Shown here piece by piece: positions 1 through 64,000 of a stretch of 64,000 nucleotides of DNA (position 1 is the first letter of the stretch; every line of letters begins with the position of its first letter). Both the position numbers and the translations under genes were made by a program. This stretch comes from Streptomyces luomodiensis. GTDB lineage: Bacteria; Actinomycetota; Actinomycetes; Streptomycetales; Streptomycetaceae. The stretch spans positions 6,510,001 through 6,574,000 of the forward strand of contig NZ_CP117522.1 of the NCBI RefSeq assembly GCF_031679605.1. The letters are read 5' to 3'. The notes under the pieces are model-generated. The model did not search any database and had not been told where the DNA came from. It worked only from the letters and a program-made list of their open reading frames with translations.

Positions 1-30
1 TGTCGTCGCCGACGGCCGCCGCCGACGGAC

Positions 31-63
31 CGGGCCGCACCCTCGGGTGGAGGGTGCGGCCCG
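31..63. terminator. Intrinsic terminator of a gene left of the window
   Basis: A perfect 13-bp stem (31-43 with 51-63) closes a 7-nt loop. There is no U-tract, as is usual in Streptomyces. No gene in the window ends here, so it most likely terminates transcription from the left neighbour and insulates the oxidoreductase gene that starts at 194. Confidence 0.75.
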
Positions 64-193
64 TGGGCTGTTTCCGGTCCGTGCTGTTTCCGGTCCGCGG
101 GCTGGGTCCGGGCCGTGCGCCGTGTCCGGGGGCGAGCGGGGTCACATCGTGGCGTGGTTCCGTGGCGTCCCCGTGCGGCCTAGGGTCGGGATC

Positions 194-1156
194 ATGTTCG
201 CTGCCTATGCCGCACGTATCGACCGTGACCAGCCGCTGAGCGGCCTCGAACTGGGGGAGCGTCCCGAGCCGGAGGCGCGGCCCGGCTGGACGACCGTGAA
301 CGTCAAGGCCGCCTCGCTCAACCACCACGATCTGTGGTCGCTGCGCGGTGTGGGCCTCGGTGAGGAGTCGCTTCCGATGATCCTCGGCTGTGACGCGGCC
401 GGGATCGACGAGGACGGCAACGAGGTCGTCGTCCACTCCGTCATCGGCCAGAGCGGACACGGCGTCGGGCCCGACGAACCCCGCTCCATCCTCACCGAGC
501 GCTACCAGGGCACCTTCGCCGAGCGGGTGGCCGTCCCCAGCTGGAACGTGCTGCGCAAGCCCAAGGAGCTCTCCTTCGAGGAGGCCGCCTGTCTGCCCAC
601 GGCCTGGCTGACCGCGTACCGGATGCTGTTCACCAACGCGGGCGTGCGTCCGGGCGACAGCGTCCTGGTCCAGGGTGCCGGCGGCGGTGTGGCCACTGCC
701 GCGATCGTACTGGGCGCGGCCGCCGGGCTGCGGGTGCTGGCCACCAGCCGGGACGAGGCCAAGCGGGCCCGCGCCGTCGAGCTGGGCGCCGAGGGCGCGT
801 ACGAACCGGGTCAGCGGCTGCCGCGCCGGGTGGACGCCGTGATCGAGACGGTGGGCGCGGCCACCTGGTCGCATTCGGTGAAGTCCCTCAAGCCGGGCGG
901 CATCCTGGTGATCTCGGGGGCCACCAGCGGCCCCAACCCGGAGGCCACCGAGCTCAACCGGATCTTCTTCCTGGAACTGAAGGTCGTCGGCTCGACGATG
1001 GGCGGCAAGGACGAGCTGGAGGACCTGCTGAGCTTCTGCGCCGCCCGCGGGGTACGACCGGTGATCGACTCGGTGCTGCCGCTGGACCGGGCCCGTGAGG
1101 GGTTCGAGAAGATGGCGGGCGGCGATCTGTTCGGCAAGGTCGTGCTGACCGTCTGA
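194..1156 (+). CDS. Medium-chain (MDR) zinc-binding-type dehydrogenase / quinone oxidoreductase-like protein
   Basis: A 320-residue cytoplasmic NAD(P)H-dependent oxidoreductase of the medium-chain dehydrogenase/reductase superfamily. The N-terminal GroES-like half contains LNHHDLWSLRG and GCDAAGID; the Rossmann half carries the glycine-rich VQGAGGGVATAA near residues 158-170. The cysteine ligands of catalytic-zinc alcohol dehydrogenases are not at the usual N-terminal position, which favours the quinone oxidoreductase/enoyl reductase branch over a true alcohol dehydrogenase. The ATG at 194 is preceded by AGGGTCGGG. An in-frame start at 47 would lie inside the terminator hairpin and adds 49 Arg/Gly-rich residues unlike the family, so it was rejected. 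The gene stands alone, convergent with the next gene, and its substrate cannot be told. Confidence 0.85.
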   Translation: MFAAYAARIDRDQPLSGLELGERPEPEARPGWTTVNVKAASLNHHDLWSLRGVGLGEESLPMILGCDAAGIDEDGNEVVVHSVIGQSGHGVGPDEPRSILTERYQGTFAERVAVPSWNVLRKPKELSFEEAACLPTAWLTAYRMLFTNAGVRPGDSVLVQGAGGGVATAAIVLGAAAGLRVLATSRDEAKRARAVELGAEGAYEPGQRLPRRVDAVIETVGAATWSHSVKSLKPGGILVISGATSGPNPEATELNRIFFLELKVVGSTMGGKDELEDLLSFCAARGVRPVIDSVLPLDRAREGFEKMAGGDLFGKVVLTV

Positions 1157-1166
1157 CGGACATCGT

Positions 1167-1910
1167 TCACGGCGCCGACCGCGGCACGAAGCTCCGCTGG
1201 AACCGGTAGCCGCGGGACGTGGAACCCACCAGACCGGGGACGTCGCGCACCCGGTCCCAGGCGGACGATCCGGCGCGCGGCCCATCGGCCGCCATGGCCG
1301 CCTCGTACGCCTCCGCGCCGGTCCAGCGGGCGTAGGTGAGCACCCGGGCGCGATCGGTGCTCAGATGGCCCTCGCCGTCGACGATCAGATGGAAGTCGGC
1401 GGCGAGCAGGCCGGGGTCGGGCTCGCTCTCCAGAGCCTCGATGACCAGGTCGACCCAGGCCCTGCGGAGCCGGGGGTCGGGGTCGTCGAAGTCGATCTCG
1501 GCCAGGACGATCAGCCCGGGGTCCGCGGTGCCCACGGGGGCGGCCGGTGCCGAGAAGCTCCGGTAGCGCTGGTAGTGGGAGAGGCCGAGCCGCTTGATGT
1601 CCGGGACCGCGCTGTCGATCGCGTCGTTGCGCTCTTGGCGCCGGGTCCGGAAGAAGGCGTGGTACGCCGCCTCGCTGGTCCACTGGGAGTGGTGCATCAG
1701 CGTATCGCCGTCCGTGCCCGCGTAGACGTTGTAGGAGAGCAGGTCGGGGCTCGGCCAGGGGCGGTTGTCCCAGGTGGTGGCGATGGCCTCGACCGCGGCC
1801 CGCTGCCGCTCCGGTGTGCCCACGCTCCAGGTGCTGAACAGCGCGGCGCCCACCTCGGGCCGGGTGGGGTCGGGCAGCGGGCCGGGACCGGTGCTGGTCA
1901 GGGCGGACAT
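1167..1910 (-). CDS. Antibiotic biosynthesis monooxygenase (ABM)-fold protein, duplicated domain
   Basis: A 247-residue protein that appears to hold two alpha-beta ABM-like ferredoxin-fold repeats, about residues 20-110 and 130-235. Each begins with a strand-helix pair (ALFSTWSVGTPERQ; IVLAEIDFDDPDPRLRRAW) and contains a W-T-[SG]-x-E-A-Y element (QWTSEAAYHAFF; RWTGAEAYEAAM). Single-domain ABM proteins dimerise to act as cofactor-free monooxygenases or haem-degrading enzymes; this tandem form would build the dimer within one chain. There are no secretion signals. The start at 1910 follows GAGGAGACC. Its leader contains a phased GACGTC array (1941-1986). The reaction is unknown, and it could be a non-enzymatic stress protein. 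Confidence 0.75.
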   Translation of the reverse strand: MSALTSTGPGPLPDPTRPEVGAALFSTWSVGTPERQRAAVEAIATTWDNRPWPSPDLLSYNVYAGTDGDTLMHHSQWTSEAAYHAFFRTRRQERNDAIDSAVPDIKRLGLSHYQRYRSFSAPAAPVGTADPGLIVLAEIDFDDPDPRLRRAWVDLVIEALESEPDPGLLAADFHLIVDGEGHLSTDRARVLTYARWTGAEAYEAAMAADGPRAGSSAWDRVRDVPGLVGSTSRGYRFQRSFVPRSAP

Positions 1911-1940
1911 GGCGGTCTCCTCGCGGTCGGTGAAGTCGGG

Positions 1941-1986
1941 GACGTCGGTGACGTCCGGGGGACGTCGGGGGACGTCTGGGGACGTC
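1941..1986. promoter_or_regulatory. Five GACGTC palindromes at 9-11 bp spacing
   Basis: The self-complementary hexamer GACGTC occurs at 1941, 1950, 1961, 1971 and 1981, so all copies lie on nearly the same face of the helix. The array is 31-76 bp upstream of the ABM gene start at 1910. It could be a cooperative operator or just a short tandem repeat (GGGGACGTCG units). Confidence 0.4.
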
Positions 1987-1995
1987 GGGAACGCT

Positions 1996-2044
1996 GATCG
2001 GGGTCGGAGGGGCGCCCCCGTGGTGCGCCCCTCCGACCCCGATC
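1996..2044. terminator. Terminator of the PadR/DUF4097 operon
   Basis: A perfect 20-bp inverted repeat (1996-2015 with 2025-2044) with a 9-nt loop lies just downstream of the PadR stop codon at 2096 on the minus strand. It separates that operon from the ABM gene. Confidence 0.85.
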
Positions 2045-2095
2045 CTCAAACTTCAACCGCGCTTGAAGTCAACAGGGAACGGACGGAGTCCGGTC

Positions 2096-3262
2096 CTATG
2101 CCCGTCCGCCGCCCCGCAGCAGCTCGCCGATCCGTGCCGCGGCCGACCCCAGCTGATGGCGGGCGTCGGCCAGTTGGGCATCGGTCACCCCGTGGTCGCG
2201 GGCCGCGTCGCGGATGTCGTCGCGGAACCGGTCGAGCAGCCGTTCCAGATCGCGGACGGGGTCACCGGAGGGGGCGAAGTTCCTGGCCCAGTCGGGCTCT
2301 CGCACCCCGGCCGCGCCGCCGTCGTCCCCGGTCGCGCCACTGTCGTCCCCGGCCGGCCGGCCTTCCTCGCGGCCGCCCTCTGGCTTCGTCAGGTCCACCC
2401 GCTCGGCCGTGCCCTTCGGCCCGGACGTCTCGTCGTCCCAGCCTCCGCCCCAGTCCCAGCCTCCGCCCCAGTCCCAGCCGCGGTCCGAGTCCTGGCCGGA
2501 GCTTCGGTCCGAGCTTTGGTCCGAGCGCGGGGTGCCCTGCCGGGAGATCCGGCTCATCGCGCGCGACACCTCGGCCAGCCCCTCGCGCACCGCCTGCTGC
2601 CAGTCGCCCGCCCGGATGTGCTCCTGCGTCTGCTCCTGGACCCGCCGGGCGATCCGCTGGACCTCCTCGCGTGCGAACTCCTGCGCGTCCTTGGCCTGCT
2701 TACGGGCGCGCTGCGCGTCCTGCCGGGCCCGCCGGCTCTCCTCCTTCGCCCGGCGCGCCTGCTCCTTCCACTCCTCCTTCGCGCGCCGCATCTCCTCCTT
2801 CGCCTGCCGCCAGGTCTCCTTGTCGCCCCACGCCCCCTCCCACGGGCCGTGGGTGTCCTGGGTGTCGCCGGAGGCACGGGTCCGCTGGGCCGCCTCCCGC
2901 ATCTCCCGCCGCAGATCGTTCGCGGAGCCGCGGACGTCCTCCCGGATCTCGGCGGCGAGTTCGGCGACCGACTCGCGGATCTCCAGCTCCAGATCGGCCA
3001 GCTCACCGCCGCGGTCGGCCAGTTCGGCACGTCCGGCGTCGGTGAGGGAGTAGACCTTGCGGCCGCCCTCGGTGGTGTGGGTGACCAGGCCCTCGGACTC
3101 CAGCTTGGCCAGCCGTGGATAGACGGTGCCGGCCGAGGGCGCGTACAGCCCCTGGAACCGCTCCTCCAGCAGACGGATGACCTCATAGCCGTGGCGCGGC
3201 GCCTCGTCGAGCAGCTTGAGCAGATACAGGCGCAGCCGGCCGTGCGCGAATACGGGTGGCAT
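2096..3262 (-). CDS. PadR-family transcriptional regulator with long charged C-terminal extension
   Basis: A 388-residue protein. Residues 1-75 are a PadR winged helix-turn-helix (LRLYLLKLLDEAPRHGYEVI, then AGTVYPRLAKLESEGLV), where Y-P-R-L is the recognition-helix signature. PadR proteins are usually 100-200 residues. Here an Arg/Lys/Glu/Ala-rich helix, probably coiled coil, follows over about residues 80-235, then a Gly/Trp/Asp repeat (GWDWGGGWDWGGGW) and a further charged helix at the end. The start codon shares its A with the stop of the DUF4097 gene (TGATG), so translation is coupled. Dyads at 4199-4232 upstream of the operon suggest autorepression. In this family the ligand is typically a small molecule or stress signal; none can be inferred here. 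Confidence 0.9.
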   Translation of the reverse strand: MPPVFAHGRLRLYLLKLLDEAPRHGYEVIRLLEERFQGLYAPSAGTVYPRLAKLESEGLVTHTTEGGRKVYSLTDAGRAELADRGGELADLELEIRESVAELAAEIREDVRGSANDLRREMREAAQRTRASGDTQDTHGPWEGAWGDKETWRQAKEEMRRAKEEWKEQARRAKEESRRARQDAQRARKQAKDAQEFAREEVQRIARRVQEQTQEHIRAGDWQQAVREGLAEVSRAMSRISRQGTPRSDQSSDRSSGQDSDRGWDWGGGWDWGGGWDDETSGPKGTAERVDLTKPEGGREEGRPAGDDSGATGDDGGAAGVREPDWARNFAPSGDPVRDLERLLDRFRDDIRDAARDHGVTDAQLADARHQLGSAAARIGELLRGGGRA

Positions 3263-4152
3263 CAGAGGACCTTTCCCTCGGGGCCGTCGGTGGTGTCCGT
3301 GTCCGTGGCCTTGTCCGTGTCGTCCTCGGACGGTGGACGGCGCAGCAGCGCGATGGCGCCCGAGACGGTGGTGGCCTTGAGGCTGCCACGGCCCGCGCCC
3401 AGCCGGCCGGTGATCCGCTTGGCCCCCCACTGGCCGCCGACCCGCAGATCGTCGAAGCCGTTGGTGACCGAGCCGCTGGCCGTGTTGGCCTCGACCTCGG
3501 CGTCGGCGGGGTGCGGCAGCCGGATGGCGATCTCGCCGGAGACGGTGGTGAGGCCGATGTCGGAGCACTTCGGGGCGGGCGCCAGGTCGAGCACCATGTC
3601 GCCGCTGACCGACTCGGCCCGTACGGAGGGCCCCGAGCCCTCGATCACGGTGAGGTCGCCGGAGACGGAGTGGAACCGCAGCTCGCCGGTGACGGCCTGC
3701 GCCTCGACCCGGCCGGAGACGGTGTCGGCCTGGACCGGCCCGGTGAGCCGGAGCAGGGTGAAGTCGCCGGAGACACCGCGCAGGTCGGCCCGGCCCGCCA
3801 GCCCGGAGACCACGGCGGAGCCCCCGATGACGCCGACCGTGGCGTGGGTCCCGGCCGGCACGGTGAGGGTGACGTGGACGGTGCGGTCCCACTGTCCGAG
3901 CCACTTGCGGAAGCCCTTCCAGGGGAAGCCCTTCCAGGTGAGGTCGGGGTAGCCGACGCGCAGCGCGCCGCCGACGTGGGTGACCTCGAGCGGATGGCCG
4001 TCGATCTGTGTGACCTCGAGGCGGGCGGGACCGGTGCCGGCGCCGACCACGTTGACCGTGCCGCCCGCGATATGGACGTCGAGCGTGGACACCGGGTCGT
4101 CGAGGGTGAGCTTCTGTGGCGCGGTGATCGACCACTCTGATCGGGCTGACAT
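3262..4152 (-). CDS. DUF4097 beta-strand repeat protein
   Basis: A 296-residue protein of the DUF4097 (adhesin-like beta-helix) family. Repeated short strands with the motif [VT]SG[DER] recur from about residue 125 (GVSGDFTLL, TVSGRVEAQ, SVSGDLTVI, SVSGDMVLD, TVSGEIAIR, TASGSVTNG, TVSGAIALL), one per turn of a predicted parallel beta-helix. No signal peptide or membrane helix is visible, so it is likely cytoplasmic. The start at 4152 follows a GGGAGGCC-like ribosome binding site; an in-frame start at 4221 lies in the operator region and was rejected. It is first in an operon with the PadR regulator. This pairing is common in actinobacteria, but the molecular role is unknown. Confidence 0.88.
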   Translation of the reverse strand: MSARSEWSITAPQKLTLDDPVSTLDVHIAGGTVNVVGAGTGPARLEVTQIDGHPLEVTHVGGALRVGYPDLTWKGFPWKGFRKWLGQWDRTVHVTLTVPAGTHATVGVIGGSAVVSGLAGRADLRGVSGDFTLLRLTGPVQADTVSGRVEAQAVTGELRFHSVSGDLTVIEGSGPSVRAESVSGDMVLDLAPAPKCSDIGLTTVSGEIAIRLPHPADAEVEANTASGSVTNGFDDLRVGGQWGAKRITGRLGAGRGSLKATTVSGAIALLRRPPSEDDTDKATDTDTTDGPEGKVL

Positions 4153-4198
4153 CCCTGGCCTCCCCTGGCTGGACGTGCGATACGCCGACTGGACGCAA

Positions 4199-4232
4199 CA
4201 TATCGCGTCTCTGCTCAACACGATATATCGCG
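4199..4232 (-). promoter_or_regulatory. Likely PadR operator/promoter
   Basis: CGATATATCG (4221-4230) is a perfect palindrome, and a related ATATCGCG element lies about 20 bp downstream at 4200-4207, 50-70 bp upstream of the DUF4097 start. A/T-rich ATAT-centred dyads are typical of PadR-family sites, so this is the probable autoregulatory site of the operon. Confidence 0.55.
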
Positions 4233-4260
4233 GTTGCGCGGAGTCAAGCCTGGTCCGGTC

Positions 4261-4414
4261 CCGGCCGCGCTCCGCTCCTGCCGTGCTCCGCCCCGGCCGC
4301 GCTCCGCTCCTGCCGTGCTCCGCTCCGGCTGCGCTCCGCTCCTGCCGTGCTCCGCTCCTGCCGTGCTCCGCTCCTGCCGTGCTCCGCTCCTGCCGTGCTC
4401 CGCTCCTGCCGCGC
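4261..4414. repeat. 16-bp tandem repeat (minisatellite), about 9.5 copies
   Basis: The unit CCTGCCGTGCTCCGCT recurs exactly every 16 bp at 4277, 4309, 4341, 4357, 4373, 4389 and 4405. A variant, CCGGCCGCGCTCCGCT, occupies the alternate slots at 4261, 4293 and 4325. Sixteen is not a multiple of three, so the open frames across it are artefacts. It fills the space between the PadR operon promoter and the SARP box of the synthetase operon. Confidence 0.95.
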
Positions 4415-4506
4415 CTGGCCCGGCTCCGCGCACATTTCCCTCCACGGGGGCCGGAGTGCCCTCTCCCTTCCCTTCTCCGGGAAAAGCCTCCGCTCCAGGA
4501 ATGTCC

Positions 4507-4535
4507 CTAGAGTCACGCTAGAGTCCTGGTCGAGC
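4507..4535 (+). promoter_or_regulatory. SARP box: three heptamers at 11-bp spacing
   Basis: CTAGAGT (4507-4513), CTAGAGT (4518-4524) and GTCGAGC (4529-4535) form direct repeats with an exact 11-bp period. Direct heptamers spaced one helical turn apart, often TCGAG-like, are the known binding sites of Streptomyces antibiotic regulatory proteins. The site lies about 70 bp upstream of the synthetase start at 4602, and a SARP gene lies at 10478-11317. A GATACT at 4555 could be the -10 element. Confidence 0.65.
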
Positions 4536-4601
4536 ATCATGGAGGACGAATGTTCGATACTGTTACCTTCGTTAACCTCGGAATCGGGAAGGAAGAGAGC
4601 C

Positions 4602-8508
<3,907 letters not shown>

Positions 8509-8523
8509 GGAGTGGCGAACACC

Positions 8524-8922
8524 ATGGCATCACCGAACATCGAGGCCATCCGCGCCTCCTACGCCGGTTTCCGCGACCGCGACATCGAGGGCATCCTGTC
8601 GGGCCTGCACCCCGATGTGGAGTGGGTCCATCCGCAGGGGATGGACAGGTACGGGCTCGGTGGCACCAAGCGGGGCCATGCGGGGGTCAAGGAGTTCCTC
8701 GCCCATGTGCCGACCGTGCTGGGCGGGATGAGACTCACGCCGAGGGAGTTCATCGAACAGGGCGACCGGGTCGTGGTGTTCGGCACCCGTGAGGTGACCT
8801 CGTTGCGTGGTACGACCGTGACCCTGGACTTCGTCCACTCGTGGACGATGCGGGACGGCAAGGCGGCGCGGATGGAGGACATCTTCGACACCGTGGCGTT
8901 CCATGAGCTGATCGAGAGCTGA
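8524..8922 (+). CDS. NTF2-like / SnoaL-type protein, probable dehydratase partner of the SDR
   Basis: A 132-residue single-domain NTF2-like alpha+beta-barrel protein: an N-terminal helix (IRASYAGFRDRDIEGILSGL), the D-V-E-W-V-H-P strand, and the closing barrel strands TREVTSLRG and FVHSWTMRDGKAARMEDIFD. The ATG at 8524 follows GAGGAG (8507-8512), which overlaps the SDR stop, so the genes are co-transcribed and probably coupled. A GTG at 8512 overlaps the ribosome binding site and was rejected. NTF2-like proteins act as cyclases, isomerases or dehydratases. In terfestatin-type loci a stand-alone NTF2-like dehydratase (TerC) works with the SDR, which fits here. The gene ends the operon before the strong terminator at 8938-8982. 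Confidence 0.82.
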   Translation: MASPNIEAIRASYAGFRDRDIEGILSGLHPDVEWVHPQGMDRYGLGGTKRGHAGVKEFLAHVPTVLGGMRLTPREFIEQGDRVVVFGTREVTSLRGTTVTLDFVHSWTMRDGKAARMEDIFDTVAFHELIES

Positions 8923-8937
8923 CCCGAATCAACCCAC

Positions 8938-8982
8938 CGGTCGCCCGCGCCCGCGCCTCCTCGGTGCGGGCGCGGGCGACCG
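8938..8982. terminator. Bidirectional terminator
   Basis: A perfect 17-bp inverted repeat (8938-8954 with 8966-8982) with an 11-nt loop lies between the convergent NTF2-like and nitroreductase genes. Confidence 0.88.
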
Positions 8983-8991
8983 TTTCAGGTC

Positions 8992-9612
8992 TCAGACCGT
9001 ACGGAAGACCTCCTCGTACTCCAGGCGCGGCAGCCGGCCCAGCCAGGCGTCCGGACCCGGTTTGCCGATGTTGACCACACAGACCGCCGCGTGCCGCCCG
9101 TCGCCGAAGAACTCCTTGGAGACGGCCGCGTGGTCGAAGCCGACCATCGGCCCGGCGGCGAGCCCGGCGGCGCGTACGCCCAGGATGAAGTAGCCCACCT
9201 GGAGGGCGGTGTTGAAGTGCGCCGACGCCTCCCGGACGCCGGGGTCGGCGAAGATCGCCTGCGGGTTCTCCAGGAACGGCACCAGCCGCGGCAGCTCCTC
9301 ATGGAAGTCCAGGTCCGCGGCGAGCACCGCCACCAGCGGCGCCTTCGCCGTCTTCTCCTGGTTCCGCCCCGTCATATGCGCCACCAGTCGGGCGCGCGCC
9401 TCCTGCGAGCGCACCAGGACCACCCGCAGCGGCTGCTGGTTCATCGAGGTGGGGGCGTACTTGACCAGCTCGTGGATCGCGCGCACCTGCTCCTCCGTCA
9501 CCGGCTCGTCGGTGAAGGTGTTGGCCGTGCGGGCGTCCAGGAACAGTTGCCGCTGTGCCTCCGGCGCCAGGGTGAGGGGGCTCAGTGCCGCGCTGTTCTC
9601 CGGTGCGCTCAT
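8992..9612 (-). CDS. Nitroreductase-family protein (RutE/malonic semialdehyde reductase-like)
   Basis: A 206-residue FMN-dependent nitroreductase-fold protein. It has DARTANTFTDEPVTEEQVRA followed by KYAPTSMNQQPLRVVLVRS, the FMN-binding Ser/Asn/Gln signature of the RutE/HadB subfamily, and VGYFILGVRAAGLAAGPMVG near residue 140, typical of the C-terminal FMN loop. This subfamily reduces small aldehydes or quinone-like substrates with NAD(P)H. It is divergent from the TetR gene at 9729 and shares dyads in the intergenic region (9636-9687), so it is the likely TetR target. Being convergent with the terphenyl-type operon, it might act on quinone intermediates; that is inference from position only. 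Confidence 0.85.
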   Translation of the reverse strand: MSAPENSAALSPLTLAPEAQRQLFLDARTANTFTDEPVTEEQVRAIHELVKYAPTSMNQQPLRVVLVRSQEARARLVAHMTGRNQEKTAKAPLVAVLAADLDFHEELPRLVPFLENPQAIFADPGVREASAHFNTALQVGYFILGVRAAGLAAGPMVGFDHAAVSKEFFGDGRHAAVCVVNIGKPGPDAWLGRLPRLEYEEVFRTV

Positions 9613-9635
9613 GGAGCTCTCCTTGGTGAATTCAT

Positions 9636-9687
9636 TGGACTGGACGGCCTAGTCCACTGCGATGAGCGAAGGCTAGACTCACAAGTC
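9636..9687. promoter_or_regulatory. Divergent promoter region with two dyads, likely TetR operators
   Basis: TGGACT (9636-9641) and AGTCCA (9651-9656) form a 6-bp inverted repeat around a 9-nt spacer. A smaller GACT/AGTC dyad lies near 9674-9687. Both are between the divergent nitroreductase and TetR genes, where a TetR repressor usually binds. Confidence 0.5.
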
Positions 9688-9728
9688 CATCGGAGGCAAG
9701 ACCGGCTCGGAGCAAGGAGGTTGGGCCG

Positions 9729-10481
9729 TTGCGGACGGACAACGGTCCCCGGCGCAGCGCCGCGGGGCGGCCCGCGGGCCCCCAGCCCGCCAAGCGGCAG
9801 GCGATAGTGGAGGCGGCCGTGGCCGTCTTCCTGCGCGAGGGATACACCCGGGCGAGCGTGGACGTCATCGCGGACGAGGCCCGGGTGTCCAAGCAGACCG
9901 TCTACAACCACTTCGGCGGCAAGGAGCGGCTGTTCATCGCCGCCGTCGAGGAGGAGCGGGAGCGGGTGGCGGCCGGTTTCGCCGCCGGTGCCCCGGACGC
10001 CCCCGGACCGGACCGCGCCCAGGCGCCCGGCGCTCCCGGTACTCCCGGTGCTCCCGGTACTTCTGAGCCGCCCCGTGCTTCCGCTGCTCCCGGCACCGGC
10101 CCGTACGACGGCGGCGAGGCCCACGCCGCGCTGACCGCCTTCGGCCGCCGGGTGCTCGCCGTGCTCCTCGACGAACGCGCCTCCGCCCTGCGCCGCCTGG
10201 TGATCTCCGAGGTCGCCCGGCACCCCTCGCTGCGCCCCGCGTGCGCGGAGGGGGAGCCCCGGCAACTGGTCGCGTACGTCGCCGAGATGCTCGCCCGGCG
10301 CACCGACCGCGGTGAGCTGAACGTGCCGGACCCGGCTACCGCCGCCCGGCAGTTCGTGGCCCTGATCGTCCAGCAGGGGCTCCACCAGTCGATGTACGGC
10401 ACCCACCCGCTCGCCGACGAGGCGGCCGCGGCCATCTGCGAGAGCGCCGCCGATCTGCTCGTCCGCGCCTACCGCCGATGA
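9729..10481 (+). CDS. TetR/AcrR-family transcriptional regulator
   Basis: A 250-residue regulator. The N-terminal helix-turn-helix occupies about 18-68: the stretch RQAIVEAAVAVFLREGYTRA leads into VDVIADEARVSKQTVYNHFG, the Y-N-H-F signature of TetR proteins. An Ala/Pro/Gly-rich low-complexity insertion (about 85-130) separates it from a C-terminal helical domain of the TetR_C type (RRVLAVLLDERASALRRLVI). The TTG start lies behind AAGGAGG with good spacing. The stop overlaps the SARP start (ATGA at 10478-10481), so the two regulators are translationally coupled. The likely target is the divergent nitroreductase promoter and its own; the ligand is unknown. Confidence 0.88.
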   Translation: MRTDNGPRRSAAGRPAGPQPAKRQAIVEAAVAVFLREGYTRASVDVIADEARVSKQTVYNHFGGKERLFIAAVEEERERVAAGFAAGAPDAPGPDRAQAPGAPGTPGAPGTSEPPRASAAPGTGPYDGGEAHAALTAFGRRVLAVLLDERASALRRLVISEVARHPSLRPACAEGEPRQLVAYVAEMLARRTDRGELNVPDPATAARQFVALIVQQGLHQSMYGTHPLADEAAAAICESAADLLVRAYRR

Positions 10482-11317
10482 CGTCCGACGAGGTGCCGGC
10501 CCTGCGCGGGAGCGTGCTCGGACCGCTGACGCTCGGCCTCGGCGCCCGGTCCGGGGTGCCCAGCGCGATGAAGCCGCGCAAGGTGCTGTCCCTGCTGCTG
10601 CTCCACGCCGGCCGGATGGTGCCGGTGCGGTCGCTGATGGCCGAGCTGTGGGGCGATCAGCCGCCGCGTACCGGACCGACCACCCTCCAGACGTACATCC
10701 TCCATCTGCGCAAGCTGCTCGCCGAGGTGCTGGGGATGCCGTCGGCCGCCGTCGCCCGGGACGTGCTGCAGACCCGGCCCGGGGGGTACGCCATGGTGGT
10801 GGGGCCGGGCCGGCTCGACGTCCATGAGTACCGCGATCTCGTGGCCGAGGGCGAAGGCGCGCTGGGAGCCGGCGACGAGCGGACGGCGGACACCGCCTTC
10901 CGGCGGGCGCTGGCCCTCTGGCAGGGCCCGGCCCTGGTCGACGTCACCCCGCACGGCCGGCCGCTCCAGGCGGAGGTCGCCCGGCTGGAGCAGTCCCGGC
11001 TGACGGTCACCGAGCGCGGTATCGAGACCCGGCTGCGGCTCGGCGGCCATCTGGAGGTGCTCAGCGATCTCGCCTCGCTGGTCGTGGAACACCGCTTCCA
11101 CGAGGGGCTGTACGGGCAGTACATGCTCGCCCTCCACCGCTCCGGCCAGCGCACCCGCGCCCTGACCGTCTACCAGCGGCTGCGGACGGCGATGACGCAG
11201 GAACTGGGGCTGGAACCCTCGTCGAAGCTGCAACGGCTGCAACAGGCGGTGCTGGTGTCCGACCCCCGGCTGGACCACGAGGCCGGGGCGCCGGGGCGCG
11301 GTCCGGTGGTGGCGTGA
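10478..11317 (+). CDS. AfsR/SARP-family transcriptional activator
   Basis: A 279-residue single-module SARP. About residues 8-95 form an OmpR-type winged helix (KPRKVLSLLLLHAGRMVPV, then PTTLQTYILHLRKLL, the DNA-contacting helix). Residues about 100-255 form the bacterial transcriptional activation domain, with RLDVHEYRDLV at its entry and HRSGQRTRALTVYQRLR, then ELGLEPSSKLQRLQQAVL at its end, as in DnrI/ActII-4. No NB-ARC or TPR extension is present. The heptamer array at 4507-4535 is its natural candidate target, which would make it the pathway-specific activator of the synthetase operon. Coupling to the TetR gene suggests a two-layer control unit. Confidence 0.9.
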   Translation: MTSDEVPALRGSVLGPLTLGLGARSGVPSAMKPRKVLSLLLLHAGRMVPVRSLMAELWGDQPPRTGPTTLQTYILHLRKLLAEVLGMPSAAVARDVLQTRPGGYAMVVGPGRLDVHEYRDLVAEGEGALGAGDERTADTAFRRALALWQGPALVDVTPHGRPLQAEVARLEQSRLTVTERGIETRLRLGGHLEVLSDLASLVVEHRFHEGLYGQYMLALHRSGQRTRALTVYQRLRTAMTQELGLEPSSKLQRLQQAVLVSDPRLDHEAGAPGRGPVVA

Positions 11318-11368
11318 CGGTGGCCGGCACGGCCGCGCCGCCCTCGGACGGCACGGCCCACGCAGGCC

Positions 11369-11386
11369 ACGACCCTCAGGGGTCGT
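11369..11386. terminator. Small hairpin terminator
   Basis: ACGACCC (11369-11375) and GGGTCGT (11380-11386) form a 7-bp stem with a TCAG loop between the convergent SARP and DUF6104 genes. Confidence 0.5.
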
Positions 11387-11407
11387 CGCCCTCGGACTCC
11401 CTCGTCC

Positions 11408-11590
11408 TCAGACGTCGTCGTCCTCCTCGTCGAGCCGGGCCAGCCAGGTCGCCAGCCGCTCCACCGGGACCTCGAAGTCCGGGTTGAGGTCGACGAACGT
11501 GCGCAGCTGCTCGGCGAGCCACTCGAAGGTGAACTCCTCGTCGCCGCGTCGCTGCTCCAGCTCCTCGATACCGCGATCGGTGAAGTACAA
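11408..11590 (-). CDS. DUF6104 small conserved protein (TTG start)
   Basis: A 60-residue acidic protein beginning YFTDRGIEELEQRRGDEEFT and ending in an acidic tail, which matches the small Streptomyces family DUF6104 usually found beside kgd. The TTG at 11590 is chosen because family members start M-Y-F-T-D-R and a GGAG lies 7-8 nt upstream. In-frame starts farther upstream (to 11767) would add an Arg/Ser-rich extension encoded by the intergenic DNA. The phrase TFEWLAEQLRTFVDLNPDF suggests a short helical domain. The function is unknown. Confidence 0.8.
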   Translation of the reverse strand: MYFTDRGIEELEQRRGDEEFTFEWLAEQLRTFVDLNPDFEVPVERLATWLARLDEEDDDV

Positions 11591-11746
11591 GGGTCGCTCC
11601 GGAAGGGATGGTGTGGATGTGCCAGCCCAGGATATGCGGCCCCTCGGCCCGGCGAGCGACCCGCGCAGCCTGGCCCGCGCGCTGCGGCGCCCGGCTGAGC
11701 CGGAACACGCGTACGACCTCCGCTGCCCGTCTGAGCGGCTGAACGG

Positions 11747-11789
11747 CCGGAAGGCCCGGCCCCGCACGATGCGGGACCGGGCCTTCCGG
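11747..11789 (-). terminator. Terminator of kgd
   Basis: A 13-bp perfect outer stem (11747-11759 with 11777-11789), one C/A mismatch, then a 5-bp inner stem and a 5-nt loop. It begins 15 bp past the kgd stop. Confidence 0.88.
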
Positions 11790-11803
11790 GACGAACGCGG
11801 GAA

Positions 11804-14800
11804 TCAGATCTCGAAGACCTCGTTCACCAGCGTCTGCTGCTCCGCCTGGTGCCGCTTGTTCGACCCCACCGCGGGCGAGGACGAGTGCGGACGGGAGACC
11901 CGGACCAGGCGCTCGGCGGCGGGGACGTCCGCGCCGACCGACAGCTCCAGGTGGTCGATCAGGTTGAGGGCGACGAACGGCCAGGCACCCTGGTTGGCCG
12001 GCTCCTCCTGCGCCCACACGAACTTCTCGACGCCCGAGTACTTGGCGATCTCGGCCTGGAGCTCCGCACCGGGCAGCGGGTACAGCCGCTCCAGCCGGAT
12101 GATGGCCGTGTCGTTCGCACCGCGCTTGTCCCGCTCGGCGGCCAGGTCGTAGTAGACCTTGCCGGAGCAGAAGACCACCTTGCGCACGGCGGCCGGGTCG
12201 GCCGTCTCGTCGCCGATCACCGGGCGGAAGGAGCCGGTGAGGAACTCCTCGGTCTTCGACGCCGCGGCCTTCAGGCGCAGCATCGACTTCGGGGTGAAGA
12301 CGACCAGCGGCTTGTGGTGCGGGTTGTGGACCTGCCAGCGCAGCAGGTGGAAGTAGTTCGACGGCAGCGTCGGCATGGCGACCGTCATGTTGTTCTGCGC
12401 GCACAGCTGGAGGAAGCGCTCGATACGGGCCGAGGAGTGGTCCGGGCCCTGGCCCTCGTAGCCGTGCGGCAGCAGCAGGGTGACGCCGGAGGTCTGGCCC
12501 CACTTCTGCTCGGCCGAGGAGATGAACTCGTCGACGATGGTCTGCGCGCCGTTGACGAAGTCACCGAACTGCGCCTCCCACATGACCAGCGCGTTCGGGC
12601 GGGCCAGCGAGTAGCCGTACTCGAAGCCCATCGCCGCGTACTCGCTGAGCAGCGAGTCGTAGACGTTGTACCGCGCCTGGTCCTCGGTCAGGTACAGCAG
12701 CGGGGTGTAGTCGTCGCCGGTCTCGCGGTCCACCAGCACCGCGTGGCGCTGGCCGAAGGTGCCGCGGCGGGAGTCCTGGCCGGCGAGCCGGACCGGGGTG
12801 CCCTCCATCAGCAGCGAGCCGATGGCGAGGGTCTCGCCCATGCCCCAGTCGATCGTGTCGTCCTCGATCATCGCCGCGCGCCGCTGGAGCTGCGGGAGCA
12901 GCCGCGGGTGGACGGTGATCCGGTCGGGGACGTTGACCTGGGACTCGGCGATCCGCTTGACGACCTCCTGGGAGACGGCCGTCTGGACGGTGACCGGGAA
13001 CTCCGGCTGCGGCTCGGGGACCTCGGCCGGGGCCGGGGCCGAGACCGCGTCGCGGACCTCGGTGAAGACCTTCTCCAGCTGGCCCTGGAAGTCCTGGAGC
13101 GCCTGCTCGGCCTCTTCCAGCGTGATGTCGCCGCGCCCGATCAGCGACTCGGTGTAGAGCTTGCGCACCGAACGCTTCTTGTCGATCAGGTCGTACATCA
13201 GCGGCTGGGTGAAACCGGGGTTGTCGGTCTCGTTGTGGCCGCGGCGGCGGTAGCAGATCAGGTCGATGACCACGTCCTTGTTGAACGCCTGGCGGAACTC
13301 GAAGGCGAGCCGCGCGACGCGCACGACGGCCTCCGGGTCGTCGCCGTTGACGTGGAAGATCGGCGCCTCGATCATGCGCGCCACGTCGGTGGCGTACATC
13401 GAGGAGCGGGACGCGGCCGGGGCGGCGGTGAAGCCGACCTGGTTGTTGATCACGATGTGCACGGTGCCGCCGGTGCGGTAGCCGCGCAGCTGCGACATGT
13501 TCAGCGTCTCGGCGACCACGCCCTGGCCCGCGAAGGCCGCGTCGCCGTGGAGGGCGACGGGCAGCACGGTGAAGTCGGTGCCGGCCTTGTTGATGATGTC
13601 CTGCTTGGCGCGGACCACGCCCTCCAGGACCGGGTCCACCGCCTCCAGGTGGGAGGGGTTGGCGGTCAGCGAGACCGCGATCTGCTCGCCGTCCAGACCG
13701 GTGAAGGTGCCCTCGGCGCCCAGGTGGTACTTGACGTCGCCGGAGCCGTGCATCGACTTCGGGTCGAGGTTGCCCTCGAACTCACGGAAGATCTGCGCGT
13801 ACGACTTGCCGACGATGTTGGCGAGGACGTTGAGCCGGCCGCGGTGGGCCATGCCGATGACGACCTCGTCCAGGCGCGACTCGGCGGCCGCGTCCAGCAC
13901 CGCGTCCAGCAGCGGGATGACGGACTCGCCGCCCTCCAGGGAGAACCGCTTCTGGCCGACGTACTTGGTCTGGAGGAAGGTTTCGAACGCCTCCGCCGCG
14001 TTCAGCCGGCGCAGGATGCGCAGCTGCTCCTCGCGCTCCGGCTTGTCGTGGCCGCGCTCGACCCGGTCCTGGATCCACTTGCGCTGCTTGGGGTCCTGGA
14101 TGTGCATGAACTCGATGCCGGTGGTGCGGCAGTACGAGTCGCGCAGCACGCCCAGGATGTCGCGCAGCTTCATCATGGTCTTGCCCGCGAAGCCGCCGAC
14201 CGCGAACTCGCGCTCCAGGTCCCACAGGGTGAGCCCGTGCTCGATGATGTCCAGGTCGGGGTGCTTGCGCTGGCGGTATTCCAGCGGGTCGGTGTCGGCC
14301 ATGACGTGGCCGCGGACCCGGTAGGCGTGGATCAGGTCGAAGACCCGCGCCGCCTTGGTGACGTCGTCGTCGTGGCTGACGTCGATGTCCTTGAGCCAGC
14401 GGACCGGCTCGTAGGGGATGCGCAGCGCCTTGAAGATCTCGTCGTAGAAGTCGTTCTCGCCGAGCAGCAGCTGGCTCATGATCCGCAGGAACTCGCCGGA
14501 GGCGGCGCCCTGGATCACCCGGTGGTCATAGGTGCTGGTCAGCGTCATGACCTTGGAGATGCCCAGCTTGTTCAGGGTGTCCTGGGAGGTGCCCTGGAAC
14601 TCGGCCGGGTACTCCATCGCGCCGACGCCGACGATCAGGCCCTGGCCGGGCATCAGCCGCGGCACCGAGTGGACGGTGCCGATGCCGCCGGGGTTGGTGA
14701 GGGAGGCCGTGACGCCGGTGAAGTCGTCCATCGTGAGCTTGCCGGCGCGGGCACGGCGGACGATGTCCTCGTACGCCTGCCAGAACTCGAAGAAGTTGAG

Positions 14801-15628
14801 CGTCTCGGCCTTCTTGATCGCCGCCACCACGAGCTGGCGGTCGCCGTTGGGCTTGACCAGGTCGATGGCGAGGCCGAGGTTGACGTGCTCGGGCTTGACC
14901 AGGGTCGGCTTGCCGTCCTTCTCGGTGAACGAGTAGTTCATCGAGGGCATCGCCTTCAGCGCCTGCACCATGGCGTAGCCGATCAGGTGCGTGAAGGACA
15001 CCTTGCCGCCGCGGGCGCGCTTGAGGTGGTTGTTGATGACGATGCGCTGGTCGAACAGCAGCTTGACCGGGACGGCGCGCACCGAGGTGGCCGTCGGCAG
15101 CTCCAGCGACGCGTTCATGTTCTTCGCCACGGCGGCGGAGGGGCCACGCAGGGTGACCAGCTCCGGGCCGGCGGAGGGCGCGGCGGGCTCGGCCTTCTTG
15201 GCGGAGACCGTCGGCTCGGCCGGGGTCGGCTTGGCCGGGGCGGGCTTGGCGGGAGCGGCCGGGGCGGCCTTCGCGGCGGGGGCCGCGGGCGCTGCCGCGG
15301 GCTGCGCGGCGGCGGGTGCCGGGGCCGGGGCGGCGGGCTTGGCCTCGGCCGGCTTGGCCGCGGCGGGCTTCGCCGGGGCCGCGGGGGCGGCGCCCGGGGC
15401 TACCGCCTGGGGTGGCGCGGCCACCCCGGAGCCGGTGTCCTGACCCGGCTTGTAGTCGGCGAAGAAGTCCCACCAGGCTCGGTCGACCGAGTTCGGGTCC
15501 TGGAGGTACTGCTGGTAGATCTCGTCGACGAGCCACTCATTGGGGCCGAAGGCAGCGGCAGGGTTACTCCCCTGCCCGTCCTGTTCATCGGTCGAGACGC
15601 TCGAGGTGTTGGGGGACTGTGGCGACAC
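11804..15628 (-). CDS. kgd: Multifunctional 2-oxoglutarate decarboxylase / dehydrogenase E1 / succinyltransferase E2 (KGD)
   Basis: A 1274-residue actinobacterial TCA-cycle enzyme that fuses an E2-like succinyltransferase to a thiamine-diphosphate E1. The N-terminal helix [16 protein letters not shown] (about 28-43) is the oligomerisation segment. An Ala/Pro/Lys linker covers about 70-150. The E2 catalytic domain (about 155-385) ends with [16 protein letters not shown], carrying the catalytic His. The E1 part has [18 protein letters not shown] near 695 at the ThDP site, a pyrimidine-binding domain (about 920-1115), and a C-terminal domain. It decarboxylates 2-oxoglutarate and passes the succinyl group on to lipoyl-E2 and CoA. 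Family members are inhibited by unphosphorylated GarA/OdhI. The GTG at 15628 opens with the family N-terminus [12 protein letters not shown]; an in-frame start at 15715 has no such support. Confidence 0.97.
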
Positions 15629-15874
15629 GGCGGCAACCGCCCTCTTCCGCTTCCTAAGGTGGTGGACAGCGGGAATAAAGGCTACGCCCTCCAGACCCTT
15701 ACGTGCAGGCCGCACCGGTCATCCGTCGCGCACGTCACATTGATCGGCGGGTTTCGGCGCATGACGCACCGGGAAACACACCTGGTTCGTGTGTCCCCAG
15801 GGCCCGCTTGCGCATACGTGCACCCGTTTCGCTCATATGTGCGCGGCCAGCTCGATTTTACTTCAGCTTTGATG

Positions 15875-17197
15875 TCACGGCGTGGCCGGTTTGGGTTCCT
15901 GTGCGGGTCCCGGGAGGCTGACCTTGATCCGGCAGCCGCGCGGGGACTCCGCCACCCTTATCCGCCCGCCGTGCAGGTCCACCGCCCAGCGCGCGATCGC
16001 CAGCCCCAGACCGGTGCCCCCGTCGCTGCCCGGCCCCGGCCGGCGGCGGCCCGCGTCCGCCGAGCCGTCGGGGGACAGCCCGCCCCGGTTGAACCGCTCG
16101 AAGACGCGGTGCCGCTCCGCCTCCGGGATGCCGGGGCCCTCGTCCAGCACCTCCAGCTCCAGGCTCCCCGGGCCCTCACCGCGCCGGGCACGCACGGTCA
16201 CCCGGCCGTGCGCCGGGCTGTGCTTCACCGCGTTGTCGATGAGGTTCGCCATTACCTGGTGCAGCCGCTCGGCGTCGGCGTGGGCGGTCAGCTCGGGCGG
16301 GGAGACGTCCAGGTTGAGATGGACGTCCTTACGGGTGTGCGCGCCCGAATGGGACTCCGCGCCCTTGGCCATGCTCGCTTCCTTGAGGATCTGGGCCAGA
16401 TACGGCCAGACCTCGAACCGCCGCGCGTACAGCGGCACCACCCCGTTGTCGAGGCGGGAGAGGTCGAGCAGCTGCTCCACCAGGCGGCCCAGGCGCTGGG
16501 TCTGCCGCAGCGCGACCCGCATCGTCTCCGGATCGGCCTCCGAGACCCCGTCCACCACGTTCTCCAGCACGGCCCGCAGCGCCGCGATCGGGGTGCGCAG
16601 CTCATGCGAGACGTTGGCGACCAGCTCCTTCCGGTGGGTGTCCACCGCCTCCAGGTCGGCCGCCATCCGGTTGAACGCGGACGCCAGCTCGCCGAACTCG
16701 TCGCGCCGCTGCGCCGCCCGCACCCGCCGGGTGTAGTCGCCGTTCGCCATCGACCGGGTGACGTCGGTCATCTCGCCCAGCGGGGCGGTCAGCCCGTTCG
16801 CCACGAACTGGGTGATCAGCAACGAGGCGATGATCGAGAAGATGGTGATGACGCGCAGCTCGGTGTCGGAGTGCATCGCCGCGAAGACCAGCAGCGTGGT
16901 GATGATCACCGAGCCGACGACCAGCGCCCCCAGCGCCGCCTTGACCGAGCGGTACGGATCGAAGGGCCGCAGCGCCTCCCAGATCCGGGCCCAGGTGGCG
17001 CGGGACCACGCCCGCCGGCCCCCGGGCTCCCCGGGCGGCCGGCAGTCCTTGGGGGCCCCGCGCGCCCAGGGGGCCCTGACCCTGGGCATCTTCCCCGGCC
17101 AAGGGGCTCCGCCCCCGCGCGCCCAGGGAACCCTGACCCTGGGCACCCGGCGTGACCAGACGGCCTTGATCCTGCGTGCCCAGGGGGCGCTTCTCAT
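15875..17197 (-). CDS. HAMP-containing sensor histidine kinase with a repeat-derived N-terminal extension
   Basis: A 440-residue membrane histidine kinase. Two helices (about 87-108, VKAALGALVVGSVIITTLLV, and 115-137) with only a short outside loop are followed by HAMP (about 138-190). The HisKA motif NVSHELRTP places the phospho-acceptor at His198; the N-box is MANLIDNAVKHSP, the G1 box DEGPGIP, the G2 box GTGLGLAIARW. The tiny external loop suggests it senses the membrane or an intracellular cue. Residues 1 to about 60 are odd: PRVRVPWARG and PRVRAPWARG are translated copies of a palindromic DNA element (17064-17145). The start (ATG 17197) overlaps the response regulator stop as ATGA. The pair lies between kgd and lon, as I recall for S. 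coelicolor. Confidence 0.92.
   Translation of the reverse strand: MRSAPWARRIKAVWSRRVPRVRVPWARGGGAPWPGKMPRVRAPWARGAPKDCRPPGEPGGRRAWSRATWARIWEALRPFDPYRSVKAALGALVVGSVIITTLLVFAAMHSDTELRVITIFSIIASLLITQFVANGLTAPLGEMTDVTRSMANGDYTRRVRAAQRRDEFGELASAFNRMAADLEAVDTHRKELVANVSHELRTPIAALRAVLENVVDGVSEADPETMRVALRQTQRLGRLVEQLLDLSRLDNGVVPLYARRFEVWPYLAQILKEASMAKGAESHSGAHTRKDVHLNLDVSPPELTAHADAERLHQVMANLIDNAVKHSPAHGRVTVRARRGEGPGSLELEVLDEGPGIPEAERHRVFERFNRGGLSPDGSADAGRRRPGPGSDGGTGLGLAIARWAVDLHGGRIRVAESPRGCRIKVSLPGPAQEPKPATP
17064..17190. repeat. Palindromic element, two copies plus a partial third, inside the kinase gene
   Basis: GCCCAGGG (17064-17071) and CCCTGGGC (17080-17087) form an 8-bp stem with an 8-nt loop. 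The same structure recurs at 17121-17144, 57 bp away, inside a 28-bp near-identical unit. A third partial copy (TGCCCAGGGGGCG) sits at 17177-17189. The 57-bp period is 19 codons, so the kinase frame is kept. Confidence 0.8.
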
Positions 17198-17934
17198 GCC
17201 GCCGGGGTCTCCAAGGCGTAGCCGACGCCGTGCACCGTACGGATCCGCTCCGCGCCGATCTTCCGGCGCAGCGCCTTGATGTGGCTGTCCACGGTGCGGG
17301 TGCCCGAGGCGTCCGCCCAGTCCCACACCTCGGCCAGCAGCTGCTCACGGGAGAGCACCGCGCGCGGGGTGTTCGCCAGGCAGACCAGCAGATCGAACTC
17401 GGTCGGGGTGAGGTGCACATCCGAGCCGCGCACCCGGACCCGGCGCTGGGCGTGGTCGATCTCCAGCTCGCCCAGGCGCAGGATGCCGCTGCGCGGGGTG
17501 TGCGCGGCCAGCGCCGCCCGCTCCACCCGCCGGAGCAGCACATGCACCCGCGCGGCGAGTTCGCGCATGGAGAACGGCTTGGTCATGTAGTCGTCGGCGC
17601 CGACGCCGAGCCCCACCAGCATGTCGGTCTCGTCGTCGCGCGCGGTCAGCATCAGCACCGGCACCGGCCGGCGGGCCTGCACCCGGCGGCAGACCTCCAG
17701 GCCGTCGAAGCCCGGCAGCATCACGTCCAGGACCAGCAGATCGGGCTGCCACGCCTCGGCCGTGTCGACCGCCGCCGGACCGTCGCCCGCCGTCTGGACC
17801 TGGAACCCCTCGGCGCGCAGGCGGGCCGCGATGGCGTCCACTATGGTCGGGTCGTCCTCGACCACCAGGACCCGGCGCTGTGCGCCGGGGGTGGTCGTGG
17901 CGGCCCCGTTGTGACCGTTGTGAGTCTGCTCCAT
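17194..17934 (-). CDS. OmpR/PhoB-family response regulator
   Basis: A 246-residue response regulator. The receiver domain (about 20-135) has VLVVEDD with the acidic pair, LLVLDVMLPG with the phospho-acceptor Asp near 67, the switch Thr in LMLTARDD, and the conserved Lys in YMTKPFSM. The winged-helix DNA-binding domain (about 150-243) has HLTPTEFDLLVCL, the recognition helix SGTRTVDSHIKALRRKIG and the wing IRTVHGVGYAL. The start at 17934 opens MEQTHNGHNG; the in-frame region upstream is Arg-rich and unlike the family. Its stop overlaps the kinase start (ATGA), so the pair is translated together. Targets are not known from this window. Confidence 0.95.
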   Translation of the reverse strand: MEQTHNGHNGAATTTPGAQRRVLVVEDDPTIVDAIAARLRAEGFQVQTAGDGPAAVDTAEAWQPDLLVLDVMLPGFDGLEVCRRVQARRPVPVLMLTARDDETDMLVGLGVGADDYMTKPFSMRELAARVHVLLRRVERAALAAHTPRSGILRLGELEIDHAQRRVRVRGSDVHLTPTEFDLLVCLANTPRAVLSREQLLAEVWDWADASGTRTVDSHIKALRRKIGAERIRTVHGVGYALETPAA

Positions 17935-18038
17935 ACGCCCGCCCCTGCGTCTTCCGGTGTAACCCGCGGCTCGCGCCTGGTCATCGCTCAGCCGCGTTCG
18001 GTAGGCAAGCAAGCGTAAAGCCAGCGTAGGCGGCTTTG

Positions 18039-18818
18039 CTACGCGCCCCGAACCGCGAGATGCACGACGTCGGGAACACCACGGGCAACGGAGACCTCTT
18101 CCGTACGCACCTGTGTGAACCCGGCATTGCGGAGAGATTCCTCGAAGGCGGGCGACGGCGCGGCCGACCAGACCGCCAGCACTCCGCCCGGGGCGAGGCG
18201 CGCGGCGCAGGCGGCGAGCCCGGCGGGGGAGTAGAGGCCGTCGTTGTCCTCGGTGACGGTCCAGTCGGGGCCGTTGTCGATGTCCAGGCACAGCGCGTCA
18301 TAGGTCCCCGGGCCGGGCGCGTCATGGGTCCCCGGGTCCGGCGCGCCATCGGTCCGCGGGTCCCTCCGCAGCCATGCGACCAGATCGGCGTGGACGATCT
18401 CGGTGCGCGGATCGGCCAGCGCCCCGGCGGACACGGCCGCCAGCGGGCCGTCGCGGTGCCAGTCGATCACCGCCGCCTCCCGCTCGACCACCGAGATCCG
18501 CCCCCACCGGGCCTCCGCGGCCGCCTCCACCAGCGAAAACCCGACGCCGAGCCCGCCGATGAGCAGCGCCGGGGAGGGGCGGTCGGCGGGCAGCGCGTCG
18601 AGGGCGGCACGCACCAGCAGCCGCTCGGAGCGGCCGTCGGAGGTGTCCATGAGGAAGCACCCGTTGGCGATGATCTCGAAGACGGCGCCGCCCGGCCCCT
18701 CGTGGTCCGGGCCCCCGCGCCGCCGCAGCACCACCTCGCCGTACGGCCCCTCCCGGCGGTCGACGGTCACCGGCCGGTCGTCGTCGGCGGGGTGCGGGGC
18801 GTACGGCGTCGGCTGCAT
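18039..18818 (-). CDS. Spermidine synthase-like SAM-dependent protein
   Basis: A 259-residue class I Rossmann protein of the spermidine/spermine synthase group. ALLIGGLGVGFSLVEAA (about 84-100) is the nucleoside-binding glycine loop, VVEREAAVIDWHR supplies the acidic ribose-binding residue, and LCLDIDNGPDW (about 173-183) is motif post-II. The N-terminal beta-strand domain is reduced compared with true spermidine synthases, and the aminopropyl-acceptor residues cannot be confirmed, so substrate and even aminopropyl transfer are uncertain. A Pro/Gly repeat (GAPDPGTHDAPGPGTYDA, about 154-171) interrupts the fold and reflects a local DNA duplication at 18306-18357. It is divergent from the rhomboid-like gene. 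Confidence 0.8.
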   Translation of the reverse strand: MQPTPYAPHPADDDRPVTVDRREGPYGEVVLRRRGGPDHEGPGGAVFEIIANGCFLMDTSDGRSERLLVRAALDALPADRPSPALLIGGLGVGFSLVEAAAEARWGRISVVEREAAVIDWHRDGPLAAVSAGALADPRTEIVHADLVAWLRRDPRTDGAPDPGTHDAPGPGTYDALCLDIDNGPDWTVTEDNDGLYSPAGLAACAARLAPGGVLAVWSAAPSPAFEESLRNAGFTQVRTEEVSVARGVPDVVHLAVRGA

Positions 18819-18993
18819 GGGGTGGGGTCCTCCCGGGTGGTTCCTGACGCCGCCATCCTCGCGCCGCCCCCGCCCGCGGGTCCAACCGCGGCCGTGGTGG
18901 CGCGGGCACGGTGCCGCGGTGGCACGACGTCGCCCATGTCACAGCCGGCCGCGCGGTGAGATGACTCACGGTGCCCGGGTAGTTGTTCCGGTC

Positions 18994-19707
18994 ATGGCGG
19001 ACACGCGGAGCGGAGCAGAGGGCCGGGCCGCGCTGACGCGCGCGCTCCGCGGCGTGCCGTTCACCCTCGGCTACACGCTCGTCCTGCTCGGCACCGGGCT
19101 CTACGCGACGCTCGGCGACCCCGGCACGGTGCACGATCTGCTCGCGGGCTCCAGCACCGACGTGTCCCACCTCTCCCAGCGGCCGCTGCTGACCCTGCTG
19201 GTCAGCGGGTTGTGGGTGGTGGGCGGCGTCACCTCGCCGTATCTGGTCGCCTTCCCGCTGGTGCTCGGCGGGCTGGAGCGGCGCGTGGGCGGGGTGCGCA
19301 CCGCCGTCGTGTTCCTGCTCGGCCATGTGCTGGCGACGCTGCTCACCGAGCTCCCGGTGGGCCTCTCCGTCGCCGTCGGGCATCTCCCGGCCAGCTCGCT
19401 GCGCCGTCTGGACTACGGGGTCAGCTACGGGCTGATCGCCTGCGCGGCCGCGCTCGCCGGGCTGCTGCCGCCCCGGCGGCGGTGGGCGCTGCTCGGCGGG
19501 ATCGGCGCCGTGCTCGTCGCCGGGAGTTTTGTCGGGGCCGATCCGCTCACCGGGTGGGGCCATGCGTTCGCCCTGCTCACCGGCGTTGTCTGCGGGCCGT
19601 ATGTGCGGCGGAGGGCCAGGCGGCGGGCGTCGGCGCGGCACGCCGAATGTGGTATCGCTCACAGCGAACAGGTGACCGGGAACACGCGGAGGCCCTCCGC
19701 GCATTGA
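18994..19707 (+). CDS. Rhomboid-like integral membrane protein
   Basis: A 237-residue membrane protein with about six hydrophobic helices (VPFTLGYTLVLLGTGLYATL, LLTLLVSGLWVVGG, TAVVFLLGHVLATLL, ACAAALAGLL and two more). YGVSYGL places a G-x-S-x-G-like serine at residue 144, and GWGHAFALLTG places a histidine at 190. These fit the Ser-His dyad of intramembrane rhomboid proteases, though the canonical GxSG is relaxed, so proteolysis is uncertain. The last 25 residues are basic and cytoplasmic. The ATG at 18994 is used; an in-frame ATG at 18961 (behind GGTGAG) would add 11 residues. It lies directly upstream of lon, and the lon control dyads begin inside its 3' end. Confidence 0.75.
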   Translation: MADTRSGAEGRAALTRALRGVPFTLGYTLVLLGTGLYATLGDPGTVHDLLAGSSTDVSHLSQRPLLTLLVSGLWVVGGVTSPYLVAFPLVLGGLERRVGGVRTAVVFLLGHVLATLLTELPVGLSVAVGHLPASSLRRLDYGVSYGLIACAAALAGLLPPRRRWALLGGIGAVLVAGSFVGADPLTGWGHAFALLTGVVCGPYVRRRARRRASARHAECGIAHSEQVTGNTRRPSAH

Positions 19708-19743
19708 GTGGGCATCAATGCATCTGAGTCTTACCGACTCAAC
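19701..19743 (+). promoter_or_regulatory. lon operator: HAIR-like HspR site plus an adjacent dyad
   Basis: TGAGT-N7-ACTCA (core of 19723-19743) matches the HAIR element CTTGAGT-N7-ACTCAAG, the known HspR operator in front of Streptomyces lon and dnaK. Right before it, GCATTGA-N7-TCAATGC (19701-19721) is a second perfect 7-7-7 inverted repeat that shares its last base region with the rhomboid stop. The HAIR dyad ends 21 bp before the lon ATG. Confidence 0.7.
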
Positions 19744-19764
19744 TTGCCTGCCGAAGGGGAGATC

Positions 19765-22182
<2,418 letters not shown>

Positions 22183-22202
22183 CGGACGCTGCCGGTAGCG
22201 CC

Positions 22203-22241
22203 GTGGCCCGGGGCCCCGTGTCGAACGGGGTTTCGGGCCAC
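22203..22241 (+). terminator. Terminator of lon
   Basis: An 8-bp stem GTGGCCCG/CGGGCCAC, three G:T wobble pairs, then a 6-bp stem CCCCGT/ACGGGG with a 5-nt loop, starting 21 bp after the lon stop. Confidence 0.8.
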
Positions 22242-22319
22242 GCGTGACCTGTCGGCCGTGCGTATCGTTGGGCCGACCGTCGCGTGCATAACAGGTGTGC
22301 GGCGGGGAGGAGCGGCACG

Positions 22320-22910
22320 ATGACCGTCATGGAGATTGACCGGATCGAGATGGCCGAGAGCGACGAGCCCAGCTTGGACGAGCTGTTCGACTGGCTGGAG
22401 CGGAGCCATGTCCCCGAGGGCTACAAGGTCGAGGTTGTCAGGGGGGCCGTCTTCATGGCGCCGCAGCGGGACGTCCATTGGTACATCATCCGCAGGACCG
22501 TGCGGGCTCTCGAAGATCGCTTCGGGATGAACGTGAACGTGCTGTCGGACGTCCGCATTGACTTCCCCGGGTACATGAACGGCTTCTGTCCGGATGTCGT
22601 CAAGGTTGCGCAGGGTGCCGAGAAGACCCCCCAGGGCCGCTGGCGCTTCGAGGACATCGAATTCGTCGCCGAGGTGATTTCCAGGGACACGGCGGCGAAC
22701 GACTACGGTCCGAAGAAGACGGCTTATGCGACGGCTGAGGTCCCCGTCTATCTGATCGCCGACCCGTACACGGCGAAGTGCCACCTTTACACCGAGCCCA
22801 AGGACGGCGCGTACCACGTCGAGAGCACCATCGACTTCGGCGTGCCGGTCGATCTGACCGGCACGGTCGTCGACCTGACCCTCGCCACCGACGAGTTCCC
22901 CCGCGACTGA
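22320..22910 (+). CDS. Uma2-family (DUF820) PD-(D/E)XK nuclease-like protein
   Basis: A 196-residue protein of the Uma2/DUF820 family, which has a restriction-endonuclease-like fold and is expanded in Streptomyces and cyanobacteria. Visible motifs: the early YKVEVVRGAVFMAP strands, CPDVVKV (the PD acid), EFVAEVIS (the D/E-x-K-equivalent strand), then NDYGPKKTAYATAEVPVYLI, the helix and strand that close the fold. The ATG at 22320 follows GGGGAGGAG; an ATG at 22329 is possible. It sits alone between lon and a convergent lysozyme gene, with terminators on both sides. Cleavage activity is not established for this family, so the role is unknown. Confidence 0.88.
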   Translation: MTVMEIDRIEMAESDEPSLDELFDWLERSHVPEGYKVEVVRGAVFMAPQRDVHWYIIRRTVRALEDRFGMNVNVLSDVRIDFPGYMNGFCPDVVKVAQGAEKTPQGRWRFEDIEFVAEVISRDTAANDYGPKKTAYATAEVPVYLIADPYTAKCHLYTEPKDGAYHVESTIDFGVPVDLTGTVVDLTLATDEFPRD

Positions 22911-22938
22911 CCCCACTTTCGCGCCCGGGGACGACCGA

Positions 22939-22980
22939 CGCCCCCGGCGTACGGACAGACCTGTCCGTGCGCCGGGGGCG
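22939..22980. terminator. Bidirectional terminator
   Basis: A 19-bp stem with a single T:G wobble (22939-22957 with 22962-22980) and a 4-nt loop separates the convergent Uma2 and GH25 genes. Confidence 0.9.
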
Positions 22981-23025
22981 GGGAACGCCGTGTGTGTGGG
23001 GGGTGGGGTGAGGCAGGTGCGGGGC

Positions 23026-23874
23026 TCAGCCGTTGGCGAGGGCCTGGAGCCGGTCCATGGCGCCGTTGAACTTGTTGTGGTCGCCGACCGTCGCACCGGA
23101 AGAGGTGTACTGCCAGATGGTGTGGAAGCCCCAGCCCGCCGGAAGCTCGCCGACGGACGAGCCGTAGCGCGGAATCCACAGGGGGTTGATGGAGCCGAAG
23201 GCGGCGGAGTTGCCCGTGCAGCTCTTCCACCAGCTGGTGGAGGTGTAGATCACCGGGTCACGTCCGGTGCGCGCCTTGTAGGTGTTGCTGAAGTCCTTGA
23301 CCCAGTTGACCATCGCGCTCGCGCTCAGCCCGTAGCAGGTCGCGCCGTAGGGGTTGTACTCCATGTCGAGCGCGCCGGGCAGCGTCTTGCCGTCCTTGGA
23401 CCAGCCGCCGCCGTGGTCGACGAAGTAGTTGGCCTGTGCGGCGCCGCTCGAGTTGTCCGGCAGGGCGAAGTGGTACGCGCCCCGGATCATGCCGACGTTG
23501 TACGAGCCGTTGTACTGCTGGGCGAAGTACGGGTTGGTGTAGCTGGTGCCCTCGGTCGCCTTGACATAGGCGAACCGGACGCCGCTGCTCCACAGCGTTG
23601 CCCAGGCGACATTGCCCTGGTGGCTGCTGACGTCCACGCCCTCGACGGTGGCGAGCAGCCCCGGCGGCTCCGCGCCGGTCGTGGAACCGCCCTCGTGCTT
23701 GAGTATCTGGGAACCCGCCCAGTCGTCCTCGGGATGGGGAATGGCCTTGGCACCACGGCCCTGGGCGGCGAACGCCGAACCGGGCAGTGCGAAGGTCACG
23801 GCGAGGAGAGTGGCGAGAATACCGATCAGCGCACTGAGGGCGCGTCGGGCCGAACCAGGTCTGTGCACGGGCAT
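23026..23874 (-). CDS. Secreted GH25 lysozyme (N-acetylmuramidase)
   Basis: A 282-residue exported glycoside hydrolase of family 25, which cleaves the MurNAc-GlcNAc bond of peptidoglycan. A signal peptide (about 1-37: RRALSALIGILATLLAV, then a small-residue cleavage region GSAFA) is followed by a short linker and the GH25 barrel. The catalytic acids are in GVDVSSHQGNVAW (first Asp) and GALDMEYNPYG (Asp-x-Glu). Other family marks are FAYVKATEGTSYTNPYF and IYTSTSWW. The ATG at 23874 lies 7 nt after GGAGG. An in-frame ATG at 23913 has no ribosome binding site and would put 13 polar residues ahead of the signal peptide. Likely roles are cell-wall turnover or lysis of other bacteria. Confidence 0.93.
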   Translation of the reverse strand: MPVHRPGSARRALSALIGILATLLAVTFALPGSAFAAQGRGAKAIPHPEDDWAGSQILKHEGGSTTGAEPPGLLATVEGVDVSSHQGNVAWATLWSSGVRFAYVKATEGTSYTNPYFAQQYNGSYNVGMIRGAYHFALPDNSSGAAQANYFVDHGGGWSKDGKTLPGALDMEYNPYGATCYGLSASAMVNWVKDFSNTYKARTGRDPVIYTSTSWWKSCTGNSAAFGSINPLWIPRYGSSVGELPAGWGFHTIWQYTSSGATVGDHNKFNGAMDRLQALANG

Positions 23875-24047
23875 GGCGTTGCCTCCGAAGCCTCGGTGGG
23901 GGGAGAGGGACATCCGATTGGAATGACCATGTCAGCAGGGACGCTACGGGCGTAGATAGATGGGTGGAAGAGGGGAGGTGTGATGCCGTTGGTCTAATCC
24001 TGCGAAATACTGGTGGAGCTGCGGTAACAACCGGGCGTGGTAGAAAC

Positions 24048-24062
24048 TTTCACGAAGTGAAA
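24048..24062. promoter_or_regulatory. Dyad TTTCAC-GAA-GTGAAA, likely MarR operator
   Basis: A perfect 6-bp inverted repeat with a 3-nt spacer lies 20 bp upstream of the MarR start and between it and the divergent lysozyme gene. MarR proteins bind such compact palindromes. Confidence 0.55.
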
Positions 24063-24081
24063 ACCCGGAGAGGGCTCTGAC

Positions 24082-24612
24082 GTGCACAACAACGGGGCAA
24101 TGCCCCCCGAGCGGGGTGAGGGCGGCACCGTGGGCGGAGTCGGTGTGGACCATGCATTCCTGGCCCTGGAACGCGAATTGGCGGTTTTCCTCCGCAGGGC
24201 CCGTTCCGCTTCCGGGGAATTGGCCCGGGAGGTCCATCCCGAGCTGGAATCCTCCGCCTATGGGCTGCTGATGCGGCTGGAGGACGCCGGTCCGCAGCGC
24301 GCCACCGACCTCGCGGGCTTCGTCGGTGTCGGAAAGGCCACGATGAGCCGCCAGCTCCGGTCCCTGGAGGAGCTCGGACTGGTGACGCGGACCCCCGATC
24401 CGGCCGACGGCCGGGCCTTTCTGGTGGAGCTGACCGAGGAGGGCCGCAGCCGCTTCCGCGCCGTACGGGTCGCCCGGCGGGCCCGCTATGCCCGCCGCCT
24501 CGCCGCGTGGGAGCGCAGCGAGGTCGCCGAACTCGCCAGGCTGCTGCACCGGTTGAACGCGGAGCAGGAGGCCGACGACCCCGGTCAGGCGGCGCGTACG
24601 GCGCAGGAGTAG
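24082..24612 (+). CDS. MarR-family transcriptional regulator
   Basis: A 176-residue MarR-type winged-helix protein. Helix 1 is ALERELAVFLRRARSASGEL; the core is YGLLMRLEDAGPQRATDLAG, then VGKATMSRQLRSLEELGLV (recognition helix, about 88-106) and the wing RTPDPADGRAFLVELTEEG. It starts with GTG behind GGAGAGGG. The divergent neighbour is the lysozyme gene, and the dyad at 24048-24062 could serve both promoters. The C-terminal helices carry many Arg residues. The ligand is unknown. Confidence 0.9.
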   Translation: MHNNGAMPPERGEGGTVGGVGVDHAFLALERELAVFLRRARSASGELAREVHPELESSAYGLLMRLEDAGPQRATDLAGFVGVGKATMSRQLRSLEELGLVTRTPDPADGRAFLVELTEEGRSRFRAVRVARRARYARRLAAWERSEVAELARLLHRLNAEQEADDPGQAARTAQE

Positions 24613-24980
24613 GGCGCTCATACACGTCAGGATCGGCGAGCCCCGCGCATCCGGCGACGCGGATGTGGCAACCGCGCTACTCCGTGCCCCGCCTGCTCCA
24701 TGCCCCACGACACCCAGTGCCACGCCCTGCGCCGACGTGCGCCTGCCTGGGCCCGCGTCGGCGTCGGCGTGTGTCTGTCTGGGCCTGCGTCTGCGCCGTG
24801 GCTGCGTCGGCCTGCTGCGTCTGCCTCGGCCCGTGTCCGTGTCGGCCTGCGTCTTCGTCTGCGTGGCGCCCGCGCCTGCGTCGGCCTGCGCATGCGTCTT
24901 CGTCGGCACGCGCCCGCGCCCTCGCGTTCCCGCGCGCCCGCGCCCCCGCGCCCCCCATCCCGGGCCCGGGGGTCGGGCGG
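24613..24980. repeat. Non-coding G/C-rich degenerate repeats
   Basis: A 368-bp gap. From about 24730 to 24930 it consists of degenerate direct repeats built on GCCTGCGTCGGC and GCGTCTGC words, with a period near 6-12 bp. It shows open frames on both strands, but these encode Arg/Thr/Ala-rich nonsense with no start or family match. I see no gene in it and no clear terminator. Confidence 0.7.
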
Positions 24981-25751
24981 TCAGGGTTCCGCGAAGACCA
25001 CGGCGGCGTCGTCGTGTGTCTTGCCCCTCGGGAAGGCCGCGCCGTCCGGATCGGCGTGCTCTGCCGCCCGCACCCGGTCGATCAGTGCCTGCGGGCCCTC
25101 CTTGCGCAGCAGCGCGAAGCAGTCGGCCCAGTCGCCCGCGCCGAACGTCTCCACCCAGCGCGACGCCCCGTCGGTGAGCGCCGCCAGCGCCCGCACCTCC
25201 GCGCGCGGGAACTCCCCGGTGACCGCCTTGTCCGAGACCGTGGGATCGGCGGCGGCGGTGAAGAAGCCGCCCTCCGCGTTGCGCAGCGGGGCGAGCCGCC
25301 GGCCCTCGGCCCGCAGCCGGTCGATGCGGTCGTCCAGGACCGGTGTCACCCCGTCGCGGATCAGCTCGACGAGCAACACCGAATCGGAGAGCACCAGATA
25401 CTCGATCCGTTCGGCGTCCCAGCGCGCCGCGACGACGGTCGCCTGGGGAGTGAGAGGGTGAGAAAGGTCACACGTTGAACTATGGGCCGCGGCGGTTCGC
25501 GTGATCGCCTCGGAAAGGCAGCTCGTCAGGGGCGTATCCCGGTGTGAACCGGACACTTCGAGCAGCGCTCCGCCCAGTCGCGCGGTGAACCAGCTCACGC
25601 CGTGGACGCATCCGTCGTCGCCCTCGGGCGGGGTCACCCCGTCCAGGACCACCAGCGCACCGCCGCTTCCCGAGGCCGGGAGGGCTACGGATGCGTAGTC
25701 CTCGTTGGGGTACGTGTGATCGCCGGGGGCGGTCGCGAGTTCGATGCGCAT
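24981..25751 (-). CDS. PP2C-family (PPM) protein phosphatase-like
   Basis: A 256-residue protein with a reduced PPM/PP2C phosphatase fold. NEDYASVAL (Asp18), LVVLDGV (Asp37), ALTDGASRWV and THDDAAVVFAE near the C-terminus supply the acidic residues that normally bind the two catalytic metals. There is no membrane segment. It probably dephosphorylates Ser/Thr proteins in the cytoplasm. The short length and divergence from SpoIIE/Stp make the activity likely but not certain. The ATG at 25751 is chosen because it directly precedes the first strand (RIELATAPG), although only a weak GAGG lies upstream. It is divergent from the conservon operon. Confidence 0.75.
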   Translation of the reverse strand: MRIELATAPGDHTYPNEDYASVALPASGSGGALVVLDGVTPPEGDDGCVHGVSWFTARLGGALLEVSGSHRDTPLTSCLSEAITRTAAAHSSTCDLSHPLTPQATVVAARWDAERIEYLVLSDSVLLVELIRDGVTPVLDDRIDRLRAEGRRLAPLRNAEGGFFTAAADPTVSDKAVTGEFPRAEVRALAALTDGASRWVETFGAGDWADCFALLRKEGPQALIDRVRAAEHADPDGAAFPRGKTHDDAAVVFAEP

Positions 25752-26140
25752 TCCCTCAGTCTGCCGGACCGCCGTCGATCGTCGCCGCCGAGACGATCCG
25801 GCTCGGTTTGGTCCGTACCAAGGCCCGCCGTCGGTGTCTCCAGTGCCTGATTGGGGAGGGATTGACACTTCTGGGAAGCTGCGGGTGGGGCATCCTTTCA
25901 GGGCACCGAGGTCTTTACCAATCCGTGCAAGGTGGCGGGAAGGTATGGCCGGAAGTGAAAGTTGGTGGTCAACTACGCAATGCGGTTCACTCGTTCAGGT
26001 GGCCGGGTGGGTGATGTGTGCCTGCCCCAGACCCGTCCTGAAAGGGTCGGAATCCCTACCGGAGGTGGGGAACACAAGTGTTGATCCGTCGTCACCTCTG
26101 GTCCACGGAGCGGTCGGGCGAGAATGGATTGTGAGCACCG
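25752..26140. other. Divergent promoter region between phosphatase and conservon
   Basis: 389 bp without a convincing gene. Its GC is slightly lower than its surroundings around 25850-26000. A short inverted repeat GACCC/GGGTC lies near 26031-26050. The promoters of the phosphatase and conservon genes must lie here, but I cannot place the -35/-10 boxes with confidence. Confidence 0.4.
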
Positions 26141-29100
26141 GTGCGGAAGAAGCGGCTTCGGGGCACCACGCACGATGCGGTCGGCGAGCCACGCCAGGAC
26201 GAGGCGGCGCCGCGACGGCACACCGCACGCGTCCGTCGTCGGCTCACCGCGTCCGTAGCGCTCGTCTCCGTCGCCGTCCTCGGGGCCGGGGCCCCCGCCG
26301 TCCTGCTCGCCCTCGATGACACCACCGACGCCCAGCACCTCGTCGACCTCGCGGAGACCAACCGCGGCGCGGTGACCCTCGCCCACGCCCTCGCCGACGA
26401 GCGCGACGCCATGACCCGGTACGTCGCCGACGGGCGCACCACCGCCTCCGGCGGCGGGATCTCCGAGGACATGCGCGCCCGGGTCGACCGCCGCATCCGG
26501 GAGGTGCGGCCGGACGTCCCGGCCCCGGTCCGGCAGCTCCTGGACGCCCTCCCCGAACTGCGGCAGCACGCGCTGACCGGCAAGGACTCGGCCCTCGACG
26601 TCTTCACCTCGTACACCCGGACCGTCCAGGCGCTGAACGGGATCGCCGACACCCTCGCCCGCCGGGCCCTCGGCACGGGCGCCGACACCGGCACCACCGC
26701 CGCGCTGGCCCCGCTCGGCCGCGCGGTGGAGGAGGCGTCCGCCACCCGCGGGCTGCTGCTGGCCGCGCTCGACGCGGGCGGCGGCCAGGACGCGATGGTC
26801 TCCGCCGCCCAGCGGACCAACCTGCGCGAGCAGTCCGCGCTCGCCGACTTCGAACAGCTCGCCCCGGCCTCCGCCCGCGACGCCTACGACCGCACCGTCA
26901 ACGGCACCGAGGTCACCACCGCCGAGCGCTACCTCGCCCGGCTCACCGACCAGAGCCGCCTCTCGGACAATGACGTCCTCCTCGGCGAGGACCGCGTCGA
27001 GTCCGCGCTGAGCGCCCGGATCGACCGGATGCGCGGCGCCCAGTCCGCCCTGGCCTCCGCCGAGGCCGCCCAGCTCGCACGGGTGCGGGACGACGCGGTC
27101 ACCGACCTCGAGGTGCGCGCCGCCATCGTCGGTGCCGCCCTGCTCGTCGCCCTCGGCGCCGGCGTGCACAGCGCCCGCTCGATGACCCGGCCGCTGGCCG
27201 CGCTGCGGCTCGGCGCCCGGCGGGTCGCGGCCGATCCGGCGGCCGAGGAACCGGTCGTGTTCAAGGGCCGCGACGACGAGTTCGCGGACGCCGTACGGGC
27301 CGTCAACGAACTGCACGCCAAGGCCGCACGGGCGGCGGCGCGCATCACCGAACTCGACACCGAGCGCACCCGGCTCGTCGGCGAGCGGCAGCGGCTGGCC
27401 GCACAGCGGGACGAGCTGCGCGCCGAGCGGGACGCGGTCGCCACCCGGCTGGAGGGGCTGCGGGCCCGGGTCCACGGCAGCTTCGTCAGCCTCGCGCTGC
27501 GCTCACTGGGCCTGATCGAGCGCCAGCTCGCCATCATCGAGTCCCTGGAGGAGCGGGAGCAGGACCCCGACCGCCTCGAAACGCTCTTCGAGCTCGACCA
27601 CCTGGCCACCGGGATGCGCCGCTACGGTGAGAACCTCCTGGTCATCGCGGGCTCCGAGCAGAAGGCCACCCACCCGGGGCCGGTGCCGCTGCTGGACGTG
27701 CTGCGTGCCTCGATCAGCGAGGTCGAACGGTACGACCGGGTGCAGATCCAGGCCCTGCCGCCACATGCCCAGGTCGCCGGGTACGCCGCGGACAGCGTCA
27801 GCCATCTGATCGCCGAACTCCTGGAGAACGCGACATCGTTCTCACCGCCGGACGCCCCGGTCCAGGTCTCCGGCTGGCTCCTGGAGACCGGCGAGGTCAT
27901 GCTCTCCGTCCAGGACGAGGGCATCGGCATGACGCCCGAGCGCTTCATCGAGCTGAACGACCGGCTGGCCGACCCGGTACCGGAGTACTGCCAGGGCCCC
28001 CAGCCGGAGGACCCGCTGGGCCTCGGCCTGTACGTGGTGACCCGGCTCGCCGCGCGCCACGGCATCCGGGTGCAGCTGCGCGAACAGCAGCCGGGCGGGG
28101 TGGCGGCCGTGGTCGTCCTCCCGACGAACATCCTCCCGGCCGGCCCACCCGGCGCCGGACTGCCGCCCGCCCCGCCGGTGGGCGCGGGGGCGACGTTCAG
28201 CGGCACCGGACTGTCGTCCTTCCCGGGCACGGAAGCCGAGGCCAACTCCAACACGCTCCCGGGCCAGCCCCGTGTATCCACCCAGCCCCCGGCGGCTGAG
28301 GGCGCGCCGAACCCCGAGGCCGGGACGGACGCCGACCCATCGGCCGAGCGGGCGGCGCCGACGAAGCCGGCGATACCGGCGATACCGGCCGGTCGCCCCG
28401 CACCGGCCGAGCCGGCCGTAACGGCCATGTCGGACGGGGAGCCGGGCCAGGCGCCGCAGACGCCTGAGCCGGGGCTCGTGCCTGAGTCGGGGCTGGCGCC
28501 CGAGACGGGGCTCGTGCCTGAATCGGGGCTGGCGCCCGAGGCGGAGCTTGGGTCTGAGCCGGAACTCGGGTCCGAGAGTCTCGCGCCCGAGTCGGGGCTG
28601 GCGCCCGAGCCGGGGCCGGCACCCGAGGTCGGGCTCGCGCCCGAGGCGGGGCACGGCCCAGGGCCTGCGTCCGCCGAGGCAGCCTCCGGCCCGGAGTCGG
28701 CGGCCCCCTGGGCCGTCTCCGGTGAGCGGTGGGGGCGGCCGGCGGATGCCGTCGGTGACTATCCGATGGAGCCCACGCCGCCGCGCGGCCACCCGAACCC
28801 GGGGAACGGCGGTGCGCTGCCAGCCCTGCCCAAGCGTGTCCCCAAGCCGCTCCGGACCACCGGACAGGACGACGCGCGGCACGGCGCGGACGACCCGGCT
28901 CCGGCGCGGGCACCCGAGGCCGAGGAGCCGGAGGTGCCCGCCGTCGAGCGGACGATGGAACTGACCCTCCATCGCGAGAACGGCGAAAACGGCGAGAACC
29001 GCGAGAGCCTGGACGACCGCGAAAGCTACGGCGACCGCGAGGACGGTGACGACCGCGAGAGCCGCGAGCGGCGGTTTGGCGCCCACGGCGTACGCCCGGT

Positions 29101-30406
29101 GGGCGCGGACGCCTGGGGTCCGGCCGACACCGGCCCGGCGCAGGCCGATCCGGCACGAGACGACCTGGCGGAGCGCGGTGGCGCGATGTCGCCGGACGGC
29201 CTGGCGGAGTGGGGCGGCCTGGCCGAGCGTGACGACTTGGCCGAGCAAGGCGGTTTGGTGGCGCGGGGCGGCTCGGCGTCACGAGACGCCCTGGCCGAGC
29301 ATCGTGGCCCGGTGTCGCGGGACGGTGTGGCCGAGCGCGGCGGCCCGGTGGCCAGGGACACCTTGGCTGAGCGCGGCGGCCTGGCGGCCCGAGAGGGCTT
29401 GGCGGAACGTAGCGGTCTGGCGGAGCAAGGCGGCTTGGCGGCCCGAGAGGGCTTGGCGGAACGTAGCGGTCTGGCGGAGCAAGGCGGCTTGGCGGCGCGG
29501 GGCGGCCCGGTGTCGCGGGACGGTGTGGCTGAGCGTCGCGGCCCGGTGGCCGAGGACGGCCTGGCTGAGCGCGGCGGCCTGGCGGCCCAGGACGGCCTGG
29601 CGGCCAGGGACGGCCTGGCGGAACGCAACGGTCTGGCGGCCCGAGATGGCCTGACCGAGCGCGGTGCCCTGGCCGAGCGGGGCGGCGCGGTGGCCCGGGA
29701 CGGCGTGGCCGAGCGTCTGGCGGCCCGGGACGCCCTGGCCCAGCGCGGCGGCCTGACGGAGCGAGAGGGCCTGGCGGCCCGAGACGGCTTGGCGGAACGC
29801 GGCGGCCTGGCGGAGCAAGGCGGCTTGGCGGCGCGGGGCGGCCCGGTGTCGCGGGACGGTGTGGCTGAGCGTCGCGGCCCGGTGGCCGAGGACGGCGTGG
29901 CCGAGCGCGGCGGCCCGGTGGCCGAGGACGGCCTGGCGGAACGCGGTGGCCCGGCGTCGCAAGGCGGCTTGGCGGCGCGCCGCGGCCCGGTGGCGGGACA
30001 CGGCTTGGCCGAGCGCCGCGGTCCAGTGGCGGGACACGGCTTGGCCGAGCGCGGCGGCGTGGCGGCTGCCGCCGATCCGTATGCCATCGGGCCCGACCAG
30101 CACGCCCGTCCGGAGGACGAGGCGCCGCCGCGTACCGACCGTACCGACAAGGGACTTCCCAAGCGCACACCGCGGAGCCTGTCGCTCCGGGAGTCCGATC
30201 CCGAACCCCGGGAGCGGACCGGTTCGGTGAGCGCGGAGGAGCTGCGGCACCGGCTCGGTGGCTTCCAGCGCGGAGCCCGCGAGGGGCGCCGCGATGCCGC
30301 CGCCGAGATCGCCGCCCGTGGCGAGGCCGCGCGGCGGTACGGGGGGCCGGCAGAACAAACGGGGGCGCGGAACGAGGGTGGCACGGTTGAGGAGGCACGC
30401 GGGTGA
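26141..30406 (+). CDS. cvnA: Conservon sensor kinase CvnA with NIT domain and very long repetitive tail
   Basis: A 1421-residue membrane histidine-kinase-like protein, about twice or more the usual CvnA size. TM1 is about 35-57 and TM2 about 327-345; the outside part between them is a nitrate/nitrite-sensing (NIT)-like helical domain (VDLAETNRGAVTLAHALADE). HAMP follows (about 346-400), then a coiled coil, and the ATPase domain with the N-box HLIAELLENATSFSPP (near 555), DEGIGM (near 591) and GLGLYVVTRL (near 627). From about 660 on it is low complexity: Pro/Glu repeats (about 772-840), then about 50 hexapeptides G-[LPV]-A-x-R-x (about 1005-1308). The GTG start lacks a clear ribosome binding site. 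Conservon kinases signal with a roadblock protein and a small GTPase. Confidence 0.9.
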   Translation: MRKKRLRGTTHDAVGEPRQDEAAPRRHTARVRRRLTASVALVSVAVLGAGAPAVLLALDDTTDAQHLVDLAETNRGAVTLAHALADERDAMTRYVADGRTTASGGGISEDMRARVDRRIREVRPDVPAPVRQLLDALPELRQHALTGKDSALDVFTSYTRTVQALNGIADTLARRALGTGADTGTTAALAPLGRAVEEASATRGLLLAALDAGGGQDAMVSAAQRTNLREQSALADFEQLAPASARDAYDRTVNGTEVTTAERYLARLTDQSRLSDNDVLLGEDRVESALSARIDRMRGAQSALASAEAAQLARVRDDAVTDLEVRAAIVGAALLVALGAGVHSARSMTRPLAALRLGARRVAADPAAEEPVVFKGRDDEFADAVRAVNELHAKAARAAARITELDTERTRLVGERQRLAAQRDELRAERDAVATRLEGLRARVHGSFVSLALRSLGLIERQLAIIESLEEREQDPDRLETLFELDHLATGMRRYGENLLVIAGSEQKATHPGPVPLLDVLRASISEVERYDRVQIQALPPHAQVAGYAADSVSHLIAELLENATSFSPPDAPVQVSGWLLETGEVMLSVQDEGIGMTPERFIELNDRLADPVPEYCQGPQPEDPLGLGLYVVTRLAARHGIRVQLREQQPGGVAAVVVLPTNILPAGPPGAGLPPAPPVGAGATFSGTGLSSFPGTEAEANSNTLPGQPRVSTQPPAAEGAPNPEAGTDADPSAERAAPTKPAIPAIPAGRPAPAEPAVTAMSDGEPGQAPQTPEPGLVPESGLAPETGLVPESGLAPEAELGSEPELGSESLAPESGLAPEPGPAPEVGLAPEAGHGPGPASAEAASGPESAAPWAVSGERWGRPADAVGDYPMEPTPPRGHPNPGNGGALPALPKRVPKPLRTTGQDDARHGADDPAPARAPEAEEPEVPAVERTMELTLHRENGENGENRESLDDRESYGDREDGDDRESRERRFGAHGVRPVGADAWGPADTGPAQADPARDDLAERGGAMSPDGLAEWGGLAERDDLAEQGGLVARGGSASRDALAEHRGPVSRDGVAERGGPVARDTLAERGGLAAREGLAERSGLAEQGGLAAREGLAERSGLAEQGGLAARGGPVSRDGVAERRGPVAEDGLAERGGLAAQDGLAARDGLAERNGLAARDGLTERGALAERGGAVARDGVAERLAARDALAQRGGLTEREGLAARDGLAERGGLAEQGGLAARGGPVSRDGVAERRGPVAEDGVAERGGPVAEDGLAERGGPASQGGLAARRGPVAGHGLAERRGPVAGHGLAERGGVAAAADPYAIGPDQHARPEDEAPPRTDRTDKGLPKRTPRSLSLRESDPEPRERTGSVSAEELRHRLGGFQRGAREGRRDAAAEIAARGEAARRYGGPAEQTGARNEGGTVEEARG
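28457..28660 (+). repeat. Pro/Glu-rich in-frame repeat in cvnA
   Basis: Units of the type [LA][AV]PE[SAT]G are repeated about ten times in frame (for example LVPESGLAPETGLVPESG). The DNA unit is about 18 bp (CTCGTGCCTGAGTCGGGG and variants). It forms a flexible acidic linker. Confidence 0.85.
29152..30066 (+). repeat. 18-bp / hexapeptide repeat in cvnA, about 50 units
   Basis: The hexapeptide G-[GD]-[LPV]-[AV]-[AES]-[RQ] recurs for about 300 residues. At the DNA level there is an exact 54-bp tandem duplication (29387-29440 and 29441-29494) and an exact direct repeat of about 90 bp (29471-29560 and 29807-29896), which point to recent slippage or recombination. Confidence 0.9.
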
Positions 30407-30891
30407 ATGCGCCCGGTAGTACCTACGGGTTGAGTCGCGAGGCCCGTAATCTGCACTGGTTGCTGTCGAACCTGGTCGAGGAGGTGCCGGGTGTCCGCTC
30501 GGTCGTGGTCGTCTCGACCGACGGGCTGATGCTGCTCTCCTCCGACGCACGGCACTACGCCGCCGCGGCGGCCGATCCGACGGCACAGGACGGCCCCAAG
30601 GGGTCCAGCGCGGATCTCGCGACGATCGTCTCGGGGCTCGGCAGCCTCACGCTCGGCGCGGCGAAGCTCATGGACGGCGGCGGCGTCAAGCAGACGATGG
30701 TGGCGATGGACGAGGGCAGTCTGTTCGTCATGTCGATCAGCGACGGTTCGCTGCTGGGGGTGCACGCCACCGCCGACTGCGACATGACCGTCGTGGCCTA
30801 TCACATGGCGCTGTTCGTGGGCCGGGCCGGGCATGTGCTCACCCCCGAACTCCGCAATGAACTACGCAGGTCGCTGGAGTCCGCACAGTGA
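30403..30891 (+). CDS. cvnB: Roadblock/LC7-domain protein CvnB
   Basis: A 162-residue roadblock/LC7 protein, the second conservon component. The core is LHWLLSNLVEEVPGVRSVVV, STDGLMLLSS, GAAKLMDGGGVKQTMVAM and SLFVMSISDGSLLGVHA, the alternating helices and strands of the MglB-like fold. An acidic/Ala loop (SSDARHYAAAAADPTAQDG) lengthens the turn after strand 2. MglB-type proteins act on a small GTPase as activator or scaffold, here presumably CvnD. The GTG start overlaps the cvnA stop (GTGA), so it is translationally coupled. Confidence 0.93.
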   Translation: MNAPGSTYGLSREARNLHWLLSNLVEEVPGVRSVVVVSTDGLMLLSSDARHYAAAAADPTAQDGPKGSSADLATIVSGLGSLTLGAAKLMDGGGVKQTMVAMDEGSLFVMSISDGSLLGVHATADCDMTVVAYHMALFVGRAGHVLTPELRNELRRSLESAQ

Positions 30892-31280
30892 CGACCGCCG
30901 GGTCCGGCCGACCCGCCCGTAAACCCGCTCGCGTACGTCCGTACTCGCTCACCGGCGGTCGCACCCGCTCCGGCCATGTGCTGCTGGTGGAGACCTTCGT
31001 GGCGTCGCTGGAGTCTCCGGACGAACGGCTCGACCCGGCCCCCAGCGGGGTGAACTCCCGGATGCTGCCGGAGATCCGGGCGATCATCGAACTGTGCCGC
31101 AGGATGCGCTCCGTCGCGGAGGTTTCCGCGATGCTCAAGATCCCACTTGGTGTGGTGCGCGTCCTGCTCAGCGACCTGGCCGACCAGGGAAAGATCCGCG
31201 TCTACGGCACCGGGCGGGGCCCCGGCAAGCCGGACCGCGCGTTGCTCGAAAGGGTGCTCAGTGGACTTCGCAGGCTCTGA
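30888..31280 (+). CDS. cvnC: DUF742 protein CvnC
   Basis: A 130-residue DUF742 protein, the third conservon gene. VRPYSLTGGRTRSGHVLLVE is the conserved N-terminal signature. The C-terminal half is a winged helix: LPEIRAIIELCRRMRSVAEV, then LKIPLGVVRVLLSDLADQGKI. It may bind DNA or act as an adaptor; in studied conservons the proteins form a membrane complex. GTGA overlap with cvnB at 30888-30891. Confidence 0.93.
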   Translation: MTTAGSGRPARKPARVRPYSLTGGRTRSGHVLLVETFVASLESPDERLDPAPSGVNSRMLPEIRAIIELCRRMRSVAEVSAMLKIPLGVVRVLLSDLADQGKIRVYGTGRGPGKPDRALLERVLSGLRRL

Positions 31281-31926
31281 GACGATGACGGCGACCCCGC
31301 CGGCGACGTCGGAGATACCCGGGGCCGGGATACCCGGGGCCGAGGAGGTGCTCCAGAGGTGGCAGACGGATCGTTCCCGCGCGCCGATCGCCACCAAGAT
31401 CGTGATAGCGGGAGGCTTCGGCGTCGGCAAGACGACCTTCGTCGGCTCGGTTTCGGAGATCACTCCGCTCCAGACCGAGGCGCTGATGACGCAGGCCAGC
31501 GAGAGTGTGGACGATCTGGAGGCGACTCCGGAGAAGCTGACCACCACCGTCGCGATGGACTTCGGCCGGATCACGCTGGAGAACGATCTGGTCCTGTATC
31601 TCTTCGGCACCCCCGGTCAGCAGCGTTTCTGGTTCATGTGGGACGACCTGATGCGCGGGGCCATCGGTGCGGTGGTGATGGTCGACACCCGGCGCCTGGA
31701 CGACAGCTTCCCCGCGCTGGACTACTTCGAAAGCCTCGGCCTGCCGTATGTGGTGGCGGTCAACCACTTCGAGGGCACGCCGCTCTACCAGCCCGAGGAC
31801 GTACGGGACGCGCTCTCCGTGGCCCCCTCGGTGCCCGTGGTGAGGATGGACGCCCGGCGTCGGATCTCGGTCGTGGACGCGCTGCTGGCGCTGGTGCGAC
31901 ACGCCGTTGACGTCTCACCCGAGTGA
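31261..31926 (+). CDS. cvnD: Conservon small GTPase CvnD
   Basis: A 221-residue MglA/Ras-like GTPase. The P-loop GGFGVGKTT (about 44-52) is followed by TTVAMDFGRI (switch I/strand 2), LFGTPGQQRFWFMW (G3, with Gln-rich switch II) and VAVNHFEG (G4, where NKxD is replaced by NHFE, as in other CvnD proteins). The GTG at 31261 opens with V-D-F-A-G-S, the usual M-D-F start of the family, and overlaps the last 20 bases of cvnC. An ATG at 31285 would shorten the N-terminus by eight residues. It probably cycles nucleotides under CvnB control to relay the CvnA signal. Confidence 0.93.
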   Translation: MDFAGSETMTATPPATSEIPGAGIPGAEEVLQRWQTDRSRAPIATKIVIAGGFGVGKTTFVGSVSEITPLQTEALMTQASESVDDLEATPEKLTTTVAMDFGRITLENDLVLYLFGTPGQQRFWFMWDDLMRGAIGAVVMVDTRRLDDSFPALDYFESLGLPYVVAVNHFEGTPLYQPEDVRDALSVAPSVPVVRMDARRRISVVDALLALVRHAVDVSPE

Positions 31927-31999
31927 CGTAACCTCGGCTCCGCTCACGGAATGAGCTGCTCCGTTCCGTTCGGCCCGAGCCTGAGGGGAGTCGACAGCC

Positions 32000-33409
32000 A
32001 TGCGGACGATACTCATCGTGGGGGCCGGGCAGTCCGGCCTCCAACTCGCTCTCGGCCTGCAGTCCCAGGGGTACGGGATCACGCTGATGTCCAGCCGGAC
32101 GTCCGATGAGATCCGCGGCGGGCGGGTGATGTCCACCCAGTGCATGTTCCGCACCGCGCTGGGGCACGAGCGCGATCTGGGGCTCAACTTCTGGGACGAT
32201 TCGGCGCCCCGGATCGAGGGCCTCGGCGTCTCCGTCGCCGGGGCGGCGACTCCGGGCGGACACCCACGGGTCATCGACTGGGTCGGCCGGCTCGACGGCT
32301 TCGCCCAGTCGGTCGACCAGCGGATCAAGATGGCCGGCTGGATGGACACGTTCGAACAGCGGGGCGGCCAGGTGGTCATCCATGGCACCGCCGTCTCCGA
32401 CCTGGACTTCCTCGTCAGGAAGTACGACTTGGTGCTGGTGGCCGCGGGCAAGGGCGAACTGGTCTCGCTCTTCCGCCGGGACGTCGCCCGCTCCCCGTAC
32501 GACACCCCGCGGCGCGCCCTCGCGGTCGCCTATGTGCACGGCCTCGGCCCGCGCCCCGAGCACCCCGGTCTCGAAGCGGTGCGCTGCAACCTCGTCCCCG
32601 GTGTCGGCGAGTTCTTCGTGATGCCCGCGCTCACCACCACCGGCCGCGCCGACATCCTCTTCTGGGAGGGCGTCCCCGGCGGCCCGGCCGACGCCTTCCA
32701 GGGCATCACCGACCCCTCGGAGCATCTGGAACGCACCCTGGAGCTGATGGAGCGGTTCACCCCCTGGGAGTACGCGCGCGCCACCAAGGTCGAGCTGACC
32801 GACGCGGGCGGCACGCTGTCCGGGCGGTACGCCCCGACCGTACGCGACCCGGTCGGACGACTGCCGGGCGGCGGACTGGTCCTGGGCGTCGGCGACGTCG
32901 TGGTCGCCAACGACCCGCTCACCGGCCAGGGCTCCAACTCCGCCGCCAAGTGTGCGGCGGTCTATCTGGCGAGCATCGTCGAGCGCGGCGACCGGCCGTT
33001 CGACGAGGAGTGGATGCGGACGACCTTCGACCGCTACTGGCGGACCGCGCGGCACGTCACCAGGTGGACCAACGCCATGCTGGGCCCGATGCCGGAGCAC
33101 GTCGTGAACCTCTTCGGCGCGGGCGTCACCTTCCCCGCCGTCGCCCACCGCATCGCCAACGGCTTCGACAACCCCTCCGACTTCGAGGACTTCTTCTACG
33201 ACCCCGAGAAGACGGCCGCCTACCTGGACCAGGTCATGGCAGAGGCCGAATCGGAGGAGGCGGTGGCAGAGGCCGATCCGGAGAGACTCGCGGGGGAGGC
33301 CGATCCGGACGGGGTCGCGGGCCCGGCTGACCTGGGCGAGGTCGCGGGGCCGGCTGATGTGGGTGAGGTCGCGGGGGAGGCCGATGCCGCCGTCCGGTCC
33401 ATCGGCTGA
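32000..33409 (+). CDS. StyA-like FAD-dependent monooxygenase (styrene/indole monooxygenase family)
   Basis: A 469-residue group E-type flavin monooxygenase. ILIVGAGQSGLQLALGLQ (about 4-21) is the FAD Rossmann fingerprint. The second motif, LVAAGKGELVSLF (about 145-157), and GVGDVVVANDPLTGQGSNSA (about 295-314), the FAD-phosphate/ribose loop, match StyA-like proteins, which epoxidise styrene or indole with FADH2 from a separate reductase. No reductase gene is nearby. The gene follows cvnD by 73 bp on the same strand; in the studied rar conservon the fifth gene encodes a cytochrome P450, so this enzyme may take the effector slot. The last 60 residues are an acidic repeat ([EG]EADP, GEVAGPAD) of DNA-slippage type. 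Confidence 0.85.
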   Translation: MRTILIVGAGQSGLQLALGLQSQGYGITLMSSRTSDEIRGGRVMSTQCMFRTALGHERDLGLNFWDDSAPRIEGLGVSVAGAATPGGHPRVIDWVGRLDGFAQSVDQRIKMAGWMDTFEQRGGQVVIHGTAVSDLDFLVRKYDLVLVAAGKGELVSLFRRDVARSPYDTPRRALAVAYVHGLGPRPEHPGLEAVRCNLVPGVGEFFVMPALTTTGRADILFWEGVPGGPADAFQGITDPSEHLERTLELMERFTPWEYARATKVELTDAGGTLSGRYAPTVRDPVGRLPGGGLVLGVGDVVVANDPLTGQGSNSAAKCAAVYLASIVERGDRPFDEEWMRTTFDRYWRTARHVTRWTNAMLGPMPEHVVNLFGAGVTFPAVAHRIANGFDNPSDFEDFFYDPEKTAAYLDQVMAEAESEEAVAEADPERLAGEADPDGVAGPADLGEVAGPADVGEVAGEADAAVRSIG

Positions 33410-33930
33410 CACCAGCGGCCGTGGTTGGGGTCACTGGCAGTGCTTGGGCTCACTGGTCGTGATTGGGGTCACCGGTCGTGCCTGGGGCCACCAGGCCGTT
33501 TCCGGGACCGTCGGCCGTGCTTGGGGTGACTGGCAGTGCTTGGGGTTACCGGCAGTGCTTGGGGTCACCGGCCGTGCCTGGGGTCACCAGGCCGTCTCCG
33601 GGACCGTCGGCCGTGCTTGGGGTCACTGGCAGTGCTTGGGGTCACCGGCCGTGGCTGGGACCACCGGCCGTTTCCGGGACCGTCGGCCGTGCTTGGGGCA
33701 CCCGGCCGTGCTTGGGGTCACAGGCGGTGCTTGGGGTCACCCGGCCGTCCCCGGGACGGTCGGCCGTGCTTGGGGTCAGCGGCCGCGCCTGACTCCACCG
33801 GCCGTCCCCAGGATCACCGGCCATCTCCCGGATCACCGGCCGTCCCCGGGGCCACAAGCGCCGTCAGCGCCGTCAGCGCCTGAGCCGTCCCCGGGGCCGT
33901 CGGCGCCGTCAGCGCGCTGTCGCGCCCGAC
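33410..33930. repeat. 19-bp tandem repeat array (minisatellite), about 22 units
   Basis: The consensus TCACCGGCCGTGCTTGGGG recurs every 19 bp (TTGGG cores at 33425, 33444, 33463, 33540 and 33559, with variants between) up to about 33840. Interspersed variants read CCGTTTCCGGGACC. The array then decays into GCCGTCCCCGGGGCC and GCGCCGTCA repeats. Nineteen is not a multiple of three, so all frames stay open and encode Gly/Ser/Arg-rich peptides; I regard these as non-coding. The region separates the convergent StyA-like and NlpC/P60 genes. Confidence 0.93.
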
Positions 33931-35190
33931 CTAGGTGCCCGGTCGCACCGCGCCCTGCACTGGATTGGAGGCGAGCGGGGAGAGCTTCACCCGCTGGCCG
34001 GGGCGCGGCGCCTGGACCACCTGGCCGTTGCCCGCGTACATCGCCACATGGCTGGCCCCCTTGTAGTAGATCACCAGATCGCCGGGGCGCAGCCGGCTGA
34101 TCGGCACCCGGGGCAGTTGGCGCCACTGCTCCTGGCTGGTGCGCGGGATGGTCCGCCCGGCGTGTGCCCACGCCGAGGAGGTCAGCCCCGAGCAGTCGAA
34201 GGAGTTCGGCCCCTCGGCGCCCCAGACGTACGGCTTGCCGATCTGGGCCAGCGCGTAGGCGAGCGCCCGCTTCCCGGCGTCCGCCGATGCCATTCCGGTG
34301 CGGCCGGGGGACTGGCGGCGGGGCCGTGGGGTGGACCCGGTGGTGCCCGGGGTCGGGGCCGGGGCCTCCGCCGCCGGGGTGTCCTGGCCGGTCCCGGGGG
34401 CCGTGGCGGTGCCCGCGCCGCCGCTGCCGCTGCCGCCGCCGGTGGCGGCAGCGGGCGGACCCGCGGCGCCCTGCGACGTGGCGCCCTGCGACGTGGCGTC
34501 CGCGGTGCCGAGCGCCCCGGAGGCGATCAGTTTGCGCTGCGCCTTGGCGGTCTCCTCGCGTTCGCGCTGCGCCACCTGGGCGATCTGGCGGGCGCTCAGC
34601 CTGGCGAGCATCTTCTCGATCCCGCGGAGCCGTTTCTTCACCTTGTCCCGCTGTTTCTTCCGCTTCGACACCAGGGACAGCTGCTTGTCCAGCGCGGCCC
34701 GCGCCCGGGTGGCGACGGCGTCGGCGCGCCGCTCGCCCTTGGTCAGCCGCGCCACCAGGGCGGCCTCGCGGCCGGCCGCCCGCTGTAGCTCACGCGCCTC
34801 GTCGGCGGCGTTCTCGGGGTGGGGGGCGAGCAGGGTCAGCAGGAAGGAGTAGGAGGAGAGCGCGGTGTGGCCCTGGTACTGCTGGCGGGCGAGCCGTCCC
34901 GCGTCGTCGTGGCTGTCGGCGAGCTTCGTACGGGTGCGGACCAGCTCGGCCGTGAGCTTCCTGGTTCTGGCGCGCTGTCTGCGCAGCTTCTCCTCGGTCG
35001 CGTTGTACGCCTCCGTCGCCTCCTCGGCCTTCCGGTACAGCGTCTTGAGCTGCGTCAGCAGCTCGGACACCGACCGATCGGCGGGGCGGGAGGCGACGGC
35101 CGACGCCTGGGCCGCCGGAACGGCGGGTACCAGCGCGGCGGCCGCGGTGATCGCCGCCGCGCAGACCGAGCCCACGATCCGTCCTGACAC
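33931..35190 (-). CDS. Secreted NlpC/P60 endopeptidase with coiled-coil N-terminus
   Basis: A 419-residue exported peptidoglycan hydrolase of the RipA/CwlO type. The signal peptide (about 1-31) is rich in Ala; a long coiled coil (about 45-225, full of Arg/Lys/Glu heptads) follows, then an Ala/Gly/Pro linker (about 230-305), then the C40 domain (about 310-419). Catalytic residues: Cys in FDCSGLTSSAW and His in ASHVAMYAG; PGDLVIYY precedes the His as usual. It cleaves D-Glu-meso/LL-DAP-type bonds in stem peptides, and the coiled coil normally autoinhibits or binds FtsEX-like partners. It starts with GTG 6-7 nt after GGAGG. No ydaO/c-di-AMP riboswitch is evident in the short 5' region. Confidence 0.93.
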   Translation of the reverse strand: MSGRIVGSVCAAAITAAAALVPAVPAAQASAVASRPADRSVSELLTQLKTLYRKAEEATEAYNATEEKLRRQRARTRKLTAELVRTRTKLADSHDDAGRLARQQYQGHTALSSYSFLLTLLAPHPENAADEARELQRAAGREAALVARLTKGERRADAVATRARAALDKQLSLVSKRKKQRDKVKKRLRGIEKMLARLSARQIAQVAQREREETAKAQRKLIASGALGTADATSQGATSQGAAGPPAAATGGGSGSGGAGTATAPGTGQDTPAAEAPAPTPGTTGSTPRPRRQSPGRTGMASADAGKRALAYALAQIGKPYVWGAEGPNSFDCSGLTSSAWAHAGRTIPRTSQEQWRQLPRVPISRLRPGDLVIYYKGASHVAMYAGNGQVVQAPRPGQRVKLSPLASNPVQGAVRPGT

Positions 35191-35319
35191 GTGATCACCT
35201 CCGGCTCCGTGACGCCTCTGTTCGGCGTCCAGCTCAGCAGGATCGTGGCATGACGTTCGTATCTTCAGGACAATTGTGGGCGAGTCGGACGAATACCGTC
35301 ACCCGACCGGCGGGGCCGG

Positions 35320-35586
35320 TCAGCTCGGTTTGGACCACGGCCATTTCGGCCCGCCGCCCGGCTTTCCCTCCGGGTCGTACTCGTAGCGCCAGCCCCGGAC
35401 CAGGCCCAGACGCTTGGAGGCGGCAGCCGGAACCCTGCGGTACACGTACACCGTCGGGGGCCCACCGTGTTCGTCCTCGACCGGCACCTCGTAGGTCTTC
35501 GGCGGCTGGCCCGTGAGGCCGACCAGCACCGGCAGTACCCGGCCGTCCAGCGGCCCGCCCACGAAGGGCGTCTCCTCGCTTCTCAC
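35320..35586 (-). CDS. Conserved hypothetical protein, 88 aa
   Basis: A small basic protein starting [20 protein letters not shown] and ending in a Pro/Lys/Trp-rich tail. It resembles a short Streptomyces family of unknown function that keeps the F-V-G-G-P-L-D-G-R motif and a central [ST]VYVYRR strand. There is no signal peptide or membrane helix. The GTG at 35586 is chosen because it gives the family-like start; a longer in-frame start at 35628 adds a Cys/Arg-rich piece from the intergenic region. It lies between the NlpC/P60 gene and the TetR gene on the same strand, with gaps on both sides. Confidence 0.7.
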
Positions 35587-35658
35587 CGCACCAGTCTCAC
35601 AGCATCGCCCGCATCGCCCGCGCCACACCTCTCACACCGGTCACACCCACCACACCCG

Positions 35659-36576
35659 TCACAGCAGATGCGACGCCTCGCCCAGCGTGGGCGCCACACG
35701 GCGCGCCAGCCGTCCGACCGGGCCCTCGGCGGGCTCGATCGCGAGCGCGGCCCGGATCACCCGGGCCGCCTGCGGATCGGTCGTCGCGGTGGCGGTCAGC
35801 AGCGCGACGAAATGGTCCACGAGCCAGTCACGCAGCTCCTCCATCGGCGGCTGCTTCTCCTCGTCCAGCCAGATCAACGAGGCCGCCTCGACGGCCGTGA
35901 TCCAGGTGCGGACCATCATCCGCAACCGCACACCGGGCTTCCGGACCGCCAGATGGAGCAGGATCTGCTCGGCCGCCGCCCGCCGCACCTCGTCGACGAT
36001 CGCGTTCGTCCGCGAGGTCTCGGCCACGCTGCCGCTCTGCAACAGCGCGCTGAACCCCGCGTCGTGCTCGTCCACGAAGGCCAGATAGCGGTCCAGTACC
36101 CGGCCCAGCCGACCGCTGAGCGGACCGCTGCGCGGCTCCTCGAAGCACCGTTCCAGCTCATCGGCGGCGCTGCGCAGGGCTGCCTCGTACAACTGCTGCT
36201 TACCGCCCGGGAAGTAGCGGTAGACCAGCGGGCGGGAGGCACCGGCGGCCGACGCCACATCGTCCAGCGAGACGTCCTCGGGGGCGCGGTGGGCGAAGAG
36301 GCCGAGCGCGGCGGCGATGAGTTCGGCGCGCCGTGCCTCGACGCTCAGCCTGCGATAGCTCCCCCGGCGCGCGGCGGGCGCGTTCGCGGCCTCCGCAGGC
36401 GCGTTCGCGGCCTCCGCGGACGGGTTGGCGGCCTCCGTGGACGAGTTCGCAGCGGCCGTGGACGGGTTCGCAGTGGCCGGGGGCTGCTTCGCCTCCGCCG
36501 GGCGCGCGGCGGCGCTCGCCCCCGCCGGGGGTGTCGCCTCCGGGGGTGCCGAAGCGGTGCCGCTGCCTGTCGTCAT
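35659..36576 (-). CDS. TetR-family regulator with Ala-rich N-terminal extension
   Basis: A 305-residue TetR-type regulator. The helix-turn-helix (about 75-125) reads SVEARRAELIAAALGLFAHR, then VSLDDVASAAGASRPLVYRY, with the Y-R-Y-F helix of the family. About 70 Ala/Glu/Asn/Pro residues precede it, made of an 8-residue repeat (EAANPSA, EAANAPA) that is unusual for TetR proteins. The gene follows the AurF-like gene by 65 bp on the same strand, so they form an operon. Two dyads of the type TTACCG-N-CGGTAA between the divergent di-iron genes are its likely operators. The ligand is unknown; a fatty-acyl or aromatic compound is possible. Confidence 0.87.
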   Translation of the reverse strand: MTTGSGTASAPPEATPPAGASAAARPAEAKQPPATANPSTAAANSSTEAANPSAEAANAPAEAANAPAARRGSYRRLSVEARRAELIAAALGLFAHRAPEDVSLDDVASAAGASRPLVYRYFPGGKQQLYEAALRSAADELERCFEEPRSGPLSGRLGRVLDRYLAFVDEHDAGFSALLQSGSVAETSRTNAIVDEVRRAAAEQILLHLAVRKPGVRLRMMVRTWITAVEAASLIWLDEEKQPPMEELRDWLVDHFVALLTATATTDPQAARVIRAALAIEPAEGPVGRLARRVAPTLGEASHLL

Positions 36577-36641
36577 GCCTGGCAGCGTAACCGCCCATCC
36601 GTACGAAGCGGACACCCCCCTTGGCCATATCTCCGGACCGG

Positions 36642-37571
36642 CTAGGCCATCAGCCCCGAGCTCTTCCACAGCCGGCGGCCCACACCCCGCATCACCCCGA
36701 CGTCGTCGAGGAATTCGGTGAGCTTGCTGGCGCCGTTGCGCATCACCTCACGGCGGTGGGCGCTGGCCCGCACTTGAGCGACGGCCGCGCGCCGGTCGAG
36801 TCCGACATCCGTGTAGACCTTGGGGTTGATGAACGCCTGCGAGAAGATCCGGGCGAACTCCCCCGAACTGATCCGGGTCAGCTCCGCCTCCCAGCGCGGC
36901 GCGCGCAGCATCTGGCGGCGCAGCTCCTCGCGGGCGTACCGCACATGGCGCGCCTCCTCGACCACGTGGATCCGGGTCACTCCGCGGATCAGGGGCTGCA
37001 CGCGCTCGTCGGGGAAGGTCAGCCGCTGCATCCAGTCCAGGACCTCCTCGCCGAGGAGGGTCGCGGTGAACGAACCGGGCGTGGTGGAGAACGTCTTGAA
37101 GAACCGGCCCAGGTTGTGGTGGAGCGGGCGGACCGGATAGGCCGGGGTGCCGCTCCTGGCGATCAGCCGCGCGAACATCTTGGAGTGGCGGCACTCGTCC
37201 TCGATCTCGGTGAGTGCGTACCGGACGTGGGCGCTGGTCGCGGCCTTGTCGTAGATGTGCCGGGTGAGCAGCTGCATCAGGATGATCTCGAACCATATGC
37301 CCAGCGAGGCGAGGGCCGTGGCCTCGTGCTTGGACAGCAGCAGCCGCTGCTCCTCGGACATCCGCCGCCACATGGGCGTGTCGTACAGCGAGACCAGCTC
37401 CGGCGGCCAGAACCACTTGCCGGGCTCGAACGGAGCGTCCCAGTCCAGCTCGGTGTCGGGGTCGAAGGAGTGCTTGGCGGACGACTGAAGCAGCCGTTCC
37501 GCCACCCGTTCACGGTCCTTGATCAGCCCGAGCGCGTCCCGGAGCGCGGGTGATTCGGTCGTGGTCGTCAT
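36642..37571 (-). CDS. AurF-like di-iron oxygenase
   Basis: A 309-residue helical di-iron protein of the AurF (p-aminobenzoate N-oxygenase) family. Ligand motifs are in order: a Glu in the LSKHEATALASLGIWFE helix, EIEDECRHSKMF (E-x2-H), GEEVLDWMQR and VVEEARHVRYAREEL (E-x2-H again), giving the four Glu and histidines of the di-iron centre. AurF members N-oxygenate arylamines or hydroxylate lipids; the substrate here is unknown. The ATG at 37571 is preferred; a GTG four codons upstream (37583) is possible. Divergent from a second ferritin-like di-iron gene and followed by a TetR gene. Confidence 0.85.
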   Translation of the reverse strand: MTTTTESPALRDALGLIKDRERVAERLLQSSAKHSFDPDTELDWDAPFEPGKWFWPPELVSLYDTPMWRRMSEEQRLLLSKHEATALASLGIWFEIILMQLLTRHIYDKAATSAHVRYALTEIEDECRHSKMFARLIARSGTPAYPVRPLHHNLGRFFKTFSTTPGSFTATLLGEEVLDWMQRLTFPDERVQPLIRGVTRIHVVEEARHVRYAREELRRQMLRAPRWEAELTRISSGEFARIFSQAFINPKVYTDVGLDRRAAVAQVRASAHRREVMRNGASKLTEFLDDVGVMRGVGRRLWKSSGLMA

Positions 37572-37619
37572 CGCTGAGGGCACCTCACTGATGGCTCGAA
37601 CAGTCGCCGGCAGGAACTG

Positions 37620-37700
37620 TTACCGACGGATACACTCTTATGAGACTGCGTGTCAGCAAGGGCGTCAATCCCTCGGCGAGGTCTTATTGACCGCCGGTAA
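37620..37700. promoter_or_regulatory. Two TetR-type dyads between divergent di-iron genes
   Basis: TTACCG-A-CGGATA (37620-37632) and TGACCG-C-CGGTAA (37688-37700) both approach TTACCG-N-CGGTAA. They lie 49-117 bp upstream of the AurF-like start and 63-143 bp upstream of the ferritin-like start, so one repressor could control both directions. Confidence 0.55.
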
Positions 37701-37762
37701 CGGACGTGTGAGCCTGCCGAGTACGCATCCGTTCACGGGGGAGCGAGGCGAAGGAGGCGTCG

Positions 37763-38926
37763 GTGGCGACGCACGAGCTCTACGCGATGGACCCCGGGGA
37801 CCCCCTGTGGCAGGTGCCGGCCGGCGGCGCCGCCCGATTCAGCTGGGAGTACGACGACCACCGCGCCCGGCTGCTCGCCCTCTACCAGAAGGGCAAGGAC
37901 AAGCAGTGGGACGCGGTCAAGCGGATCGACTGGGACCTGGAGGTGGACCCGTACGATCCGCTGGGCATCCCGGACGAGTCGCTCGCCCTCCACGGCACCC
38001 GCCACTGGGACCGGATGACCGAGCGGGACAAGGGCGAGCTGCGGCATCACTCCGCCGCCTGGCAGTTCAGCCAGTTCCTCCACGGCGAACAGGGCGCGAT
38101 GGTGTGCGCGGCCCGGATCGTCGAGTCCGCGCCCGATCTCGACGCCAAGTTCTACTCCGCCACCCAGACCATGGACGAGGCGCGCCACGCCGAGCTCTAC
38201 AGCCGCTTCCTGCGCGACAAGCTCGGGACGCTGTACCCGATCAACGACGATCTGCGGACCCTCCTCGGCGACACCCTCCGCGACTCCCGCTGGGACATGG
38301 CCTACCTGGGCATGCAGGTGCTCATCGAGGGCCTCGCCCTCGCCGCCTTCGGCCTCATCCGCGACACCACCGACAAACCGCTGCCCCAGCAGCTCCTCGC
38401 CTACGTCATGCAGGACGAGGCCCGCCACGTCGCCTTCGGCCGGATGGCGCTGCGCGACTACTACCGGCAGCTGACCGACGCGGAGCTGCGCGAGCGCGAG
38501 GAATTCGTCATCCAGGGCTGCTACTTGATGCGCGACCGGCTGCGTGGCGTCGAGGTGCTGGAGAACCTCGGCGTCCCGAAGGCCGAGGCCGAGGAGTACT
38601 GCGAGCGGTCGCCGTTCCTGCACATGTTCCGCAAGCTGCTGTTCAGCCGGATCGTCCCGTGCGTGAAGGACATCGGGCTGTGGGGCGAGCGGCTCCAGCG
38701 GGCGTATGTCGACATGGGCGTACTGGAACTCGGCGACAGCGACCTGGACCGGCTGATGGCCCAGGACGAGGAGGTGGCCGAGCGGATGGACGAACGGCGC
38801 TTCGCGGCGGAGGAGGCGGAGCGCACGGGCGAGGTCGAGGAGGCGATCGCCCAGGGCGCGGCCGAGGGGGCGCTCGTCCAGGGACCGGCAGAGGGGACGC
38901 TCGCCCAGGGCGCGGCCGAGGGGTGA
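37763..38926 (+). CDS. Ferritin-like di-iron protein
   Basis: A 387-residue ferritin-like (RNR-R2/fatty-acid hydroxylase-like) protein. Metal ligand motifs: FLHGEQGAM (Glu), TQTMDEARHAELY (E-x2-H), LIEGLALAAFG (Glu) and MQDEARHVAFG (E-x2-H), the full set of a carboxylate-bridged di-iron site. No membrane segment is seen. The last 60 residues are an acidic helix and then a slippage-type repeat (IAQGAAEGALVQGPAEG). The GTG at 37763 has AAGGAGG 5-6 nt upstream. It is probably an O2-dependent hydroxylase or desaturase working alongside the divergent AurF-like enzyme. The substrate is unknown. Confidence 0.83.
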   Translation: MATHELYAMDPGDPLWQVPAGGAARFSWEYDDHRARLLALYQKGKDKQWDAVKRIDWDLEVDPYDPLGIPDESLALHGTRHWDRMTERDKGELRHHSAAWQFSQFLHGEQGAMVCAARIVESAPDLDAKFYSATQTMDEARHAELYSRFLRDKLGTLYPINDDLRTLLGDTLRDSRWDMAYLGMQVLIEGLALAAFGLIRDTTDKPLPQQLLAYVMQDEARHVAFGRMALRDYYRQLTDAELREREEFVIQGCYLMRDRLRGVEVLENLGVPKAEAEEYCERSPFLHMFRKLLFSRIVPCVKDIGLWGERLQRAYVDMGVLELGDSDLDRLMAQDEEVAERMDERRFAAEEAERTGEVEEAIAQGAAEGALVQGPAEGTLAQGAAEG

Positions 38927-39180
38927 GACCTCGGCCGATGGTGTGAGCGGCTTCGGCGACAGGTGGACCGGGCTACCCAGCGTGTCCGGCATGTGACACC
39001 TCAAGTTCCCCCCAGGGGGCGGTCCTTGGTAAGTTCTTGATCATCACCGACGGAGAACACCGAGGTCATTGGGGTGGCATCGGTTCCGTTGGCGTACGCA
39101 TGAAGGAACGGCCGAAGGGTGCTCTCCACGGCGGTGGGGGGCACGCCTTTGCCACCTTTGTGCCGGAGGATGATGGTGGG
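38927..39180. other. Gap before the GNAT gene
   Basis: 254 bp. A GTG at 39037 and an ATG at 39100 are in frame with the GNAT gene but have no ribosome binding site and encode residues outside the fold. I see no other gene and no clear terminator. Confidence 0.4.
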
Positions 39181-39747
39181 GTGCGGATTCGAACGAGCAC
39201 CATGGAAGAACTCCCCGTCCTCCAGGACATAGAGCGCGCCGCCGGACTCTGCTTCCGGGACATCGGAATGGACGAAGTCGCCGATGACGAGCCCCTGAGC
39301 CTGGCCGAGCTGAGCCGCTACCAGCGGGCCGGGCGGGCCTGGGTCGCGGTGGACGACGACGACCGGGCGATGGCGTACCTGATCACCGACCCCGTCGACG
39401 GAAACATCCATATCGAGCAGGTCTCGGTCCACCCCGACAGCGCCCGCCGTGGCGTCGGGCGGTCCCTGATCGACCACATCGCGGCGCGGGCCGCCGCCGA
39501 CGGCGTCCCCGCGCTCACCCTGACCACCTTCGTCGACGTGGCCTGGAACGCCCCGTACTACGCCGCGCGGTGCGGCTTCCGGACCCTGACCGAGGCCGAA
39601 CTGACCCCCGGCCTCCGCGAGATCCGGCGCAGTGAGGCCGGCCACGGACTGGACCGCTGGCCACGGGTGTGCATGCGCAGGGACGTGGGGCCGGGGGCGG
39701 ATCGGGACGTGGGGCCGGGGGCGGATCGGGGGCACGGCAGGGCGTAG
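39181..39747 (+). CDS. GNAT-family N-acetyltransferase
   Basis: A 188-residue GCN5-related acetyltransferase. It starts VRIRTSTMEELPVLQDIER (strand 1/helix 1). IEQVSVHPDSARRGVGRSLI contains motif A, with R-R-G-V-G-R as the CoA-pyrophosphate loop; TFVDVAWNAPYYAARCGF is motif B with the Tyr typical of catalysis. The GTG at 39181 is preferred because GGAGG lies 11 nt upstream and the protein then begins at the first strand. The C-terminus holds a direct repeat (RDVGPGAD twice) from a DNA duplication. The acyl acceptor is unknown. Confidence 0.87.
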   Translation: MRIRTSTMEELPVLQDIERAAGLCFRDIGMDEVADDEPLSLAELSRYQRAGRAWVAVDDDDRAMAYLITDPVDGNIHIEQVSVHPDSARRGVGRSLIDHIAARAAADGVPALTLTTFVDVAWNAPYYAARCGFRTLTEAELTPGLREIRRSEAGHGLDRWPRVCMRRDVGPGADRDVGPGADRGHGRA

Positions 39748-39831
39748 CCGGCGCGGGGCGGGGAGTTCCGCCCATGGAAGTGTCGGAACCTCGGCGTTGT
39801 CCCCGAAGGGGCACAGCTGTTCGCTAAAGAC

Positions 39832-41133
39832 ATGACCAGTAGCACGGAACTCACCGCTCCGGCAGGCACATCCGGGTCATCTCCCGTGGTGCGCTCGCCG
39901 CTCAGGTCCTGGCTCGCCGTCGTCGCCGTCGCGGTCGGCACCTTCTCGGTCGTCACCACCGAGATGCTGCCGGTCGGTCTGCTCACCTCCATCGGAAACG
40001 CCCTCCACGTCTCGGCCGGTACGGCGGGCCTGGCCATGACCGTGCCCGGCCTGATCGCCGCGCTCGCCGCCCCGCTGCTCACCGCCACCGTCGGCCGTTT
40101 CGACCGGCGGCTGGTGCTGTGCGGTCTGATGGGGCTGCTGGCCGTCGCCAATCTGCTGTCCGCGCTCGCGCCCGGCTTCACCGTCCTGCTGTCCGCCCGG
40201 GTCCTGGTCGGGGTGAGCATCGGCGGGGTGTGGTCCATCGCCGGCGGGCTCGCGGTGCGGCTGGTGCCCGAGCGGTCCGCGGGTCACGCCACCACGCTGA
40301 TCTTCAGCGGGATCGCGGTGGCCTCGGTGCTCGGCGTGCCGATCGGGACGCTCATCGGCGATCTGGTGCACTGGCGGGTCGCGTTCGCCGCCATGGCCGT
40401 CCTGTCGCTGGCCGTGGCCGCCGCCATGGCCGTCACCCTGCCGCCGCTGCCCGCGACCGGGACCGTCCGGCTGCGCGAGGTGCCGGGGCTGTTCCGCAAC
40501 GTCCGGCTGCGGATCGGCCTCATCACCACGCTGCTGCTGGTCACCGGCCACTTCGGCGCGTACACCTATGTCCGCCCGGTGCTCGAGGACGTCGCCGGGG
40601 TCGGGACGGGCCTGATCAGCACGCTGCTGCTGGCCTACGGCGTGGCGGGCATCGCCGGGAACTTCCTGGCCGGCACCACCGCCCACCGTGAGCCGCGCCG
40701 CACCCTCGTGGTCATCTTCGCCCTGCTGGCGGCGGCCGAACTCCTGGTCCCGGTCGCCGGCGCCACGACGGCGGGGGCGGCCGTCCTGCTGGTGGTGTGG
40801 GGGCTGGCGTACGGCGGGGTGTCGGTGACCTGCCAGACCTGGGTGCTGCACGCGGCGCCGGACGCGCGGGAGGCGGCGTCGGCGCTGTACGTCGGCGTCT
40901 TCAACGTGGCGATATCGCTGGGCGCGCTGCTCGGCGGCCGGGCGGCGGACGGGATCGCGGTCCGCGGCGTGATGTGGTTCGGGGGCGGGCTGGCGGTTCT
41001 CGCCCTGGCGAACGTGGCGCTCTTCGGCAGGCGGGGGACCGCCGGCCCCCCGGCCGGACGGGGGCCGCATCAGGCGGCCGCGTCAGGCGGCCACGTCAGG
41101 CCAGGTGGACCAGGCGATCAGGTGAGACCCTGA
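39832..41133 (+). CDS. MFS transporter, AraJ/DHA1-type efflux
   Basis: A 433-residue major facilitator of the 12-helix DHA1 type. The cytoplasmic N-terminus (about 1-25) precedes TM1 (WLAVVAVAVGTFSVVTTEML). TVGRFDRRLVL between TM2 and TM3 is the MFS motif A region. WSIAGGLAVRLVPERSAGHA and SGIAVASVLGVPIGTLIG match the AraJ/NepI family that exports sugars, nucleosides or drugs. The C-terminal 35 residues are Gly/Pro/His-rich. The ATG at 39832 has only a weak ribosome binding site. It is not clearly linked to neighbours; the small gene at 41166 follows on the same strand. Confidence 0.88.
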   Translation: MTSSTELTAPAGTSGSSPVVRSPLRSWLAVVAVAVGTFSVVTTEMLPVGLLTSIGNALHVSAGTAGLAMTVPGLIAALAAPLLTATVGRFDRRLVLCGLMGLLAVANLLSALAPGFTVLLSARVLVGVSIGGVWSIAGGLAVRLVPERSAGHATTLIFSGIAVASVLGVPIGTLIGDLVHWRVAFAAMAVLSLAVAAAMAVTLPPLPATGTVRLREVPGLFRNVRLRIGLITTLLLVTGHFGAYTYVRPVLEDVAGVGTGLISTLLLAYGVAGIAGNFLAGTTAHREPRRTLVVIFALLAAAELLVPVAGATTAGAAVLLVVWGLAYGGVSVTCQTWVLHAAPDAREAASALYVGVFNVAISLGALLGGRAADGIAVRGVMWFGGGLAVLALANVALFGRRGTAGPPAGRGPHQAAASGGHVRPGGPGDQVRP

Positions 41134-41165
41134 AACCAGGGGACTCGTCTGCGGGAGTGGGTCCG

Positions 41166-41402
41166 ATGGCAGTGAGCATGCACGTGGTCTTCAGCGAATG
41201 CGAGCCGGGACGCGTCATCTACCAGACGCATGCGATCGAGACGGTCACCGACGGCTCGGGTGTCCACGCGACCGTCGACAGCCATACGTACGAGATCTCC
41301 CTCCGCAGCCGTGCCCAGGCGGAGTCCATCGCGGACGAGGAGGGCTACGAGCTGTACCGGAAGGGGGACGCGTGGGAGAGCCTCCCCGAGGAGGACGAAT
41401 GA
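41166..41402 (+). CDS. Small hypothetical protein, 78 aa
   Basis: A 78-residue acidic protein beginning AVSMHVVFSECEPGRVIYQT. It looks like a compact beta-rich domain (strands around 3-9, 25-35 and 40-48) with a C-terminal helix and acidic tail. The ATG at 41166 has GGAG 8-9 nt upstream. I do not recognise the family. It is downstream of the MFS gene by 32 bp and may share its transcript. A purine-rich repeat starts at its stop codon. Confidence 0.6.
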   Translation: MAVSMHVVFSECEPGRVIYQTHAIETVTDGSGVHATVDSHTYEISLRSRAQAESIADEEGYELYRKGDAWESLPEEDE

Positions 41403-41502
41403 GGAGGACGAACGAGAAGGCGGAATGAGAAGGCGGAACGGGGAGACGGAGTGAGGAGACGGAACGAGGAGGACGAGCGAGGAGGACGAGCGAGGAGGGC
41501 TG
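41388..41502 (+). repeat. Purine-rich short tandem repeats
   Basis: GAGGAGGACGAACGA, GAGGAGACGGAACGA and related 10-15 bp words are repeated about ten times with strong purine bias on the plus strand, from the end of the 78-aa gene to the terminator. Confidence 0.8.
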
Positions 41503-41508
41503 ATGAGC

Positions 41509-41536
41509 GGGAGCAGCGCCCGGGGGCGCTGCTCCC
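41509..41536. terminator. Bidirectional terminator
   Basis: A perfect 12-bp stem (41509-41520 with 41525-41536) with a CGGG loop lies between convergent genes. Confidence 0.9.
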
Positions 41537-41581
41537 TATGACTCACTTCTGAACGTGTCGTGCCTGCGCCAAGGCGCCGTC

Positions 41582-44029
41582 TCACTCCTCGCCGTGGCCC
41601 AGCAGGAAGTCCACGTCCCGCCGCTCGGTACCCTCCTGGCCGCCGACCGTGATCTGCTGGGTGGCCGGTGCGTAGCCGCTGGCCACCACCGTGTAGTGCT
41701 CGCCGATGAGGGACTCGAAGCCGAAGGCCCCGTCCGCACCGGTGATGACCTGCCCGACCACGTCGCCGGTGGCGTCCAGCAGCGAGACCCGTGCGTCCCC
41801 CAGCGGCCGGCCGTCCCGGTCCCGTACGGTGCCCCGGACCCGGGCAGCGGGCCGCAGCTCGGCGTCCACGCGCACCGGCTCACCGGCGGTGAGCTCGACC
41901 TGGGTGGCGTACGGCCGGTGCCCGGCGGCGGCCACGGTGAGCGTGTACGTCCCCGGCACCAGCTCCGGCAGCGCGAACTCGCCCTTCTCGTCGGCGGCCG
42001 CCGATCCCGCCACGTCGCCCTCGGGCCCGATGGCCGTGGCGGTCGCACCGGTCAGCGGTTCGCCGCCGACGGCCCGTACCGAACCGGTCAGCCCGCCCCC
42101 GCCGGACAGCCGCAGATCGCAGACCACCGGCGGGTCCGCCACCAGCAGCGTGGCGGCCTGCGGCTGGTATCCGGCGGCCGAGCCGATGAGGACGACGCTC
42201 GTGGCGTCGGGCGCGGGCACGCGGTACCGGCCGTCGGGGCCGGTGACGGTACGGCCGAGCTGACGGCCGCTGGTGTCGATGAGGGTGATGGCGGCGTCGG
42301 CGAGCGGGGTGTCACCGGGGCCGAGGACACGGCCGTGGATGACGCCGCCGGTCAGGGCGGACGCGTCCGCCGGGACGTCGCTGACCTCCGCGCCGACCTC
42401 CGCACCGACCGCCGTGCCGGCCCTCGCACCGACCTCCGCACCGACGGAAGCCGGGCCGGTCACGGGGTGGGAAGCGGCCACGGAGACCGAAGCGGCCACG
42501 GGGACCGGGGCGGTGTCGGGGGCTGAGTCGGCCACGGATGCCGAGGCGGCCAGGGGAGCCGAGCCCGCCACGGGGGCCGTCAGCCCGGCGCGGCGCCGCG
42601 CGGGCAGGAACAGGGCGATCAGCAGACCGGCGACCGAGGCCGCGCACGCCACCATGAACGAGGTCTTGAAGCCGTCCTTGCCCGGCAGCGCGATCCCGCC
42701 GAAGTCCGTGGTCTGGTGCGCCAGGATCACGCCCACCACGGCGCTGGAGGTGGACATGCCGATGGACCGCATGAGGGTGTTGAGCCCGTTCGCCGCACCC
42801 GTCTCGGCCGCCGGAACGGCGCTGACGATCAGCGTGGGCATCGCCGAGTACGCGATGCCGATACCGACGCCGAGCGCCGTGGACAGCACCACGATCTGCC
42901 AGATGTGGTCCATCATCACCAGGCCCGCCCCGTAGGTCGCGCCGATCACGATCAACCCCATGATCAGCGACACCTTGGGCCCGCTCGCGGCGTTGATCCG
43001 CGCGGACAGCGGGGAGACCAGCATCATCGCCACGCCCATCGGGGCGAAGTAGAGCCCCGCCATGACCATCGACTGGCCCAGGCCGTAACCGGTGGCCTTC
43101 GGCAGTTGCAGCAACTGCGGAAGGAGCAGCGACATCGCGTAGAACGAGAAGCCGACCATGATCGAGGCGAGGTTGGTCAGCAGCACCTGACGCCGCGCGG
43201 TGGTCCGCAGGTCGACCAGCGGTTCGGCGGTGCGCAGCTCGAAGACGCCCCACAGCAGCAGGATCACCACGGCCGCGCCGAACAGCCCGAGCGTGGTGCC
43301 GCTCGCCCAACCCCAGTCACCGCCCTTGGTGATGGGCAGCAGCAGGCATACGAGCCCGGCCGACAGCCCGAGCGCGCCGACGATGTCGAAGCGGCTGGGA
43401 GTGCGGACCGAGGATTCCGGGACGACGGCGAGCACCAGGGCGATCGATATCAGGCCCAGCCCCGCGGCCCCGTAGAACAGCACATGCCAGCTGGTGTGCT
43501 GCGCCACGAACGCGGCGGCCGGCAGCCCCAGCGCACCGCCGATGCCCAGCGACGAACTCATCAGCGCCATCGCCGAGCCCAGCTTCTGCGGCGGCAGCTC
43601 GTCCCGCATGATGCTGATGCCGAGCGGAATGGCCCCCATGGCCCCGCCCTGGATCGCCCGGCCGATCACCATCATCACCAGGTTGGAGGTGACGGCACAG
43701 GCCAGCGAGCCGATGACCATCAGCGCCAGCGCGACCATCAGCATCCGGCGCTTGCCGAACATGTCCCCGAGCCGGCCCATGACCGGGGTGGAGACGGCAC
43801 CGGCGAGCAGGGTGGCGGTGACCACCCAGGACGCGTTGGAGCTGGTGGTGTGCAGCAACTGGGGCAGCTCGGTGACCAGCGGGACGACCAGCGTCTGCAT
43901 CACGGACACGGCGATGCCGCAGAACGCGAGCACCGCCACGAAGCCGCCGCCGACCTCGCGCGGAAGCGGTGTGCCGGGCGGCGCTGCGCTCAGAGGTTCC
44001 GCGACGCGGGGTGGGGCTGACTGGGGCAT
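41582..44029 (-). CDS. MFS drug-efflux protein fused to C-terminal carboxypeptidase-regulatory-like repeats
   Basis: An 815-residue fusion. Residues about 20-490 form an EmrB/QacA-like MFS transporter: VMGRLGDMFGKRRMLMVALA is motif A, and IGRAIQGGAMGAIPLGISIM the drug-antiporter motif. A Ser/Ala/Val-rich linker (about 490-565) follows. Residues about 570-815 hold three CnaB/carboxypeptidase-regulatory-like beta-sandwich repeats (GRVLGPGDTPLADAAITLID, GSVRAVGGEPLTGATATAIG, GTVRDRDGRPLGDARVSLLD), each ending in Y-x-[VL]. The start at 44029 is 10 nt from GGAGG; an ATG at 44074 lies in the operator. The gene is divergent from a MarR regulator and probably controlled by it. The substrate is unknown; the repeats might anchor a partner. 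Confidence 0.88.
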   Translation of the reverse strand: MPQSAPPRVAEPLSAAPPGTPLPREVGGGFVAVLAFCGIAVSVMQTLVVPLVTELPQLLHTTSSNASWVVTATLLAGAVSTPVMGRLGDMFGKRRMLMVALALMVIGSLACAVTSNLVMMVIGRAIQGGAMGAIPLGISIMRDELPPQKLGSAMALMSSSLGIGGALGLPAAAFVAQHTSWHVLFYGAAGLGLISIALVLAVVPESSVRTPSRFDIVGALGLSAGLVCLLLPITKGGDWGWASGTTLGLFGAAVVILLLWGVFELRTAEPLVDLRTTARRQVLLTNLASIMVGFSFYAMSLLLPQLLQLPKATGYGLGQSMVMAGLYFAPMGVAMMLVSPLSARINAASGPKVSLIMGLIVIGATYGAGLVMMDHIWQIVVLSTALGVGIGIAYSAMPTLIVSAVPAAETGAANGLNTLMRSIGMSTSSAVVGVILAHQTTDFGGIALPGKDGFKTSFMVACAASVAGLLIALFLPARRRAGLTAPVAGSAPLAASASVADSAPDTAPVPVAASVSVAASHPVTGPASVGAEVGARAGTAVGAEVGAEVSDVPADASALTGGVIHGRVLGPGDTPLADAAITLIDTSGRQLGRTVTGPDGRYRVPAPDATSVVLIGSAAGYQPQAATLLVADPPVVCDLRLSGGGGLTGSVRAVGGEPLTGATATAIGPEGDVAGSAAADEKGEFALPELVPGTYTLTVAAAGHRPYATQVELTAGEPVRVDAELRPAARVRGTVRDRDGRPLGDARVSLLDATGDVVGQVITGADGAFGFESLIGEHYTVVASGYAPATQQITVGGQEGTERRDVDFLLGHGEE

Positions 44030-44079
44030 GCGAATGCCGCCTCCAAAGAAGGTTGAGGAAATTGATGGAAGCATGAGAG

Positions 44080-44114
44080 ATGTGCATCCTACACAGGATG
44101 TGTATCGTGCACAT
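44080..44114. promoter_or_regulatory. Nested dyads, likely MarR operator for the efflux fusion
   Basis: ATGTGCA (44080-44086) and TGCACAT (44108-44114) form an outer inverted repeat; CATCCT-ACAC-AGGATG (44085-44100) is an inner one. They lie between the divergent efflux and MarR genes, 37-70 bp upstream of the MarR start. Confidence 0.65.
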
Positions 44115-44150
44115 TTCCAGAGATGAGCGCGGGGGAGGCGAGGAGGAATC

Positions 44151-44840
44151 GTGCTGGATCGGCGGCTGGAGCGGCTGGAACGCGAGCTGATGCTGGTGGC
44201 CAGGTGCTCAGTGCTGACACCCCGCGACCGCAAGGGCCAGGTCCCTGCCGCCGCGGAGGCGGGTGACGGCTCCGTGGAACCGGCGACGAGGGGCGAACGG
44301 GGGACGACGAGCGAACGGGCGGCGACGGGCGAACGGGCGGCGACGAAGAAGGTCGCTACGAATCCCGCGACCGCTACGAATCCCGCGACCGGTACGAGCG
44401 CCGCGACGCAAGCCGGTACGGCACCCGCCACCTGCACCACCCGCCTGGACCGCTCCGGCTATCTGCTCCTCTCCCGCCTCGACGCCGAGGGAGCGATGTC
44501 CATCGGCCAGCTGGCCGACGCGTTCCAGCTGGACGTCTCGACCGTCAACCGCCAGACCGGCGCCCTGCTCCGGGCCGGCCTCGTCGAACGCATCCCGGAC
44601 CCCGACGGCGGCCTGGCCCGTAAGCTCCGCATCACCGCGCAGGGCACCGACCGCATGGCGGCGGAACGCGCGTGTCGGCAGACCGACCTGTCCCGGCTGC
44701 TGGAGTCCTGGCCCCCGGAGGACGTGGCCCGCCTGGAGGACGTCCTGACCCGCTTCAACCGCGAGGTGGAACGCCAGGAGGGCCGGGCCTGGCCCCGCGA
44801 GCCGAGCGAGCCGAGCGAGGCAGAACGTTCCGCGGAATGA
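44151..44840 (+). CDS. MarR-family regulator with Ala/Thr-rich insertion
   Basis: A 229-residue MarR protein. The first dimerisation helix (LERLERELMLVARCSV) is split from the DNA-binding part by a repetitive Ala/Thr/Glu insertion (about 40-92, ERAATGERAAT, TNPATATNPATG), a slippage product absent from usual MarR proteins. The winged helix runs about 100-165: SGYLLLSRLDAEGAMSIGQL, then VSTVNRQTGALLRAGLVERI (recognition helix), then the wing PDPDGGLARKLRITAQG. It starts with GTG behind GAGGAGG. The divergent efflux gene and the nested dyads make it the probable repressor of the pump. Confidence 0.9.
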   Translation: MLDRRLERLERELMLVARCSVLTPRDRKGQVPAAAEAGDGSVEPATRGERGTTSERAATGERAATKKVATNPATATNPATGTSAATQAGTAPATCTTRLDRSGYLLLSRLDAEGAMSIGQLADAFQLDVSTVNRQTGALLRAGLVERIPDPDGGLARKLRITAQGTDRMAAERACRQTDLSRLLESWPPEDVARLEDVLTRFNREVERQEGRAWPREPSEPSEAERSAE

Positions 44841-44935
44841 CGCCGATCTCCGGAATGACGGCGGCGCCGAGTGCGTTGCCGCAGACAGACAGGCAAACAC
44901 TCCGGACACCCAACACACGGAGGAGGCCGGACGAC

Positions 44936-45340
44936 ATGCCCACCCCCGCTTCGCACCCCCCGACGACCGGCACCGGCGGCGGACACCGCGTGGCCGTGGA
45001 ACGCGGCTCGCAGCACGTCACGGTCACCATCGACGGCCGCGTCGTCGCCGAGACGACCCACCCCCTGCTGGTCCACGAGACCGGCCTCCCGGTCCGCTAC
45101 TACCTCCCGCCGGAGGACGTGGACCTGACCCTCTTCGAGCCCACCGACACCCACACCACCTGCCCCTTCAAGGGCGAGGCCGCCTACTGGACCTACCGCG
45201 GCGCGGCGGGCGACGCAACGGAGCCCCGGCCGGACGCGGTCTGGGCGTACCCGCAGCCGAAGGAGCAGGTGGCGCAGATCAAGGACCATCTGTCCTTCTA
45301 CGACAAGGCCGCCACGATCGAGGTGACGGAGACGGAGTAG
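44936..45340 (+). CDS. DUF427 protein
   Basis: A 134-residue DUF427 beta-barrel protein. The core is VTVTIDGRVVAETTHPLLVH, YYLPPEDVDLTLFEPTD, TTCPFKGEAAYWTY (C-P-x-K-G signature) and VWAYPQPKEQVAQIKDHLSF, all typical of the family. The last strand-helix (FYDKAATIEVTE) is intact, so the gene is complete. DUF427 proteins are small, cytoplasmic and of unknown biochemical role, often near redox or efflux genes. The ATG at 44936 follows GGAGGAGG. It is 95 bp from the MarR gene on the same strand and may be in its transcript. Confidence 0.9.
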   Translation: MPTPASHPPTTGTGGGHRVAVERGSQHVTVTIDGRVVAETTHPLLVHETGLPVRYYLPPEDVDLTLFEPTDTHTTCPFKGEAAYWTYRGAAGDATEPRPDAVWAYPQPKEQVAQIKDHLSFYDKAATIEVTETE

Positions 45341-45418
45341 ACGGAGTAGACATCAGCCCTACCGGACAGGACGCGTCCGGCGGGGGCGTGGTGGGGGTGC
45401 CTGCCCCGTGGGGTGCCC

Positions 45419-46075
45419 TCAGCCGAAGTTCACGTCACTGCACAGGAAGTACGTCTGGTCCATGTGCGAGGCCTGCCAGATCGTGTAGACGACGTGGCGG
45501 CCGGTGTAGCCGGAGGTGCTGACGTCGATCGAGTAGTTGTTGCTGGGCGCGTACTTGCCGGTGGTGGTGATGAGTTGCAGGTCGCTCCACTTCAGCGGCT
45601 GGGTGGTGGGGTCGTATCCCTGCCGGGTCACATACACCTTGAAGTAGTCCGCGCCGTGGCTGGCCTGGTCGTACAGCTTCACGGTGAACTTGCTGCCGAC
45701 GTTCGTCATCTGCCAGGCGCCGGGCGTGTCCAGCGAGTTGTAGCGGCCGCTCTCGGTGTGGCCGCCGCTGCACAGCTGTCCGTCCGGGATTACGGCGGGG
45801 AAGTTACCGGCAGAGCCGTTGCGGTACAGCCCGTTCCAGTTCCACATGGCGTTCGGGTTGTCCTGCCACGCCTGCCAGCACATAGGGTCCAGCTGTGCCA
45901 TTTCGGGGTTCTGGAAGTCGCTGCCCCACCGCAGCCAGCAGCCGTAGTTGCGGGACGCGGGGTCGACGACCGATCCATGGGCGCTCGCGGTGGTGGACCA
46001 CGGGATCAGGCACAGCAACACCGCGGCCAGCAGTCCGAGGGCGCGAGACGCCCAATAAAAAATTTCCGCGTTCAT
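45419..46075 (-). CDS. Secreted AA10 lytic polysaccharide monooxygenase (chitin/cellulose-binding LPMO)
   Basis: A 218-residue exported copper enzyme. The signal peptide ends TTASA with cleavage before His33, which would be the N-terminal His of the histidine brace (HGSVVDPASRNYGCWLRWG). The second copper ligand is likely His in YDQASHGADYFKVYVT. Further family features are DPMCWQAW, GQLCSGGHTESG and the C-terminal IWQASHMDQTYFLCSDVNF, where Cys residues pair in disulphides. There is no extra carbohydrate-binding module. It oxidatively cleaves crystalline chitin or cellulose outside the cell. The ATG at 46075 has a poor ribosome binding site, but the signal peptide fixes the start. Confidence 0.93.
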   Translation of the reverse strand: MNAEIFYWASRALGLLAAVLLCLIPWSTTASAHGSVVDPASRNYGCWLRWGSDFQNPEMAQLDPMCWQAWQDNPNAMWNWNGLYRNGSAGNFPAVIPDGQLCSGGHTESGRYNSLDTPGAWQMTNVGSKFTVKLYDQASHGADYFKVYVTRQGYDPTTQPLKWSDLQLITTTGKYAPSNNYSIDVSTSGYTGRHVVYTIWQASHMDQTYFLCSDVNFG

Positions 46076-46169
46076 GACAAGACACCATTGAGCGGGCAGC
46101 TGCGAGAACGCTACGGACCCTGAGCCGGTTCAACGGAGCCGCCGGTTCAACGGAGCCGCGGCCCGGGAC

Positions 46170-46472
46170 TCACGAGGCCAACCGCTCGCGTGCGGTGCGA
46201 GCTGGTCTTGTGGGTTCGACCTCGCCGTCAGGCTGGTTGATCTCGGCCCACACCGCGTCGAGGGAAAGGCCGAGGACATCGGCGATCGCCGCGATGGTCG
46301 GAAAGGCGGGGGTGGCCACGCGACCGGACTCGATCTTCCGGAGGGTCTCCGGTGAGACGCCCGCGTCCAGTGCGGTGTCGAGCATCGAGCGCTCCCCCCT
46401 GGCCCGACGTAGGAGGGCGCCGAGGCGCTGTCCGCGTTCGACCTCTGCGGGAGTGAGCGGCAACCTGACCAT
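46170..46472 (-). CDS. XRE-family helix-turn-helix regulator
   Basis: A 100-residue Cro/C1-type regulator that is almost only a DNA-binding domain. It has GQRLGALLRRARGERSM, then DAGVSPETLRKIESGRVATP (helix 2-turn-helix 3, about 37-56), FPTIAAIADVLGLSLDAVW and a short tail. A partner methionine aminopeptidase gene is divergent. The shared region at 46483-46520 contains repeated CCGGTATAGT, so it probably represses both promoters. Confidence 0.92.
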   Translation of the reverse strand: MVRLPLTPAEVERGQRLGALLRRARGERSMLDTALDAGVSPETLRKIESGRVATPAFPTIAAIADVLGLSLDAVWAEINQPDGEVEPTRPARTARERLAS

Positions 46473-46482
46473 GGCTCCGATT

Positions 46483-46520
46483 CTAGTACCGGTATAGTAT
46501 GGCCGGTATAGTTATTGGTA
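46483..46520. promoter_or_regulatory. Divergent promoter with repeated CCGGTATAGT
   Basis: CCGGTATAGT occurs at 46489-46498 and again at 46503-46512, 14 bp apart; the first copy sits within the dyad CTAGTACCGGTATAG. The TATAGT parts could also be -10 elements for the metallopeptidase gene, so binding of the XRE protein would block polymerase. Confidence 0.6.
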
Positions 46521-46538
46521 GCGCAAGAAGGGCGCCAC

Positions 46539-47321
46539 ATGATCGAGATCCTGAGCCCCACCGAACTGGCCCGAGCAAAAGACACAGGTGCCCTGGTCGC
46601 CGACATCCTGCACACGCTGAAGAGCCGCAGCACGGTCGGCACGAACCTTCTGGACATCGACCGGTGGACCAAGACCATGATCGCCGAGGCGGGAGCAGTG
46701 TCCTGCTACGTCGACTACGCGCCGTCCTTCGGACGTGGCCCGTTCGGCCACTACATCTGCACGGCCGTCAACGACGCCGTGCTCCACGGAAGGCCATACG
46801 ACTACACGCTGGCAGACGGCGATCTGCTGACGCTCGACCTCGCCGTCTCCAAAGCCGGAATCGCCGCAGACGCCGCCATCAGCTTCATCGTGGGCGAGGC
46901 CAAGTCCCCGGAGAGCGTCGCGATCATCAGCGCGACCGAACGCGCGCTGGCCGCGGGGATCGCCGCTGCCGGACCCGGGGCTCGCATCGGCGACATCTCC
47001 CATGCCATCGGCACGGTCCTCAGCGAGGCGGGGTACCCGATCAACACCGAGTTCGGAGGCCATGGCATCGGATCAACGATGCACCAGGACCCGCACGTTT
47101 CGAACACCGGACGACCCGGCCGTGGCTACAAACTGCGCCCTGGGCTGCTGCTGGCACTGGAGCCGTGGGTCATGGCGGACACCGCCGAGCTCGTCGTCGA
47201 CGCCGATGGGTGGACGCTCCGCAGTGCGACAGGCTGCCGGACCGCACACAGTGAGCACACGATCGCCATCACCGACGACGGAGCCGAAATCCTCACCTTG
47301 CCGAAGCAAGCGCAGCCGTGA
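46539..47321 (+). CDS. map: Type I methionine aminopeptidase
   Basis: A 260-residue MetAP with the pita-bread fold. The five metal ligands are present: TLDLAV (Asp), GIAADAAISF (Asp), GGHGIG (His), LALEPW (Glu) and SEHTIAI (Glu); HYICTAVNDAVLHG is the substrate-binding loop. It lacks the N-terminal SH3-binding zinc finger of the longer actinobacterial MetAP. The ATG at 46539 follows AAGAAGG. As the gene is divergent from a dedicated XRE repressor, it is probably an inducible second MetAP rather than the housekeeping one. The GC of this pair is a little lower than its neighbours. Confidence 0.92.
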   Translation: MIEILSPTELARAKDTGALVADILHTLKSRSTVGTNLLDIDRWTKTMIAEAGAVSCYVDYAPSFGRGPFGHYICTAVNDAVLHGRPYDYTLADGDLLTLDLAVSKAGIAADAAISFIVGEAKSPESVAIISATERALAAGIAAAGPGARIGDISHAIGTVLSEAGYPINTEFGGHGIGSTMHQDPHVSNTGRPGRGYKLRPGLLLALEPWVMADTAELVVDADGWTLRSATGCRTAHSEHTIAITDDGAEILTLPKQAQP

Positions 47322-47379
47322 GTTCTTTCCTGTCGTCCCGTGGCATACGAGGAAGGACCAACGCGCCCGGTCAGTACAG

Positions 47380-48390
47380 CTAGGGCACGGCCCGGACACC
47401 AGGGCCGGCCCCAAGGGCAGGACGAGCCCCGACCCCAGACCCAGCTCCAGCCCCAGCCTCAGCCCCAGACCCGACCCCGGCCCCAACCCCAGGCCCGACC
47501 AGGCGAGCTGTGGCGATCGTGCGGAAGGCGGCGAGCAGCCGGTTGTGGTCGTCGGCGCGGGTGGCCAGCACGACCCGCCCGGGTTCGACGTCCTCGATGG
47601 GGACCGTGGTGAGGTCGGCTCGCAGGTTGCCGCGTACGCCGGCGGGGGCGATGGACACGGCCTGCCCGGCGGCGATGAGTTCGAGCTTGTCCTCGATGGC
47701 GTCGACGAGGGGGCCGTCGGGCGCGCGGCTGCCGTCGGGCCGGGGGTCGACGCGCCAGAAGGCGTTCCAGGTGGGGTCGGGCATCCGGGGCAGCGGTTCG
47801 TCCGCGATGTCGTGCAGCCTGATCGATGCCCGGCCGGCCAGCCGATGGTCCAGCGGCACCACGAGCACCCGGGGTTCGTCGTACAGGACCGTCACCCGCA
47901 ACTGGTCGGCCGACAGCGGCAACCGGGTCACCACCGCGTCCACCCGGTGCTCCAGCAGCGCCGTGGGGATCTGGTTCCAGCCCAGATGCAGGGTGCGCAC
48001 GTCGGCGTCCGGGTGGCGGTGGCGCAGTTCGCGTACGGCGGGGGTGACGATGAGGTCCGTGGCGTATCCGATGGTGATCCGGCTGGGCCGGGCGGCGGCC
48101 CGTGCGTAGGCCAGGGCGTCGGTGGCCGAGCGCAACAGGGCCTTGGCCCGGGGCAGGAAGACCTCTCCGGCCTCGGTGAGCCGGGTGCCCTGCGAGTCGC
48201 GGTCCAGCAGCCGAACGCCCATCTGGTCCTCGAGGCGGCGGATCTGCCGGCTCAGGTGGGGCTGTGCGAGATGCAGCGCGGCCGCGGCACGACCGAAGTG
48301 CCGGTGGTCGGCCACGACGGTGAAGTACCGGATCAGCCGCAGGTCCAGGTCCAGTTCCTGGCCCACTGCCGACGCGTGTGAATCGGGCAC
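47380..48390 (-). CDS. LysR-family transcriptional regulator
   Basis: A 336-residue LysR protein. The N-terminal helix-turn-helix (about 15-75) reads LRLIRYFTVVADHRHFGRAA, then LHLAQPHLSRQIRRLEDQMG. The effector-binding domain begins near 100 (RITIGYATDLIVTP) and includes VVTRLPLSADQL. After about 300, the normal end of the family, comes a Gly/Ala/Val repeat (GVGAGVGSGAEAGAGAGSG) encoded by a 6-bp DNA repeat. It starts with GTG at 48390; a second GTG at 48366 is possible. It is divergent from an SDR gene and shares a 28-bp dyad (48462-48489), so it most likely activates that gene. Confidence 0.87.
   Translation of the reverse strand: MPDSHASAVGQELDLDLRLIRYFTVVADHRHFGRAAAALHLAQPHLSRQIRRLEDQMGVRLLDRDSQGTRLTEAGEVFLPRAKALLRSATDALAYARAAARPSRITIGYATDLIVTPAVRELRHRHPDADVRTLHLGWNQIPTALLEHRVDAVVTRLPLSADQLRVTVLYDEPRVLVVPLDHRLAGRASIRLHDIADEPLPRMPDPTWNAFWRVDPRPDGSRAPDGPLVDAIEDKLELIAAGQAVSIAPAGVRGNLRADLTTVPIEDVEPGRVVLATRADDHNRLLAAFRTIATARLVGPGVGAGVGSGAEAGAGAGSGVGARPALGAGPGVRAVP
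47388..47500. repeat. 6-bp CCCCAG-type repeat at the LysR 3' end
   Basis: CCCCAG, CTCCAG and CCTCAG words recur about twelve times. On the minus strand they encode the Gly/Ala/Val-rich C-terminal tail of the LysR protein. Confidence 0.8.
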
Positions 48391-48461
48391 TCCTCGATGG
48401 TAATGCCCGGACCACGCGGCCGACGGCGGTCCCGCGGCCGCCGGCGATCCCGCCCTGAGCT

Positions 48462-48489
48462 GCGGTCATGCCCGATGACGCATGACCGC
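48462..48489. promoter_or_regulatory. 28-bp dyad, likely LysR operator
   Basis: GCGGTCATG (48462-48470) and CATGACCGC (48481-48489) are perfect 9-bp arms around a 10-nt spacer in the divergent LysR-SDR intergenic region, 72 bp from the LysR start and 110 bp from the SDR start. Confidence 0.6.
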
Positions 48490-48598
48490 CGCACAAAACG
48501 GGTCTTGGACCCACGGCGCCACTCGCTCGCACCATGGTCACCAGTTCCACGCGGTGGCGTGGACGGCCAGAACTCCCTCCCCTTTGAGGTGCTTTGCC

Positions 48599-49495
48599 AT
48601 GCGCGTGTTCGTCACCGGCGCGACCGGATTCATCGGAAGCGCCATCGTCCGTGAACTGCTGGACGCCGGACATCAGGTCCTCGGCCTCGCCCGCTCGGAC
48701 GCGGCCGCCGCGTCGCTCTCGGCCGCCGGTGCCGCGGCGCACCGCGGCGCGCTCGACGACCTGGACAGCCTGCGCAGCGGTGCGGCGGCGGCCGACGGCG
48801 TGATCCACGCCGCCTTCGTCCACGACTTCTCCGACTACGCGGGCGCCGCCCAGACGGACCGGCGCGCGGTCGAGACGCTCGGCGCTGCGCTCGCGGGCTC
48901 CGACCGACCGTTCGTGACCACTTCCGTCACCTTCCTGCTCACCCCAGGACAACGCGGGACGGAGAACGACCCGGCCGACCCAGCTTCCGCCTCGGCGGTG
49001 CGGATCGCCGCGGAGGAGACGGCCCTGTCGCTGGCCACGCGCGGGGTACGGACATCGGCGGTGCGGCTGCCGGCTTCGGTCCACGGTGAGGGCGACCGCG
49101 CCTTCGTCCCGACGCTCATCGGCATCGCCCGCACGAAAGGCGTCTCGGCCTACGTGGGCGACGGCTCCAACCGCTGGCCCGCCGTACACCGCCTCGACGC
49201 CGCACGGCTCTACAGGCTGGCGCTGGAGGAAGCGCAACCGGGTGCGCGGCTGCACGCGGTGGCCGACGAGGGCGTACCGGCCCGGCAGATCGCCGACGTC
49301 ATCGGCCGGCGCCTGAACCTCCCGGTGGCCTCGGTGCCCGCCGAACAAGCCGAGGAACACTTCGGCTGGATCGGTCACTTCTTCTCGGTCGACAACCCGG
49401 TCTCGAGCGCCCTGACCCGTCAACAACTGAACTGGAACCCCACCCGTCCCCCGCTGCTGGCCGACCTGGACCAGTCCCACTACTTCGCGGCGTGA
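48599..49495 (+). CDS. NAD(P)-dependent extended SDR (epimerase/dehydratase-like)
   Basis: A 298-residue atypical extended short-chain dehydrogenase. RVFVTGATGFIGSAIVREL is the nucleotide-binding TGxxGxxG fingerprint. VIHAAFVHDFSDYAG and TTSVTFLLTPGQ follow, but the canonical Y-x3-K is not evident in its usual place (near 130-150), so catalysis may be altered. NRWPAVHRLDAARLYRLALE is the C-terminal substrate-domain motif common in this family. The ATG at 48599 has GAGG 9 nt upstream. It is probably regulated by the divergent LysR protein. The substrate is unknown. Confidence 0.83.
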   Translation: MRVFVTGATGFIGSAIVRELLDAGHQVLGLARSDAAAASLSAAGAAAHRGALDDLDSLRSGAAAADGVIHAAFVHDFSDYAGAAQTDRRAVETLGAALAGSDRPFVTTSVTFLLTPGQRGTENDPADPASASAVRIAAEETALSLATRGVRTSAVRLPASVHGEGDRAFVPTLIGIARTKGVSAYVGDGSNRWPAVHRLDAARLYRLALEEAQPGARLHAVADEGVPARQIADVIGRRLNLPVASVPAEQAEEHFGWIGHFFSVDNPVSSALTRQQLNWNPTRPPLLADLDQSHYFAA

Positions 49496-49545
49496 GCAGG
49501 GCCCATCACGGTGCCACCCACCCCACCCGGGGTAGTCGGCAGCGC

Positions 49546-50445
49546 ATGGGCACGATTCTGACCGGCACCTGTTCATGGACGGACCGCGCTCTGCTGTCCA
49601 GCGGCTGGTACCCGCCGGGGCTGCGTGACGCGGAGGGAAGGCTGCGGCACTACGCCACCCAATTCCCGGTGGTGGAGGTGGACGCCACGTACTACAACCT
49701 GCCCAGCGCCCGTAACAGCGCATTGTGGGCCGAGCGCACCCCGGACGGATTCCGCTTCGACGTCAAGGCGTTCTCCCTGCTCACCGGCCACCCGACGGCC
49801 CCGAACGCCCTGCCCGCCGATCTGCGCCCCGCACTGGCCGGGCGACGGGGCCACCGGCCGGGACACACGGAGACCGATCCGAAACTCCTGGACGACATAT
49901 GGCAGCGCTTCAGCGGCGCGCTCGAACCCCTGCGGAGAGCCCAACGCCTCGGCACCCTCCTCTTCCAGTTCCCACCTTGGTTCGCCCCCACCGACCCACG
50001 GGCCAAGACCCTCCTCGCCCAATGCGCGCGGCGTACGGCAGGCTGGCCCGTAGCCGTGGAGTTCCGGCACCCCGGCTGGTGGCAGGACGATGAGCGGGCT
50101 GAGACGACGGCGGCCCTCAAGGACTGGGGCATGTCCGCCGTAGCCGTGGACATGACGCAGACCCTGCCCACCTCCATACCCCCGGTCACCCCGGTCACCT
50201 CACCCCGCCTGGCGGTGGCGCGCTTCCACGGCCGCAATGAGGCCTGGGGCACCGGTACCAAGGAGGAACGCTTCCGACACACCTACACCCCACAGGAACT
50301 GACGGAGTGGATCCCACGCCTCCGCGACATGGCCGACCGGGCCGACGAGGTCCACGCCCTGTTCAACAACTGCTGCGCAGACGCCGCCGCCCGCGCCGCA
50401 GAGTCGATGCGCGATCTACTCGACACCCCGACGGCCCCAGACTGA
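49546..50445 (+). CDS. DUF72 protein (YecE-like TIM barrel)
   Basis: A 299-residue DUF72 protein. TGTCSWTDRALLSSGWYPPG is the conserved N-terminal signature. VEVDATYYNLPSARNSALWA, FDVKAFSLLTGHP, LLFQFPPWF, AVEFRHPGWW and the C-terminal ADEVHALFNNCCADAAARAA follow in the normal order for this TIM-barrel family, and the length is normal. The catalytic role is unknown. The ATG at 49546 gives the family start; a GTG at 49492 overlapping the previous stop would add 18 unrelated residues. It may be read through from the SDR gene, as the gap is only 50 bp. Confidence 0.9.
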   Translation: MGTILTGTCSWTDRALLSSGWYPPGLRDAEGRLRHYATQFPVVEVDATYYNLPSARNSALWAERTPDGFRFDVKAFSLLTGHPTAPNALPADLRPALAGRRGHRPGHTETDPKLLDDIWQRFSGALEPLRRAQRLGTLLFQFPPWFAPTDPRAKTLLAQCARRTAGWPVAVEFRHPGWWQDDERAETTAALKDWGMSAVAVDMTQTLPTSIPPVTPVTSPRLAVARFHGRNEAWGTGTKEERFRHTYTPQELTEWIPRLRDMADRADEVHALFNNCCADAAARAAESMRDLLDTPTAPD

Positions 50446-50602
50446 CGCGGTAGCCCCCACCAGGACCCGGCGAGCGAGCCGGGCGACGCCGACGGTACAA
50501 GCACCACTTCACGGCGAGTCGCCCGTCACCGACGTGCCCGGACAGCACAGACAGGCTTTTTCTTTCGGATCACTCTCACGAGCGTGCGATAGGTTGCCCG
50601 CC

Positions 50603-51151
50603 ATGACCGGACTCGGACCCGTCGCCTGGCCACCTGCCCCGATAAGGACCGAACGGCTCATGCTCCGCGAGTCCGAGGCCCGGGACCGTGCGGCGTTCAT
50701 CGAGCTGTTCGCATCGCCGGAGGTACGCACCTACCTCGGTGGCCCTCGACCGCGTGATGAGCTCGAACGCGCGGTGCCTGAGGTACCCGGGCGACGCCCT
50801 GGCCTCTTCGTGGTCGATCTCGACGGAGCGATGATCGGCACGGTCACGCTCGATCGTCGCGATGCGGAACGTCCGGGACATGTCCGTCCGGATGCCGGGG
50901 AGGCCGAGCTCGGTTACATGTTCCTGCCGGAGGCGTGGGGACGCGGGTACGCCGCCGAGGCGTGCGCAGCGGCACTCGACTGGTTCGCCCACGCACTTCC
51001 CGGTGAGCCGGTGGTGCTCTGCACCCAGACCGCCAACGACCGCGCGATGCGCCTCGCGGCGAAGCTGGGGTTCACCGAGGTGGAGCGGTTCGAGGAGTAC
51101 GGCGCCGAGCAGTGGTTCGGCGTGCGGTCCTCGCTCACGTCGTCCGGTTGA
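50603..51151 (+). CDS. GNAT-family N-acetyltransferase (RimJ/RimL-type)
   Basis: A 182-residue acetyltransferase of the RimJ/RimL subgroup, which commonly acetylates N-terminal residues or small amines. IRTERLMLRESEARDRAAFI opens the fold, EAELGYMFLPEAWGRGYAAE is motif A with the G-R-G-Y-A CoA loop, and TANDRAMRLAAKLGFTEVER is motif B, including the Asn typical of the group. The ATG at 50603 directly follows TTGCCCGCC without a strong ribosome binding site. The gene stands alone. It is the last ordinary gene before the low-GC stretch and defence-type genes. Confidence 0.9.
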   Translation: MTGLGPVAWPPAPIRTERLMLRESEARDRAAFIELFASPEVRTYLGGPRPRDELERAVPEVPGRRPGLFVVDLDGAMIGTVTLDRRDAERPGHVRPDAGEAELGYMFLPEAWGRGYAAEACAAALDWFAHALPGEPVVLCTQTANDRAMRLAAKLGFTEVERFEEYGAEQWFGVRSSLTSSG

Positions 51152-51700
51152 GCCCAGGCCGACGAGCCGGGCGCACGCCATGTTGCCAAGCCCGCTCAGG
51201 CGTCTCAGCGTCTCACCAACTCAAACAGCGGGCCGTCGTTCTCTGGGCCACGCGGAAAGTTGCTCCAGATCATTACACGGTCACCGCGTGATCCTTGTCA
51301 TGGGGCTGCGTTCGGTGGCGCCCGGCTGCGCATGCGCGAAGACCCCACTCAGCGTCTTAGCTGGGTGTGGTGTCCTTTGGCACCTCGGGTGAAGTGTCCC
51401 CGGCGGAGGACCCGGTACATGGGGGAGTGTGGAGCCGTTGGCCGGGGTCGGTGAGCTTGTGATTCGGACTGTTTTCTGGCTGGCCCGGTAGTTCCATCGG
51501 TGTGGCTGAATGTCCGGCGTCCGCAGACCGTACGGGCCCACCTATTGGGCAGAGTGCCGGGCGTATCACGGGTTTCGGCCAAGATGGCGGAGAACCCCGA
51601 AAATGCACAGGCAGCTCTGCTCCCGCGGTGAATTCTCGTTAGGTTGTCAGCCCGGGGACGTCGGGCGGAAGGTTCTGGCGCAGGGGGAGGCGGAGGATCG
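51152..51700. other. Lower-GC gap at the edge of the defence island
   Basis: About 550 bp with no convincing gene. Between about 51340 and 51640 the GC content is clearly lower than in the flanking genes (roughly 55-60 percent by inspection, against about 70). Small frames exist on both strands, but none has a good start, codon bias or a family match. It may be the remnant of an inserted element or the island boundary; no transposase, attachment site or terminal repeat can be recognised. Confidence 0.5.
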
Positions 51701-54247
51701 GTGGAAGCGCGGGAGACAACGTTCGAGCGGCTGATCCAGGGGGACAACCAGTTTCAAGTTCCGCTCTATCAGCGCACCTACAGCTGGGATGTCAACGACC
51801 ATCAGCGGTTGTGGGACGACCTGGTGGAGCAGGCGACGGCCGGCTCGGATGCATCGCAGGCGTCCAGCGGCCATTTCCTCGGCTCACTGGTGCTGGATCC
51901 CCGGCCGCCTATGCCCGACACCGTGCAACGCTGGGTCGTCATTGACGGTCAACAGCGTTTGACCACGCTGATGCTGCTTGCCTGCGCCCTTCGTGATCAC
52001 GTGCTTGCCTTCGACATGGGCAAAGCGGACCTCATCCATCGTCGGTATCTGGTCAACGAAGAGGACTACGGCGGCCTCGACACCTACCGTCTGCTGCCGA
52101 CACAGGCCGACCGGCCTTCGTACCTCGCGTGTGTGGACAACGATCCTCGGGCGGGTGGGGACGACAGCATTGGCGTCGCCTACCGGTTCTTCCTGGCGGC
52201 GCTCGCTGAGTATGACCCCGCCGGCAAGTGGGATACTGTTCGTCACATCGACCAGGCCTTGCGGCACCGCCTCACGCTGGTGACGATCACCGCCGGGCCA
52301 CAGGACAACGCCTTTCGGATCTTCGAGTCCCTGAACAACACAGGCAAGCCGCTGAGCCAGGCCGACCTGCTGCGCAACTACGTGTTCATGCAGCTTCCGC
52401 GTCTAGGCGAGCATGTGTACGACAAGATTTGGCTTCCCCTGCAGACCGAACTCGGACCGGAGCGACTGACGACCCTGGCGTGGCTGGACCTCGTTCTGCA
52501 GGGACAGTCGCGGGTCCCTATCAGTGAGGTCTACCAGGGGCAAAAGCGGCGAATGGGTCAGATAGTAACGACTTCTGGCGAGGACGGGCTACGGGACGAC
52601 CTGGCTCGACTCCGGCGTCTCGGTCACTTGCTCATGCGGGTCTTCGAGCCCGAGCGTGAGCCCGACCTCGAGTTGCGGGCGGTGCTGCAGCGTCTTGTCC
52701 AATGGGGCGGGGAAGCTCACTACCCGCCGACCCTCTATGTGCTGGACCGAGTGGATCACGGGACGGTCGAGCCCAGGGAGGCCGTCGAGGCGCTCACCTT
52801 TGTGGAAAGCTTCCTGGTTCGGCGCATGATCTGTCGGGAACCGTCGCACAGCGTCCGGCAGATTCTTGCCACGCTGCCTTCGGGTATCGAGCGGGACCGT
52901 TCGCTGCCAGAGGCGGTGCGCCGCTACTTGTCCGGCCTGCGGCGAGGGTGGCCACGGGACGAGGAACTGCGCGAGGCGATCCGTACCCAGCCCTTCTATT
53001 GGCAGGGCAGCAGCCGCCACCGCGGCTACGTGCTCAGGCGGTTCGAGGAGGACTACATGGCTCCTGAGCCGGTCGACTTCTCGCGGGCCTGGGCGACCAT
53101 CGAGCACGTGCTTCCGCAGCGGCCCGGACAGGAATGGCTCGCCATGCTCGCCGAGGACGCCGAGGAGGGGGAGCGGGCGGAGGAGCTGCACGAGACGCTA
53201 GTTCACACTCTGGGCAATCTGACCCTCACCGGTGAGAACACACGCCTGTCCAACCACCCCTACGAGCGCAAGCAACAGATCTTCGAGCAGAGCGCCCTGC
53301 GGATGAACCGGGAGATCGCCGCCACCGCGCGCTGGGGGAGGAAGGAGATCCTCAGCCGCGCCGATCGGCTCGCCGATCGCGCCGTGCGCATGTGGCCCGG
53401 ACCTGTCGCGGGTGACGACGGTCAGTCCGGGGAGCGCTCGGAGTGGCTGAGGCTGAGGAAGGTGCTGGCGGGCCTGCCCTCGGGCAGGTGGACCACCTAC
53501 AAGGACCTCGCCGCGGTGACGGGAGCCGGCTCTCCCCAGACGGTCGGAAGTTATCTGGCCACCCGCACCGATGTTCCCAACCCCCATCGGGTGCTCCGGG
53601 CCGACGGCACCTCTTCACCCGACTTCGCCTGGTTCGACGGCCGTAAGGAGACCCAACGGGAGGCGCTCGAGCGTGAGGGCGTCCGCTTCAACGGCGCGGT
53701 GGCTCACCGCGAGCAGAGGCTGACCACGGAAGAGCTGGCTGATCTGGCCGGACTTGACAGGCCCCGTGAGACGGAAGAGGAGGCCGCGGCGGCATCCGAG
53801 GGCGCTGTCACCGACCGCGCGGAGAACTTCGGCAAGTTGCTCAGAACTCACCACCCCGACCTCGCCGAGGGGCTGCTGACCCTGCTGCGTAAGTGGGAGG
53901 CGGATGGCGGGCGGCTCGCATACGGCGCCGCCGAGGAGACGAGCTGCGCGCCGATGCTGCGCGAAGGAAGCGGCCCGCAGGGGGCGATCTGGCCCGTGAC
54001 CATCTATCCGCGATCCGGAGTGGTCGAAGTCGTTTTCGCCTACCTGGCGAGGCGGGAGCCCTTCACCAGGCCGGCGCTGCTCGCGGAACTCCGCGACCGG
54101 ATCCGGGCGATTCCCGGAGTGACGCTGACCGTCCCCGACGCGGAATTGCCCCGACGACGGCCGAGCTTTCCGCTGGGCGTCCTGCGCGGGGGCGGGCTGG
54201 TCCGGTTCGCCGAGACGCTGGAATGGTTCCGTCAACAGAGCCTGTGA
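51701..54247 (+). CDS. GmrSD-like restriction protein (DUF262-DUF1524) fused to an alkyltransferase-like DNA-binding domain
   Basis: An 848-residue defence-type protein. DUF262 (about 8-250): VPLYQRTYSW and VIDGQQRLTTLMLL (the DGQQR motif near 82), the ParB/GmrS-like NTPase part that feeds restriction. DUF1524 (about 440-560): TIEHVLPQRP and GNLTLTGENTRLSNHPYERK, the His-Asn-Asn-type HNH nuclease (GmrD-like). Unusually, about 575-650 form the winged-helix of O6-alkylguanine transferases (LPSGRWTTYKDLAAVTGAGS, then NPHRVLRADG), in which the catalytic Cys of P-C-H-R is replaced by Pro, as in alkyltransferase-like proteins. A further unassigned domain follows. GTG behind GGAGG. GC is lower than in the core genes. 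It may sense modified or damaged bases and cut; type IV restriction is the likely role. Confidence 0.88.
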   Translation: MEARETTFERLIQGDNQFQVPLYQRTYSWDVNDHQRLWDDLVEQATAGSDASQASSGHFLGSLVLDPRPPMPDTVQRWVVIDGQQRLTTLMLLACALRDHVLAFDMGKADLIHRRYLVNEEDYGGLDTYRLLPTQADRPSYLACVDNDPRAGGDDSIGVAYRFFLAALAEYDPAGKWDTVRHIDQALRHRLTLVTITAGPQDNAFRIFESLNNTGKPLSQADLLRNYVFMQLPRLGEHVYDKIWLPLQTELGPERLTTLAWLDLVLQGQSRVPISEVYQGQKRRMGQIVTTSGEDGLRDDLARLRRLGHLLMRVFEPEREPDLELRAVLQRLVQWGGEAHYPPTLYVLDRVDHGTVEPREAVEALTFVESFLVRRMICREPSHSVRQILATLPSGIERDRSLPEAVRRYLSGLRRGWPRDEELREAIRTQPFYWQGSSRHRGYVLRRFEEDYMAPEPVDFSRAWATIEHVLPQRPGQEWLAMLAEDAEEGERAEELHETLVHTLGNLTLTGENTRLSNHPYERKQQIFEQSALRMNREIAATARWGRKEILSRADRLADRAVRMWPGPVAGDDGQSGERSEWLRLRKVLAGLPSGRWTTYKDLAAVTGAGSPQTVGSYLATRTDVPNPHRVLRADGTSSPDFAWFDGRKETQREALEREGVRFNGAVAHREQRLTTEELADLAGLDRPRETEEEAAAASEGAVTDRAENFGKLLRTHHPDLAEGLLTLLRKWEADGGRLAYGAAEETSCAPMLREGSGPQGAIWPVTIYPRSGVVEVVFAYLARREPFTRPALLAELRDRIRAIPGVTLTVPDAELPRRRPSFPLGVLRGGGLVRFAETLEWFRQQSL

Positions 54248-54258
54248 GTGCGAACCGG

Positions 54259-54299
54259 GACCGGGGTGCCGCTGCCTGTAAGGCGGCACCGCCCCGGTC
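54259..54299. terminator. Bidirectional terminator
   Basis: GACCGGGG (54259-54266) pairs with CCCCGGTC (54292-54299); after a 3-nt bulge TGCCGC pairs with GCGGCA. The hairpin lies between the convergent GmrSD-like and helicase genes. Confidence 0.75.
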
Positions 54300-54325
54300 A
54301 CCTGGGTCTGACCTCGTCGGTCCTA

Positions 54326-56611
54326 TCAGCCGCTACTCTCTCCTGCGTCTGCCAGCGAGGAGCCCAGGAATGGGCTGGGCTTCCCGTGCCAGAAGAGATC
54401 CACGGTGTCGCGCGCTCGGGTAGCCGCTACGAAGAGCAGGGAACGGGCTCGCTGGATCTCGTGCCGGTATCGCACGGGGTCCGTATCGCGCAACGCGTTG
54501 ACGGCTTCCCTGGGCACGAGACCATCCGTCACACCAGCGATGATCATTCGCTGGTATTCCAGTCCCTTGAACCGGAACATGGTGCCGATGTGCACGCCGT
54601 CGGTGCCGTGCGGACCGTCGGAACGGATCTCCACCGAATGGATGCCCTGCAGCTTGAGCGTGTAGCCCACCTCGGCCGCCATCTGGTTGGTGGGCACGCA
54701 GATCGCGATCTGCTCGTGCGGAGTACTCGGCTCCGCAGCCGCGTCCCACTCCTTGATGAGAGCGGCGATGCCTTCCCGCTCCGAGGCCCAGTCCGGAAAC
54801 GGGTGCCCGGCCGGGCGGCTGCCGCTGAGCACCGACCGGTAGCCGGCCAGGGTCTCTTCGCTGCCGTCGAGGTCGTCGTACGTCGTCTCCCCCAGGACGC
54901 CCAGGGCGGAGCGCAGGATCTGCCGGGTCGTGCGGTAGCTGAGGCTCAGCTTCGAGGACCGGCCACGGATGTTGATGCCCAGACTGCCGAGCGTCACCTG
55001 GTTCTTGTAGATGCGCTGGTGGGTGTCGCCGACCAGGAACAGATCGTCCGCGGCCCGCGGGGTCATCGCGCGCAGCATCTTCCAGTGGGCGGGTCGCAGG
55101 TCCTGGGCCTCGTCCACGACGATGTGCCGGTACCGGTAGCGCAGCCATCCTCCCGAGCCGTCCTGTAGGTGGATGTTGTCGAGGCCGCCCGCGTCCTCCC
55201 GCTGCCGGGCGATGCTGAGGATGCGTTGTTCGCGGCCCATCTCCAGTCGCGCGGCGCGCTCGGCCACCTGGTCCCAGGTCTGCCGCCCGAGACGGTCCAG
55301 GCGCTGGGTGAAACGCTCACAGAGCTGCCAGATCTCGGCGCGCTCGGCGCGGCCGATGTTCCGCCCGCGGCCGGCGCGCCGGGCTCGGAAGTATTCGGTG
55401 CGGGTGCCGACGGCCTGTCCGAGGATGACCTGAGTCCACTCGTCGTGGAGGAACTCCGGGTCCCAGGTGTTCTCGCCGAGCTCGTCGAGCAGCGCGCGCC
55501 ATTCCCGTACGGCCTGGCTGTCGTCGATGGTCTGCTTGCCGTTGCCGGGTTCGGCCTCCCGGACGATGCGGAGCGCCAGCTGGTCGACGTGGCTCACCTC
55601 GACCCGGGCCAGCAGTTCCTCCCCGCCCAGCTCCAGCAGCCGGGAGCGCAGGTCGGCGGCGAGGTTCTTGTTGTAGGTCGTCAGCAGGACGGGCTTGTCG
55701 CGGCCGGGGGAGAGCTGCCGCACGAGATGCCGCACCCGGTGCAGCGCGACGATGGTCTTGCCGGTGCCGGGGCCGCCGCCCACCCGGGCGGGGCCGTTGT
55801 AGCGCCGCTCGACCAGCTTGGCCTGAGTGGGGTGCAGGAAGACCTTCCAGCGGCCGAAGTCGCCGCTCTCCAAGGCTTCCCGAAGAGCCTCGTCCGTCGT
55901 GGTGACGACCGTGGCCGGGCGCTGTACGGCTGCTCCGAAGTCCTCCGGGTCGACCGGCTCGGTGGCGGCCACCGGCTTCGTGACCTGGTCGAGTACGTCC
56001 TCGAACGACGCCCCGTCGAACAGCGACAGCAGCACTTCGCCGGTGAGCTGCGGCGCGTACTCGACCAGGCCGAGCAACTGGTCCTCGGTGGTGAGCGTGC
56101 GGATGACCGGGAGCAGCGGTTCGGCGACGCCCAGCTGCAGCAGCTGTTCATCGGTCCAGTCGGCGAACAGCGGCCGCGCTGGTGCCGGTGTCGGCTCCAG
56201 GGACGCGGGCGGCGGGGGTGTGGCGGGCGCGGGCTTTGAGGAGGGCGGGGCGGGCAGCCGGCGCAGAATGCTGTCCTCCACCACCTCCAGGTCGACGTAC
56301 TCGATACCGCCGGTGACCTGGTTGACGCCGTACGACATGCGGTCGTAGACGTCCTTGCGGTGCTTGACGGAGACGATCAGCCAGTCGTCCTCGGCGAGCC
56401 GCAGCAGCAGTGCGCGGTACTCGTCGTTGACCCGCGCCGACCACAGCCTGCTGTCGCCCTTGAGCTGCTGGAGTTTGAGCCCGGCGGTATGGGGGTTGGT
56501 CCTGAACTTGTGCTGGAAGTCGAAGAACGCACCCTTGACCGTGCGGGGGAGCTTGCGGATCTCCTTGTCGGCCTTGTCGAGCAGGCGCAGTGTGACGCCC
56601 GAGGTGTTCAT
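54326..56611 (-). CDS. UvrD/Rep-like helicase with N-terminal RelE-like domain
   Basis: A 761-residue fusion. Residues 1-95 resemble RelE/ParE toxins: LRLLDKADKEIRKLPRTVKG, QQLKGDSRLWSARVNDEYRA, then LLRLAEDDWLIVSVKHRKDV, as in the R-V-x-[DE]-x-Y-R-x2-[FYL] and final H-[KR]-[KRD]-x-[VI]-Y pattern. A Pro-rich linker (about 115-150) follows. From about 270 it is a superfamily 1 helicase: GGGPGTGKTIVALH (near 280), VVDEAQDLRPAHW (near 499), LVGDTHQRIY and VAATRARDTV near the end. The start codon overlaps the stop of the giant helicase gene upstream (ATGA at 56611-56608), so the two are made together. A nucleic-acid translocase with a ribonuclease- or DNA-binding-like module suggests a defence effector; not proven. 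Confidence 0.85.
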   Translation of the reverse strand: MNTSGVTLRLLDKADKEIRKLPRTVKGAFFDFQHKFRTNPHTAGLKLQQLKGDSRLWSARVNDEYRALLLRLAEDDWLIVSVKHRKDVYDRMSYGVNQVTGGIEYVDLEVVEDSILRRLPAPPSSKPAPATPPPPASLEPTPAPARPLFADWTDEQLLQLGVAEPLLPVIRTLTTEDQLLGLVEYAPQLTGEVLLSLFDGASFEDVLDQVTKPVAATEPVDPEDFGAAVQRPATVVTTTDEALREALESGDFGRWKVFLHPTQAKLVERRYNGPARVGGGPGTGKTIVALHRVRHLVRQLSPGRDKPVLLTTYNKNLAADLRSRLLELGGEELLARVEVSHVDQLALRIVREAEPGNGKQTIDDSQAVREWRALLDELGENTWDPEFLHDEWTQVILGQAVGTRTEYFRARRAGRGRNIGRAERAEIWQLCERFTQRLDRLGRQTWDQVAERAARLEMGREQRILSIARQREDAGGLDNIHLQDGSGGWLRYRYRHIVVDEAQDLRPAHWKMLRAMTPRAADDLFLVGDTHQRIYKNQVTLGSLGINIRGRSSKLSLSYRTTRQILRSALGVLGETTYDDLDGSEETLAGYRSVLSGSRPAGHPFPDWASEREGIAALIKEWDAAAEPSTPHEQIAICVPTNQMAAEVGYTLKLQGIHSVEIRSDGPHGTDGVHIGTMFRFKGLEYQRMIIAGVTDGLVPREAVNALRDTDPVRYRHEIQRARSLLFVAATRARDTVDLFWHGKPSPFLGSSLADAGESSG

Positions 56612-59600
56612 CGCTTCGACTCCCCGTCGCTGGTGACCGTGCTGTTCTGCTGTTGACCGGTGAGGCGGGCGATCAGCCGGGCCCGGTCCCATGCGGCGGC
56701 GGTGCGGACCTCCCAGCCCGCGGCCGCGAATGCCTTGTCCCGGTCCTCCGCCTCCTGGTCCGGCTCGTCGTCGTGCGGGCGGGGGGCCAGGACCACTCCC
56801 ACGCGCGCGTCGGACCAGGCCAGTTCGGCCTGCCATCCGTGCTCGTCCAGTTCGTAGCCGTCCTGCGGGGCGGGCACCCCGGCGTCGGCCAGCGCGTGGG
56901 CGAGGCCGGCGAGCCCCGGCTCCTCCGGGTCGAGGTACTCGATGACCCGGTCCCAGCCCGGGTCCCGCTCCGGGCCCGAGCCCGTGGCCGCCCGGCCGGG
57001 GTCGGCCTGGGGCTGCGCCGGGACTTCCTCGTCGACGGAGCGGGCGGGCACGGGCGGCGCCGCGATGACGGCGGCGGGTTCTCCCGCCTGCGCGGGCACC
57101 GCGACACATGTCGAGGGCAGCCAGCCGACGCCGCCCGTCACGGTGAGCACCTCGGCGGCGAAGCCGTCGAGCATGCTGGTCGTCAACTGGGCGCTGTCAC
57201 CGCCGCCGTGCTCCAGGAACTGCAGCACATTGCTCCAGTACAGCCAGGCCCGCCAGCGCCGCTTGTGCGCCTGCCCGTCGGCCAGAGCCGCGTCCCCGTC
57301 GTCCAGGACGGTGAGCCCCGTCCACACCGGCGGAGTGCGCCTGCCGTCAGCGGCCAGCACCAGACGGCAGCCCGACGCGTCCAGGCCGGACAACAGCCGC
57401 ACCGGCCCGGCGGTCCCGGAGGGGGCGCCGCCGCGCAGCGCCTCCCGGAGGCCCTCGCCGACCCTCTCGCCGGCGAGGGCGGCGGCACGGATCCCGTCGG
57501 TCCCGCTCATGCCCGCGGCCACCGCCTCCGCCCGCCGCTGCCAGCGCGCCGGATCGGGGGCACGCAGATAGGCCAGGAGCAGCCAGGCCGGATTGACCCA
57601 CACCGTCTCGGCCAGCTCACCCGGCAGGCCCCGGCCCACACGCTCGTAGTAGTCACGGGCACGCTTCCGGCCGTTGGTGCCGTACGGCTCCCACACCGGA
57701 TCGCTCGGCCCCGTCGGCGCGTACCCGGTGTCCTTGATCTGCTGACGCCACTCCTTGACGTCGTAGAAGGTCAACTGGAACACCCGCAGCCCCTCAGCCC
57801 TGAGCCGGGTGCGTTTCATGGCGTCGTCGGCGAGCCGGTTGTGCTCGCGGGTGGCGTGGTAGGCGTATCCGTCGAGGTACAGGGCCACGCGTGGGCCGGG
57901 GGCGTCGAGCCGCTCCAGCAGTAAATCGGGCCGGGTGCCGTCCAGTGCCCGCTGCTGGGAGACGCGCCAGCTCACGGTCGTGCCGTCCGCCGCCGTCAGC
58001 CGCAGATCGAGGGCGGAGGTGCCGGCCGACGTGGTGTACCTGTCCGCGGTGGCCCGGGACTCGGCCAGCTTCGCCCAGTCCTGGAGCGCCTCGACGAACA
58101 GGATTTCCAGGTCGCTCTCGGCCTGTCGCTGCAGCGGGATGTGCCGCGTTGTCGCGACCGGCGAGGTCCGCCAGCCGTCACCGTCGGCGCCGAGCAGCTC
58201 GTCGAGCATCTGCCGGACCTCGTTGCGGCTCACCTTGTCGTAGTCGGCGGCCGGGACGCGCCGCAGCAGGCACTGGTGGCAGCCGTCGAGACCCTTCTCA
58301 CGGCACGGGCAGCCCTCGATGACGTCCCGCGCCTTGAGGAGCACCTCCCGGAAGCCCTCGGCGGATGCCAGCCGGTGCAGGTAGCCCGTCCCGCCGGGCA
58401 GCCGGTCGTAGACGACGAGGAAGCGCCTCGGCCATTCGGTGTCCGCGTCGCCCGCGTGGTCGGGCATCGTCGCCTCGGCGATGTCGATGTGGTCCGGGTC
58501 GCCGCCGTAGCGGGCCGCGATGCCCGCGAACAGCACGGCGGTGAACGAGGCGAGCCGCTCCTTGGCCCGGGCGACCGACGCGGGCAGCAGGATGCGCACC
58601 GCCTCCGTGGTCAGCTCATGGGCGAGCAGCAGCGGCACGTCCTCCCCCCTGCCCTGCCCGTCCGCACCGGCCGTGGACCCTCTGACCCGGCGGCGCGGGC
58701 ACCACAGCAGGTGGTGCGTCGCGGCCGGGGTGCTCGCCGCCCCCGACTCGGTCAGCGCGTGCTGCGGCACGTCCACCACGGGACGTCCGTCGGCCGTCGC
58801 CCCGCCGCAGCTGGTGCAGACGAAGAACGGGTTTAGCCGCACGTCCCGTCCCGCCACCGGCACCGTGCTGCTGCCGTCCTCGCGGTCCAGTCCCAGGTTG
58901 AACGTCCGGATCTTCGCCTGACGGGTGAAGTCCACTCCGAAGACCGCGGTGTCGTGCCGCCAGGAGCCGGGGGCGAGGCGGCCCGGGTCGATGTCGACGG
59001 TGGTGAGGACCGCGTAGTACTTGTGCTCCCGCTCGTCATGGTCGTCCCGCACCCGCGCGTCGTCCCGCTTGTCGCGGGAGAGCACCCGCCTGGGCTGGAG
59101 TACGTACTGCACACAGCCCGCGTCGGCGATCTCCCGCCCGCCGCAGCGCGGGCACGGGGCGGTGTCGTGCTCGGCGTCCTCGGTGCGTACATAGCCGCAG
59201 GCCGGGCAGAGTCGCCACACCGACCAGGCCCGGCGCTCGGGGCTCCCGATGTCGAGGGCCCGCACGACGTGCCGGTAGCCGTTGACGTAGAAGCTGTTGC
59301 CGGGGGCCAGTTCGGTGAGCGCCAGTTTGCGGGACCGCTCGTAGTCCCGCGTCTCACTGCGGTAGATCTTGCGGGCCGGTCCTTCCTCGGTGCCCGCCTC
59401 CCGCGGGCCGTCGTCCTCGCCCGGGGTCTCCGACCAGTACAGCGTCGCTTCCAGCTGCGTGGTGGTGTCGGTCAGGCTGTAGTTGGGCAGCAGGCCGAGC
59501 TCCACCAGGGTGGCGTGGGCGCTCGACTGGCTCAGCTCCCGCAGCAGGTCCCCCGCGCCGCGGCGCTCGGCCAGCAGCTCGCGCCGCTCCCGGTCCTGCG

Positions 59601-62600
59601 TGTCGTCCGACCTGGCCAGATGCCCGGCGGCCTCGTCGATCGCGATGATCCTGCGCCGCAGCTCCTCGCGCCGCCCCGTCCAGTCCTCCTCGGCCTCCTG
59701 GAGGGCGCGCACGATGCCGCCGGTCGCGTACGCCCTCAGCTCCTCGGCCGCGTACGCCGACACGGCCGCGCCGTCGGAGCTGTCGGGGTCCCGCCCGTCG
59801 CTGCCGTCGGGGAACAGGGCCAGGAACTCCTCGACGAGTTTCGCGCCGTGGGTCTGCGCGGCGTCAGCGAGGTCCTGGCACCATCCACCGGCCCCGAACA
59901 GGGCTGACGACAGCCGGGGGAGCGGCGTCAGCACCTCGCCGTCGGAGGTCCGCAGCTCGCCACGGGCCGCGAGGTCCAGCAGCCGGGCCGTGTACTGGCG
60001 GCGCAGGATCTCCACCGCGGACAGATAGCAGCCCGGCGGCAGGATCGTGCCGGCGATCATCTCCGTCGGCTCGTCCAGGTAGTACAGATCGCGTGCCTTG
60101 CGGCCACCGAAGGCGACCACCAGCGCGTTGCCCGTGCGCCGGCCGGCCCGCCCGGCGCGCTGTACGTAGTTGGCAGGCCCGGCCGGAAGGGAACCGAGCA
60201 GGACAGCCGACAACTCGCCGATGTCGATGCCGAGTTCCAGCGTCGGCGTGCACGACAGCACGTTGGGGTCGGTGTAGTGCGTTCCCGCCTTGAAGGAGCG
60301 CTCGACCCGCTCCCGCTCCGGGCGGCTCAGCATGCCCGTGTGCTCGGCGGTCACGACGCGGAACGTGCCGCCCGTCAGATACAGACGGCGGTAGTAGTCG
60401 CGGGTGTAATCCCGCTCCTGTACGGCGCCGCCGGCCCGGGAGAACCCCGGCTGGGGCGCGGTCAGCCGCCCCTTGCAGCGGTACCGGGGGCAGGGGTGCC
60501 CGTACCAGCGCGTGCGCCGCTGGGGCGCGACGACCTGCTGCCAGCCGCAGTCCTCGCAACTGACGAAGGCCTTGTTGACGACCGCGTCGTCGAGCAGCCG
60601 CACCTCGATGTGCCCTGGCTGCAGCCCGTACACCCGGGTCTGCCGGTCGTGGGCGGTCCGCACGGCCAGGACCCGCTCCTCGGCGAGGGCGGGCAGCAGC
60701 CTGCGCAGATACTCCGCGGCCCCGGCGGCGTCCAGCGCCAGACACCTGCGGGTCCAGTCCTGGTACCAGCCCAGGCGTCCCGTGATCGCGTCGAACTCGG
60801 TCCGGTCCTTCTGCCCGTCCAGCAGGAAGCGCGGCGGGGCGATCCCTTCGGGGAAGGCCGGCATGCCGTCCGGCCTGCGCCCCCAGATGAGGTAACGGTG
60901 GCTGCCCGCCTCCTTGATCCAGGTGTCCAGCCAGCGGTGCCGCACCGCGCCACGCGTCCGCAGCCGCTCCAGCAGCCCCCGCACGTACGCCAGATAGCGC
61001 TCGGGCGTGGGCAGCCCGCCTCCCACCAGCAACTGCCCGGGCAGGGACAGATGCAGGTCACGGGCGAGGTCCGTGATGCGGTCCGGCTCGGCCACCTTGA
61101 CTTCGGCGGCCGCGGTGCGGGTCAGCTCCAGGGTGCGCCCCATGCGGCTGCGCAGCCCGAACTCCATCACGGTCGCGAACGCCAGCCGCTCCCCGATCAG
61201 CTTCCAGGTCCGCGCGTCGCCGGTGCCGCGACCCGACAGCAGACGGTCGACGCCCGGCTCGTCGTGCAGGTCGGGGGGCACCACGGCGGCCAGCGCCTCC
61301 GGGTCGTCCACCGAGTCCAGGACATGGCCGATCAGGTCGTTCAGCGCGGTCGGCGCCCCCGACTCGTCCAGGTTGTGGGCAAGAAGCGAACGCAGCGAGA
61401 ACTTGTACGAGGCGTTGGCGACGTACCCGGCGCGGTGCGCCGCGTCCTGCGTGGAGTCGTTGAACAGCAGCGTCTTGCGCTCCTCGGGCACGAGCGCGAT
61501 GTCGCCGCCGGTGAAAAGCTGCGTCACGGTCGCCGAGGCCAGGGCCGCCTTCGCCGTGCCGAGGAAGCGGATGCTGTTGTCGGTATGGCAGGCCGGGCAG
61601 CGGTCGTCCCGTGCCGCGCGGTCGGCGGTCTTCTTGTCCAGCAGGGCCAGGGCGAACCAGGCGTCGACGAGCTCGCCGTCGTCCCCGGCGGTGGGCAGCC
61701 GGTAGGTGCCCTGCCCGCCGTCGAGCACGACCACCGACAGCGGGTCGGTCCTGCCGTCCGCCGGGCGCGCACCGGTCAGCGCGTCGAGCGCCTGCTGACA
61801 CTCGCTCTCGGTGGCGGAGATGAAGTAGCGGACGCGCCGCTTGTCCCGCCCCACCGCGGCACGCCAGATGCGGTCCTGCGCCATCACCAACTGCTGGGGG
61901 TCGGCCTCCGGGGACAGCGCCGCCCACCCGGAGCGGCCGCAGTTGCGGCAGTACACGGCGGGCAGGTGCACCTGGGCCGGGCGCGGAGCCGTGTCGGCAC
62001 CGGGCAGCGGCTGCGGTCGTCCCGCCGAGGACGACGGCCGGCTCCCGGACGAGGCGTCCGGGTCCTCGTCGCCGGGCGGCACGGCGCTCAGCGCGGCCCG
62101 CCGCGCGGCGGTCCGGTCGTCCTCGTACCACCGGAACTCCGGCGTGCGCCCCACCCCGCGCAGCACCCGCGTCACGGGCCGTACCCACAGATGCGCCTCG
62201 ATGTGCAGCAGCGGCCGGGGCCGGCGCTCGTCGGACTCCGGGTCGCGGGCCGCCGAGAGCAGCGCCACGAACCGGCCCAGCGCCTGGAGCACCAGCCGTG
62301 GGTTCTCCCGCGCGGTGCGGCCCCAGGAGTAGCCGAACCGGGCCAGCCGGTCCCGTAGCGCCCACTCGTCCAGCGGCTCCCCGTTCAGCAGCGACAGCAC
62401 CCCGTGGGTGAAGTCGTGCCGCTTCAGCAGCCGCCCGATGCGGAAGGCGTCCAGACCGGAGCGGCCCAGCAGCCGCGTGGCGAGAGCGTCCAGGTCCAGC
62501 AGGTCGGGCCGGGCCTCCACGTCCGGCCCACCGGACACCGCCACCACCTCCTGGGGTGAGGGCGGCTCCTCCAGCTCGTAGTCCACGGACCCGGTGAACT

Positions 62601-63528
62601 CGTCGGCGGTCATCCGCTCCTCACCGATGACCGCGTCCGCCGGGAACGGCATCCCGAACACCCGCGCCGCCACGTCGAGGACGCCCCCGGCCTCCTTGCC
62701 CGGCGCCCCCTCGCCGAGCGTGGCCGAGGTCGCCACTGGGCAGATCGACCCCAGCGGCCGGCCGGGCCGGGACGCGCCGGTGGCGGCCGCCAGCCGGCGC
62801 AAGAGCATCGCGACATCGGTGCCCTGCGCCCCGTCGTACGTGTGGAACTCGTCCAGCACCACATAGGTGAGGTCGGCGCCCTCCCACAGGCTCCGGTCCT
62901 CCCCGCGCTGGAGCAGCAGGTCGAGCATCTTGTAGTTGGTGATCAGCACGTCCGGCGGGGAGGCCCGCATCTCCTCCCGGCGCGTCATCACCCGCCGGAA
63001 GTCGGTGTCGGGCCGGTCGCCGATGTAGAGGCCCGCGGTCACCTGGGCCAGCTCCGGGCGCGCCAGGTACTCCCCGATGCGCCCCGCCTGGTCGGTGGCG
63101 AGCGCGTTCATCGGATACAGCAGCACAGCTTTGATCCCGCCCCGCCCCTCGGCCTTCTGCCGCCGGCAGTGGTCCAGGACGGGAATCAGGAACGACTCGG
63201 TCTTGCCGGAGCCGGTGCCGGTCGTCACCAGCGTCGGCCGGGCGGGCCCGCGCAGCGTGGACAGCCGGGCCCACGCCTTCGCCTGGTGCCGCCACGGCAC
63301 GAAGCCGGGGAAGCCGGCCGACCACTCCATGTCCTGCTGCCAGCCGTCCTCGGCGAGGTGGAACGGCGTCCTGATCCGCAGGTAGGGCCCCCGGAAGATC
63401 CCGGTCTCCGGATGCCCGAGGAAGCGCTCGAGGGCGCTGCGGGTGTCCTCGTCGGCGAGGGCGTACGTCGTCGTGAGGTACTGCGTCAGACTGCCGCGCA
63501 GCTGCGCGGCGGCCAGGGTGGGCTTCAC
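56608..63528 (-). CDS. Giant DEXH helicase with DUF1998-type zinc motif and nuclease-like domain (DruE-like)
   Basis: A 2306-residue protein. Helicase core: TGTGSGKTES (Lys109), LDEFHTYDGAQGTDV (DEFH at 226-229), ATSATLGE near 268, then a long insertion with zinc-type cysteine pairs (CRNCGRSGW; CPACHT), and YVQRAGRAGRRTG near 1126. C-terminal to it, CPCREKGLDGCHQCLL (near 1745) is the Cys-rich DUF1998/MZB-like site shared by DruE, DrmB and MrfA. About 1865-1930, RPDLLLERLDAPGPRVALYL followed by DGYAYHATREHNRLADDAMK and EGLRVFQLTFYDV, looks like a Vsr/DUF559 PD-(D/E)XK nuclease. The GTG at 63528 follows AAGGGGGAC. Length and order fit DruE of Druantia defence, but no druH or other Druantia partner is seen. 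First in a coupled pair with the RelE-UvrD gene. Confidence 0.87.
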   Translation of the reverse strand: MKPTLAAAQLRGSLTQYLTTTYALADEDTRSALERFLGHPETGIFRGPYLRIRTPFHLAEDGWQQDMEWSAGFPGFVPWRHQAKAWARLSTLRGPARPTLVTTGTGSGKTESFLIPVLDHCRRQKAEGRGGIKAVLLYPMNALATDQAGRIGEYLARPELAQVTAGLYIGDRPDTDFRRVMTRREEMRASPPDVLITNYKMLDLLLQRGEDRSLWEGADLTYVVLDEFHTYDGAQGTDVAMLLRRLAAATGASRPGRPLGSICPVATSATLGEGAPGKEAGGVLDVAARVFGMPFPADAVIGEERMTADEFTGSVDYELEEPPSPQEVVAVSGGPDVEARPDLLDLDALATRLLGRSGLDAFRIGRLLKRHDFTHGVLSLLNGEPLDEWALRDRLARFGYSWGRTARENPRLVLQALGRFVALLSAARDPESDERRPRPLLHIEAHLWVRPVTRVLRGVGRTPEFRWYEDDRTAARRAALSAVPPGDEDPDASSGSRPSSSAGRPQPLPGADTAPRPAQVHLPAVYCRNCGRSGWAALSPEADPQQLVMAQDRIWRAAVGRDKRRVRYFISATESECQQALDALTGARPADGRTDPLSVVVLDGGQGTYRLPTAGDDGELVDAWFALALLDKKTADRAARDDRCPACHTDNSIRFLGTAKAALASATVTQLFTGGDIALVPEERKTLLFNDSTQDAAHRAGYVANASYKFSLRSLLAHNLDESGAPTALNDLIGHVLDSVDDPEALAAVVPPDLHDEPGVDRLLSGRGTGDARTWKLIGERLAFATVMEFGLRSRMGRTLELTRTAAAEVKVAEPDRITDLARDLHLSLPGQLLVGGGLPTPERYLAYVRGLLERLRTRGAVRHRWLDTWIKEAGSHRYLIWGRRPDGMPAFPEGIAPPRFLLDGQKDRTEFDAITGRLGWYQDWTRRCLALDAAGAAEYLRRLLPALAEERVLAVRTAHDRQTRVYGLQPGHIEVRLLDDAVVNKAFVSCEDCGWQQVVAPQRRTRWYGHPCPRYRCKGRLTAPQPGFSRAGGAVQERDYTRDYYRRLYLTGGTFRVVTAEHTGMLSRPERERVERSFKAGTHYTDPNVLSCTPTLELGIDIGELSAVLLGSLPAGPANYVQRAGRAGRRTGNALVVAFGGRKARDLYYLDEPTEMIAGTILPPGCYLSAVEILRRQYTARLLDLAARGELRTSDGEVLTPLPRLSSALFGAGGWCQDLADAAQTHGAKLVEEFLALFPDGSDGRDPDSSDGAAVSAYAAEELRAYATGGIVRALQEAEEDWTGRREELRRRIIAIDEAAGHLARSDDTQDRERRELLAERRGAGDLLRELSQSSAHATLVELGLLPNYSLTDTTTQLEATLYWSETPGEDDGPREAGTEEGPARKIYRSETRDYERSRKLALTELAPGNSFYVNGYRHVVRALDIGSPERRAWSVWRLCPACGYVRTEDAEHDTAPCPRCGGREIADAGCVQYVLQPRRVLSRDKRDDARVRDDHDEREHKYYAVLTTVDIDPGRLAPGSWRHDTAVFGVDFTRQAKIRTFNLGLDREDGSSTVPVAGRDVRLNPFFVCTSCGGATADGRPVVDVPQHALTESGAASTPAATHHLLWCPRRRVRGSTAGADGQGRGEDVPLLLAHELTTEAVRILLPASVARAKERLASFTAVLFAGIAARYGGDPDHIDIAEATMPDHAGDADTEWPRRFLVVYDRLPGGTGYLHRLASAEGFREVLLKARDVIEGCPCREKGLDGCHQCLLRRVPAADYDKVSRNEVRQMLDELLGADGDGWRTSPVATTRHIPLQRQAESDLEILFVEALQDWAKLAESRATADRYTTSAGTSALDLRLTAADGTTVSWRVSQQRALDGTRPDLLLERLDAPGPRVALYLDGYAYHATREHNRLADDAMKRTRLRAEGLRVFQLTFYDVKEWRQQIKDTGYAPTGPSDPVWEPYGTNGRKRARDYYERVGRGLPGELAETVWVNPAWLLLAYLRAPDPARWQRRAEAVAAGMSGTDGIRAAALAGERVGEGLREALRGGAPSGTAGPVRLLSGLDASGCRLVLAADGRRTPPVWTGLTVLDDGDAALADGQAHKRRWRAWLYWSNVLQFLEHGGGDSAQLTTSMLDGFAAEVLTVTGGVGWLPSTCVAVPAQAGEPAAVIAAPPVPARSVDEEVPAQPQADPGRAATGSGPERDPGWDRVIEYLDPEEPGLAGLAHALADAGVPAPQDGYELDEHGWQAELAWSDARVGVVLAPRPHDDEPDQEAEDRDKAFAAAGWEVRTAAAWDRARLIARLTGQQQNSTVTSDGESKR

Positions 63529-63566
63529 GACGGTCCCCCTTGCGATGCCGGTGCCCAGGTGATCGG

Positions 63567-63576
63567 TACCACGGTA
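63567..63576 (-). promoter_or_regulatory. Small dyad upstream of the giant helicase
   Basis: TACC-AC-GGTA (63567-63576) is a short palindrome about 40 bp before the helicase start, in the 100-bp gap after the DUF4276-like gene. It overlaps a possible -10 element (TATACC on the minus strand). Weak evidence. Confidence 0.25.
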
Positions 63577-63628
63577 TAGGGACCTGCTGACAGCCCTGCC
63601 ACGGTGAGCCAGGCAACGACCCTGATAC

Positions 63629-64000
63629 TTACTTCTTCCAACCTGCCAGTTCGTCGGCGAAGTCCCGGAATGACCGGTTGTTGCCGCTCGGACGGGCGCT
63701 GACATGACCGTGGCGGACGGCCGCTTCCATGATCAATGGCGAATGCGATTCGAGATACAGCGGTTTTCCCAGATGCTTCTTGAGATGCTCTTTCGGGTTC
63801 GGCAGGAGCGCAAGATCCTTGCGGCAGTCTTCGGCGCGCATGGCCCAGCCGGGCTTGACCTTGGGGAAGGCATCGGGGAACTGCATGAGCCACGCTTCCA
63901 TCTCGACCGCGGCCAGCGCCAGAGCGGAGTTACAAGGAAGGCCTCGTCGTAGTTGTGCCGTGACTCTTTCTCGGACTCTGTCGTAGCTTTCGTCAGCCAC
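63629..64000 (-). CDS. DUF4276-like protein, C-terminal part only (cut by window edge)
   Basis: At least 123 residues are visible; the gene runs off the right edge, so its start is unknown. LALAAVEMEAWLMQFPDAF, LPNPKEHLKKHLGKPLY and the ending RSFRDFADELAGW follow the pattern of DUF4276 proteins (EAWLL, NPKE-[LH]-L, late SF-x-x-F). These TOPRIM-like proteins usually follow an AAA-type ATPase gene in defence loci. It ends 100 bp before the giant helicase on the same strand, so it may be in that operon. The assignment rests on three short motifs. Confidence 0.6.
   Translation of the reverse strand: MADESYDRVRERVTAQLRRGLPCNSALALAAVEMEAWLMQFPDAFPKVKPGWAMRAEDCRKDLALLPNPKEHLKKHLGKPLYLESHSPLIMEAAVRHGHVSARPSGNNRSFRDFADELAGWKK

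Follow-up and report, generated by a model that had tools for sequence, protein, structure and literature searches.

Two adjoining genes for a giant helicase and a RelE-UvrD protein are identified here, from gene order and conserved residues, as armC and armD of the ARMADA Type II system. The four-gene core of this system is already known (Bell et al. 2025 preprint, PMC12458937). The best explanation, which we hold to be highly probable, is that the pair, armC and armD, makes up half of an ARMADA Type II locus whose armB-armC interval bears cargo, and that this cargo probably serves as a second-line layer. The interval, with its regulator pair and interchangeable contents, is as far as searched an undescribed variant of a known system: the layout was not found described in the ARMADA and cargo literature searched, and the supplements of PMC12458937, or Payne et al. 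2024, may report embedding.

The window, the whole stretch of 64,000 nucleotides that was analysed (G000:C1:6510001-6574000 of a 10.04-Mb one-contig genome), stops within the locus: the end of armB lies 9.8 kb to the right of the armC start, with armA beyond. Genes to the right of the window are given in the coordinate frame of L005 (G000:C1:6573001-6592000). The core genes lie on a single strand in the order armA-armB-armC-armD, with armB and armC non-contiguous:

51644..54247, + strand: GmrSD-ATL, type IV restriction-like, converging on armD
54326..56611, − strand: armD, RelE-fold domain plus GajB-like UvrD SF1 helicase, 761 aa
56608..63528, − strand: armC, YprA-family (DruE-like) SF2 helicase with MZB/DUF1998 domain, 2306 aa from the GTG at 63528
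63629..64000 and past the window end (L005:629-1270), − strand: HEC-01B, earlier called DUF4276-like, 213 aa
L005:1267-2478, − strand: HEC-01A ATPase
L005:2781-3839, + strand: Beta_protein gene
L005:3809-7798, − strand: caspase-SF1 helicase
L005:7805-8281, − strand: EACC1
L005:8378-8902, − strand: HATPase
L005:9041-9952, + strand: XRE-DUF5753 regulator, divergent from HATPase
L005:10295-15511, − strand: armB methyltransferase
L005:15484-18528, − strand: armA SNF2 helicase

The overlap that first drew attention to the pair is real: the armC and armD open reading frames (56608-63705 and 54326-56611) share the 4 nt ATGA, the mark of a co-translated pair. The armC frame is open to 63705, and the 2365-aa numbering used below counts from there. 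ArmC matches the DEAD, Helicase_C, and MZB domains, and a Vsr-like stretch near its carboxyl terminus was seen by eye in the sequence; the published ARMADA II ArmC carries a C-terminal Vsr-type nuclease and a BrxA-like inserted domain (PMC12458937). ArmD, like its ARMADA II counterpart, is a GajB-like UvrD helicase with an N-terminal RelE domain (approximately residues 4-92; profile match to Rv2866, E 0.0045). This fold suggests that ArmD may have an RNA-directed activity. A second ArmD-like stretch elsewhere in the genome (G000:C1:7713678-7715648), 38-41% identical, in two pieces and with one internal TGA, is possibly a decayed copy.

Extending the analysis to the right, proposed as a search for an ATPase or further partners, found the HEC-01A ATPase gene with armB and armA beyond it. 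ArmA is a BrxHII/RapA-like SNF2 helicase (PADLOC DrmD, E 1e-82; BrxH, E 4.5e-49). ArmB is a PglX-like DNA methyltransferase that matches Pfam Eco57I; its top PADLOC match is a type IIG enzyme model.

Each of the eight residues that were mutated in the published work on E. coli ARMADA II is conserved, by alignment, in the four proteins here. Those published for E. coli NCTC 12900 (PMC12458937) are matched as follows: ArmA K136 and D236 by K156 and D256; ArmB G605 and N971 by G660 and N1107 (of NPPW); ArmC K110 and D234 by K168 and D285 (2365-aa numbering); and ArmD K266 and D454 by K285 of Walker A and D500 of Walker B. An E. coli plasmid operon has the same eight residues, with numbering identical to NCTC 12900. 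Identity to this operon is 33% for ArmA, 38% and 32% for two pieces of ArmB, 29% for ArmC, and 32% for ArmD. There is a counter-point: all four proteins share just 29-38% identity with the E. coli operon, and phage protection requiring all four arm genes is published for E. coli only (PMC12458937). ARMADA function in this host is something we infer. Moreover, no ARMADA-named model in PADLOC or NCBIfam matched the locus proteins, and the naming is therefore without independent tool support.

The pair recurs widely, as the original prediction had asked of it. ArmD relatives are encoded in 215 stretches, and the best 80 of these 215, all actinobacterial by title, were examined. ArmC adjoins ArmD in 80/80 (contig ends cut four), and 72 of these share precisely the 4-nt overlap. 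Within the genus, the ArmD N-terminus was found in 26 of 199 genomes, a sample that includes the window's own. The helicase order, which the original prediction could not place in a named system, is published for ARMADA Type II: a YprA (DruE-like) SF2 helicase followed by the RelE-UvrD protein (PMC12458937). What had been proposed as a multi-helicase defence operon stands, as armC-armD. Plasmid records, 15 from E. coli and 2 from Klebsiella, also contain relatives of ArmC and ArmD; one of these plasmids (L157, NZ_LT985234.1), typed conjugative, carries a compact four-gene operon. A Tsukamurella plasmid (L155, NZ_LR134452.1) has two tandem sets of DEAD/DUF1998 helicase plus UvrD around a single methylase gene, and there the ArmC relative is divided between two annotated genes.

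The armB and armC genes adjoin in the E. coli plasmid, in Aulosira, and in a Streptomyces plasmid, and one small gene separates them in Haematobacter. Both genes lie on one contig and strand, and are comparable, in 66 of the 80 loci; in the other 14, armB is on a different contig, lies at the end of one, or could not be placed in the same orientation. Among these 66 relatives, 62 have a gap of more than 2 kb, ranging from 2.4 to 35.6 kb, and in four (L072, L074, L077, and L080) the gap is about 1 kb or less.

The interval contents were surveyed by tblastn with reference proteins, because gene calls based on GC3 include false open reading frames and missed the window locus's XRE gene, HEC-01A, and HEC-01B. 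For six intervals longer than 20 kb, 20 kb was taken, and the 3.3 kb ahead of armC in the other locus completed it; the L078 interval was searched in two pieces, of which its listed length represents one. NsnABC-type modules were found in 24/66 relatives' intervals, HEC-01 in 20/66, and the caspase-helicase in 16/66. The control, approximately 10 kb downstream of armD in the 64 of these relatives with at least 3 kb available there, gave 0/64 for each; Fisher p-values for such comparisons are inflated, because the families were chosen for being common in intervals. Counting the window locus (n=67), the combined states are caspase-helicase plus HEC-01 (12), caspase-helicase alone (5, the count for L013 being caspase-only although HEC-01 parts are present), HEC-01 alone (5), NsnABC-type (20), HEC-01 plus NsnABC-type (4), GmrSD-ATL (2), other (15), and compact (4). 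On a quick ArmD tree of 71 rows, made without bootstrap and with the four compact outgroup rows on long branches, these eight states need 19 changes, against a least possible 7 and a shuffled mean of 44.8. Cargo is thus inherited, yet also exchanged.

The cargo itself is diverse. In the window locus, an EACC1 gene is followed by an EACC1-type caspase fusion (PF19953, E 7.8e-6; NF047832, 163.6 bits against a cut-off of 140). The middle part of the caspase-helicase is present in 14 of the 199 genomes, five others at ≥62% identity and eight at 31-45%; two of the 14 also have armD, in each case no more than about 13 kb away on the same strand of the same contig. Representatives of NsnA, NsnB, and NsnC, one each, matched PADLOC models at E 3.6e-117, 1.8e-113, and 2e-104. 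We take this module to be the system called Menshen; the literature search found no relevant paper naming the three-gene module. PADLOC at E 1e-15, run on ten more large cargo proteins, gave one DISARM DrmA (L048 interval, E 1.5e-205), one TPR model, and eight without a match. Pfam at E 1e-8, applied to ten proteins (nine shared with the PADLOC set), gave STAND-WD40, TerD, TPR, RHS, two CHAT, and abhydrolase matches, and three proteins, including the DrmA protein, without a match. In the L048 interval (L119), the DrmA-like protein and two more large open reading frames stand beside an NsnABC-type module. A TPR-CHAT protein (L089:4732-7542) lies in the L009 interval, which has HEC-01 and lacks its relatives' caspase-helicase; perhaps one protease-like effector was swapped for another.

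Such variety raises the alternative that the interval is merely a tolerated insertion site, its cargo arriving by recombination and having no functional tie to ARMADA. None of the scored modules is present in 15 of the 67 loci, and the RHS protein, in the L069 interval, indicates that not all cargo looks defensive. We nevertheless judge this account rather unlikely, for the interval has a conserved head. The XRE-DUF5753 gene is present in 59/66 relatives' intervals (60/67 with the window locus), and both XRE and HATPase in 47/66 (48/67). In 48 of the 49 loci with both matched, the same pair heads the interval in the same orientation: XRE first on the − strand, then HATPase on the + strand towards armC. 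The XRE family is a common one, with 35 matches in the window's genome; the downstream control gave XRE in 4/64 and XRE plus HATPase in 0/64. Known defence families, moreover, recur in the interval and are absent from that control.

The gene first described as DUF4276-like, together with the ATPase gene preceding it, is identified by its protein models as HEC-01, a named candidate defence module and not part of the core. Both PADLOC models match over nearly the full length (HEC-01A, E 6.6e-172; HEC-01B, E 2.6e-80), and the two genes lie side by side with a 4-nt overlap. The HEC modules reportedly come from the Payne et al. 2024 preprint. Across 15 relatives, HEC-01B keeps an invariant E and a DxD, as the TOPRIM motif does; for a TOPRIM fold, Foldseek gave no significant match, with OLD rows only tied. 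More distant HEC-01 pairs, 41-45% identical, occupy other positions in the L036 and L021/L022/L027/L045 intervals, which suggests repeated arrival. A second HEC-01B-like protein, 36% identical, is encoded about 3.4 kb beyond armA (G000:C1:6594962-6595576; L153:5962-6576), adjoining another AAA_21 ATPase gene (L153:4706-5929).

Could HEC-01, and perhaps the caspase pair, be a working ARMADA subunit in this clade, with the ATPase as sensor, HEC-01B as the cutting part, and ArmC-ArmD dependent on both? HEC-01A and HEC-01B do precede armC on the same strand, and HEC-01B ends about 100 nt away (the distance, measured in 17 relatives, is 79-144 nt in 16 and 826 nt in L036). By eye, an intergenic element before the HEC-01 site is kept where HEC-01A comes next, and the same element directly precedes armC in L017, L019, and L024 (in L032 and L058 it cannot be made out clearly). 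These three close relatives, however, keep armC-armD without HEC-01. The L018 locus differs from L017 by 2,012 extra bases that hold HEC-01A and HEC-01B directly before armC, with flanks of 7.57 kb at 91% identity and the armC start at 95%; L019 has the same empty site. Furthermore, HEC-01 occurs mostly without ARMADA: HEC-01B is present in 12 of the 199 genomes of the genus, and in the 3 of those 12 that have armD, it lies upstream of that gene, no more than about 12 kb away on the same strand of the same contig. In other clades, NsnABC-type modules are found in its stead. The subunit account is accordingly improbable. From the 199-genome distribution, HEC-01 and the caspase-helicase are both free-living, yet gather in the armB-armC slot.

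The original prediction, an undescribed system of DUF4276-like protein, DruE-like helicase, and RelE-UvrD, is rejected as very improbable. Its three genes are indeed adjacent and co-directional in the window, but the first is embedded cargo rather than a core partner; gene order and the eight residues, four of which lie in these proteins, assign the two helicases to ARMADA II; and in 46 of 67 loci with the helicase pair, the interval has no complete HEC-01. The prediction had set a match to an already named system as its own refutation, and such a match was found. The GmrSD-ATL gene, noted as converging from the left, is present on the + strand, and is an accessory neighbour, not core: a full-length relative adjoins armD in 3 related loci and falls within the interval in 2, no commoner there (2/66) than downstream of armD (3/64). 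Further right, a JetC2-type MukB-like protein (PADLOC, 1364.7 bits) and a DUF3323/DUF2399 protein, together at L153:9062-15453, form a Wadjet-like system, which marks the region as a defence island.

Druantia comprises DruE with DruH, with DruM/F/G, or with DruA-D. A Druantia (type III-like) variant can practically be discounted: DruE models are indeed the top PADLOC matches of ArmC (E 1.2e-84), but no other Druantia protein is among the matches listed for seven neighbouring proteins, armA, armB, and armD are ARMADA partners, and ARMADA YprA proteins are already stated to resemble Druantia's most (PMC12458937).

The cargo-bearing ARMADA II reading suggests a mechanism, whose core is likely, given the published E. 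coli work and the domains. ArmB would mark host DNA. ArmA (SNF2-like) and ArmC (YprA helicase, Vsr-like nuclease) would engage and attack unmarked incoming DNA; the attack, on unmarked or replicating phage DNA, would involve three motors and a Vsr-type nuclease. ArmD (SF1 helicase, RelE-fold domain), co-translated with ArmC, would be required. In this lineage, the locus is divided between armA-armB and a downstream unit, the XRE-DUF5753/HATPase pair and the independent modules lying in the 9.8 kb between armB and armC, and we infer that this pair controls the downstream unit. The nested modules look like self-acting effectors: protease plus helicase in one, ATPase and possibly a TOPRIM-like protein in the other.

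On the favoured reading, ARMADA II is a chassis for independent modules, probably second-line effectors, and the cargo would form a second-line, probably cell-suicidal layer. It is read as second line because BREX loci nest auxiliary or backup effectors, TOPRIM/OLD and others, among their core genes (PMC12839542), and because HEC modules are Hma-embedded candidates (PMC12988326, PMC10855318). A broader proposal is tentative: actinobacterial ARMADA II might be a regulated chassis, in which the XRE-DUF5753/HATPase switch drives a unit of interchangeable modules ahead of armC-armD (HEC-01, EACC1-caspase-helicase, NsnABC, CHAT, even DISARM genes), a suicidal second layer deployed alongside the DNA-targeting first layer or once that layer fails.

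These results move a supposed new system into a named family and reveal an accessory-defence site of that family in actinobacteria. The preferred slot and its conserved regulator pair mark a place to seek effectors, among the armB-armC genes that match no family. Moreover, L017 and L018 offer a natural strain pair in which a single module makes the difference at a site of otherwise about 91-95% identical DNA.

Comparison with known systems places the locus more closely. Druantia and DISARM share the YprA-family helicase, with homologues of the DrmD-like SNF2 protein and the DrmMI-like methylase; here, no Druantia partners were found among the matches listed, so membership is rejected, and a RelE-UvrD protein is present. 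DISARM class 1, with separate DrmA, DrmB (DUF1998), and DrmC nuclease, is likewise rejected: one chain here holds both helicase and MZB/DUF1998, and DrmC is not among the PADLOC matches listed for the scanned locus proteins. In the EACC1-caspase two-gene system, a 5' EACC1 gene is likewise followed by a caspase fused to a variable domain (PMC7159879); here an SF1 helicase takes the place of that variable domain, and both genes lie inside ARMADA. BREX also nests effectors in the core of a modification-based defence locus (PMC12839542), whereas here the host is ARMADA, with one preferred slot and a regulator pair. HEC-01 shares both protein models and the embedding in a helicase-methylase defence locus (PMC12988326, PMC10855318), but its host here is ARMADA II rather than Hma. 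ARMADA Type II itself shares the gene order, the domains, the RelE domain on ArmD, the eight tested residues, and the armC/armD overlap (PMC12458937). It differs in one respect: here armB and armC stand 9.8 kb apart, and the space between them holds cargo and a regulator pair.
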